39,473 nt of DNA from an uncultured Clostridia bacterium (GTDB lineage: Bacteria; Bacillota; Clostridia; UBA1381; CAJOGA01), in the NCBI GenBank assembly GCA_905233855.1, contig CAJOGA010000020.1, forward strand, positions 1 to 39,473, written 5' to 3'. Shown piece by piece: positions 1 to 39,473 of the stretch. Position 1 is the first letter of the stretch. Every line of letters begins with the position of its first letter. Both the position numbers and the translations under genes were made by a program. The notes beneath the pieces were generated by a model. The model ran no database searches. It saw only the letters and a list, made by a program, of their open reading frames with translations, and was not told the DNA's origin.

Positions 1-12
1 CAAAATCAAACG

Positions 13-1029
13 CTACGCTTCATATCCGTCAGGATTATTTTTCTGCCAGTTCCATGAATCTGCACACATTTTTTCTATGCCGTATTGTGTTTGCCAGCCT
101 AAAACTTTTTTCGCCAATGAAGGATCTGCATAACATTCTGCAATATCCCCCACTCTCCTTGATGTTATCTCATAAGGAATTTTAATGCCGGAAACATCTT
201 CAAATGCTTTTATTACTTCAAGTACGCTGTAACCCTTGCCTGTTCCCAAATTGATTGCCTTTGCACCGTCTATTGCGTTTTTTTCTATTGCTTCAACAGC
301 TTTAACATGCCCTAAAGCCAAATCAACAACATGAATATAATCACGCACGCCCGTACCGTCTTTTGTAGGATAGTCGTTGCCAAACACTTTGAGTTTTTCA
401 AGCTTTCCAACCGCCACCTGGGTTATATACGGAAATAAATTGTTTGGTATACCATCGGGATCTTCACCGATGAGTCCGCTTTCGTGTGCACCTATAGGGT
501 TAAAGTATCGAAGCAATACCGCCTTCCATTCGCTGTCCGACACACACAAATCCTGTAATATTTCCTCTATGAAGCATTTGGTTCTGCCGTAAGGATTTAT
601 TGCATTAATAGGCAGCGTTTCGTCCATAGGTACCGTTTCAGCCGTGCCGTAAACCGTCGCCGACGAACTGAACACTATCTTTTTTACGCCGAATTCCATC
701 ATCACATGACAAAGTGCAACTGTACCTGCAACGTTATTATCGTAGTATTCAAGCGGTTTTTCAACCGATTCGCCCACTGCTTTTAAGCCGGCAAAATGTA
801 TGACCATATCTATTTTGTTTTCTTTGAAAACGGTTCTCAAAGCAGACTTATCACGTATATCAGTTTTATACAGTTTTATTCTTTTACCGGTTATCTTTTC
901 CAATCTGTCAATAACAAGTTCTTTTGAATTGGATAAATTATCTGCAACAACAACATCATACCCTGCTTTTATAAGCTCAACGCAGGTATGGCTGCCTATA
1001 TATCCGACTCCACCCGTTACAAGTATCAT
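13..1029 (-). CDS. galE: UDP-glucose 4-epimerase
   Basis: This enzyme interconverts UDP-glucose and UDP-galactose in the cytoplasm, for the Leloir pathway and for sugar-nucleotide supply to surface polysaccharides. The 338-residue length is normal for bacterial GalE. The N-terminus carries the Rossmann NAD-binding motif TGGVGYIGSH (residues 5-14). The catalytic region shows SSSATVYG followed by the YGRTK (YxxxK) motif of short-chain dehydrogenases. RYFNPIGAHESG and RDYIHVVDLA are typical of the substrate half. The start is ATG at 1029 with GGGAGG upstream. It is the last gene of a minus-strand run, about 60 bp after the DUF896 gene. No other Leloir gene is visible here. Identification rests on motifs and length and is secure. 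Confidence 0.97.
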   Translation of the reverse strand: MILVTGGVGYIGSHTCVELIKAGYDVVVADNLSNSKELVIDRLEKITGKRIKLYKTDIRDKSALRTVFKENKIDMVIHFAGLKAVGESVEKPLEYYDNNVAGTVALCHVMMEFGVKKIVFSSSATVYGTAETVPMDETLPINAINPYGRTKCFIEEILQDLCVSDSEWKAVLLRYFNPIGAHESGLIGEDPDGIPNNLFPYITQVAVGKLEKLKVFGNDYPTKDGTGVRDYIHVVDLALGHVKAVEAIEKNAIDGAKAINLGTGKGYSVLEVIKAFEDVSGIKIPYEITSRRVGDIAECYADPSLAKKVLGWQTQYGIEKMCADSWNWQKNNPDGYEA

Positions 1030-1090
1030 GCAACTGTCCTCCCAAGTTCATTTAACATTAAGAATAATAACTTTGATTTTTACGTTAGAA

Positions 1091-1258
1091 TCAATCAACA
1101 ATTTCAACTTTTTTCAGTTCTGCCCTGAGACTGGATTTTATAGATTGTATATATTCGGCTCTGAGCTCTTCGCGTTCCTTTTTTTCGGCCTCGGTAAGTT
1201 CGCGTTCCCTCGATATTGCCGTAAGAGCGCTTATTCTTTCAATACGCTTTCTTTCCAT
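1091..1258 (-). CDS. DUF896 (UPF0291, YnzC-like) small protein
   Basis: This is a protein of about 55 residues, very rich in Arg, Glu and Lys. It has the two-helix pattern of the DUF896/YnzC family: an RIxxISAL first helix, LTEAEKKEREELRAEYI, then a short tail ending KKVEIVD. The cellular role of the family is not established. I prefer the ATG at 1258 (MERKRIER) over the track's GTG at 1273, because an AGGA sits about 7 nt before it. It follows the XRE regulator by a few bases. In Bacillus the family member ynzC lies between the lexA/yneA/yneB cluster and tkt, and the same neighbours partly recur here (transketolase upstream). The family call is fairly firm. Confidence 0.85.
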   Translation of the reverse strand: MERKRIERISALTAISRERELTEAEKKEREELRAEYIQSIKSSLRAELKKVEIVD

Positions 1259-1279
1259 TGCTTTGTCCTGCACTTTCGT

Positions 1280-1642
1280 TTATGATGATTCAAGATATCG
1301 CTCGGTTTCTCTTATGTTTTTTATCATTTCGGTCATTAAACCCCAATTAACGGTTTTGTAATCATAATCGTCCTTTTTACGGTATTTGTTTGTCAATATA
1401 TATTTTTTGCTTTTACCGTTTCTTAACCCACGATAATTAGGTACTTCCCGTCCAAGCAAATAATCTATACTCACATTCAGTATGCCTGCAATTTTAGAAA
1501 GAGTGTATATATCCGGCATACTCACGCCGCGTTCATAGCCCGAAACTGTGCTCTTTGCAACACACAAATGTTTTGCCAGGTCCGCCTGGGACATATTAAC
1601 ACGTTTTCTTACTTCTCTTAACCTTTCGGGAAACTTATCCAT
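1280..1642 (-). CDS. XRE/Cro-type HTH transcriptional regulator
   Basis: This 120-residue protein has an N-terminal helix-turn-helix of the XRE (HTH_3) family. Residues 5-65 read RLREVRKRVNMSQADLAKHLCVAKSTVSGYERGVSMPDIYTLSKIAGILNVSIDYLLG, which is canonical. The remaining ~55 residues are basic and Tyr-rich and match no domain I recognise. There is no LexA-type Ser/Lys protease domain, so it is not LexA although it occupies the neighbourhood where lexA is often found. The start is ATG at 1642 with AAGGAG 8-9 nt upstream. It lies between the transketolase genes and DUF896 on the same strand, so co-transcription is likely. Target genes are unknown. Confidence 0.9.
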   Translation of the reverse strand: MDKFPERLREVRKRVNMSQADLAKHLCVAKSTVSGYERGVSMPDIYTLSKIAGILNVSIDYLLGREVPNYRGLRNGKSKKYILTNKYRKKDDYDYKTVNWGLMTEMIKNIRETERYLESS

Positions 1643-1682
1643 TCACATGCTCCTTTTTTTAAGCCAAGGACACTATGTTTGG

Positions 1683-1717
1683 GGCACAACCAATACAGAA
1701 ATTGCATTGGTTGTGCC
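1683..1717 (-). other. 12-bp perfect hairpin between tktC and the XRE gene
   Basis: GGCACAACCAAT and ATTGGTTGTGCC form a perfect 12-bp stem with an 11-nt loop directly after the transketolase C-subunit stop codon. On the minus (coding) strand the stem is followed by CCCAAACATAG and not by a U-run. It is therefore not a classic intrinsic terminator. It could be a weak terminator, an mRNA 3'-end stabiliser or a processing site that uncouples tkt from the downstream regulator. Confidence 0.6.
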
Positions 1718-1726
1718 TCGACATTT

Positions 1727-2659
1727 TTATTTCATCGACATTGCTTCTTTTGCTTTTTCTGCAATATTTTCCGCGGTTAATCCGTACTCTTTAAGAAGTT
1801 CTGCCGGCTTACCGGACTTACCGAATCTGTCTGTGCCTATAATTCTCATAGGACACGGTGCGTTCTGAGCAACAACTTCAGCAACCGCACTTCCCAGTCC
1901 GCCCATAATGTAGTGTTCTTCAGCTGTTACGATAGCCCCTGTTTCTTTAGATGCTTTAATAATGAGCTCTTGGTCTATCGGCTTTATTGTATGAATATTG
2001 ATAACTCTTGCATCAATGCCCTGTTCAGCCAGTATTTTTCCGGCTTCAACAGCTTGAGGTACCATAAGACCTGTTGCTATGATAGTAACATCTCTGCCGT
2101 CTTTAAGAGTTACACCCTTGCCAAGTTCAAATTTATATGTGGCAGGATCATTTACGGTTTCAACAGCCAGACGACCGAATCTCATGTAAACAGGACCGTC
2201 ATGCTCTATTGCCGCTTTAACTGCCTGTTCCGTTTCGATATCGTCCGCAGGATTTATTATAACCATGTTAGGTATTGTTCTCATCAATCCTATGTCTTCC
2301 AGACATTGATGCGATGCACCGTCCTCGCCGACAGATATACCGGCGTGCGTTGCACCTATTTTAACATTAAGGTTTGTATAACCTATGGAATTTCTTACCT
2401 GTTCAAACGCACGGCCTGCCGCAAACATTGCAAACGACGATGCAAAAACGGTTTTTCCGCATGTCGCAAGGCCTGCCGCTACAGTCATCATATTGCCTTC
2501 CGCTATGCCTACGTTTATAAAACGTTCGGGATATACCTTTTTAAAAGTATCTGTTTTGGTTGATTTTGAAAGATCGGCATCCAACACAAGTATGTTTTCG
2601 TTTGCACCAAACTTTGCCAGTGCCTCACCGTATGATTCACGAGTAGCTTTCTTAGCCAT
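1727..2659 (-). CDS. Transketolase, C-terminal subunit
   Basis: This is the second half of a split transketolase, the pyrimidine-binding and C-terminal domains. It transfers two-carbon ketol units in the non-oxidative pentose phosphate pathway and must pair with the N-terminal subunit encoded just upstream. The ~310 residues include NVGIAEGNMMTVAAGLA (the glutamate of the TPP-activating site), HAGISVGEDGASHQ and PADDIETEQAV, all typical of the pyrimidine-binding domain. The C-terminal Rossmann-like domain follows (GRDVTIIATGLMV...). The best start is the ATG at 2659 (MAKKATRES), which overlaps the stop of the upstream gene (TAATG) and implies translational coupling. The track's start at 2665 is a TTG six bases earlier. 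Confidence 0.95.
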   Translation of the reverse strand: MAKKATRESYGEALAKFGANENILVLDADLSKSTKTDTFKKVYPERFINVGIAEGNMMTVAAGLATCGKTVFASSFAMFAAGRAFEQVRNSIGYTNLNVKIGATHAGISVGEDGASHQCLEDIGLMRTIPNMVIINPADDIETEQAVKAAIEHDGPVYMRFGRLAVETVNDPATYKFELGKGVTLKDGRDVTIIATGLMVPQAVEAGKILAEQGIDARVINIHTIKPIDQELIIKASKETGAIVTAEEHYIMGGLGSAVAEVVAQNAPCPMRIIGTDRFGKSGKPAELLKEYGLTAENIAEKAKEAMSMK

Positions 2660-3507
2660 TAGCAAGATCCCTCCAATTCTGCATTTATTTTATCCAATTC
2701 GGCTATTGCCTGTGCATATTGTTCTGCATTCGGAGCAGTTCCGTGCCAGCTTGCCTGATTTTCCATAAATGACACATTCTTGCCCTTTACGGATTTCATC
2801 AATACCATGGTAGGCTTGCCTTTAACGGTTTTAGCTTCATTTATGGCATTATACAATTCTTCAAAGTTGTGTGCATCACAGACAATGACATTCCAGCCAA
2901 ACGCTTCAAATTTCTTGTCGATAGGAGTAGGATTCATTACCTTTGTGATGTCGCCGTCAATCTGGAGACCGTTAAAATCTACAAACGCTGTCAGATTGTC
3001 AAGTTTATAATGAGCGGCAAACATTGCTGCTTCCCAAACCTGGCCCTCTTCACATTCACCATCACCCAAAACGGTGTATACTCTATAATTTTTATTATCC
3101 AATTTGCCTGCCAACGCCATGCCGCACGCAGCAGATATACCCTGCCCCAAAGATCCGCTTGACATATCAACGCCCGGAACACCTTTCATATCAGGATGTC
3201 CCTGCAGGAATGACGATGCACTTCTGAATGTTTTAACGTAATCTACAGGAAAATATCCTCTTTCAGCCAAAGTACCGTACAACGCCGGTGCACAATGTCC
3301 CTTCGACAGAACAAATCTGTCTCTGTCAGGATTTTTAGGGTTTTTAGGGTCTATATTCATAACCTCAAAATAAAGAAGCGACATAAGGTCTGCTATAGAT
3401 AATGATCCGCCCGGATGACCCGATGCGGCGTAATGTACAGCCGTTAGTGCATTTTTGCGAATGTTGTTCGCCGTTATAGACAGCTGCTTGATTTTTGCCT
3501 TGTCCAT
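2659..3507 (-). CDS. Transketolase, N-terminal subunit
   Basis: This is the thiamine-diphosphate-binding half of the split transketolase, about 282 residues. HYAASGHPGGSLSIADL is the start of the conserved N-terminal helix region. The TPP motif begins GDGECEEGQVWEAAMFA and runs to the asparagine in FVDFNGLQIDG. The track's first ATG (3525) lies inside the sequence ATGGGAGGAATTATAAACATG, so it overlaps the Shine-Dalgarno. The ATG at 3507 (MDKAKIKQ) is the real start. Split transketolases are common in Clostridia and archaea. It forms a heteromer with the next gene through the coupled TAATG junction. No ribose or xylulose transport gene is adjacent, so a housekeeping pentose phosphate role is most likely. 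Confidence 0.95.
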   Translation of the reverse strand: MDKAKIKQLSITANNIRKNALTAVHYAASGHPGGSLSIADLMSLLYFEVMNIDPKNPKNPDRDRFVLSKGHCAPALYGTLAERGYFPVDYVKTFRSASSFLQGHPDMKGVPGVDMSSGSLGQGISAACGMALAGKLDNKNYRVYTVLGDGECEEGQVWEAAMFAAHYKLDNLTAFVDFNGLQIDGDITKVMNPTPIDKKFEAFGWNVIVCDAHNFEELYNAINEAKTVKGKPTMVLMKSVKGKNVSFMENQASWHGTAPNAEQYAQAIAELDKINAELEGSC

Positions 3508-3559
3508 GTTTATAATTCCTCCCATAATTTATTTATTTTAATATAAAATAATAAACCAT

Positions 3560-3979
3560 TCAGTTTGCTGTTTCCCCTTGCCTTATATTGTTCAAGGCCT
3601 GAAACGACATATCCAGTATTTCTTTAAGACGCTCATTGTCGCCCTTCAAGTACAAATATCCCACCAATGCCTCAAAGCCGGTAGCACAGCGATAATCTGT
3701 TATATCCGCGTTTTTGGGAACGGTTTGCGACTTTGCATTGCGTCCGCGTTTATACACGCTCACCTCATTGTCGTTGAGCTTGTCCATTATTGCGTGAACG
3801 GCGTCGCTCTGTGCCTTTGCTTTGACGTATGTTGTGGATGCTTTATGCAATTTTGACACCGGCAGCTCCTTACCCAAACACAGCTTTGTTCTTATGTACA
3901 GCTCGTAAACCGCATCCCCGGCATATGCCAAAGTCAGCGGCGAATACAGATTTGGATTTTCTACATTGGTTTCAAACAT
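3560..3979 (-). CDS. mrnC: Mini-ribonuclease III (23S rRNA maturation)
   Basis: This 139-residue protein is an RNase III catalytic domain without the double-stranded-RNA-binding domain, as expected of Mini-III. The signature LAYAGDAVYELYIRTKL (residues ~17-33) carries the catalytic aspartate. RGRNAKSQTVPKNADITDYRCATGFEALVGYLYLKGD is the second conserved block with the glutamate of the active site. Mini-III trims the 5' and 3' ends of pre-23S rRNA. It follows cysS by about 47 bp on the same strand. The cysE-cysS-mrnC order is the same as in Bacillus, which supports the call. The start is ATG at 3979 with GGAG upstream. Confidence 0.95.
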   Translation of the reverse strand: MFETNVENPNLYSPLTLAYAGDAVYELYIRTKLCLGKELPVSKLHKASTTYVKAKAQSDAVHAIMDKLNDNEVSVYKRGRNAKSQTVPKNADITDYRCATGFEALVGYLYLKGDNERLKEILDMSFQALNNIRQGETAN

Positions 3980-4026
3980 ATAAACAAAACTCCGTTTCGT
4001 GCCGATAAACGGTCAGGATAATGCCA

Positions 4027-5430
4027 TTATGACCTTATTATTTGAACACCCATCGGTGTATCTTTCAGCGTTATGCCCATTTCTTTAAGCTTATCTCGTA
4101 CGGCATCGGCCTCCGCCCAGTTCTTTGCCGCTCTTGCCTCCTGACGCTTTTGTATCAACGCATCAATTTCGGCATCTATGTCATTTGCGGTGTCTTTCTT
4201 TAACAACCCAAGCACACCGCACAGCTCAGCAAGCAACGACTTTGCCTTTTCAACGGTTGTTGCGGAAGGCTTTTCATCGGATGCAAACGCCGTGTTTGCC
4301 GCTTTAACAAGGTCAAATATTGCGGCGATGGCATCGGCGGTGTTAAGATCGTCGTCCATTGCATCCAAAAACGATTGCTTTATCTGCACAAGCTTTTCTT
4401 CAAACGCTTTTTCGCCGGCATTTAACTCTTTATCCACTGCATTTTTTGATAAAAACTCAAGATTTTCCATACAGGTATATATTCTTTCCAAAGCCGAAGC
4501 AGACTGAGCCATGAGTTCTTTTGAAAAGTTGACGGGATTTCTGTAATGTGCCGAAAGCATGAAAAATCTTATAACCTCATAATCATACTCCTGTGCAACA
4601 TCCCTTACCGTAAAAAAGTTATTGAGCGACTTACTCATCTTCTGATTATTTATATTTATATACCCATTATGCATCCAGTAGTTGGCAAACGGCTTGCCGT
4701 TTGCCGCCTCGCTCTGTGCTATTTCATTCTCATGGTGCGGAAATATAAGATCCTGTCCGCCGCTATGTATATCTATTGTCTCTCCAAGATATTTGCAAGC
4801 CATAGCCGAACACTCTATATGCCATCCCGGTCTGCCCATGCCCCAAGGGCTTTCCCATGCAGGTTCGCCCTCTTTTTGCTTTTTCCAAAGGGCAAAGTCC
4901 ATAGCGTCATGTTTTTGCTCGTTTATTTCTATTCTGGCTCCTGCCTCCAGATCCTCCAACGGCTGGTGCGACAATTTACCGTATTGTGCAAACTTCTTTG
5001 TTGAAAAATACACATCGCCGTCAACGTTATAGGCATAGCCGTTTTCTTCCAGTTTCTTTATTATATTTATGATAGCATCTATATTTTCCGTGGCTCTGGG
5101 ATGATACGTTGCCTTGCATATGCCAAGTCCCTGTGCATCGGTGAAATATTCGGCTATGAATCTTTCGGCAAGCTCTTTTACCGTTATGCCGTCCTCATTT
5201 GCACGGCGTATCATTTTATCGTCAATATCGGTAAAATTCTGCACAAACGTTACTTTATAACCCGTGTATTCCAAATACCGTCTCATAGTGTCAAACACAA
5301 TGAACGGTCTTGCGTTGCCTATATGGAAATAGTTATACACAGTAGGCCCGCAGGAATACATTTTTACGTTTTCGGGGTCTATCGGCTTAAACTCCTCTTT
5401 TTTTCGGGTTAAAGTGTTGTATATCTTCAT
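4027..5430 (-). CDS. cysS: Cysteinyl-tRNA synthetase
   Basis: This class I aminoacyl-tRNA synthetase charges tRNA-Cys with cysteine. The length of 467 residues is normal. [20 protein letters not shown] holds the zinc-ligand Cys and the HIGH-type motif (HIGN). HIECSAMAC and [13 protein letters not shown] contribute further zinc ligands and the substrate pocket. [12 protein letters not shown] is the KMSKS loop. The C-terminal anticodon-binding helices end [15 protein letters not shown]. The start is ATG at 5430 after AAAAGGAG. It sits between cysE (upstream, 43 bp gap) and mrnC. A T-box leader, frequent for cys genes in Firmicutes, was looked for upstream of cysE and not seen. Confidence 0.98.
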
Positions 5431-5473
5431 TATTAAAACAGATCTCCTTTTATCTCTATCTTTTCAGACGAGT

Positions 5474-6118
5474 TTATTCGCCTGTTTTTTCCTCCAGCAT
5501 TTTTTCCAGACGTTCCAGCTTAACCGATAATCTGCAAAGCTCTGTTGAAACAGGGTCGGGAACACGTATCTGATCAAGCTCTTCCGCATCGGTAACTCTT
5601 ACGCCATGCTGTTTAACAACTCTCGCCGGCACGCCCACACAAGTACAATGTTCGCCAACTTCATTAAGCACAACAGCGTTAGCCGCTATTTTGGAATACG
5701 CTCCGACAGTGAACGGTCCCAAAATTTTAGCTCCTGCTCCAACCATCACATGCTCTTTCAATGTAGGATGTCTTTTGCCGGTTTCCTTGCCCGTTCCGCC
5801 AAGAGTAGCACCCTGGTATATTGTGCAATTATCGCCGACTTCGGCAGTTTCACCTATAACCACGCCAACACCATGGTCTATAAAAACGCCCTTGCCTATA
5901 ACCGCACCGGGATGAATTTCTATACCTGTTAAAAAGCATGCAAACTGCGACAGCCAACGTGCTAAAAATTTCATATTCCTTTTATACAACCAATGTGCCG
6001 GTCTGTGCCACATAACGGCATGTAAACCCGGGTACAGCAAAAAAACTTCAAGCCCGTTTCTGGCTGCCGGATCTCGCTGCAATATAGCTTTTATATCATA
6101 CGATAATCTGCCAAACAT
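5474..6118 (-). CDS. cysE: Serine O-acetyltransferase
   Basis: It acetylates L-serine with acetyl-CoA to O-acetylserine, the first committed step of cysteine synthesis. The 214 residues have the short N-terminal helical domain of the EpsC/Bacillus CysE type. A left-handed beta-helix follows: [58 protein letters not shown], with the catalytic His in FIDHG and the GTGK loop. The C-terminus is a predicted coiled stretch ([21 protein letters not shown]). The ATG at 6118 has GGAAGGAG about 8 nt upstream. It heads the cysE-cysS-mrnC run. Feedback inhibition by cysteine is a family property and cannot be read from this sequence. Confidence 0.96.
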
Positions 6119-6201
6119 AACACAGCTCCTTCCTTAAGTTATATATCAATCAAAATCAACAACACACAGTTTTATTTAACCGCATTGATAAAACCGTTAA
6201 T

Positions 6202-6232
6202 CATACCGTTTTTGAATATTTGACAATTCATC
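6202..6232 (-). promoter_or_regulatory. Possible cysE promoter
   Basis: On the minus strand TTGTCA is followed 15 bp later by TATGAT, about 85 bp before the cysE start. The spacing is shorter than ideal. A second AT-rich candidate is the imperfect palindrome TTACATTATATAATATAATGATGTAA near 6248-6273. The rest of the 246-bp gap between cysE and the ZIP gene shows no ORF and no T-box core. Confidence 0.35.
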
Positions 6233-6290
6233 AATGTTCAAAACTTTACATCATTATATTATATAATGTAATTCACAAAAAAACAACAGT

Positions 6291-6315
6291 TTATTTTGAG
6301 ATTAACTCAAAATAA
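6291..6315 (-). terminator. Probable terminator of the ZIP gene
   Basis: TTATTTTGAG-ATTAA-CTCAAAATAA is a perfect 10-bp stem with a 5-nt loop, 50 bp past the ZIP stop codon. On the minus strand a run of seven T follows within about 8 nt. The stem is AT-rich, so termination strength is uncertain. Confidence 0.5.
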
Positions 6316-6364
6316 GCAAAAACACATAAAACAGTTGTTCAACACATATACATATTATGCACAA

Positions 6365-7150
6365 TTACCCCAACGCAATATCGAGTATCATCATCAGCAA
6401 AAATCCTGCCATAACGCTTATTGTGCCAAGACGGGAATTGCCTTCCATATACGCTTCCGGCAACAGCTCCTCCACCACGACATACATCATCGCACCTGCC
6501 GCAAACGCAAGCAGCCACGGCATTATAGCAGATACTGCCGATGCCGCCAGCACAACCGCAAACCCGAACAAAGGCTCCACAGCACCCGACAGACATCCCA
6601 GCAAAAATGCTTTGACGCTGCCCATACCTTCACGCTTCAAAGGAAGAGTAACAGCCGCTCCCTCCGGAAAATTTTGTATGCCTATGCCGACTGCCAACGC
6701 AATGGCAGACAGATACATTGTTGGCTCGCTTAAATTTTGTGCCGCCAATGCAAACGATATACCCACAGCCATACCCTCCGGTATATTGTGCAGCGTTACA
6801 GCGGACACGAGCAAAGTTGTGCGTTTACTGCCGGGCGACATTTTCTTGTTTGTAACAGAATGTATGAAAAGTACAAATTTATCCAAAACGTACAGGAACA
6901 CTATACCAAGTGCAAATCCCACCGATACGGTTATCCATGCAATATTCCCCATACTTTGTGCCTGATTGACCGAAGGCACCAAAAGTCCGAACATTGATGC
7001 TGCAATCATAATGCCGGATGCAAACCCCAAAAATATCTTTTGTACCTTTTCATCGGTATTTTTTCTGAAGCAAAACACCGTTGTTGCTCCGAGACAGGTC
7101 ATTAAAAATATAAATCCGGTTCCGTATGCAACCCATACGAATGTGTTCAA
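6365..7150 (-). CDS. ZIP family metal transporter (ZupT-like)
   Basis: This 261-residue integral membrane protein is predicted to import divalent metal (Zn, Fe or Mn). It has about eight hydrophobic segments. The metal-binding helix IV reads VTLHNIPEGMAVGISFALA (HNxPEG) and helix V reads VGIGIQNFPEGAAVTLPL (QNxPEG), the hallmarks of the family. FIHSVTNKK is the short cytoplasmic loop. Length and motifs match ZupT/YgaZ-type ZIP proteins. The start is a TTG at 7150 with AGGAGG 8 nt upstream. It is downstream of two mgtE genes, but a palindromic promoter-like region (7163-7220) suggests its own control. Transport direction and metal choice cannot be read from sequence. Confidence 0.92.
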   Translation of the reverse strand: MNTFVWVAYGTGFIFLMTCLGATTVFCFRKNTDEKVQKIFLGFASGIMIAASMFGLLVPSVNQAQSMGNIAWITVSVGFALGIVFLYVLDKFVLFIHSVTNKKMSPGSKRTTLLVSAVTLHNIPEGMAVGISFALAAQNLSEPTMYLSAIALAVGIGIQNFPEGAAVTLPLKREGMGSVKAFLLGCLSGAVEPLFGFAVVLAASAVSAIMPWLLAFAAGAMMYVVVEELLPEAYMEGNSRLGTISVMAGFLLMMILDIALG

Positions 7151-7162
7151 TATAAAACCTCC

Positions 7163-7219
7163 TGTTTATGAATATTTGTACAGTTATAAACTGTCAATTT
7201 CAGTCTATTCATAAACAGA
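7163..7219 (-). promoter_or_regulatory. Palindromic promoter/operator region of the ZIP gene
   Basis: On the minus strand TTGACA is followed after 17 bp by TATTCA, just before the SD of the ZIP gene. The spacer contains the perfect palindrome ACAGTTTATAACTGT. Outside this, CTGTTTATGAATA and its inverse flank the whole segment. The layout resembles an operator over a promoter. It does not match the Fur, Zur, PerR or MntR consensus that I know. Confidence 0.45.
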
Positions 7220-7247
7220 CACGAAGGTGTCATATTTTTTATATTCA

Positions 7248-8603
7248 TCAAGCCAATGCGGGTATAAGTGTCAACGCGATGGTGAAATATATAACAAGCG
7301 ACAATGCGTCAACCAACGTGGCAATCAGCGGTGCCGCCATAAGTGCAGGGTCTGCCTTTAACAGCTTGGCAATCATCGGCAGCGTACAGCCCACAATATT
7401 TGCCAGAAGCACAGTGCAAATCATAGCAAGCGAGACAACCAGCCCCACTCTTCCGCTTTCCGGATTGAATAATACTATACGCAGATAGTTAAGCAAAGCA
7501 AGCGGCACAGCCACAATAAAGCTTACTCTGAACTCCTTCCAGATTACGGCAGGAAGGTCTTTCATATTTATTTCGCCGACAGCCATTCCGCGTATAACAA
7601 GAGTGCTGGACTGGCTTCCGGCATTACCGCCGGTATCGGTCAGCATAGGTATAAATGTTACCAAAAGCGGCACAACCGAAAAAGCTTCCTCATAAACACC
7701 CAATATCTTTCCCGTTATAATTCCGCTTATCATGAGTATCAAAAGCCAAAAAATTCTGTTTTTAGCCATTGTAAATATGCCGGTTTTAAAATACGGCTTG
7801 TCGTTCGGCGATATGGTGGACATTTTATGAAAGTCTTCCGTTGCCTCTTTTTGTATAACATCGACAGCATCGTCTATGGTAACGATGCCCACAAGTCTGT
7901 TTTCCGCATCTACTACCGGCAGGGATATAAGATCATATTTATCCATAAGATTGGCAACGTCCTCACGATCCGCAACCGTACTTACCGATATGACGTCTTC
8001 TTCCATCAAATCCTGAATTATCTGATTATCTTTTGCAAGTAAAATACGCTTAACCGTTACAACGCCCAAAAGATGGCGGCTGTCATCGGTTACATAACAG
8101 TTATATATCGTCTCGCTGTCTTCTCCGACACGTCGTATTCTTTTTAAAGCATCGGACACTGTTATGTCTTTACGCAAGCTGGTGAATTCAGCAGTCATAA
8201 TACTGCCGGCAGAATTTTCGGGATATTTTAAAAACTGATTTATGACGTTTCTTGTCTCGGGCGATGAGTTCTTTAAAACTCTCTTAACCAAAGTTGCAGG
8301 CATCTCCTCAAGCATGTCAACCGCATCATCCACCGCAAGCTGTTCAATCAATGTGGATATTTCCTTATCGGTAATCGACTTTATAATATGCTGCTGTACA
8401 TCAGGAGAAAATTCGGCAAACACATTCATTGCCTGGTCTTTTGTTAACAAACGAAACACAAGCAGTTGTTCCTCATCAGGCAGCTCTTCTATAAATGCGG
8501 CAACATCTATGTCGAACATATCCGTCAGTTCGGCACGCAACGCTTTATAATCATGCTGTTGTGCAAGTTCGTTTAATTTTGTTGTATTTATTTGCGCAGA
8601 CAT
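7248..8603 (-). CDS. mgtE: Magnesium transporter MgtE (second copy)
   Basis: This 451-residue MgtE channel takes up Mg2+. The domain order is complete. An N-terminal superhelical domain (LTDMFDIDVAAFIEELPDEEQLLVFRLL...) leads to DDAVDMLEEMPA. A pair of CBS domains (~135-255) includes YDLISLPVVDAENRLVGIVTIDDAVDVI. The plug helix and a five-helix channel domain follow, with MLTDTGGNAGSQSSTLVIRGMA, the conserved pore signature. The start is ATG at 8603 with GAGGGGGAG upstream. It lies 13 bp after the first mgtE, so the two are co-transcribed. They differ clearly along their length and look like an old tandem duplication, possibly forming distinct or mixed dimers. Confidence 0.96.
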   Translation of the reverse strand: MSAQINTTKLNELAQQHDYKALRAELTDMFDIDVAAFIEELPDEEQLLVFRLLTKDQAMNVFAEFSPDVQQHIIKSITDKEISTLIEQLAVDDAVDMLEEMPATLVKRVLKNSSPETRNVINQFLKYPENSAGSIMTAEFTSLRKDITVSDALKRIRRVGEDSETIYNCYVTDDSRHLLGVVTVKRILLAKDNQIIQDLMEEDVISVSTVADREDVANLMDKYDLISLPVVDAENRLVGIVTIDDAVDVIQKEATEDFHKMSTISPNDKPYFKTGIFTMAKNRIFWLLILMISGIITGKILGVYEEAFSVVPLLVTFIPMLTDTGGNAGSQSSTLVIRGMAVGEINMKDLPAVIWKEFRVSFIVAVPLALLNYLRIVLFNPESGRVGLVVSLAMICTVLLANIVGCTLPMIAKLLKADPALMAAPLIATLVDALSLVIYFTIALTLIPALA

Positions 8604-8616
8604 TTTTCTCCCCCTC

Positions 8617-9966
8617 TCACATCAACAGTTTTCCGGCGATGGAATAATACAAAACAAGCGTTACGGCATCTACTATTGTTGTTATTAACGGTGCCGCCAT
8701 TATTGCCGGATCTATCTTTAACATTTTGGCAACTATAGGCAAAATACTGCCTATGGTTTTTGCCATTATAATTGCTCCTATCTGTGCCAACGCAACGACA
8801 AGCGGTATAAGTCCCAAATTGCCGTACATTATAAGCAAACGTATATAGTTTGCCGCGGCAAGTATAATACCCACAATAATACTTATCCTGAATTCCTTCC
8901 AGACAACGTAAAAAATGTCCGATACCTTTATCTCACCCAATGCCATACCGCGTATGACCATTGTGCTTGACTGACTTCCGGCATTACCCCCTGTGCCCGT
9001 GAGCATCGGCATAAAGCTTACAAGAACAGGTATTGACGAATACACAGCCTCGTAGCTGCCAAGTATCGCCCCTGTTACCATGCCGCTCAACATAAGACAC
9101 AAAAGCCATACAAACCTGTTTGCAGCAAGCCTGAAAACACTCGTTTTCAGATACGGCTTTTCGCTCGGCGATATTGCCGCCATCTTATGGAAGTCCTCCG
9201 TTGTTTCTTCACGCAATACGTCCAGAGCATCGTCTATGGTGATTATGCCCACAAGATGGTTTTGTGCGTCCACTACCGGCAAGGCAATAAGGTCGTATTT
9301 TGCCAACAACTTTGCCGCATCTTCCCTGTCGTCGGTCGTAACGGTGAATGGCTGTTCGGTTTCCATTATATTTTTTATAAGTTCATTGTCGTTTGCAAGC
9401 AACAGTTCCTTTACCGTTACCTTGCCCTCCAAATGTCTGTCGGCATCTATCACATAACAGGTATAGATCGTCTCTCTGTCTTCGCCTACTTTTCGTATAT
9501 GCTCTATCGCCTCTTTAACCGTCATGTCCTTACTGAGTTTGGTAAACTCCGATGTCATGACGCTGCCGGCTGAATTTTCAGGATAATTCAAAAACTGGTT
9601 TATAAGCGACCGTGTTTCCGGCGATGAGTTCCTCAAAACACGGTTTACCAGCTGTGCGGGCATCTCTTCAATCATATCCACGGCATCGTCCACCCAGAGG
9701 TCGTCTATTATCCTTGACAATTCCGTATCGGTTATGGCTTCCACTATTTTTTGTTGCATGTCGGAATCAAATTCGGCAAATACTTCAGCCTCTGTTTCCT
9801 TGGGCAAAGTTCTGAATGCTATGAGTGCCTGTTCCTGCGGCAACGATTCAATAGCCGACGCAAGGTCGACGCTGTTCATATCGTCAAACACACTGCGTAA
9901 CACCTTATAATTGCGTTCGTTTAAAAGTTCTGTTATATATTCAACATCCTGACGTTGTATTGGCAT
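8617..9966 (-). CDS. mgtE: Magnesium transporter MgtE (first copy, behind the regulatory leader)
   Basis: This MgtE protein of ~449 residues has the full order of N domain, two CBS domains, plug helix and five-helix channel. Matching motifs are LVNRVLRNSSPETRSLINQFLNYPENSAGSVM, YDLIALPVVDAQNHLVGIITIDDALDVL and MLTGTGGNAGSQSSTMVIRGMA. The track starts at a TTG (10011), but GGGAGGAAT lies directly before the ATG at 9966 (MPIQRQDVEY), so I use that start. It is the first structural gene after a long leader with a small ORF and an intrinsic terminator, which implies Mg2+-responsive attenuation (inference). It is followed by the second mgtE and probably feeds into it by co-transcription. Confidence 0.96.
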   Translation of the reverse strand: MPIQRQDVEYITELLNERNYKVLRSVFDDMNSVDLASAIESLPQEQALIAFRTLPKETEAEVFAEFDSDMQQKIVEAITDTELSRIIDDLWVDDAVDMIEEMPAQLVNRVLRNSSPETRSLINQFLNYPENSAGSVMTSEFTKLSKDMTVKEAIEHIRKVGEDRETIYTCYVIDADRHLEGKVTVKELLLANDNELIKNIMETEQPFTVTTDDREDAAKLLAKYDLIALPVVDAQNHLVGIITIDDALDVLREETTEDFHKMAAISPSEKPYLKTSVFRLAANRFVWLLCLMLSGMVTGAILGSYEAVYSSIPVLVSFMPMLTGTGGNAGSQSSTMVIRGMALGEIKVSDIFYVVWKEFRISIIVGIILAAANYIRLLIMYGNLGLIPLVVALAQIGAIIMAKTIGSILPIVAKMLKIDPAIMAAPLITTIVDAVTLVLYYSIAGKLLM

Positions 9967-9984
9967 TTTTATTCCTCCCGATGC

Positions 9985-10046
9985 AAAATAAAAACCCACG
10001 TCAGCAAACAACAGTTCAGCAAAAAACTGTCAGCCTGCAGCGTAGG
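9985..10046 (-). terminator. Intrinsic terminator (attenuator) in the mgtE leader
   Basis: On the minus strand CCTACG pairs with CGTGGG, CAGGC with GTTTG through wobbles, and ACAGTT with AACTGT. This gives one long imperfect hairpin (9995-10046) followed by TTTTTATTTT. It lies between the leader ORF and mgtE, only about 20 nt before the mgtE ORF's SD. Termination here would prevent transcription of mgtE, so it is positioned as an attenuator. Confidence 0.75.
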
Positions 10047-10104
10047 TATCTGATTTTTCACACTTATTCTTTGTGAAATTTTTTGCCCGCGTGTATATAC
10101 AGTA

Positions 10105-10142
10105 TGCGGCAATTATCGGCAATATATGCAGACAAAGCCGCA
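10105..10142 (-). other. Internal leader hairpin of mgtE
   Basis: TGCGGC and GCCGCA form a perfect stem enclosing about 26 nt, midway between the leader ORF stop and the attenuator. A further small stem, TTTCACA/TGTGAAA (10056-10078), lies between this hairpin and the terminator. Together they show that the leader RNA is highly structured. No M-box (ykoK) consensus was recognised. Confidence 0.55.
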
Positions 10143-10176
10143 ACAAATACGCATCACACAAGCATATTTGGACAAA

Positions 10177-10269
10177 TTAAATCATGCCAATACACAGAGG
10201 ATCGGCAAATGTAATTTTGTACAAACAGGGATCAGGTTCTACGCTTTTTCCTTTGGTACTTGTATCCAC
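10177..10269 (-). CDS. Candidate Mg2+-sensing leader peptide of mgtE (30 aa, EPDP motif)
   Basis: This short ORF is below the track's size limit. It starts at GTG 10269 with AAGGAGG placed 8 nt upstream, one of the strongest ribosome binding sites in the window, and stops with TAA at 10177. The peptide is MDTSTKGKSVEPDPCLYKIT followed by FADPLCIGMI. Residues 11-14 are EPDP, the acidic-proline motif that opens the E. coli MgtL leader peptide (MEPDP...). In E. coli that motif destabilises ribosomes when Mg2+ is low. The ORF lies in the transcript upstream of an mgtE and before an intrinsic terminator. Codons 9-11 contain AGCGTAG, a perfect complement of CTACGCT in the 5' arm of that terminator. 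No homologue was searched; function is inferred from motif and position. Confidence 0.75.
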   Translation of the reverse strand: MDTSTKGKSVEPDPCLYKITFADPLCIGMI

Positions 10270-10314
10270 TTACGTCTCCTCCTTTTTTCACACAATGTAA
10301 ATTTTCCCGTAAAT

Positions 10315-10342
10315 ATTATATGCAAAATAAACGCCGCAATTG
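10315..10342 (-). promoter_or_regulatory. Probable promoter of the mgtE leader transcript
   Basis: A perfect -10 TATAAT (minus strand, 10320-10315) stands about 35-40 bp before the SD of the leader ORF. A TTGCAA lies 19 bp further upstream as a possible -35, a spacing longer than usual. Transcription would start near 10306 and give a leader of about 340 nt. Confidence 0.55.
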
Positions 10343-10358
10343 CAATTTTACCAGGAGT

Positions 10359-10386
10359 AAAAATGCTTGCTCGCAAGGGCATTTTT
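10359..10386. repeat. Short hairpin next to the cloverleaf element
   Basis: AAAAATGC and GCATTTTT form a perfect 8-bp stem around an inner TTGC/GCAA pair. It carries T-runs on both strands and so could terminate transcription in either direction. It separates the mgtE promoter from the structured repeat region. Confidence 0.5.
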
Positions 10387-10398
10387 GCGACGCCGTCA

Positions 10399-10477
10399 AT
10401 TAACGCAGTGCTCGTATGAGCACGAAAGAGCTTTAGCTCTTGGGAATTTTATGGAATAAAATTCCGTATGCGTTAAT
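10399..10477. repeat. Cloverleaf-like palindromic element
   Basis: The ends ATTAACGCA and TGCGTTAAT form a perfect 9-bp closing stem. Enclosed are three perfect hairpins in a row: GTGCTC-GTAT-GAGCAC, AAGAGC-TTTA-GCTCTT and GGAATTTTAT-gga-ATAAAATTCC. The whole 79-bp unit folds as a four-way cloverleaf on either strand. It is not a tRNA: there is no T-loop, anticodon arm or CCA. It may be a small non-autonomous repeat with terminal inverted repeats. The track ORF 10433-10819 runs through it and is rejected. Confidence 0.7.
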
Positions 10478-10574
10478 TATAATCTTTTTGCATTTCAAAG
10501 TCAATACAATATAAAACAATATGCCAATAATTTTTAACTGTCTGCCATGTGTTAAAGTGTTTTTTCTGAAAAAG
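10478..10574. other. Spacer without recognisable features
   Basis: This AT-rich stretch lies between the cloverleaf element and the hairpin array. I see no ORF with an SD, no strong palindrome and no promoter that I would defend. Confidence 0.5.
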
Positions 10575-10810
10575 ACGAACGGTTTTGATGCAATTATTTT
10601 AATGAAATCGTTCGTTTCACTCACGGTGAAATCCAAACAAGTTTGGATGAGATCAAAGGCTTTGCCTTTGGTGAAATTAAATCCGTCCTCTTTAGCCCGA
10701 CGAAGCCGGATTTCATCACGAAGTGATTTCACCCGCGAAGCGGATTTATTCCGTCTTGAAAAGACGGATTTAACTGAAAAAACGACTTGTCGAAACAAGT
10801 CGTTTTTTCT
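10575..10810. repeat. Nine-hairpin array ending in a strong terminator
   Basis: Nine perfect or near-perfect hairpins follow one another almost without gaps. The clear ones are ATCCAAAC-AA-GTTTGGAT, CAAAGGC-TTT-GCCTTTG, AAATCCG...CGGATTT, ATCAC-GAA-GTGAT, CCGC-GAA-GCGG and CCGTCTT-GAA-AAGACGG. The last is GAAAAAACGACTTGT-CGAA-ACAAGTCGTTTTTTC (10776-10809), a 15-bp stem whose minus-strand loop is UUCG, with T-runs on both strands. Arrays of this kind recur in gut Clostridia genomes, from memory and without a search. Their translation yields repetitive spurious ORFs such as track 10433-10819. Confidence 0.75.
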
Positions 10811-10820
10811 GTCTAACAAC

Positions 10821-10872
10821 TACCAAAAGTACACCAAACCATAGAAAGAACACCAAAAAGTACACCATAGAA
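10821..10872. repeat. Degenerate tandem direct repeat
   Basis: Two copies of a unit resembling ACCAAAAAGTACACCA-TAGAA lie between the hairpin array and the DUF4097 stop codon; the first copy carries an extra AACCA. They may be a short tandem duplication or decayed mobile-element edge. No function can be assigned. Confidence 0.4.
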
Positions 10873-10887
10873 CCAGCTTTTCTGGAA

Positions 10888-11850
10888 TCACTCTTTATTT
10901 ATATCAATCGCAATATCGCCGGTCGAGGTGGTGATTTCACATCTTCCCCCCGAAATTGTATCAGGTACATTGATGTTGCCGGTCGATGTTTTTGCGATGA
11001 ATACCTTTTTCGAGCGAAGCGTTCCGGTCACATCTCCGGTCGAGGTCTTGACAGTGATCCGCCCGGCGTCACAGTTTTCAAAGTGTACGTCACCGGTATT
11101 CCTTTCGATGTTGAAATCATCGGCTGCGATCACATTTTTCAGCGTAAAGCTGCCGGTGCTTCCGTTTGAAAGCAACGCCCGGCATTCAACGTCTGTCAAA
11201 ACGGTTTTTCCGGTGCTGACATTGACAGAAAGCGTTTTTTTACAATCAATGTTTTTGCCGTTGATCCTTCCCGTCGAAACCGAAAGATCGATGCTGTCCG
11301 CGCGAACACCGCTGATACCGATATTTCCGGTGCTTGTGCTGATCTTCAGGCCTCCGTCGGAGGAAGTGTCAAAGGAAACGTCCCCCGTGTTTGTTGTGAT
11401 CTGCACTTCGCCGAAGGAAAAATGATCCGGAACAGATACGTCGCCGGTGCTTGATGTGATTGTTAAAGCCGCATAGTATTCTGAAGGAAGATACACCGTC
11501 ACAGATTGCTCCTTGAAGGAAAACAACGTAAGATGATCGTACCACTCACGATTATCAACGGCGATGATTTTCAGATTGCCGTTTTCAACGGAAACCTCAT
11601 GCCTGACTTTTTCCCACTCAACACAATCTACCTGTACTCTTTCGTCCTCGGACGGCTTGAACGTGATATCGGCTTCATTCGATTCGATTGCTATTGTCTC
11701 AAAAACTTCGCTCAGCGTATACGTATTTGTTTCATATTTTGCTGTATCCAAATTTGAAAAATCAAAACCAAAGGCAATGAACGCAACCCCGATAATAACG
11801 ACTCCAATGGCAGCAAGTACTACGGCAGCGAGAATAAATTCTTTCTTCAT
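10888..11850 (-). CDS. DUF4097 family beta-helix membrane-anchored protein
   Basis: This 320-residue protein has an N-terminal membrane segment (residues ~7-29, ILAAVVLAAIGVVIIGVAFIAFGF). An extracytoplasmic domain follows, built of repeated short beta-strands with a recurring STGDV/STGNI motif (SSTGDVSV, NTGDVSF, STGNIGI, STGRING and so on). This is the DUF4097 (putative adhesin/LiaG-like) pattern. Proteins of this group occur next to DUF1700 and PadR genes in Clostridia and Bacilli and are thought to act in envelope-stress responses; the molecular role is unproven. It overlaps the upstream DUF1700 gene by 4 bp (ATGA). Third-position GC is visibly higher than in the surrounding housekeeping genes, which hints at acquisition as a cassette. 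Confidence 0.88.
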   Translation of the reverse strand: MKKEFILAAVVLAAIGVVIIGVAFIAFGFDFSNLDTAKYETNTYTLSEVFETIAIESNEADITFKPSEDERVQVDCVEWEKVRHEVSVENGNLKIIAVDNREWYDHLTLFSFKEQSVTVYLPSEYYAALTITSSTGDVSVPDHFSFGEVQITTNTGDVSFDTSSDGGLKISTSTGNIGISGVRADSIDLSVSTGRINGKNIDCKKTLSVNVSTGKTVLTDVECRALLSNGSTGSFTLKNVIAADDFNIERNTGDVHFENCDAGRITVKTSTGDVTGTLRSKKVFIAKTSTGNINVPDTISGGRCEITTSTGDIAIDINKE

Positions 11851-12449
11851 TTTGCTCTTTCCTTTCTGATAAACATAAACTTGAAAGCGACGCCTGCTTT
11901 CTTTGTCAGCTTAAAGATCCCTTTAGATGCTTCAATGCATCCGAAGAACGTAAATATAGAAACACCGGCGATGAAGAACGCCGCTCCGAGCATCATCAAA
12001 GCGGGAAGTATGTTCCCCTTAACGTAATATACGATTGCTGCAGCAATTCCGCCGAGAACACAAGCCAAAAGGGAGATTTCAATCGCCCAAAGTGAAAAAA
12101 TGAGTGCCCAGACGACGATATACAGCGAAAGAACGATCGCACTTGTGGCGGCGAGCAGCGGAAACCACACCGGGAAACCGAGAACGATCAAAACAACCTC
12201 CCAGCTGCGTAAGGCCCGTTTTGGTTTCACTTTTTCCTTGACGAACTTTGGAAGCGGGATATCCGCGACGATCTGTGTCTTGATCTCATTGATATTGCCT
12301 AATTCGGCTACCGCCGCCTCCTCGGTTATACCTTCTTCCATGCGGTCGTCGATTATTTCGCCGTAAAAGGCGATGCGCTCTTCTATATCGTCCTGCGGAA
12401 GTCCCGAAAGAACGCTTCTCAAGTCTGACAGAAATTCTTGTTTATTCAT
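11847..12449 (-). CDS. DUF1700 (HAAS) membrane protein
   Basis: This 200-residue protein has an N-terminal helical HAAS/DUF1700 domain: MNKQEFLSDLRSVLSGLPQDDIEERIAFYGEIIDDRMEEG with ITEEAAVAELG. Three to four transmembrane helices follow (~75-185), then a short basic tail. HAAS domains are coupled to PadR regulators and DUF4097 proteins in stress-response operons; their biochemical function is not known. It overlaps padR by 8 bp upstream and DUF4097 by 4 bp downstream, so all three are translationally coupled. The start is ATG at 12449, just within the padR 3' end. Confidence 0.88.
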   Translation of the reverse strand: MNKQEFLSDLRSVLSGLPQDDIEERIAFYGEIIDDRMEEGITEEAAVAELGNINEIKTQIVADIPLPKFVKEKVKPKRALRSWEVVLIVLGFPVWFPLLAATSAIVLSLYIVVWALIFSLWAIEISLLACVLGGIAAAIVYYVKGNILPALMMLGAAFFIAGVSIFTFFGCIEASKGIFKLTKKAGVAFKFMFIRKERAK

Positions 12450-12759
12450 GATAATCTTCCTCTGTAATAAATTGATAAATGGAGATCACTTCTTTCCATT
12501 CTTTCTTGAATTCGTCTATTCGCTTTACACCTTTTTGTTTGATATGGTAGTATTTTCGTAGTCTTCCATCGTGTTCCGAGCTTCGCACCGTCAACATGTC
12601 GGCGCTTTCGAGTCGTTTTAATATTGTATATAACGTCGATTCGGACAACTCGATATACGGTTTAAGGTCTTTTATGATTTTATATCCGTAGGAGTCCTCA
12701 TTCTTGATCGCGGCAAGAACGCATATGTCAAGCAAACCTCGTTTCAATTGAACGTCCAT
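12442..12759 (-). CDS. PadR family transcriptional regulator
   Basis: This 105-residue winged-helix repressor has the PadR core: LKRGLLDICVLAAIKNEDSYGYKIIKDL, then LSESTLYTILKRLESADMLTVRSSEHDGRLRKYYHIKQKG. A C-terminal dimerisation helix is rich in Lys, Glu and Trp. The ATG at 12759 has GGGAGG upstream. It is first in the padR-DUF1700-DUF4097 operon. Its promoter (12784-12812) overlaps a perfect 7+7 palindrome, strongly suggesting autoregulation. PadR proteins of this short class respond to phenolics, antibiotics or envelope stress in other species; the inducer here is unknown. Confidence 0.93.
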   Translation of the reverse strand: MDVQLKRGLLDICVLAAIKNEDSYGYKIIKDLKPYIELSESTLYTILKRLESADMLTVRSSEHDGRLRKYYHIKQKGVKRIDEFKKEWKEVISIYQFITEEDYHE

Positions 12760-12779
12760 ATAATACCTCCCATCGTGTA

Positions 12780-12812
12780 ATACATCTTATCACGATGTAT
12801 CGGACTTGTCAA
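12780..12812 (-). promoter_or_regulatory. padR operon promoter with overlapping operator
   Basis: On the minus strand TTGACA (12812-12807) and TAAGAT (12789-12784) are separated by exactly 17 bp. The perfect palindrome ATACATC-N7-GATGTAT (12780-12800) spans the -10 and half the spacer. A second inverted pair, CATCGTG/CACGATG, overlaps it. Binding there would block RNA polymerase, as expected of an autorepressor. Confidence 0.8.
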
Positions 12813-12845
12813 GGTGGAGTGAGGAAGATAGTTCAAATCCCCCCA

Positions 12846-12893
12846 TCCCGTCTCTTTTTGCTGCTCTTTGCAGCGTAAAGAAACGGGAAAAGT
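12846..12893. other. Imperfect hairpin in the gene-free stretch between padR and the tRNAs
   Basis: TCCCGT and ACGGGA close a hairpin with an inner CTGC/GCAG stem. Just before it, AGTTCAAATCCCCCCATCCCG resembles the 3' part of a tRNA T-arm, but no pairing half is present. The remaining sequence from 12813 to 12937 holds no supported gene. Confidence 0.35.
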
Positions 12894-12937
12894 GCACCAG
12901 CTTTTTCGACCGTTTTAACGTCCTGAAAACAAAAAAT

Positions 12938-12975
12938 CGGGCTTCCGGACGGCTGATCAACCGTCTGAAAGCCCG
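12938..12975. terminator. Bidirectional terminator-like hairpin
   Basis: CGGGCTT-c-CGGACGG and CCGTCTG-a-AAGCCCG form a 14-bp stem with one mismatch and an 8-nt loop. On the minus strand it is followed by ATTTTTTGTTTTC, and on the plus strand a T-run comes after 10 nt. It would back up termination of the tRNA transcript. Confidence 0.75.
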
Positions 12976-13013
12976 AAAATGCCTGTTTTTCCCATATTTT
13001 TGCCCAAAATGCG

Positions 13014-13057
13014 AAAAGAAACGTCTTTTATCGTGGTAGACAAAAGACGTTTCTTTT
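13014..13057 (-). terminator. tRNA-Ser transcript terminator
   Basis: AAAAGAAACGTCTTTT and AAAAGACGTTTCTTTT make a perfect 16-bp stem with a 12-nt loop, one base beyond the encoded CCA of tRNA-Ser(GCU). The 3' arm ends TTTCTTTT on the minus strand. Position and strength mark it as the main terminator of the tRNA pair. Confidence 0.8.
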
Positions 13058-13058
13058 A

Positions 13059-13150
13059 TGGCGGAGTAGGAGAGATTCGAACTCTCGCGCCGGTTACCCG
13101 ACCTATACCCTTAGCAGGGGCACCTCTTGAGCCTACTTGAGTACTACTCC
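13059..13150 (-). tRNA. tRNA-Ser (anticodon GCU)
   Basis: On the minus strand GGAGTAG...CTACTCC forms the acceptor stem, with discriminator G and an encoded CCA (13061-13059). The anticodon loop is CCCCTGCTAAGGGG-like with GCT, reading AGC and AGU codons. The long variable arm (GGTCGGGTAACCGGC) is typical of tRNA-Ser, and the T-arm GAGAGTTCGAATCTCTC is perfect. It is co-transcribed with the tRNA-Ser(UGA) 27 bp upstream. Confidence 0.95.
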
Positions 13151-13177
13151 AGATAAATAATAATTATGAGATTATGG

Positions 13178-13266
13178 TGGCGGAGAGAGTGGGATTCGAA
13201 CCCACGGACGCTTGCACGTCGACGGTTTTCAAGACCGTTCCGTTATAACCACTTCGGTATCTCTCC
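13178..13266 (-). tRNA. tRNA-Ser (anticodon UGA)
   Basis: On the minus strand GGAGAGA...TCTCTCC forms the acceptor stem, with discriminator G and encoded CCA (13180-13178). The anticodon stem-loop is CGGTCTTGAAAACCG with TGA, reading UCA-family serine codons. A long class II variable arm (GACGTGCAAGCGTC) and the T-arm GTGGGTTCGAATCCCAC confirm serine. A consensus promoter lies just upstream. Confidence 0.95.
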
Positions 13267-13289
13267 ATGCAAAAATCAAGTGCTTGTTT

Positions 13290-13318
13290 ATTATACAAGC
13301 TTTATTCGGTTTTGTCAA
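13290..13318 (-). promoter_or_regulatory. Consensus promoter of the tRNA-Ser pair
   Basis: TTGACA (13318-13313) and TATAAT (13295-13290) on the minus strand are separated by exactly 17 bp. Both hexamers match the sigma-70/SigA consensus perfectly, and transcription would start about 15 bp before the mature tRNA 5' end. Confidence 0.9.
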
Positions 13319-13488
13319 TACATTTTTGCTCATTTTTTGTGCAGAAGCCAAAAATTATTTAACTGTTTAAAATTGTATTGTAATTTTAAATTATTTTGCT
13401 TATAATGAGGAAGATAAACGGCACAGGTGTAAAGAGCTGTTTAAAAAGCGGCTTTATGTTTTATTAATGCTTTGAAAGGTGAGTGTGT

Positions 13489-16011
13489 ATGAAGAAATAT
13501 TTCTCTTTTATTATTACATTTATTCTGGTGTTTCAGATAATATCCCTTGTCTTTACCCAAAACGCATTTGCGAGAAATGCCGGCGGACGCTTTGAAGAAA
13601 GCTTCGACTATGCACGTCTTGCCGATGGCGATAATTTTCCGACTGTGAGCGATGATCAATGGGATGACGGCGACGGTGATTACAATTCTTATAACGCGTG
13701 GCGAAGCTTTGGTTCGCCTTTAAAAACAGTTCGCAGCTCGGGCAACAAGTATCTTGAAGTAGCACATTCCGGAAAAACAGACGCCGTGCAGCTGTTCGGA
13801 CAGGTTTTGTTTGACAGCGATAATTCCGGTGATTTGTTTAAAAACGGCACAATATCAACTCCGGCAATCTTTTCTTTTAAAGTTAATTTTAAATCGGACG
13901 CACAGGTGAATATTCAAACCTTTGGCGGAACCGATATTCGATCGTCAGATGATGTGTGCATTGATGTTTTTTATAAATCCGGCAAATTATACGTTGAAAA
14001 TACAGCGTTGGCAAATGTGGAAAAGAACAAATGGTACATCTTGAACTTTGTTATCGACAATGAAAACAATAAATACTATGTTGAAGTTTTGCATGACGAT
14101 AACACAGCTGTTATATCGCTCAATGACAATGCGGCTTTTGATTTTGCCAATAAAAAGAATAAAACCGGCTCGTTTTGTTTCAGACTTTACAGCGGTGCCG
14201 ATATTTTAATTGACGATGTATCTCTTAAAGCGATACCGCTGTCGAAAATATCCGAATATACAAAAACAACATACACTTTAACAGATTTTTTAAATTTCAA
14301 GAAACACAATTATAACTATGCTATAGACGATACAGACTTTTTAAAAGCCGATGGCACAAGGGTAGCAAATCAAAAAGGCGAAAACGTTGTGCTCAGAGGA
14401 GTTAACCTGTTGCAGGAATCGTGGATGTGTCCTACAGTCGGTCAAGACGGCAAATGGGCATATTGGGATACATTAAATACTTTTGAAAAACGTTTTGGAA
14501 AAGAGAAAACTCAAGCACTTATTGATCTTTGGGAAGATATGTATATAACGGAAAAGGATTTGGACAATATCCGGTCTTTGGGCATGAATGTTGTGCGTGT
14601 GCCGTTCTGGTACCGTAACTTTATGGATGATGACGGCAATTACAAGCTTGACAAAAACGGAAATGTTGATTTATCAAGGCTTGAATGGATAGTGGATGAA
14701 TGTGGTAAACGCGGCATATACGTCCTGCTTGACATGCACGGCTTGCCGGGTCTGCAAAGCAATAACCATTCTACAGGCAGAATAAACAGCTGTCATGTGT
14801 TCGATAATACCGAAGAAGGCGAAATGTACCGTCAGAGAGCGGAGGATTTGTGGACAGAGATAGCAAAACGTTTTGCCGGCAATCCTGCCGTTGCGGCGTA
14901 TGATTTGTTTAACGAGCCGTATAACGAAATGACCAGAAACAGCACCACCAATAAAAATGTCTGGGAATTGTACAACAGACTGTATAATGCAATCCGAAAG
15001 GTAGATCCCGACCACATGATCTCAATGGAGGCTGTATGGGAGTGGAACACGCTGCCGAATCCGTCGGAATACGGTTGGAAGAACGTACTGTACCAGTTTC
15101 ATAATTATAATTATAAGGAAAGTGAAATAGACAATAAAGTGAACGACACCAAAAATCACGCAAGCTGGAATGTGCCGTCAATCGTGGGTGAATTTGAAAG
15201 CGGCAGTATATTGAACTATACTTTGAATATGTATAATAAAAATAATATCGGCTGGATAATGTGGACGTATAAGGGTACAAATAAAGACGGCAGCGGTCCG
15301 TCGGGCTGGTATATGTATCATTCGGTTGCGACTGACGAGGGCAACGAAAATTATGCATACAACACAACGCCGCGTGTAGACCCCGAGAACGACAGTTACG
15401 ATCAAATTTGGCAAAAATACAGCCGTATGCGTACGGACGACACTTTTATGAAAAATGATGTTCTGATAAACACAGTCGAGCCGTACACATATGTATATAC
15501 AAAATCGCCCGTTGCAAAGAGAATGTGCCGCATAAGCTTCAACACAAACGGCGGAAGCGATGTTTACGATGCCGTGGTTGCTTGCGGAAATAAGCTGTCT
15601 TTTGTTACAGAGCCTGTTAAAGACGGATACATATTTGCGGGCTGGTTTGAAGATGCAAACTGTACCGATGAGTGGAATATGGATACGGATACCGTGCGTA
15701 GAGACACGGTTTTGTATGCAAAGTGGTTGGATAAGACTTCTTTAAAATATAATATTTCATTTAAGAATATATCCGCCGATGAAGCTGTAATAGGCATAGA
15801 AAAGTTGACTGACTCATCGTCGGAAGGTGTGATGCTGATGGTTTTGTATGACGGAGACGGAAAAATACTGAAGGCAGAAAACAAGAAAATCAGCTCTGCG
15901 GATACAGAAATCAAATTCGGTTTAAGCAACGCAGAATACCAACGTATAAAAGTGTTCTTGCTTAACGATATGCTGAATGCTTCTTGGTTGAGCAAAACAA
16001 TTTCAAAATAA
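13489..16011 (+). CDS. Secreted GH5 family glycoside hydrolase with InlB-type repeat
   Basis: This exported 840-residue glycosidase probably cleaves a plant or microbial beta-glucan or mannan; the GH5 subfamily is not resolved. The signal peptide is KKYFSFIITFILVFQIISLVFTQNAFA. Residues ~30-255 form a jelly-roll-like region (GRFEESFDYARLADGDNF ... ILIDDVSLKA) resembling a laminin-G/CBM fold. The catalytic TIM barrel spans ~280-640: LRGVNLLQESWM, VRVPFWYRNF, YVLLDMHGLPG, the acid/base Glu in DLFNEPYNE (~476) and the nucleophile Glu in VGEFESG (~568). An InlB B-repeat (CRISFNTNGGSDVY ... FAGWFEDANCTDEW) covers ~680-750. There is no LPXTG or lipobox. The ATG at 13489 follows AAAGGTGAG; the track's GTG at 13483 lies in the SD. 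It is monocistronic. Confidence 0.9.
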   Translation: MKKYFSFIITFILVFQIISLVFTQNAFARNAGGRFEESFDYARLADGDNFPTVSDDQWDDGDGDYNSYNAWRSFGSPLKTVRSSGNKYLEVAHSGKTDAVQLFGQVLFDSDNSGDLFKNGTISTPAIFSFKVNFKSDAQVNIQTFGGTDIRSSDDVCIDVFYKSGKLYVENTALANVEKNKWYILNFVIDNENNKYYVEVLHDDNTAVISLNDNAAFDFANKKNKTGSFCFRLYSGADILIDDVSLKAIPLSKISEYTKTTYTLTDFLNFKKHNYNYAIDDTDFLKADGTRVANQKGENVVLRGVNLLQESWMCPTVGQDGKWAYWDTLNTFEKRFGKEKTQALIDLWEDMYITEKDLDNIRSLGMNVVRVPFWYRNFMDDDGNYKLDKNGNVDLSRLEWIVDECGKRGIYVLLDMHGLPGLQSNNHSTGRINSCHVFDNTEEGEMYRQRAEDLWTEIAKRFAGNPAVAAYDLFNEPYNEMTRNSTTNKNVWELYNRLYNAIRKVDPDHMISMEAVWEWNTLPNPSEYGWKNVLYQFHNYNYKESEIDNKVNDTKNHASWNVPSIVGEFESGSILNYTLNMYNKNNIGWIMWTYKGTNKDGSGPSGWYMYHSVATDEGNENYAYNTTPRVDPENDSYDQIWQKYSRMRTDDTFMKNDVLINTVEPYTYVYTKSPVAKRMCRISFNTNGGSDVYDAVVACGNKLSFVTEPVKDGYIFAGWFEDANCTDEWNMDTDTVRRDTVLYAKWLDKTSLKYNISFKNISADEAVIGIEKLTDSSSEGVMLMVLYDGDGKILKAENKKISSADTEIKFGLSNAEYQRIKVFLLNDMLNASWLSKTISK

Positions 16012-16016
16012 TAAGC

Positions 16017-16061
16017 ACTCCCGCATTTTGAACCGGACGGTTTGATGTGCGGGAGTTTTTT
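16017..16061 (+). terminator. Terminator after the GH5 gene
   Basis: ACTCCCGCA and TGCGGGAGT form a perfect 9-bp stem, with an inner AACCG/CGGTT stem, followed by TTTTTT. It lies 6 bp after the GH5 stop codon. Confidence 0.88.
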
Positions 16062-16132
16062 GCAAAAAAATTGCAATATGTGCCATGTGGTTTTGAAGCA
16101 TAATGTATCTGTAAACTATATTTATATAAGAG

Positions 16133-16588
16133 GTGGTTTTTACGGAACATTCAAAAATAAGAGATACGGCATTGCTTATCGAGCTGTGGCGTCAACAAGG
16201 CTATGATACGGACAAAATTGCACATATGCTTTCAACGACGCAGCAAAACGTAAGGCAAATACAAAAGCAAGGCGTTGAATATATCCAAACGGTAGAGGCA
16301 CAGGTTGAGATGGCTTTTCTGAAAAAGGCGTTGGGATACAGCTACGACGAGACAAAATACATACGTGAAGGCTATGATGAAAACACAAACGAAACATCAA
16401 AAGTAAAAAAGGAAACCGTTACAAAGCATGTAGCACCGGACCTGAACGCCATTTTTGCGTGGCTTGAGCATCAGATGCCGGAACGGTGGGGAAAAATAAA
16501 GGATACAGAGGAGGATGAACGTTCGGGTGGAATTGTCGTCTTGCCGGAGGTTGTTATAAACAAAGGAGAAGAAGATGATGAACAGTAA
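16133..16588 (+). CDS. Phage terminase small subunit-like protein
   Basis: This ~150-residue protein has an N-terminal HTH-like segment (LIELWRQQGYDTDKIAHMLSTTQQNVRQIQKQG), a central helical region and a C-terminal acidic tail. It matches the general build of small terminase subunits, which recognise phage packaging sites. It is followed directly by a large terminase subunit, with which it overlaps by 14 bp. That context is the main support. The only in-frame start in the track is GTG 16133, which lies inside the SD-like AAGAGGTGG. An ACG at 16142 stands where an ATG would be expected with ideal spacing (MEHSKIRD), so the start codon may have decayed. No other phage structural gene is nearby. 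Confidence 0.75.
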   Translation: MVFTEHSKIRDTALLIELWRQQGYDTDKIAHMLSTTQQNVRQIQKQGVEYIQTVEAQVEMAFLKKALGYSYDETKYIREGYDENTNETSKVKKETVTKHVAPDLNAIFAWLEHQMPERWGKIKDTEEDERSGGIVVLPEVVINKGEEDDEQ

Positions 16589-17969
16589 ACCTAAACAGAG
16601 ACTTTTATGGTCGCCGCAAAAAAAGCAGTGTGAATTTATGAGCCGCCCGGAGGATGAGGCGTTGTACGGCGGAGCGGCAGGCGGCGGCAAAAGCGATGCA
16701 TTGCTTGCCGAGGCTTTGCGTCAGGTTAATATTCCTTGTTACAGGGCTATTATTATAAGAAAGACAATGCCGCAATGCTCCGAACTTATCGACCGCTCAC
16801 GTCTGTTGTACGGCAGTGCGTTTCCCGATGCTGTGTTTAATGCGACAAAAAATGTGTGGACATTTAAAAGCGGTGCAAAAATATATTTCGGTTCAATGCA
16901 CCATGCGTCGGACAAGCTGAAATATCAGGGCAAGCAGTATGATTTTATAGCATTTGATGAATTGACGCATTTTACGTGGGAAGAATACAGCTATATGTTC
17001 AGCCGTAACCGTCCGTCAGGTTTGGGGACAAGGTGTTACATGCGTGCTACATGCAATCCGGGCGGAATAGGACACAGTTGGGTAAAGGCACGCTTTATCG
17101 ACGGCAAGAAACCGTATCATACATATACCGAAACGGTTACGATAGACGGAGTGGAATATAAAAAAAGCAGGGTGTTTATACCGTCCACTGTGTTTGACAA
17201 TAAGATTTTGCTCAAAAATAATCCGAATTATGTTGCAAATCTTGCAATACTACCCGAAAACGAGAAAAAGGCGTTGTTGTATGGAGATTGGAACAGCTTT
17301 TCGGGACAGGCATTCAGCGAGTTCAGAGACAATCCCGAAAATTACAATTCGCGTGTGTGGACACATGTTATAGCCCCGTTCGATATTCCGCGTGGCTGGA
17401 AAAGGTACCGCAGTTTTGACTTCGGATATGCCAAACCGTTTGCCGTGCAGTGGTGGGCGGTAGATTATGACGGCAGAGTGTATCTTTATAGGCAGTTGTA
17501 CGGCTGTACGGATGAACCTAACACAGGCGTCAAGTGGGAACCGAGCCGTATAGCAAAAAAAATAAAGGAGATAGAAAGAGAATATGAACGCGGACTGCAT
17601 GTGTACGGCGTTGCGGATCCGTCTATTTGGGATGAAAGCCGCGGTGTAGACGGCACAATAATAAATATGTTTGAACGTGAGGGAATATATTTTGAAAAAG
17701 GAGACAACACAAGGCTTGCAGGCAAGATGCAGCTGCACTACAGAATGCAGTTTGATGACGAGGGATATCCGATGATGTATGTGTTTTCAAATTGTAAACA
17801 GTTTATACGTACATTGACAACGCTTGTGTACGATAAGGTGAATGTGGAGGATATAGACTCTTCGCAGGAAGACCACGATTATGACGCATGCCGGTATTTT
17901 CTTATGACAAACCCGATAGCACCGAAAAAGAAAATTGTTGTAAACGGTGAGTTTAATCCGTTATTTTAA
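16575..17969 (+). CDS. terL: Phage terminase large subunit
   Basis: This 464-residue packaging motor and nuclease appears full length. The ATPase Walker A is LYGGAAGGGKSDALLAEA (~residues 30-48), and YDFIAFDELTHFTWEEY is Walker B with the catalytic Glu. RATCNPGGIGHSWVK is the coupling motif. The RNase H-like nuclease domain begins RSFDFGYAKPFAVQWWAVD with its acidic residue, continues GVADPSIWDESRG, and ends EDHDYDACRYFLM. All key motifs are present, so the ORF is not obviously broken. Portal, capsid, tail and integrase genes are missing on both sides. It is either the last remnant of a prophage or a retained two-gene unit. Base composition does not stand out from the host. Confidence 0.93.
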   Translation: MMNSKPKQRLLWSPQKKQCEFMSRPEDEALYGGAAGGGKSDALLAEALRQVNIPCYRAIIIRKTMPQCSELIDRSRLLYGSAFPDAVFNATKNVWTFKSGAKIYFGSMHHASDKLKYQGKQYDFIAFDELTHFTWEEYSYMFSRNRPSGLGTRCYMRATCNPGGIGHSWVKARFIDGKKPYHTYTETVTIDGVEYKKSRVFIPSTVFDNKILLKNNPNYVANLAILPENEKKALLYGDWNSFSGQAFSEFRDNPENYNSRVWTHVIAPFDIPRGWKRYRSFDFGYAKPFAVQWWAVDYDGRVYLYRQLYGCTDEPNTGVKWEPSRIAKKIKEIEREYERGLHVYGVADPSIWDESRGVDGTIINMFEREGIYFEKGDNTRLAGKMQLHYRMQFDDEGYPMMYVFSNCKQFIRTLTTLVYDKVNVEDIDSSQEDHDYDACRYFLMTNPIAPKKKIVVNGEFNPLF

Positions 17970-18074
17970 AGTCGGCAAAAAACACTAAAATAATCGATTT
18001 CGGTTTTTGTGAAATTTTTTGTTTCCTATGCGGTTTGCGGCCAATGAGCTTCTTCGGACTGCCATCGGCGGTAC

Positions 18075-18159
18075 TAATGCAAGTCAAGCTGTTATCGGGA
18101 TTGTCGTCCCAATAACAGCTTTACCAATCTTGCATTACAGCTTTTAATTTGTGTAATGC
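18075..18159. repeat. Nested and mutually exclusive hairpins between terL and mntP
   Basis: TAATGCAAG (18075-18083) pairs with CTTGCATTA (18129-18137). This encloses AGCTGTTAT-c-GGGA-TTGTCG-TCCC-a-ATAACAGCT (18087-18120), a 13-bp stem with a 1x1 mismatch. Separately GCATTACA (18132-18139) pairs with TGTAATGC (18152-18159), ending on the mntP stop codon. The two structures share GCATTA and cannot form together. The sequence from 17970 to 18074 holds no gene that I can support. Confidence 0.65.
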
Positions 18160-18728
18160 TATATAATATTCAAATGTTCAAGCAGGATTTTTGCTCCCAA
18201 AAGAATTAATATCAATCCGCCGGCAATTTGTGCGTTCCGTTCAAATTTATCGCCGAAGATACTGCCGATTTTAACTCCTGCTGCAGACAGAACGCATGTG
18301 GTTATGCCTATAAGCGTAACGGCTGTAAATATATTGACATTCCCGGTCATAGCAAGCGAGATGCCTACTGCAAGTGCATCTATTGATGTTGCCACGGCCA
18401 TGGTAAACATTGTCTTAACGGAAAAATCCGCATTCTTTTCATTGTCATTATCTTCAGCGGAAAAAGCCTCTTTAAGCATGTTAAAGCCTATAATGGCAAG
18501 CAGAATAAATGCCACCCAATGGTCTATGGCGACAATTTGTTTTGCAAAAAGACTTCCGAAAAAGAATCCTATAAGAGGCATAATTGTCTGAAATCCGCCA
18601 AACCAAACGCCGCATTTTATCATGCTGCCGATTTTTGCTTTTTTCGATGACAAGCCTTTACAAACCGACACCGCAAAAGCATCCATGCTGAGTCCGACTG
18701 CCAGCATAAAAAGTTCAAAAAAACTCAT
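18159..18728 (-). CDS. mntP: Manganese efflux pump MntP
   Basis: This 189-residue membrane protein has six hydrophobic helices in two DUF204 repeats. The first repeat carries AVGLSMDAFAVSVCKGL and the second AVATSIDALAVGISLAM, with the conserved transmembrane aspartates of MntP. GGLILILLGAKILLEHL closes the protein. It exports Mn2+ and protects from Mn toxicity in other bacteria. The ATG at 18728 follows TTGGAGG. In many bacteria mntP is controlled by MntR or the yybP-ykoY Mn2+ riboswitch. I see no yybP-ykoY consensus here, but the leader contains a three-way-junction-like fold (18816-18869). The divergent neighbour is cdaA. Confidence 0.95.
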   Translation of the reverse strand: MSFFELFMLAVGLSMDAFAVSVCKGLSSKKAKIGSMIKCGVWFGGFQTIMPLIGFFFGSLFAKQIVAIDHWVAFILLAIIGFNMLKEAFSAEDNDNEKNADFSVKTMFTMAVATSIDALAVGISLAMTGNVNIFTAVTLIGITTCVLSAAGVKIGSIFGDKFERNAQIAGGLILILLGAKILLEHLNII

Positions 18729-18815
18729 TAAACCCCAAAACCTCCAAGCTTAAACGTCTGTCCGAAGTTGTATATATAAAAATACATTCCGATCCGCAAA
18801 GATTTAAAGTGTGTC

Positions 18816-18869
18816 ATAAGCAACAGGTCAAATATAAATGTTGACCGCATCCTGACAGGTATCGCTTAT
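18816..18869 (-). other. Three-way-junction-like structure in the mntP leader
   Basis: On the minus strand ATAAGC and GCTTAT form a closing stem around CCTGTCAGG (a short hairpin) and GGTCAA-N9-TTGACC (a 6-bp hairpin). A TTTACA-N17-TAAGAC promoter candidate (18900-18872) would start transcription almost at this structure. Around 18729-18815 a further AT-rich imperfect stem is possible. The other 180 bp, up to cdaA, hold only AT-rich promoter-type sequence. Confidence 0.4.
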
Positions 18870-19051
18870 ATAGTCTTATTATGTTAACACGTATCTGTAA
18901 AAAAAGCAACACTTTTAAACTGTTTTTAAAAAGAGAAAATAATCGTAAAAATTTTTAAATAACTATAGAAAATATCAGCATATTATGATATACTGTTTAT
19001 AATATTTATTTTGCTTATTCTTATTATATTAAAAGAGAGGCATGTTTTATT

Positions 19052-19903
19052 ATGTTGCAAAACTTTATATCGCGGTCAATCACATTTTTTTCTTTTATTT
19101 CCATCACCGACATAATTGATATACTTCTTGTTTCGTTTTTGGTTTATCAGCTAATCCGCCTTATAAGACAAACAAGAGCAGAACAGCTTGTTAAGGGTAT
19201 ACTTATTATATTTGTTATTTTGCAGGTTAGCACATGGTTTAACTTCAGTGCGATACGCTTTTTAATAGGAAACACAATGCAGCTTGGTCTGTTTGCCATT
19301 TTAATCCTTTTCCAGCCTGAATTAAGAAATATGCTTGAACACGTGGGAAGAAGTAAAGTAGGCAGATTGCTTAAATTTTCCGACGAAAATATAAGTATCG
19401 AAAACATAACAGAAAGCATAGTGTCAGCAGTAGAATCAATGTCTAAAAATCATATAGGTGCGTTGATTGTTATGGAAAAAAATACAATGCTCGGAGAAAT
19501 AATTAAAACAGGTACCGTGTTGGACGCCAATATAAGCTCCGAACTTTTGGTCAACATTTTTGTGCCTAATACACCGCTCCACGACGGTGCCGTTATAATC
19601 CGCAACGAAAAAATTGCCGCCGCAGCTTGTTTTTTGCCTTTGTCGCAAAATATCAATCTGTCAAAAGATCTTGGAACACGCCACAGAGCGGCACTGGGCA
19701 TATCGGAAGTGTCCGATGCATCAATTATTGTTGTAAGCGAAGAAACCGGCTGTATATCCGTTGCTCATAACGGTAACCTGACAAGAAATTTAACGGCTGA
19801 ATCTTTGACAAAGCTGTTGTATAAATCGCTAAGTCAAGAGCAACATCCGAAGCACAACAATATTTTATTCTGGAAAACAAAGTCTGATGCAAAAAGGAGT
19901 TGA
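19052..19903 (+). CDS. cdaA: Diadenylate cyclase CdaA
   Basis: This membrane-bound enzyme makes c-di-AMP from two ATP. Three N-terminal transmembrane segments cover residues ~10-95. The DAC domain includes FQPELRNMLEHVGR, and the catalytic motifs HDGAVII (DGA) and GTRHRAALG (RHR) are intact. The 283-residue length is normal for CdaA. c-di-AMP controls potassium and osmolyte homeostasis in Firmicutes and is usually essential. The ATG at 19052 follows GAGAGG. It is directly followed by its regulator cdaR (2-bp gap), the canonical pair. The usual third partner, glmM, is not here; hslO takes its place. Confidence 0.98.
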   Translation: MLQNFISRSITFFSFISITDIIDILLVSFLVYQLIRLIRQTRAEQLVKGILIIFVILQVSTWFNFSAIRFLIGNTMQLGLFAILILFQPELRNMLEHVGRSKVGRLLKFSDENISIENITESIVSAVESMSKNHIGALIVMEKNTMLGEIIKTGTVLDANISSELLVNIFVPNTPLHDGAVIIRNEKIAAAACFLPLSQNINLSKDLGTRHRAALGISEVSDASIIVVSEETGCISVAHNGNLTRNLTAESLTKLLYKSLSQEQHPKHNNILFWKTKSDAKRS

Positions 19904-19905
19904 AC

Positions 19906-20871
19906 ATGGTCTTGAAAAAATTGCTTAACTCACCGTTATTCTTAAAAATACTTTCTGTTATATTGGCAACGATAATATGGTTCTTTGTTACCTATACACA
20001 GGATTTGGATATTACCGTTACATCACGCGACATACCGATTACATATACCGGAACCGAATCATTAACAAGCAGGGATCTTGCCATCTTGTATCCGGACAAA
20101 CCGGCAACCGTAACCGTAAAGCTGAAAGGCCGCCGTTCCATTCTTATGAACACCGTGGGTAAAATATCGGCGTCGGTTGATGTTAATAACGTGTATCAGC
20201 CCGGTCAGAAAACCATGTCCGTCGATGTAGTATTACCTATCGACGGTGTGCAGATAATAGACAAGTCGCCTTACAACATTGACGTAGACGTAAAGAACAG
20301 CGTTACCGCAGAAGTGCCTATAACGATAAAGCAAACCGGCCTTAAAAAGCAAAGTGAATATACCGTTATGTCGGAACCGCTAAAATCAACATTTACAATA
20401 CGCGGTCCTCAGGAGGCTTTATCAACTGTTTCACAAGCTATAGCTATCGTTGACGTAAGCGATGTAACATCAACTGTAAAAAAAGATTATTCCGTTACTT
20501 TGTATGATGAAAACTCAAATGAAGTAAATTTGCTTAATGTAGTTCCGGTTGAAGACAAAGTAAGCATAGAAAGCACATATCTTAAACTGTTGACTGTGAA
20601 TGTTGTGCCAAGCATAAAACCGGCAACACACAACCTGCAAGTCGGTAATATAAAGGTTACGCCGGAAACTGTTGTTTTAGGCATTCCGTCAACATACACA
20701 CGTTCTATAACGCAAATAGCGGTTAAATCGCATTTCACACCGGACGAAGCCGGCAGCTTTTCATACAACGATGTTGAGCTGGATATTCCAAAGGGTGTGT
20801 ACCTGCAAAATGCAGAGCCGCTTGCAAATATAAGCTTTGATGTTACCGACACCGACATTGCGGAAGAATAA
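19906..20871 (+). CDS. cdaR: CdaR, YbbR-domain regulator of CdaA
   Basis: This ~321-residue membrane-anchored protein has one N-terminal transmembrane helix (LFLKILSVILATIIWFFVTYTQ). Three to four extracytoplasmic YbbR repeats follow, with recurring patterns such as PITYTG...LKGRRSILM and VPITIKQTGLKK...VRGP-like FTIRGPQEALSTV. CdaR binds CdaA and modulates c-di-AMP synthesis in other Firmicutes. The track starts at TTG 19900, inside the end of cdaA, but AAGGAG stands just before the ATG at 19906 (MVLKKLL), which leaves a 2-bp gap to cdaA. Translational coupling is likely. Confidence 0.95.
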   Translation: MVLKKLLNSPLFLKILSVILATIIWFFVTYTQDLDITVTSRDIPITYTGTESLTSRDLAILYPDKPATVTVKLKGRRSILMNTVGKISASVDVNNVYQPGQKTMSVDVVLPIDGVQIIDKSPYNIDVDVKNSVTAEVPITIKQTGLKKQSEYTVMSEPLKSTFTIRGPQEALSTVSQAIAIVDVSDVTSTVKKDYSVTLYDENSNEVNLLNVVPVEDKVSIESTYLKLLTVNVVPSIKPATHNLQVGNIKVTPETVVLGIPSTYTRSITQIAVKSHFTPDEAGSFSYNDVELDIPKGVYLQNAEPLANISFDVTDTDIAEE

Positions 20872-20895
20872 TTACCACGAAAAAGGATGAATAAA

Positions 20896-21786
20896 TTGAA
20901 CGAAACAAAAAACGACACTATAGTAAAGGCGTTAAGCTTTGACGGCAGTATAAGAATTTACGCAGCTCAAACAACCGGGTTGGTTAACGTTGCTCAACAA
21001 ACACATCACACATATCCTATCCCTACTGCTGCGTTGGGCAGAACGCTCACGGCAGCGGCAATCATGGGTGCCATGATGAAGGGCGACAACGAATCCGTAA
21101 CCATACAAATCAAAGGCGACGGCCCGATGGGCGGGTTGACTGTTGTCGGAAACTCTAAATCCGAAGTTAAAGGATATGTTAACGTGCCGGACGTTCATTT
21201 AGAATCGGCAAAGCCGGGCAAGCTTAACGTCGGAGGTGCAATAGGCAAGGGAACGTTAAGTATCATGAGAGACTTAGGTCTTAAAGAGCCGTATATCGGT
21301 CAGGTGCCTTTAGTAAACGGCGAAATAGCGGAGGACTTGACTTACTACTATGCATCAAGCGAACAGATACCCACAGCTATCGCATTAGGCGTACTTGTCG
21401 AGCCGGACGGCTCTGTGAGCCACAGCGGCGGTTTTATACTGCAGCTTATGCCGGAGGCGTCAGAAGCTGATGCGGAAAAGCTGGAAAATATAATGAAAAC
21501 ATTACCGCCTGTAACCGATATGTTAAAGAACGGTATGTCGGCAGAGGATATCTTGCTTAAAGCAACCGAAGGCTTTAACATGCTTATAGACAACCATCAC
21601 ATAACTCCTGAATATGCATGTAATTGCAGCCGTTCTAAAATGGAAAAGGCTTTGATAAGCTTGGGCAAAAAGGAACTTAAGGCTATAATCGAAGAACAAG
21701 GTCAGGCTGAACTGAATTGTCATTTTTGCAACAACAAGCATTTATTCACAAAATCCGATTTGGAAAGGCTTATAAAATCAATATAA
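20896..21786 (+). CDS. hslO: Hsp33 redox-regulated chaperone
   Basis: This holdase is activated by oxidative unfolding and protects proteins during oxidative and heat stress. The N-terminal core carries GPMGGLTVVGNSKSEVKGYV and YYASSEQIPTAIALGVLV. The C-terminal zinc switch is YACNCSRSKMEKAL...LNCHFCNNKH, giving the four conserved cysteines in CxC and CxxC spacing. Total length (~296) is typical. The track's ATG at 20887 is only 1-2 nt from the AAAAGG Shine-Dalgarno. The in-frame TTG at 20896 is spaced 9 nt and fits better. It lies about 15 bp after cdaR and is probably the last gene of that operon. Confidence 0.96.
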   Translation: MNETKNDTIVKALSFDGSIRIYAAQTTGLVNVAQQTHHTYPIPTAALGRTLTAAAIMGAMMKGDNESVTIQIKGDGPMGGLTVVGNSKSEVKGYVNVPDVHLESAKPGKLNVGGAIGKGTLSIMRDLGLKEPYIGQVPLVNGEIAEDLTYYYASSEQIPTAIALGVLVEPDGSVSHSGGFILQLMPEASEADAEKLENIMKTLPPVTDMLKNGMSAEDILLKATEGFNMLIDNHHITPEYACNCSRSKMEKALISLGKKELKAIIEEQGQAELNCHFCNNKHLFTKSDLERLIKSI

Positions 21787-21793
21787 AGAATAT

Positions 21794-21838
21794 AAAAAAT
21801 CTCTTGAAAGCGGTATCACGCAATCAAGAGATTTTTTT
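21794..21838. terminator. Bidirectional terminator between hslO and the rluA-family gene
   Basis: AAAAAATCTCTTGA and TCAAGAGATTTTTTT form a 14-bp stem with a 16-nt loop and T-runs on both strands. It separates convergent operons. Confidence 0.9.
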
Positions 21839-21862
21839 GTTTGAAAATAATTTTGTGTTTTT

Positions 21863-22747
21863 TTATTCGTCTGTCAGTGCCGCTATATCCTGCGGCAAAT
21901 CCGACTCAAAGTGCATATTTTCGCCCGTGATCGGATGTGTAAAATCCAAAATTGACGAATGTAATGCCTGACGGTTCAATAAAGAGGTGTCTCCTCCGTA
22001 AAGCCAGTCGCCAACAAGGCTATGACCTATATATTGAAAATGAACTCTGATCTGATGCGTGCGTCCGGTTTCCAAAACAACCCTTACCAATGTTTTGTCC
22101 GTCATACGCTTTACAACTTTATAATGCGTAACCGCTCTTTGCCCCTGAGGCGATACGATACGCGTTATAACGCTGTCGTCCGCACGGCAGATAGGTGCGT
22201 CAATCGTTCCTTCGTCGTTTGCTACACAACCATGCACCAAAGCGGTATAGCACCGCTTTATTTCACGTTTTTGTATCTGGTGCATGAACATATTGTGTAC
22301 ATGCGAATTTTTTGCTATAATAAGCAATCCCGATGTGCCTTTGTCGAGCCTGTTAACCGCACAATACGAATACGGTGTACCCATTTGCTGCCAATGATAA
22401 CACACTGCATTTGCAAGTGTATTGTCATAATTATTCATGGATGGATGCACACTCATAAGTGCGGGTTTATCTGCCACCAAAATGTCTTCATCTTCAAAAC
22501 ATATTTTAAAATCAAGCTTGACAGGCACTATATTTTCGCCCGTGCCGACAGGAATGACAACCTTGAGAACATCACCGCTGTGTACAACGTGAACCGTTTT
22601 AACGGGAACATCATTTACTATTAAACGTCCATCAAATTTAAGACGTGTTATCAGTTTGGTTGACATATTATATGTTTTTCTGATAACCTGTTCCACCGTT
22701 TTCCCGTCCGATGCATCGTCAATTATTTTGGTAAATATTCTGTCCAT
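21863..22747 (-). CDS. RluA family pseudouridine synthase
   Basis: This 294-residue enzyme isomerises uridine to pseudouridine in rRNA or tRNA. An N-terminal S4-like RNA-binding region (VEQVIRKTYNMSTKLITRLKFDGRLIVNDVPV) precedes the catalytic core. The hallmark VNRLDKGTSGLLIIAKN carries the catalytic aspartate. LVRVVLETGRTHQIRVHFQYIGHSLVGDWLYGG is the second conserved block. The family has several members of different target (RluC, RluD, YlyB), and the specific one cannot be fixed from this alone. It starts at ATG 22747, 8 bp after mscL, with no clear SD, which suggests coupling to mscL translation. Confidence 0.93.
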   Translation of the reverse strand: MDRIFTKIIDDASDGKTVEQVIRKTYNMSTKLITRLKFDGRLIVNDVPVKTVHVVHSGDVLKVVIPVGTGENIVPVKLDFKICFEDEDILVADKPALMSVHPSMNNYDNTLANAVCYHWQQMGTPYSYCAVNRLDKGTSGLLIIAKNSHVHNMFMHQIQKREIKRCYTALVHGCVANDEGTIDAPICRADDSVITRIVSPQGQRAVTHYKVVKRMTDKTLVRVVLETGRTHQIRVHFQYIGHSLVGDWLYGGDTSLLNRQALHSSILDFTHPITGENMHFESDLPQDIAALTDE

Positions 22748-22755
22748 TGTGAAAA

Positions 22756-23208
22756 TTATTTATTGAGATTTTCCTGCAGCAATTCTTTGATATCCTGTAA
22801 AAGCTGTTCTTCCTTTGTTGGTTCCGGAGCTTCTTCCTCTTTTTCTTCTTCTTCCTCGGCTTTACGCTTTCTGCTTGCAGCACCGATTACTTTTATAATG
22901 ATAAAGATACACAATGCAATTATTAAAAAGTCTATAATGTTTTGCAAAAACATACCGTAAGCTACAACCACAGGCTCTTTGTCTGCTGCTGTCTGAACGG
23001 TCCAGCTTGCTGCACTTATGTTTATGTTGCCTATTAAAAGACCTACAAGCGGCATTATTATGTCGCTTACCAACGATGTTACTATCTTGCCGAACGCACC
23101 GCCTATAATAACACCGACAGCCAGGTCAACTACATTGCCTTTTGCCACAAATTCTTTAAATTCGCCGATTAAGCCTTTTGTTTTTTCAAGCTTTTTTGAG
23201 TTTTTCAT
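22756..23208 (-). CDS. mscL: Large-conductance mechanosensitive channel
   Basis: This 150-residue channel opens under membrane tension to release osmolytes during hypo-osmotic shock. The first helix is [30 protein letters not shown], with the conserved pore constriction. A periplasmic loop ([20 protein letters not shown]) follows, then TM2 ([18 protein letters not shown]). A charged C-terminal bundle, [32 protein letters not shown], is typical. The ATG at 23208 follows AAAGGGTG. A promoter candidate TTGCTT-N17-TAAAAT lies upstream. It heads a two-gene unit with the pseudouridine synthase. Confidence 0.97.
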
Positions 23209-23367
23209 AAAAAATCACCCTTTCTTTTTGTTATCTTAATTTTACTATACACACTTAAAAAAAGCAATATTTTGTCAAAAGTTTTGTAGAATTTTTAATT
23301 TTTGAAACGAACATTTTTTCAAAATTTTTATATAATGTTATCATCATAACTTTCGGAGTGATTAATT

Positions 23368-24318
23368 TTGAACACATTTTCATATAAAAATACAGAGGTT
23401 ATTACAACAGCGATACTGTTTTCGGGTGCACCGTCGCAATGGGAGGAAACCGAAGGCGAAGGCATAAAAGCAGGTATTATAGACACCGGCGTGGATTATA
23501 ACCACAGCGATTTAAAAAACAACATTGCCGATGCACGTTCTTTTATGGGTAAAGACCCGTTTGACGACAACGGACACGGCACACACATATGCGGCATTAT
23601 AGCCGCAGAAAAAAACGGTTTCGGTGTTGTGGGCACTGCACCAAAGACGAAGCTGTATGTCGCAAAAGCATTTGACAAAAACGGCATAGGGGACAACAAT
23701 GCCATAACGCAAAGCATACAATGGCTGATAAATGAAAAGGTTGACGTTATAAATATGTCGTTTTCCACTGATGAATATGTAAAAAAATATCACACATATA
23801 TCAGAAAAGCTTATAACTCAAACATATCCGTTATATGTGCGACAAACAATCCAAAACCGAATAAAGACAATGCCGGTTTGGGTTATCCGGCACTTTTGTC
23901 CGAAACAATATCGGTAAGCAATTTCAAGTTCAGAAGACAAAATGACGGCTTTTCTCAATACGCAGACCTTTCCGCAATAGGTACCAATATATACTCGACA
24001 TTTCCGGGTAACAAATACAAAAATCTTACCGGTACATCAATGTCCACACCGGTGATAACGGGATGTGCGTGTTTACTGCAAAAGAAAGCCATGTTGCGGC
24101 TGAAACGCAAGCTGTCGCCCGACGAATTGAAAACCGTGATGCTGTTATATTCTCAATATCCGCATAATATAACCAATATGCCGTATAATACCAGCGGCTT
24201 TTTCACTTTCTCAGTACCCAAAAATATCTCGCCAAATATGGAATACTATAATATCGACACATTGGTAAAGAATAAACCTGATTTTATACAAAACGTTTTT
24301 AACAAAATTCACGATTGA
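23368..24318 (+). CDS. Subtilisin-like serine protease (S8), no signal peptide
   Basis: This 316-residue S8 peptidase has an intact catalytic triad: Asp in GIIDTGVDYNHSD, His in DDNGHGTHICGIIAA and Ser in LTGTSMSTPVITG. The oxyanion Asn region reads ICATNNPKPN. The start is TTG at 23368 with CGGAG 9 nt upstream. The N-terminus has no hydrophobic export signal and no long propeptide: only about 37 residues precede the catalytic core. This resembles an intracellular subtilisin, although some such proteases leave the cell by other routes. It stands alone between mscL and a convergent gene. Substrate unknown. Confidence 0.93.
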   Translation: MNTFSYKNTEVITTAILFSGAPSQWEETEGEGIKAGIIDTGVDYNHSDLKNNIADARSFMGKDPFDDNGHGTHICGIIAAEKNGFGVVGTAPKTKLYVAKAFDKNGIGDNNAITQSIQWLINEKVDVINMSFSTDEYVKKYHTYIRKAYNSNISVICATNNPKPNKDNAGLGYPALLSETISVSNFKFRRQNDGFSQYADLSAIGTNIYSTFPGNKYKNLTGTSMSTPVITGCACLLQKKAMLRLKRKLSPDELKTVMLLYSQYPHNITNMPYNTSGFFTFSVPKNISPNMEYYNIDTLVKNKPDFIQNVFNKIHD

Positions 24319-24334
24319 GTATTTTGCATAGCAC

Positions 24335-24377
24335 AAAAAAACAAGCAGTAACGTTAAAAAATACTGCTTGTTTTTTG
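24335..24377. terminator. Bidirectional terminator
   Basis: AAAAACAAGCAGTA and TACTGCTTGTTTTTT form a 13-14 bp stem with a loop of about 11 nt and T-runs on both strands. It serves the protease gene and the convergent hypothetical gene. Confidence 0.9.
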
Positions 24378-24382
24378 ATGAT

Positions 24383-24811
24383 TTACAAATAATTTTTAAG
24401 ACTGTCGATATTTCTGCGTTCAAACTCATGCATATCCATACACAATTTTGCCACGGGTGCGTCAACATCGTCTAAATGATTGATACATTTTTTCAACTCT
24501 ATCACACCCATGTTAGTGCCTTGTATCATCATTTCGGCAAGATGTCCGGTATGATTGTTCATCATCATATTCATATTGATGCCTGCGTTTAAGCCGAGCT
24601 TTGACATGGCAGAAATATCGTCGGCACGTGCTCCGTACTTTTCCAATTCTTCAACCGCCAGATTTGCAAATTCAGAATAACGTTTGCGTTGCTCGTGCAA
24701 ATCGTTACGAAAGTTGCTGTCGGTAACCTTTTTGGAAAGCGTTTCTATGCTGTCTATAGCCATTTGTGCGTTTTGGTATACTGCGTTTAACACTTCAACA
24801 TTCTGATTCAT
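24383..24811 (-). CDS. Hypothetical all-helical protein (ferritin-like/DUF2383-type build)
   Basis: The function of this 142-residue protein is not recognised. It is predicted to be almost entirely helical, with long amphipathic stretches (ALNAVYQNAQMAIDSIETLSKKV-type, FRNDLHEQRKRYSEFANLAVEELEKYG). A Met/Asn-rich middle (MSKLGLNAGINMNMMMNNHTGHLAEMM) and a final helix with MDMHEFERRN follow. The length and four-helix pattern resemble ferritin-like DUF2383 proteins. Glu, His and Met positions could bind metal, but no clear ExxH pair is visible. The ATG at 24811 follows AAAGGGG. It is probably monocistronic. The family assignment is tentative. Confidence 0.75.
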   Translation of the reverse strand: MNQNVEVLNAVYQNAQMAIDSIETLSKKVTDSNFRNDLHEQRKRYSEFANLAVEELEKYGARADDISAMSKLGLNAGINMNMMMNNHTGHLAEMMIQGTNMGVIELKKCINHLDDVDAPVAKLCMDMHEFERRNIDSLKNYL

Positions 24812-24880
24812 AATAATCCCCTTTTATATAAGTTGTTATGAGTATCATGCCCTTAAAGATGAATTATTATGCATAGATTT

Positions 24881-25762
24881 TTAATCGGTGTATGTTGCAA
24901 TATCTTCAGGCGTTTCCAATGATATAAGACCTGTTTTTGCACTTCTGAACTCGTCCAGCACTATGTTTGCACAACGTTCATAGTCAATCTCGCCGCCGGA
25001 CACAATAAAACCACGTTTTTTTCCTATCCGTTCCATGATTTCAAAGCCGCCGACGCCTTCAATACTGTCGGTAAGTTTATAGCGTTGCATTACGCATTGC
25101 GGATATTTTTTACTGAGCAGTTCCAGCAAATTTGCCGCCAGAGTCTGTACATCAATGATTTCATCACGTATGCTGCCAATATAAGCAAGATTTCTTCCTA
25201 TGTTCTGATTTTCAAATTTGGGTGCAAGTATGCCCGGAGTGTCCAGCAATTCTATGCCGTTTCTTACTCTCACCCATTGCTTACCTTTTGTAACGCCGGG
25301 ACGGTCGCCTGTTTTTGTGCTGCTTTTGCCTATCAAACTGTTTATCAGCGATGATTTGCCTACGTTTGGTATTCCGACTATCATCATTTTTATTGTTTTG
25401 TTAATGCCCTTTTGTGCGTTCTTTTCTATTTTATCCCTTAAAATGTTTGAAGCTTCCGACAAAATATTGTTTACGCCTTTGCCCGAAAGCGAATTGACAC
25501 TTATGACATTCTGTCCGTTTTGTTTATAGTATTTTATCCATCTTTCGGTAACGTTTTTATCGGCAAGATCGGCTTTTGTCATAACCAGAAGACGCGGTTT
25601 TTGTTTTAATATATTATCAAATTCGCTGTTGCGTCCCGAATACGGAATTCTGGCATCGATAAGCTCTACAACTATATCAACCAATTTTAAATTTTCATCA
25701 ATTAACCGACGGGTTTTTGCCATATGCCCCGGATACCACTGGATAATTTTTCCATCGTTCAA
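24881..25762 (-). CDS. rbgA: Ribosome biogenesis GTPase RbgA (YlqF)
   Basis: This 293-residue circularly permuted GTPase acts in late assembly of the 50S subunit. The permuted order is visible: G4 (VMTKADLAD) and G5 (SVNSLSGKG) come before G1 (MIVGIPNVGKSSLINSL), G2 and G3 (LLDTPGILAPKF). The opening IQWYPGHMAKTRR, containing the catalytic His, and the C-terminal ANTAR-like helical domain are both typical. The start is TTG at 25762, preceded by GGAAG at 7 nt. The usual rnhB neighbour is absent. Upstream is a zinc-ribbon membrane protein on the same strand. Confidence 0.97.
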   Translation of the reverse strand: MNDGKIIQWYPGHMAKTRRLIDENLKLVDIVVELIDARIPYSGRNSEFDNILKQKPRLLVMTKADLADKNVTERWIKYYKQNGQNVISVNSLSGKGVNNILSEASNILRDKIEKNAQKGINKTIKMMIVGIPNVGKSSLINSLIGKSSTKTGDRPGVTKGKQWVRVRNGIELLDTPGILAPKFENQNIGRNLAYIGSIRDEIIDVQTLAANLLELLSKKYPQCVMQRYKLTDSIEGVGGFEIMERIGKKRGFIVSGGEIDYERCANIVLDEFRSAKTGLISLETPEDIATYTD

Positions 25763-25832
25763 ACAATCACTTCCTTTTTTAAAATTTAATCAAATTGAAG
25801 GAGAAATTATTTTTATAATCTCTCCTCGGTTG

Positions 25833-26228
25833 TCATTTGCTTATTACTTTCTTTTGCCATGACTTTTGATTGCATTTGGGACATTTCATGTATCTTGTTC
25901 TTCCTATGTGCATTGCGAATAATACGCTTTTATATTTAGGCACATATTTGTGATGACAATTTTCACATTCATAATAGCCTGCTTTTTGCTCTATTTCTAT
26001 TGCAAAGATTACACCTGCAATAAGTAGTATAACCCCTATTGCTGTAAGCAAAATACTTGTCCATACCGGCATTTCTATAAACGACGCCGTAAAGAGCAGA
26101 ACTAAAAATGAAACGGTTGCCATGTATCCTATAACAGTCTCCGCCTTTAACAGCAGTCTATCCGACTCTTGTTTTTGCTTTAAAGCCCCAACTGTATTAT
26201 TTTCAGAATTATAGCCGTAATCACTCAT
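25833..26228 (-). CDS. Small membrane protein with C-terminal zinc ribbon
   Basis: This ~131-residue protein has no assigned function. Two transmembrane helices (TVIGYMATVSFLVLLFTASFI and VWTSILLTAIGVILLIAGVIFAI) are followed by a zinc-ribbon-like CENCHHKYVPKYKSVLFAMHIGRTRYMKCPKCNQKSWQKK with two CxxC pairs. The track starts at 26255, but AGGAGGAATC stands before the ATG at 26228 (MSDYGYNS). The gene begins 8 bp inside the end of the upstream SanA/YdcF gene, so they are coupled. Similar proteins are common in Clostridia, often annotated as hypothetical. Confidence 0.85.
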   Translation of the reverse strand: MSDYGYNSENNTVGALKQKQESDRLLLKAETVIGYMATVSFLVLLFTASFIEMPVWTSILLTAIGVILLIAGVIFAIEIEQKAGYYECENCHHKYVPKYKSVLFAMHIGRTRYMKCPKCNQKSWQKKVISK

Positions 26229-26898
26229 TTTGATTCCTCCTGTCGTTTGTAACATCGCCGTTTCCGCTTACCGGAATTGCATCGCCCAGATAAGTGGGCT
26301 TCGGTTTTAAGATGCAGTTTACAAAGTCCTTGTTTCTTGCCAGTACTTCCCTTAATTCCCGGTATGTCGCACCGACATACTTACGCGGATCAGCTCCTGC
26401 CCCGTAAGCCTCCAAGCCCAACTGTTTTGCGACGTACAACGCTCTGTATAAATGGTATTTTTGAGTTACTATTATAACTTTGTTTGCCTTAAAAATGTTT
26501 TTTGCCCGGTATAGACTCTCATAAGTGGAAAAGCCTGCGTGATCCATAAAAATATCCTCTGACGGCACGCCTTTTTTAATTGCGTAGTCTTTCATGATAT
26601 TTACTTCATCATAGTCTTTTCTGCCATGATCTCCGCTCATTATCAGCTTGTCCGATACATTGCGTTTGTACAAATCAATGCCTTCCGTTAATCTGTCCTC
26701 CAGCATAGGACTGGGTGAGCCGTTCCATATTCCGGCTCCTAAAACAATTATACAATCAACGTCGGACAACGATGCGTATTCGCTTTGGGTAACGATTTGT
26801 CCTGCTACGGACGATGTTACATAGAAATTTATTCCAAAAACAAATGCTGCCGATATAATAATTATCGCTGTTATGCACGTTAACAATTTTCTCTTCAT
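26221..26898 (-). CDS. SanA/YdcF family protein (DUF218)
   Basis: This ~225-residue envelope protein has one N-terminal membrane segment (LLTCITAIIIISAAFVFGINFYV). The DUF218 domain follows: VDCIIVLGAGIWNGSPSPMLEDRLTEG, LIMSGDHGRKDYDEVNIMKDYAIKKGVPSEDIFMDHAGFSTYESLYRAKN and KVIIVTQKYHLYRALYVAKQLGLEAYG. SanA is linked to vancomycin exclusion in enterobacteria; the biochemical role is still unclear. The track begins at TTG 26913, but CGGAG is spaced 6 nt before the ATG at 26898 (MKRKLL), which is also where the membrane segment begins. It overlaps the zinc-ribbon gene downstream by 8 bp. Confidence 0.92.
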   Translation of the reverse strand: MKRKLLTCITAIIIISAAFVFGINFYVTSSVAGQIVTQSEYASLSDVDCIIVLGAGIWNGSPSPMLEDRLTEGIDLYKRNVSDKLIMSGDHGRKDYDEVNIMKDYAIKKGVPSEDIFMDHAGFSTYESLYRAKNIFKANKVIIVTQKYHLYRALYVAKQLGLEAYGAGADPRKYVGATYRELREVLARNKDFVNCILKPKPTYLGDAIPVSGNGDVTNDRRNQNE

Positions 26899-26948
26899 CA
26901 GATTCTCCGACAATGCTTTTACGCATTAAACTATTATAAAATTAATTT

Positions 26949-26982
26949 ATCCGGCTGAAAACGGTTATGTTTTGAGCCGGAT
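26949..26982 (-). terminator. Probable lepB terminator
   Basis: ATCCGGCT-g-AAAAC and (g)TTTT-g-AGCCGGAT form an 8-bp GC-rich stem extended by AAAA/TTTT pairs. It lies 7 bp beyond the lepB stop. The U-tract on the minus strand is interrupted (AAATTAATTTT), so strength is moderate. Confidence 0.6.
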
Positions 26983-26988
26983 ATACGA

Positions 26989-27768
26989 TTATTTTACTGT
27001 TCCTAATTTGTTGAAAGGGAATATTCTGAACACGGCATGACCGAGTATGGCATCTTCAGAGACCAAACCAAGCGATGCACGGCTGTCAAGGCTTCGGTTT
27101 CTGTTATCGCCCATTACGAACACATACCCATCGGTTATCTTTTTGGGATACACACCCTGCATACCCGGATTTGTTACCGTTGTTTCACCGGTGTAATACG
27201 GCTCATCTAAAACCTCGCCGTCCAGAACAACCTTGCCGTCTACAAAGTTTATTTCCTGTCCGCCCATGGCTATAATCCTTTTAACATAATATCTCGGCTT
27301 AAGATAGTTTGGCTGAGTGAATCTGAAAACGAATTTATCCCAACCGCTCATTTCTTTTCCCGATTCCTGCTCTTTGTTTTTTATATATTCCATTCTTGCG
27401 GTGTAATTACTGTCTAATATGATAATATCGCCGTTATGCGGCTTGTAAGCTATCTTGTTCACTATAAGTCGGTCGCTGTCGACTAAAGTAGGAAACATAG
27501 ACGCTCCGTCAACCTTAACAATGTCAAACAAAAACGCTTTAATAACAAGCGTTATTGCTATTGCCAATGCAATGGTTAACACCCAGTCCCATATTTCTTT
27601 GCCCCAGTTGATTGACGCACCTGCCGCTGCGGCTATTTCTTCACTGCCTGTAACAACAGCTTCTTCGGATGCTTCAGGCTCGGGGGTTGTTTCTTGTGTT
27701 GTTTGCGAATCTGCTGTTTCTTCTTTTTCGTCTTTTTCTTCAAATATGTTGTCTGTATTTTCGCTCAT
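26989..27768 (-). CDS. lepB: Signal peptidase I
   Basis: This ~259-residue type I signal peptidase removes Sec and Tat signal peptides. The first ~60 residues are an acidic cytoplasmic extension (EEKDEKEETADSQTTQETTPEPEASEE) before a single transmembrane helix (WVLTIALAIAITLVIKAFLF). The Ser nucleophile lies in DGASMFPTL and the Lys base in YYVKRIIAMGG. Box E reads GYVFVMGDNRNRSLDSR. The second ATG (27768, MSENTDN) suits the AAGGTGG Shine-Dalgarno better than the first at 27774. The acidic extension is longer than in Bacillus SipS. The preceding gene on the strand is a small membrane protein. Confidence 0.96.
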   Translation of the reverse strand: MSENTDNIFEEKDEKEETADSQTTQETTPEPEASEEAVVTGSEEIAAAAGASINWGKEIWDWVLTIALAIAITLVIKAFLFDIVKVDGASMFPTLVDSDRLIVNKIAYKPHNGDIIILDSNYTARMEYIKNKEQESGKEMSGWDKFVFRFTQPNYLKPRYYVKRIIAMGGQEINFVDGKVVLDGEVLDEPYYTGETTVTNPGMQGVYPKKITDGYVFVMGDNRNRSLDSRASLGLVSEDAILGHAVFRIFPFNKLGTVK

Positions 27769-27844
27769 AATCATACCACCTTCTGATTGTGTATATTAAC
27801 ACAGTTTTTAAATCAAATCAATACCAAAAGACTGCACTTTAAAA

Positions 27845-28090
27845 TCAGTCGTTCAAAAACTTTCTGATGATTTTGATTGCTGCCGGAATTGCAATAATAA
27901 TGCCTATGATACCTAAAAGCCAGGCGATTTTCTTAATGTATTTGCTAAGATATGCTCCCGTACATAAGCCGACAAGAAACGCACCGGTTTTAAAAAGTGC
28001 CGTTTCGATACCGTTTGCTGCGTTAAGTAATTTTTTTGCGTATTTTGAAATAATCGTCCACACACTTTGCATAAGTTCTTGATTATACAT
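27845..28090 (-). CDS. Small membrane protein of unknown function
   Basis: This 81-residue protein has two hydrophobic segments (TGAFLVGLCTGAYLSKYI and IAWLLGIIGIIIAIPAAIKII) separated by a short basic loop, with Lys/Arg-rich ends. The N-terminal half is amphipathic. There is no known domain. The ATG at 28090 has AAAGGAG 9 nt upstream, which makes translation convincing. It sits 30 bp after pncB and 76 bp before lepB, so all three may form one transcript. A link with either neighbour is not established. Confidence 0.75.
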   Translation of the reverse strand: MYNQELMQSVWTIISKYAKKLLNAANGIETALFKTGAFLVGLCTGAYLSKYIKKIAWLLGIIGIIIAIPAAIKIIRKFLND

Positions 28091-28120
28091 AATTTAAATC
28101 TCCTTTCAAAAACGCCGTTA

Positions 28121-29569
28121 TTATTTTACGGAATATTTTTTCAATAAATCGTTTTTTATATCCCACAGTTTTTGCGACAAGTCTACATAATAATTATGCG
28201 GATTTTCAAATCTTAATACCTCATCCCATAAGGTGTTTATCTGTTCGGCACAGTATTTTCTTATATCGTGCACGTTTCTGCTCTTATACACACACTCGCC
28301 TTTATCAAATATCTTTTCCAAAAGCGGTCTGGCATAAAAGTCATAAACCACTTTCCTTTTCCAGGTGTATTGAGGGTCAAAAATCTCATAATCCCTGCTG
28401 TCGTCTATAACTTCGTCATGCAGTGTTACAACGTCTGCTATCGCTTTATTGTTTTCGCGTGAATGCAGACGGTATACCTGTTTAAAGCACGGAGTTGTTA
28501 TTTTAGAAACGTTTTCGCTTATTTTTATTTTAGGAATTATATCTCCGTTATCATTTTCTGTGGCCACTATCTTATAAACGCCGCCGAAAACAGGCTCCGA
28601 TTTAGACGTTATAAGACGTTCGCCAACGCCAAATGAATCTATCGCTGCACCCTGTATTACAGTATCTCTTATTATGTACTCATCAAGTGAGTTGGAGGCA
28701 ACTATACTGCAGTCTTCAAAGCCGGCGTCATCAAGCATTTTTCTTGCTCTTTTGGAAAGATAGGTTATGTCGCCGCTGTCTATTCTTATACCTTGCGGAC
28801 GCTTGCCCAGCGGCAAAAGCACTTCGTTAAACACCTTTATCGCATTCGGTATGCCCGACGCCAAAACGTTGTATGTATCAACCAGCAACGTACAATTATC
28901 AGGATAAACCTGTGCGTATGTTTTAAACGCTTCGTATTCGCTGTCAAACATCTGCACCCAGCTGTGTGCCATTGTACCCATTGCAGGGATGGAATATTTT
29001 TCGTCCACTATGGAGCATGCCGTACCGACGCAACCGCCGATATATGCCGCTCTTGCACCGTATATTGCCGCATTATAGCCCTGTGCTCTGCGTGAGCCGA
29101 ATTCCATAACCGGTCTGCCCTCTGCCGCTCTTACAATTCTGTTAGCTTTAGTGGCTATAAGGCTTTGGTGATTTATTGTTAAAAGAAGCATTGTTTCCAC
29201 AAACTGTGCCTGTGCCGCCGGTCCTTTAACAACAACTATAGGTTCGCCGGGGAATATTGGAGTGCCTTCGGGTATTGCCCATACATCACATTCAAATTTA
29301 AAGTTTCTCAAATATTCCAGAAACTGTTCGTCAAACACACCTTTTTTTGAAAGATAGGCAATGTCTTCTTCGTAAAATTCAAGCGATTTAAGATATTCCA
29401 CAAGCTGTTCCACGCCTGCCATTATTGCAAATCCGCCATCGTCAGGCACTTGCCTGAAAAACATATCAAAATATACCGTTTTGTCTTTCATGCCGTTGAC
29501 AAACATTCCGTTTGCCATGGTAAATTCATAAAAATCCGTTAACATTGTTAAGTTAATTTTCTCAATCAG
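28121..29569 (-). CDS. pncB: Nicotinate phosphoribosyltransferase
   Basis: This enzyme joins nicotinate to PRPP to form nicotinate mononucleotide in NAD salvage. The length of ~482 residues is typical of the long bacterial form. NLTMLTDFYEFTMANGMF opens the protein. EFGSRRAQGYNAAIYGARAAYIGGCVGTA is the conserved loop, with RIDSGDI and SNSLDEY further on. The track begins at TTG 29584, but this lies inside the SD itself (TTGGAGGCGG). The first codon with correct spacing (8 nt) is CTG at 29569, an uncommon start. The next ATG (29545) would be too far from the SD. It follows a TTTACA-N18-TATAAT promoter. Confidence 0.95.
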   Translation of the reverse strand: MIEKINLTMLTDFYEFTMANGMFVNGMKDKTVYFDMFFRQVPDDGGFAIMAGVEQLVEYLKSLEFYEEDIAYLSKKGVFDEQFLEYLRNFKFECDVWAIPEGTPIFPGEPIVVVKGPAAQAQFVETMLLLTINHQSLIATKANRIVRAAEGRPVMEFGSRRAQGYNAAIYGARAAYIGGCVGTACSIVDEKYSIPAMGTMAHSWVQMFDSEYEAFKTYAQVYPDNCTLLVDTYNVLASGIPNAIKVFNEVLLPLGKRPQGIRIDSGDITYLSKRARKMLDDAGFEDCSIVASNSLDEYIIRDTVIQGAAIDSFGVGERLITSKSEPVFGGVYKIVATENDNGDIIPKIKISENVSKITTPCFKQVYRLHSRENNKAIADVVTLHDEVIDDSRDYEIFDPQYTWKRKVVYDFYARPLLEKIFDKGECVYKSRNVHDIRKYCAEQINTLWDEVLRFENPHNYYVDLSQKLWDIKNDLLKKYSVK

Positions 29570-29598
29570 TTTAACCGCCTCCAAGGTTTTTGCATATA

Positions 29599-29628
29599 TA
29601 CTTATTATATACCCTGTAGTTTCAAGTT
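29599..29628 (-). promoter_or_regulatory. pncB promoter candidate
   Basis: On the minus strand TTTACA is followed after 18 bp by a perfect TATAAT, upstream of pncB. The 5' leader would be only about 30 nt, ending in the GGAGG site. Confidence 0.6.
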
Positions 29629-29640
29629 GTAAAGATTTTT

Positions 29641-30768
29641 TTATTCCAAAGAATAAACCAACACGTCATTTTCTATTTTGCAGTCTGAACCGACATCCTT
29701 GCTCATTTGCAAAAGATACGACAGTAGCTTTGTTGCGTCATCGCCGTAAACCGGCACAGCCTGACGTTTATCAACTATACGCACCGGCATCTGTGAAAGA
29801 TGAGTTATCTTTCCGTTTACATATTTTGCCGATACTATTATTGAATCTTTATTTTCATCGTCATTCTGGTCAAAAATAAAATTGCCCATGCTGTATATGA
29901 TAGGCTTGCCGTTGTAGATTTCTGTGCCCTGTAATTGATGCGGATGATGTCCGAGTATCATATCCGCTCCGGCATCTATAATATTATGTCCCAGTTCACG
30001 CTGCTTGAGCGGTATGTTAAACGATTCCTCCACGCCCCAATGCAATGACACAAACAACAAATCCACTTCGGGACGAAGCGTTGCTATATCGCTGATGATT
30101 ATATCTTCTTTTAAAGGTGCTATGCCGGACTGTTTATCGGTAGCTTCCAGCGTTCTGTAGCCTGTCTGTCCGTCTACTTTGTAGCCGTACTGGTACAAAT
30201 CGGAATATGCCAAAAATCCTATCTTAATTCCGTTTTGTTCAAGTATGACAGGCTTTCTTGCTTCGGTGATATTATCTCCGGCACCCACATGCTTTATATT
30301 GTTTTCATCAAGTATGCTGATAGTTTGCTTAAGTGCCGGCGAATTATAGTCCAAAATGTGATTATTTGCAATGCTTACAATATCTATGCCCGCATATTTT
30401 AACGCATCAACCGCCTGAGGCTGTGCCCTGAGCCATGCACCCTTGCCTATAAGCTTTTCGCCTCTGTCCGACAATGTACACTCAAGATTTCCGAATGTGA
30501 TATCGGCATCGTTTAATATATCCTTCACCTGCTCAAACGCAAGAGGATAATCATAGTTGAGCTTAACTTGAACATTTCTGCCCAGCATAATGTCGCCCAC
30601 GGCTTTAATGTCAATAACCTTTTCCGGCTCTTTTGCGGGCGAAACCTCCGCGTTTATTTTATCGACGCTATAATTATCATCGGCGTTGCCGTCATCAGCA
30701 CTGTTGCCGCATCCTCCTGCAAATACAACAAGCAAAACCGCAATCAAAAGCATAAATATCTTTTTCAT
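29641..30768 (-). CDS. CapA family lipoprotein (PGA_cap metallophosphatase-like)
   Basis: This 375-residue exported protein has the signal peptide and lipobox LLIAVLLVVFAGGCGNS, so it is lipid-anchored at residue ~20 on the outer face. The CapA/PGA_cap domain contains VGDIMLGRNVQ, FGNLECTLSDRG, IVSIANNHILDY, LHWGVEESFNIP, GADMILGHHPHQLQG and IYSMGNFIFDQ. These are the Asp, Asn and His metal-site motifs of the calcineurin-like fold. Family members include CapA of poly-gamma-glutamate capsule systems. No capB/capC partner is nearby, so a general envelope-polymer role is more likely. It lies 12 bp after uvrA and may be transcribed with it. Confidence 0.93.
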   Translation of the reverse strand: MKKIFMLLIAVLLVVFAGGCGNSADDGNADDNYSVDKINAEVSPAKEPEKVIDIKAVGDIMLGRNVQVKLNYDYPLAFEQVKDILNDADITFGNLECTLSDRGEKLIGKGAWLRAQPQAVDALKYAGIDIVSIANNHILDYNSPALKQTISILDENNIKHVGAGDNITEARKPVILEQNGIKIGFLAYSDLYQYGYKVDGQTGYRTLEATDKQSGIAPLKEDIIISDIATLRPEVDLLFVSLHWGVEESFNIPLKQRELGHNIIDAGADMILGHHPHQLQGTEIYNGKPIIYSMGNFIFDQNDDENKDSIIVSAKYVNGKITHLSQMPVRIVDKRQAVPVYGDDATKLLSYLLQMSKDVGSDCKIENDVLVYSLE

Positions 30769-30780
30769 AACAGCACTCCG

Positions 30781-33606
30781 TTATTTAATATATTTTTTCA
30801 GATACTCACCTGTATATGATTTTTTGTTTTCCATAACCTGCTCGGGAGTACCGCATGCAACAACTTCTCCGCCGTTATTGCCGCCTTCAGGCCCCAGGTC
30901 GATTATATAATCCGCAACCTTGATAACATCAAGATTGTGTTCTATAACCAGCACCGTGTTGCCTCCGTCAACCAAATATTGCAGCACGTCTATAAGTTTA
31001 TGAACATCGGCGGTATGCAAACCTGTTGTGGGCTCGTCAAGCACATATATTGTTCTGCCTGTGCTTCTTTTGCTCAATTCGGTGGCGAGCTTTACTCTCT
31101 GTGCCTCACCGCCCGAAAGCGTTGTGGCAGGTTGTCCAAGCTTTATATAACCCAAGCCGACATCCTGCAGGGTTTTAAGCTTGCGTTTTATTTTTTCGTG
31201 ATTTTCAAAAAACTCACATGCCTCGTCAACCGTCATTTCCAGAACGTCATATATATTTTTCCCTTTATAATGCACTTCCAGAGTCTCTCTGTTATAGCGT
31301 TTGCCTTTACACACTTCACACGGAATATATACATCGGACAAAAAGTGCATTTCTATTTTCAATATGCCGTCGCCGCTGCACGCTTCACACCGTCCGCCTT
31401 TGACATTAAAGCTGAAACGGTTTGCTTTGTATCCACGCACCTTTGCCTCCGCCGTCTGTTCAAACACCGTTCGTATATCGGTGAACACTCCGGTATATGT
31501 TGCCGGATTGGAACGCGGTGTGCGTCCTATAGGAGACTGGTTGATGTCTATTATTTTATCCAGATGCTCAACACCTTTTATTGATTTAAAAGCTCCGCAC
31601 TTGGTTTTTGCACCGTTTAATTCCTTAGCCAGATATTTATACAAAATCTCATTCACAAGCGAGCTCTTGCCCGAGCCCGACACGCCGGTTACACACGTCA
31701 TGATACCAAGCGGAATTTTAACGTTTGTGTTTTTCAGATTATTCTCCGCAGCACCCTTGATTTCAAGCCATTTTCCGGTAAGGGGTCTGCGTTGTTTTGG
31801 AATTTCTATTTTCTTTTTACCGCTCAGATACTGTCCCGTTATGGAATTAGGATTTGCCTTTATCTGCTCAACATCGCCCTCTGCAATGACATATCCTCCG
31901 TTTACGCCCGCTCCCGGGCCGATGTCTATAATATGGTCCGCGGCATACATTGTATCTTCATCATGTTCCACAACGATAAGTGTGTTGCCCAAATCTCTCA
32001 GACGTTTCAACGTTGCAAGCAGCTTGTCGTTATCACGCTGATGAAGACCTATGCTCGGCTCGTCCAATATATACAGCACGCCCATCAGTCCCGAACCTAT
32101 CTGCGTTGCCAGACGTATACGCTGTGCCTCGCCGCCGGAAAGAGTTGCGGAGGCACGCGACAATGTTAAATAGTTGAGCCCGACATTCGTTAAAAATGTC
32201 AGCCGTTCCAATATCTCCTTTAATATTTGTTCAGCTATGATTTTGTCGGTTTTGCTTATTTTCAGATTTTTGAAAAAGTCAATAGCTTCGTCTATGGGCA
32301 TCTGCGTAACTTCATTTATGTTTTTGCCGCTTACCGTTACCGCCAGCACCTGGTCTTTAAGCCTTGCTCCGCCGCATTTTTCACACGGAACCATACTCAT
32401 GCTGTTTTCTATGTCCGAACGCATCCATTCCGACGTTGTTTCCTTATAGCGTCTTTCAAGATTTTTGACAAGTCCCTCAAAATCCGATTTATACGTTCCC
32501 GACCCGTTTGATCTGCTATATTTCATCGTGAGCTTTTCACCGTTGTTGCCGTAAAATATGATATGCTTAACCTCGTCCGACAGATTTTCAAAAGGCTCGT
32601 CCATACTGAAGTTATACCTTTCTGCCAGTGCGGTAAAATACATGTGTGCCACGGAGTCTTTAACATGAGGTGCCTGCCATCCGCTTGCGTTTATAGCACC
32701 TTCGTTTATGCTGAGTTTGGGATTTCTCACAAGCAAATCGGGATCTATTGTCATTCTGAAGCCCAAGCCGTCGCAATGCTCGCATGCTCCGAACGGGCTG
32801 TTGAACGAAAACATTCTCGGCGTTAATTCGTCTATGCTCACACCGCAATCATCGCAAGCATAGTTTTGACTGTAGGATAAAATTTCTCCGCCTATAATTT
32901 CTATCATGACGCTGCCGCCCGACATTCCAAGGGCAGTTTCCAGAGAGTCGGCAAGACGTTTTGTCATTTCAGGCTTGACCACAAGACGGTCTACAACAAT
33001 TTCTATACTGTGTTTTTTGTTTTTATCAAGCTCTATGTTTTCGCTGAGTTCATACATATTTGTATCAACACGCACACGTACGTAACCCGATGTTTTTGCA
33101 TCGTCAAACACTTTTTTGTGTTCACCCTTGCGTGCACGCACGACAGGTGCAAGAATTTGTATTTTTGTACCCTCCGGCAAAGCGACAACTTTATCAACTA
33201 TCTGGTCTACGCTCTGTTTGGATATCTCCTTGCCGCACACAGGACAATGAGGAACGCCTATACGGGCATACAGCAAACGCAAATAATCGTATATCTCTGT
33301 AACCGTACCGACCGTTGAACGCGGATTTTTTGAGGTTGTTTTCTGGTCTATGCTTATAGCCGGAGAAAGTCCTTCTATATAGTCTACATCCGGTTTTTCC
33401 ATTTGCCCCAAAAACTGACGTGCGTACGCCGAAAGCGATTCCACATATCTTCGCTGACCTTCCGCATAAATTGTATCAAACGCAAGCGAGCTTTTGCCCG
33501 AACCGCTTAGCCCGGTTATTACAACAAATTTATCACGCGGGATATTCACGTCTATATTTTTAAGGTTATGCTCTCTTGCACCTTTTATACTTATATAGTC
33601 TGCCAT
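30781..33606 (-). CDS. uvrA: Excinuclease ABC subunit A
   Basis: This is the DNA-damage recognition ATPase of nucleotide excision repair, 941 residues and complete. Walker A motifs appear twice ([35 protein letters not shown] and [19 protein letters not shown]), with two ABC signatures ([18 protein letters not shown] and [17 protein letters not shown]). Zinc modules are CPVC, CDDCG...CEHCDGLG and CEACSGDG...[10 protein letters not shown]. The start is ATG at 33606 with GGAGG upstream. It follows uvrB by 13 bp, and the two form the uvrB-uvrA operon typical of Firmicutes. A LexA box was looked for in the uvrB promoter and not found. Confidence 0.99.
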
Positions 33607-33619
33607 AACTTGCCTCCGT

Positions 33620-35572
33620 TTATTTCTTCTTTAGTTTTTCCAATCTGTCTCTGAGTTGAGCCGCACGCTCAAATTGCAGATTTTCCGCCGCAAGCTTCAT
33701 TTCCTCTGTCAATTCAAGTATCAACTGTTCTTTTGCCAAACCTTTAGGTGATTTATCGGTGTCTTCCACCGCTTTTGTTGCCTCTATAACCTCACGTATG
33801 CCTTTTTTGATCGTTTTAGGCGTGATACCGTGTTCTGTGTTGTAATCCTTTTGTATTTTTCGGCGGCGGTTTGTTTCGTCTATAGCACGCTGCATTGAGC
33901 CGGTTACCGTGTCGGCATACATTATAACTCTGCCCTCACTGTTTCGTGCCGCTCTGCCTATTGTCTGAATAAGCGATGTTTCGCTTCGCAGAAACCCTTC
34001 CTTATCAGCGTCGAGTATCGCTATCAAAGATACTTCCGGCAGGTCTAATCCCTCACGCAGCAGGTTTATTCCGACAAGTACATCAAAATCACCTTCACGC
34101 AAATCGTGTATTATTTCCATTCTTTCGATGGTGTGTATTTCAGAATGCATGTATCGTACCTTTATGCCTGCGGAGGTAAGATAATCGGTCAGGTCTTCAG
34201 CCATCTTTTTTGTCAGCGTTGTTATCAGCACGCGTTCGCCCTTTTGGGTAACGCCGTGGATTTCTGTTATAAGGTCGTCTATCTGACCTTTGGTAGGCTT
34301 AACGATAATTTCCGGGTCTAACAACCCCGTAGGGCGGATAACCTGCTGTACAACCGCCGTTGACCGTTCCTTTTCGTAGTCCGCCGGTGTGGCACTTACA
34401 AAAACAACCTGATTTATTCTGTCCTCAAATTCTTCAAAAGTCAGCGGGCGGTTATCGAATGCCGACGGCAATCTGAATCCGTATTCCACAAGCGTTTCTT
34501 TTCTTGACCTGTCGCCGTGATACATTGCACGCACCTGCGGTATTGTAACGTGTGATTCATCTATGACAAGCAGAAAATCCTTCGGGAAATAGTCTATCAA
34601 TGTAAAAGGAGACGAACCCGGCTCTCTGCCGCTTATATGTCTGGAATAGTTTTCTATGCCCTGACAAAAGCCAACCTCACGCATCATTTCAATGTCGTAA
34701 TTTGTGCGTTGCAAAATCCTTTGTGCTTCCAAAAGCTTGCCTTCTTTTTCAAAATACGCAACGCGTTCGTCCAATTCCTTTTCAATGGATAAAATGGCGT
34801 TTTCCCGCTTTTGGGGCGTGGTTACATAGTGTGATGCAGGGAATATAACGCAATGGTTGCGTATACCCACAATTTCACCCGTTACAACGTTTATCTCCGA
34901 TATACGCTCTATTTCATCTCCGAAAAACTCGACGCGTATGGCGTTTTCATGCTCGTTTGACGGAAATATTTCCACAACATCGCCGCGTACTCTGAATTTA
35001 TTTCTTGTAAAATTTATGTCGTTGCGTTCGTACTGTATGTCAACCAGCTTACGGAGAACTTCGTCTCTGTCCTTCTGCATGCCCGTACGCAGGGATACTA
35101 CCAGATTGTTATAGTCGACAGGATCGCCCAAGCCGTATATACACGACACGCTGGCAACGATTATAACGTCTCTGCGTTCAAAAAGTGCCGCTGTGGCACT
35201 GTGCCGAAGCTTGTCTATTTCGTCATTGACAGACGCGTCTTTTTCTATAAAAGTGTCTGTATGCGGTATATACGCCTCCGGTTGGTAGTAATCATAATAG
35301 GAAACAAAAAATTCCACAGCATTGTTGGGAAAGAACTCTTTAAACTCACTGCAGAGCTGTGCGGCAAGGGTTTTGTTGTGTGCCAAAACAAGAGTAGGCT
35401 TATTTACTTTTTCGATAATGTTTGCTATTGTGAAGGTTTTTCCTGAGCCTGTAACTCCCAAAAGAGTTTGTGCCTTGTCGCCGTTTATTATACCGTTTGA
35501 CAGCTTTTCAATAGCCTGAGGCTGGTCGCCCGTCGGTTTAAATTCCGACACAACTTCAAATTTTTTCTGCAT
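33620..35572 (-). CDS. uvrB: Excinuclease ABC subunit B
   Basis: This is the helicase-like subunit that verifies damage and recruits UvrC, 650 residues and complete. Walker A is [17 protein letters not shown]. The damage-probing beta-hairpin is [28 protein letters not shown]-type and motif VI sequences include [15 protein letters not shown] and [20 protein letters not shown]. The C-terminal UVR motif ([27 protein letters not shown]) binds UvrC. The ATG at 35572 has CGGAGGG upstream. Its 5' leader of about 90 nt is unusually structured (see 35586-35659). A TTGACG-N17-TATGAT promoter lies upstream. Confidence 0.99.
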
Positions 35573-35585
35573 AGTTTTCCCTCCG

Positions 35586-35659
35586 ATAACGGTTGGCGTA
35601 TCAACGCTCTTATTCTTATTTGTGAAACGAGCTCACACCGTTATTTTTAACGCTGATAC
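35586..35659 (-). promoter_or_regulatory. Structured uvrB leader (pseudoknot-order complementary arms)
   Basis: Read on the minus strand, arm A (GTATCAGCGTT, 35659-35649) is complementary to AGCGTTGATAC (35608-35598) over 11 bp with two G-U pairs. Arm B (ATAACGGT, 35644-35637) is a perfect 8-bp complement of ACCGTTAT (35593-35586). The order A5'-B5'-A3'-B3' is that of a pseudoknot or of competing folds. B3' ends immediately before the CGGAGGG Shine-Dalgarno. A small GTGA/TCAC hairpin lies inside. No known riboswitch consensus was recognised. Confidence 0.6.
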
Positions 35660-35670
35660 CGTATTATTTA

Positions 35671-35699
35671 ATCATATTACAAAAGCAGATTTTCGTCAA
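35671..35699 (-). promoter_or_regulatory. uvrBA promoter
   Basis: TTGACG (35699-35694) and TATGAT (35676-35671) on the minus strand are separated by 17 bp. The transcript would start near 35663, just before the structured leader. No CGAACATATGTTCG-type LexA site overlaps it. Confidence 0.8.
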
Positions 35700-35772
35700 T
35701 ACAAAAAAACTGATTTTGTAATAATATTGTGTTGAAATAAACATAATTATGGATCATTATACCTATTATTGT

Positions 35773-35801
35773 TTGACAAATAAACAAACGAATGATAGAA
35801 T
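35773..35801 (+). promoter_or_regulatory. Promoter of the small membrane protein pair
   Basis: TTGACA (35773-35778) and TAGAAT (35796-35801) are separated by exactly 17 bp, about 33 bp before the start codon at 35835. It is divergent from the uvrBA promoter. Confidence 0.8.
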
Positions 35802-35834
35802 GTGTCTAGATGAATTTTTTAGGAGGATAAAATA

Positions 35835-36245
35835 ATGGCATGTTTTATTGTTCCGGCTGCTGAAGCAGTCATAACTACTATTGTTGCAAAGTCAATGAAA
35901 AGCGGAGAGAAATCCAACAAAAACTCAAATATAAAATTTGACGGCAACAATCTCGAAGCGGCTGAAAAAATTCCGTTTTCAAAAAAGTTGGGTTGGCTCA
36001 ACAAGTTACTTTGGGGCGGTTCTGTTCTGCTTGCTTTTGAACATGTTTGGCACGGAGAAGTTGTGCCTTACTTCCCATTTTTGACAGCAGCAAACGATCC
36101 TGCCGATATGGCTGAAATGCTGCATGAGATGTCAACAGTAGGCGTAACAATGGCTGTACTTGTAACAGGCATTTGGCTGGGCATGGTGGCTGTTTCCCAC
36201 ATGATAGAAAAAAGAGCTTCAAAAACAACCACTGCTAAAAATTAA
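35835..36245 (+). CDS. Conserved-looking membrane protein of unknown function (first of a pair)
   Basis: This 136-residue protein has an N-terminal segment MACFIVPAAEAVITTIVAKSM that may insert in the membrane and a basic, Asn/Lys-rich linker. One helix reads LGWLNKLLWGGSVLLAFEHVW. A loop with His, Glu and Asp (HGEVVPYFPFLTAANDPADMAEMLHEM) precedes a final helix (TVGVTMAVLVTGIWLGMVAVSHMIE). His and Met residues cluster near the membrane faces, which could suggest metal or cofactor contact, but this is speculation. The ATG at 35835 follows TAGGAGG. It is 12 bp before the next small membrane gene, and the two clearly form an operon. Confidence 0.82.
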   Translation: MACFIVPAAEAVITTIVAKSMKSGEKSNKNSNIKFDGNNLEAAEKIPFSKKLGWLNKLLWGGSVLLAFEHVWHGEVVPYFPFLTAANDPADMAEMLHEMSTVGVTMAVLVTGIWLGMVAVSHMIEKRASKTTTAKN

Positions 36246-36257
36246 GGGGAATTTGAC

Positions 36258-36578
36258 ATGACTTTATTGATATCAATTTTTTCTGCTGTTATTTGCACGG
36301 CTATTTGGTATAAAAATGCTCCAAAAAGCCGGATGATGGTCGGCGTCCTTTGTTGGCTGTATTGGGGGGCATCTATAATGTGGCTGGCGGATGCCATATT
36401 TGAGTATGCGGAACTTGGTGCCGAATATTTTAACCCTGCACCTTCAGATATACTGAATGATCTGTATCTCGGGCTGTCCGTTGTTGCTCTCGGTTTGATC
36501 ATATGGCTTGTAATTCTTCTTGTGAAGGATCCAAAAGGCGTAATAAAAGAAGCACTTTTCAAAAAGAAAAACCTATAA
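36258..36578 (+). CDS. Small membrane protein of unknown function (second of a pair)
   Basis: This 106-residue protein has three predicted transmembrane helices: TLLISIFSAVICTAIWY, MMVGVLCWLYWGASIMWLADAIFEYAEL and LYLGLSVVALGLIIWLVILLV. It ends in a basic tail (KDPKGVIKEALFKKKNL). Tryptophan and tyrosine are frequent in helix 2. There is no known domain. An AAGGGG Shine-Dalgarno precedes the ATG. It is translated from the same transcript as the 136-residue protein upstream and ends before two consecutive terminator-like hairpins. A two-subunit membrane complex is plausible but unproven. Confidence 0.82.
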   Translation: MTLLISIFSAVICTAIWYKNAPKSRMMVGVLCWLYWGASIMWLADAIFEYAELGAEYFNPAPSDILNDLYLGLSVVALGLIIWLVILLVKDPKGVIKEALFKKKNL

Positions 36579-36601
36579 TAACACAAAATCCGCTTACATA
36601 T

Positions 36602-36653
36602 AACATTGAGCAGGCAAAACACTTTTTAAATGACTGTCCGCCTGATGTTTTTT
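36602..36653 (+). terminator. First terminator after the membrane pair
   Basis: AACAT-(tgag)-CAGGC pairs with GCCTG-ATGTT, with a one-sided bulge, and is followed by TTTTTTAT. The loop is 24 nt, so it is weaker than the next one. Confidence 0.5.
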
Positions 36654-36661
36654 ATAAAAAT

Positions 36662-36717
36662 AAAAATCCCGATATACAGTCTGCAGTTTATCCAAGCTGA
36701 ATTTCGGGATTTTTTTA
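36662..36717. terminator. Second, bidirectional terminator
   Basis: AAAAATCCCGA and TCGGGATTTTT(TT) form an 11-bp stem with T-runs on both strands. It separates the membrane pair from the convergent ABC transporter gene. Confidence 0.8.
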
Positions 36718-36767
36718 TTCGTTTTTTATAAGGTCGGTCTTACGTACATTTATTGCAAAATATAAAA

Positions 36768-38700
36768 TCAATCAACCATCTCATGACGCGGATTCATTCT
36801 GTCAAACGGCGGACGCTCATCGCCCACAGGCGATTGATAACGTTTTGCCTGTGTGGAAAACAGCTTATAGTATTCTCCGTGTGCTTTCATCAGTTCGGTG
36901 TGATTTCCTATTTCTTCAATCGTTCCGTTATTTAACACCACAATTTTGTTAGCGATGCGAAACAAATATTGATGATTTGCCCTGACGCAACGTTTCAAAC
37001 TGTGTAAAGATTTCCTGCTCGGCAATTGCGTCAAGCGAGGCGGTAGGTTCATCCAGAATCAGAATGTCGGAATTTGAGTAAAACGCTCTTGCGATCGCTA
37101 TTTTCTGCCATTGACCGATAGAAAGCTCGGTACCGTTATCCTCAAAATACCGCATAAGTGATGTATCGTACTGTTGCGGCAGCTTTTCTATAAACGTCTG
37201 TGCATTGCTGTTGTAGGCTGCCTGCTTTATTTCCTCATCGTTTATATCCCTCATAACTTCACCGAAAGCAATATTCTCACGGACTGTAACGGCATATTTG
37301 CCGTAATCCTGAAACACAACTCCGAACATATCGTACAAAGCCACGGTATCATATTCGCGTATATCATGTCCGTCTAACAAAATGACGCCCTCTGTCGGAT
37401 CGTAAAGACGCATCAGCAATTTGATAAGCGTGGTTTTACCCGCTCCGTTCAAACCGACAAGAACCACCGAATCATTAGGTGCAACAGTCATATTTATATC
37501 CTTTAACACATAATGTTCTGTGCCCGGGTATCGGAATGAAACGTGATCAAAAACAATGGTATGGCCGACGCCTCTTTCAACCTTTCTTGGCGGGTTGATG
37601 CTTGGAACAATTTTCGGTTCCTCTTTCATAAATGAAATTACGTTGTTTATGAACAGAGTAGACTCATAAATAGACGCTGTAGTTGTAATCAGCGAAGATA
37701 TTCCGCTTGCGATAGCGTTTAACGCACCGGTATATAAAGCATAGTTACCCACTTCATACTGTCCGTCGAAAACACCTCTGGCTATCATCACAAACAAAAC
37801 GCAGTTGACCACGGTAGACAGCACACTTGCCGTGATGTTCCATACGCACTCTCTCACCATCAGCTTACGAAGTCCTTTAAAGTAAATATCAAACACATTT
37901 TTATACTTTGTGATAAAGGTGTCTGTAAGATTCAGCGTTCGCATTTCCTTAACCAAATCTTTATTTGTTACCAATTCGGAGTAATAATTAAGCTGTCTGC
38001 GTTCCTTGCTTCGGCGGAACATATAGGCAAAATTTTTCTTGCGGAAATGAAAGTTTATAATGGTTGACGGTATGGAAATAGCAATAATAACAAGTGCCGG
38101 CATTATTCCGATTGCAAGAATAACTATGATATAGCTTATTATGCTTATAACAGTCGAGACGATTGAAAACGTTGCTCTGAGCGATTCAATAGGTCGGCGT
38201 GCCGCTTCTCTTGTTGCATTTTCCAGCTTTGTGTAATATTCAGGTCTGTCATAGTTTGCAAGATCGACCTGCTTGGATTTTGTCATCAACTTTATTTTGA
38301 TATGGTTTGCGACAACCTCGCCCGATATTTGCAAAACCGTTGAATAGATTCTGGCGATTGCATCGTTAAAAAGCAGGTAGAAAAACTGTGCTATAAGAAG
38401 TACTGCAATTATATGAAAGCTTGTCAGTGCATTTCCGTACGCTTTTGCAAGATTGTTCAAGATTTCTTTGCTTATCAACGAGCCGATAACCGGCATAATT
38501 CCGTTGAACAATGTCATAAATGCCATTATGAACATGATTCCACGGTTTGCTTCCCACACAAGCTTTATAATATAAAACATTCTCTCTGTCGTATCACCGA
38601 CAACTTTTTTCAAATATCCCGGAACCTCACGCAAGTGCTTCGGTGGCTTAACCCGGTATTGATCGTTAACTCTGTGACTTGGTGGCGGCGGCATATTCAT
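36768..38700 (-). pseudogene. ABC exporter (fused permease-ATPase), frameshifted at the 3' end
   Basis: This half-size ABC exporter has ~6 transmembrane helices (residues ~50-320) fused to an ATPase domain. Walker A is GLNGAGKTTLIKLLMRL, then a Q-loop (FQDYGKY), signature LSIGQWQKIAIARAF, Walker B DILILDEPTASLD and the switch histidine in FVSHR. The reading frame hits TAA right after VSHR (36949). The normal continuation, RIANKIVVLNNGTIEEIGNHTELMKAHGEYYKLF, is present in another frame down to 36768. About five residues expected between SHR and IANK are missing, so a deletion of about 20 bp is likely. The ATG at 38700 (MNMPPPP) follows AGGAG better than the track's GTG. It lies downstream of a MarR gene. 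It is either a recent pseudogene or a sequencing artefact. Confidence 0.85.
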
Positions 38701-38757
38701 TTTTCCCACTCTCCTGTAAATAATAAAATTAATAATCCGAACTTTGTTATTCGGTTG

Positions 38758-39225
38758 TTATTTGCGTTCGTTTATTTTTTTCAGTAAACCTATTAATTGA
38801 TTCTTTTCGTCTTCACTGAGATTTTTAAACAGTCCGTTCAAAATTTCTGTGTGATTATCCTGAATTTCGTATGCTCTTGCCCTGCCCTTTTCTGTTAAAA
38901 CAATTCTTGTTGCACGTCCGTCATCAGGATCAGGCTTCCGCTCTACGTAATTCATGTCCTCCAATTTAAGAATTGACTCAGACATTGCAGGTGCCCTTAT
39001 ACCCATAATTTCAGCAATTTGTTTTTGCCTTAATCCGTTTTCAGCGTCAATCAGAACCCGCAATATATTTTCCCTTCTGAACGGCGGATGGTTTTTATCG
39101 GGGAAACCTTTATGCGGCAGATGTGGCTTGTTATCTTCCTCATGCGGCGGAGGAAGGATACGGTGAACTATATGCTGTAGCTTTATTATCTCATGGAACA
39201 GAGTTTCGTTTGAATCGTTAAACAT
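38758..39225 (-). CDS. MarR family transcriptional regulator
   Basis: This 155-residue winged-helix regulator has LRQKQIAEIMGIRAPAMSESILKLEDMNYVERKPDPDDGRATRIVLTEKG as its DNA-binding core, with the DDGR wing typical of MarR. Residues ~24-48 form an unusual His/Pro/Asp-rich linker (PPPHEEDNKPHLPHKGFPDKNHPPF) ahead of the wing-helix, a possible metal-binding stretch. It is 57 bp before the ABC exporter on the same strand and presumably represses it. The start ATG at 39225 is preceded by GAGGGGGGAG. A consensus promoter lies at 39285-39313, with TTCG-GGTA-CGAA just downstream as a possible operator. Confidence 0.93.
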   Translation of the reverse strand: MFNDSNETLFHEIIKLQHIVHRILPPPHEEDNKPHLPHKGFPDKNHPPFRRENILRVLIDAENGLRQKQIAEIMGIRAPAMSESILKLEDMNYVERKPDPDDGRATRIVLTEKGRARAYEIQDNHTEILNGLFKNLSEDEKNQLIGLLKKINERK

Positions 39226-39284
39226 ATACTCCCCCCTCTTTTGTTTTGTAAATTATTTGTTATATTAAGTTCGTACCCGAAGTA

Positions 39285-39313
39285 ATTATACTCTATTGAT
39301 TTGATAATGTCAA
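39285..39313 (-). promoter_or_regulatory. Consensus promoter of the MarR-ABC operon
   Basis: TTGACA (39313-39308) and TATAAT (39290-39285) on the minus strand are separated by exactly 17 bp and match the consensus perfectly. The palindrome TTCGGGTACGAA lies just past the -10 and may be the MarR operator. Confidence 0.88.
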
Positions 39314-39338
39314 TAGTTCGGAAACGAAATATTTTTTT

Positions 39339-39376
39339 AATAAAAAGCCTTCCCTTAAAAGAGAAGGCTTTTTATT
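39339..39376. terminator. Bidirectional terminator
   Basis: AATAAAAAGCCTTC and GAAGGCTTTTTATT form a perfect 14-bp stem with a 10-nt loop and T-runs on both strands. It overlaps the stop codon of the partial gene at the window edge. Confidence 0.9.
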
Positions 39377-39473
39377 AAAAATTGCCGTTGTTCCATATCA
39401 AATCGTCTATCAATTCCGTTTCGGATACCGTTTTGATAATTTTCCCATCACGGTCGATTATATATATAATTCC
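39375..39473 (-). CDS. Partial CDS at the window edge (C-terminal 32 residues)
   Basis: An open frame enters from beyond the right edge on the minus strand and ends with TAA at 39377-39375, just inside a terminator hairpin. The visible part reads GIIYIIDRDGKIIKTVSETE and continues LIDDLIWNNGNF. The phasing, the codon content and the terminator at its end support a real gene. Its family cannot be told from this fragment. Confidence 0.65.
   Translation of the reverse strand, partial: GIIYIIDRDGKIIKTVSETELIDDLIWNNGNF

Follow-up and report, generated by a model that had tools for sequence, protein, structure and literature searches.

Background

GTAs are known from few lineages. PBSX of Bacillus subtilis occupies one prophage-like region and has a contractile tail. 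It has been described as a defective phage that is kept by its host and packages host DNA (as cited in PMC12946183). The features that define a GTA are 1) proteins derived from tailed phages; 2) full endogenization, often at multiple loci; 3) mostly vertical inheritance; 4) encapsidation of mostly random host DNA; 5) a head too small for its own genes; and 6) delivery to other cells (PMC9662315). The genes of RcGTA are distributed over five loci of R. capsulatus and are vertically inherited (PMC9662315, PMC6854486). FpGTA of Faecalibacterium prausnitzii, described in 2026 (Nat Commun), is the first GTA with podovirus-like morphology; it is encoded by two unlinked operons 125 kb apart, forms DNA-filled particles with podovirus-like 40-nm heads and approximately 9 kb of DNA, is near-universal in its genus, and has no replication or integration genes (PMC12946183). 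Its authors reported GTA-like packaging also in Ruminococcus, Onthomonas, and Christensenellaceae, with the genes unnamed (PMC12946183).

The DNA analysed here (the window) is the full 39,473-bp contig C20 of a MAG of the class Clostridia, designated G000 (1.67 Mb, 93 contigs, 97.65% complete). Its terS-terL pair very probably encodes the packaging motor of a GTA-like system that is podovirus-type, dispersed, and fixed in the chromosome. G000 seems to keep a phage-derived packaging machine, in at least three intact parts at separate sites, for its own use, which would most likely be the export of pieces of its own DNA.

Comparison with described systems

Two of the six formal features were found in G000. 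Proteins derived from tailed phages are represented by matches to TerL, TerS, a P22-like portal, a major head protein, a tail fibre, a holin, an internal virion protein, and an endolysin. Endogenization at multiple loci is seen as three host-flanked loci in G000 and as two loci 270 kb apart in the related genome G213. Since the count stands at two of six, and co-inheritance of the parts was found in the family f16 only, we refer to this system, known here from its genes alone, as GTA-like rather than as a proven GTA.

The closest described system, compared by gene content and arrangement only, is FpGTA. Both have a clostridial host of gut type and a podovirus-like set of TerS, TerL, portal, scaffold, MCP, fibre, holin, and endolysin genes over unlinked loci. 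They differ in that the FpGTA I operon holds TerS-TerL together with portal and MCP, whereas in G000 the terminase is separate and the endolysin occupies a third locus; moreover, FpGTA TerS is without an obvious DNA-binding domain, whereas the window TerS has a helix-turn-helix (HTH)-like region. RcGTA and the Rhodogtaviriformidae, likened here by description, likewise have their phage-derived packaging genes spread across several sites in the chromosome. Unlike RcGTA, G000 has a P22-like portal and a set that looks podovirus-type, and its TerS, unlike that of RcGTA, appears to keep a helix-turn-helix. The system of G000 is also unlike PBSX in being dispersed and in looking podovirus-type.

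Window TerL is 35–37% identical to that of cultured phages (Pelagibacter HTVC, Roseobacter CRP) and up to 67% identical to that of viral contigs (IMG/VR gut contigs). Portal and head families related to those of G000 occur in viral contigs of tailed phages with P22-type portal and Terminase_6N. Such contigs have contiguous TerS-TerL-portal-scaffold-MCP genes, whereas in G000 the genes are split among host genes and are without replication or integration genes.

The terminase pair and its surroundings

The preliminary description of this DNA had placed a terS-like gene and a full-length terL with intact motifs alone between a GH5 gene and mntP, and the ORFs, family matches, and flanks confirmed this (Table 1). 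The two ORFs overlap by 14 bp. The GTG annotated as the start of terS overlaps a Shine-Dalgarno-like GAGGTGG, which leaves the true start codon uncertain. In the TerL alignment (A6), the ATPase motifs (GGAAGGGKSDAL and FDELTHF), the coupling motif ATxNPGG, and the nuclease aspartates (FDFGY, ADPS, and EDHDYD) were all intact and conserved. One flank is a GH5 cellulase gene (Pfam E 2e-30). Between the convergent 3′ ends of terL and mntP lies a hairpin, a possible bidirectional terminator.

Genome searches found no second member of the window TerL family in G000. Across the 39.5-kb window no other structural phage genes were seen, and the ORF listing and repeats of the window included no integrase or att-like repeat. 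Window TerL breaks 1 of 100 near-invariant columns. Relaxed selection on terL, which the preliminary description had named as a point against its view, is therefore excluded in its long-term form, recent relaxation being outside the reach of this comparison.

A tRNA-Ser pair (13059–13266, minus strand) was examined as a possible att site and discarded, since integration at the 3′ end of the tRNA would place an element on the opposite side. The two proteins encoded at positions 7248–8603 and 8617–10011, 6–9 kb from the terminase, have 51–55% identity to an MgtE-like gene bordering the head locus of genome G009 (L162 10367–11713). Positions 10670–10771 have 73.5% protein identity to part of a recombinase zinc-ribbon-domain protein on contig C29 of G000.

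Table 1 Features of the terminase, head, and endolysin loci of G000 and of selected loci in related genomes
Feature	Location	Strand	Length	Remarks
Upstream element TTTTTTGCAAAAAAATTGCAA	window 16056..16076	+		two GCAA half-sites 11 bp apart; putative activator site of terminase operon
-10-like hexamer CATAAT	window 16099..16104	+		22 bp past second GCAA; predicted
terS, small terminase	window 16133..16588	+	151 aa	PHROG 309 E 3.1e-15
terL, large terminase	window 16575..17969	+	464 aa	Pfam Terminase_6N E 9.5e-15; PHROG 979 E 3.4e-62
Hairpin between terL and mntP 3′ ends	window 18083..18124	.		inverted repeat, 18-nt arms, 89% complementary
mntP, host manganese exporter	window 18159..18728	-		convergent with terL; Pfam Mntp E 1.4e-52
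Core site 1	C20:16061			before terS
Core site 2	C40:6890	-		before head operon
Core site 3	C8:17012			directly before isolated amidase gene
Head operon gene 1		-	283 aa	fibre-like protein
Head operon gene 2		-	544 aa	portal
Head operon gene 3		-	258 aa	scaffold
Head operon gene 4		-	410 aa	MCP
Head operon gene 5		-	88 aa	c5
Head operon gene 6		-	566 aa	tail fibre
Head operon gene 7		-	132 aa	
Head operon gene 8		-	146 aa	holin
Head operon gene 9		-	254 aa	c8
Head operon gene 10		-	571 aa	internal virion protein
Head operon gene 11		-	564 aa	c11
mntP beside head operon of G069–G072	L202 809–1375; L203 6659–7237; L204 4158–4724; L205 3512–4174			
f28 proteins preceding terS-terL	L064 2780–3091; L215 10657–11028; L217 3129–3440			

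Head operon and endolysin gene at other loci

In other Clostridia, relatives of TerL lie near a P22-like portal, a scaffold, a major head protein, and others; alignments of these neighbouring proteins were used to seek partners in G000. One MCP and one portal were detected, both on contig C40, and homologues of c8 and the internal virion protein on contig C7. The portal is P22-like and was detected solely by the alignment of the relatives; a search of G000 with Pfam SPP1_portal (PF05133) was negative. C40, at its left end, shares an exact overlap of 99 bp with the right end of C7, and the joined contigs form one 11-gene minus-strand head/tail/holin operon. This operon is bordered on one side by the host genes for a rhaB-like kinase, ymdB, and rny, and on the other by a host-like gene. 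No terminase, endolysin, integrase, or replication gene was seen in it. A portal/capsid cluster lacking a terminase, which the preliminary description had proposed to look for elsewhere in the genome, is thus present. Its statement that the pair stands without any other phage gene holds within the window but not genome-wide, with partner genes on C40, C7, and C8. The gene ymdB also adjoins the head locus in three f28 genomes (L181 2098–2871; L216 11692–12459; L218 11995–12762), as in G000 (L148 8510–9313, C40), and its relative orientation differs.

The gene on C8 is a lone amidase/endolysin gene among host genes. Its product is an Amidase_2 protein (Pfam E 4e-23) with a strong match to phage endolysins (PHROG 3088, E 1e-50), a lysis function that the head operon lacks.

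Both ends of C20 are at least 16 kb away from the window terminase, so that, barring a chimeric C20, the terminase and head loci are genuinely separate; with at least 16 kb between them, one short fragment presumably could not hold both. Judging from ORF listings, repeats, and partial family searches, neither an integrase, a repressor, replication genes, nor att sites were seen at the window, C40/C7, and C8 loci, that is, the feature set of a temperate prophage was found at none of them.

A shared promoter-like element

The upstream regions of terS and the head operon have TTTTnTGCAAAAAAAnnGCAA in common. In a whole-genome search of G000, the core of this element, TGCAAAAAAANNGCAA, occurred exactly three times in 1.67 Mb, before the terminase, head, and endolysin genes (Table 1); the core was defined on two of the three sites, and the third alone is independent. 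At all three sites CATAAT or TACAAT stands exactly 22 bp past the second GCAA, TACAAT being the form at the head and endolysin loci, which also have GGTGCTACAAT in common. Markov models from 123 kb of G000 gave expected genome-wide counts of 0.26–0.57 for the core, 0.003–0.011 for the TTTTN-extended form, and 0.002–0.005 for the core with the -10-like hexamer at 22 bp. The third site, on C8, conforms to all three forms alike.

We read the terminase, head, and endolysin loci as a putative three-locus regulon. The common element also argues that C20, C40/C7, and C8 come from one organism. In f16 a different repeated element, TTGGCAC...GGCACT...TATAAT, precedes both operons; no convincing common upstream elements were found in G159, G180, G064, G069, and G254.

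Proposed mode of action

An activator acting on the paired GCAA repeats, which are 11 bp or one helical turn apart, would induce the three loci together in a few cells. Small short-tailed heads would be built from the products of the head operon; TerS-TerL, acting in trans, would dock on the portal and fill the heads with DNA, after which holin and endolysin would cause lysis and set the particles free. Most of the packaged DNA would come from random parts of the host genome, since genes so dispersed cannot enter a head as a single genome. The terminase pair may at some point in evolution have been swapped relative to the head genes. A kept module of a gene-transfer system was among the options of the preliminary description, and it is well supported by the terminase-less head operon in G000.

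The same dispersed machine could alternatively be a PBSX-like killing or lysis particle, packaging host DNA without delivering it. The head, fibre, and lysis genes are intact, as such a particle would have them, and the authors of FpGTA leave the killing-particle option open for their system (PMC12946183). We consider this unlikely for G000, where the conserved portal, TerS-TerL, and internal-virion-protein homologue indicate packaging and ejection, not a contractile tail.

Split terminase and capsid loci in related genomes

A total of 393 genomes of the class were searched with the TerL (A6) and MCP (A5) alignments. The isolation of the terminase, which the preliminary description had proposed to seek in relatives, was found to recur, with split terminase and capsid loci in 14 f16 and 5 f28 genomes. 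TerL and MCP were on different contigs in 5/5 f28 and 13/14 f16 genomes with strong matches; the 14th, G213, consists of one 2.76-Mb contig, on which TerL is at 1,637,794 and MCP at 1,908,799, and one f28 genome has a linked second copy besides the split loci. In 12 f16 genomes the gene order is largely kept at both loci, and the host flanks secDF and ruvX recur around the terminase/portal locus. The f16 components are intact except for one stop each in the matched stretch of portal and c4 of G193. Another arrangement was seen in G069–G072, in which TerS-TerL-portal-holin-endolysin (L029, L033, L036, and L063) is apart from scaffold-MCP (L202–L205). In family f4, all nine g11 genomes have TerL, MCP, and portal, and the terminase is often divergent from the head genes, with host genes at the borders.

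On balance, we lean towards a widespread clade of clostridial podovirus-type GTAs that would have their motor, head, and lysis components dispersed. In G000 these would form a three-locus regulon controlled by a single dedicated promoter element, and the terminase of the clade would be an exchangeable module, the TerL of one lineage being of other ancestry than its head. These loci provide candidate GTA gene sets in families with unlinked terminase and capsid genes, an arrangement that would escape cluster-based prophage finders, and the promoter-like element offers a handle for finding the remaining parts. Single-contig and syntenic genomes provide test cases, and how often gut Clostridia export DNA, and through which genes, becomes directly testable.

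Several minor observations were made on these genomes. In G069–G072 an mntP gene, with approximately 50–54% identity to that of the window, likewise lies next to and convergent with the terminase-less head operon; its presence beside both loci hints at an ancestral shared site, and coincidence is possible. In G009 (contig C228, L164 590–2572), terL is cut after approximately 125 codons and followed by a large serine recombinase gene, possibly an insertion into terL. Some linked head clusters end in a protein of 2000–2400 aa (L023 11174–17317, with a ddrB-ParB domain; L151 12701–19939; L153 13896–19970); such clusters could be genuine prophages or another kind of element. G061, G022, and G012 each have more than one MCP/TerL set. 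In f28, terS-terL is preceded by a Prp-like protein of 103–123 aa (a ribosomal-processing protease, as read from its sequence) and a conserved protein of approximately 121 aa.

Selection and phylogeny

Values of dN/dS and distances were compared over 12 f16 genomes. The component genes had median dN/dS of 0.049–0.19, with 0.066 for TerL, 0.049 for MCP, and 0.068 for portal, versus 0.10 and 0.09 for the host genes secF and ruvX. Distances of TerL correlated with those of MCP (rho 0.84), and the distances of TerL and MCP with those of host ruvX (rho 0.92 and 0.93, respectively). The isolated terL of two f28 MAGs gave a dN of 0.001 versus a dS of 0.07.

The tracking of ruvX and the syntenic flanks indicate vertical inheritance and co-diversification with the host in f16, whereas the TerL and MCP trees conflict for G000. 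G000 is sister to f16 in the MCP tree (support 100/98). In the TerL tree f16 groups with L066; a grouping of G000 and f16 alone was rejected (p-AU 6e-7), and with L066 included it was not (p 0.295). At least one exchange of the terminase relative to the head genes is implied by these trees, which leave the lineage unspecified. Co-inheritance of terminase and head was observed in f16, not in G000.

TerS and the origin of the window pair

The N-terminus of the window TerS resembles a helix-turn-helix (alignment A7), with a weak Sigma70_r4 match (E 0.008). Its AlphaFold2 model (pLDDT 79) has helices at residues 3–21, 26–33, and 37–67; a PDB fold search gave no match at E ≤ 0.001 and weak HTH-like local matches only. 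The proteins in TerS position of f28, f16, f4, and G069–G072 are mostly 73–107 aa, start at the coiled-coil-like part, and are without the HTH-like region. Absence of an N-terminal DNA-binding domain has been proposed as the mark of GTA-type TerS (PMC6854486), a mark that the window TerS does not bear. Because it keeps the HTH-like N-terminus, unlike its counterparts in the relatives, the window pair could be a more recent, more phage-like replacement, and the terminase may retain some packaging specificity.

The phage-like helix-turn-helix and the conflict between terminase and head phylogenies would also suit a recent scar of a prophage reduced to its terminase. This is very unlikely, as terL is undecayed, the window contains no integrase, att-like repeat, or other phage gene, and the terminase has its promoter element in common with the head operon and the endolysin gene. 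Phage satellites often carry terminase subunits, and the pair might belong to one that hijacks helper heads via its own terminase. No integrase, primase, repressor, capsid-size, replication, or interference genes were seen beside the pair, however, and related head genes with the same promoter element are resident in the same chromosome instead, which leaves this option with a minimal probability. That misassembly or binning placed a phage terminase between host genes, as a MAG of 93 contigs might lead one to ask, is scarcely credible given the split in many independent assemblies, one a single contig, the promoter element on three contigs, and the host-like codon use of terL (RSCU correlation 0.88). 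Of the options in the preliminary description, gene transfer is thereby favoured, whereas the prophage scar, assembly-time relic, and satellite find no support. For the scar and the relic, the near-invariant columns of TerL, the recurrent split, and the shared element all count against them.

For the preferred reading, a dispersed GTA-like system, candidate regulators were seen in relatives. Beside terL of f16 lies a protein of 142 aa that matches a phage transcription regulator (PHROG 36, E 5e-8), and proteins with HTH and Peptidase_S24 domains (LexA/CI-like) adjoin the terminase locus in f16 and f28 (L211 7793–8539; L215 11168–11836). No HTH-S24 gene adjoins the window pair. The PHROG 36 protein and the HTH-S24 protein of f16 are candidate regulators, and the HTH-S24 genes beside the f16 and f28 terminases suggest SOS-type control.
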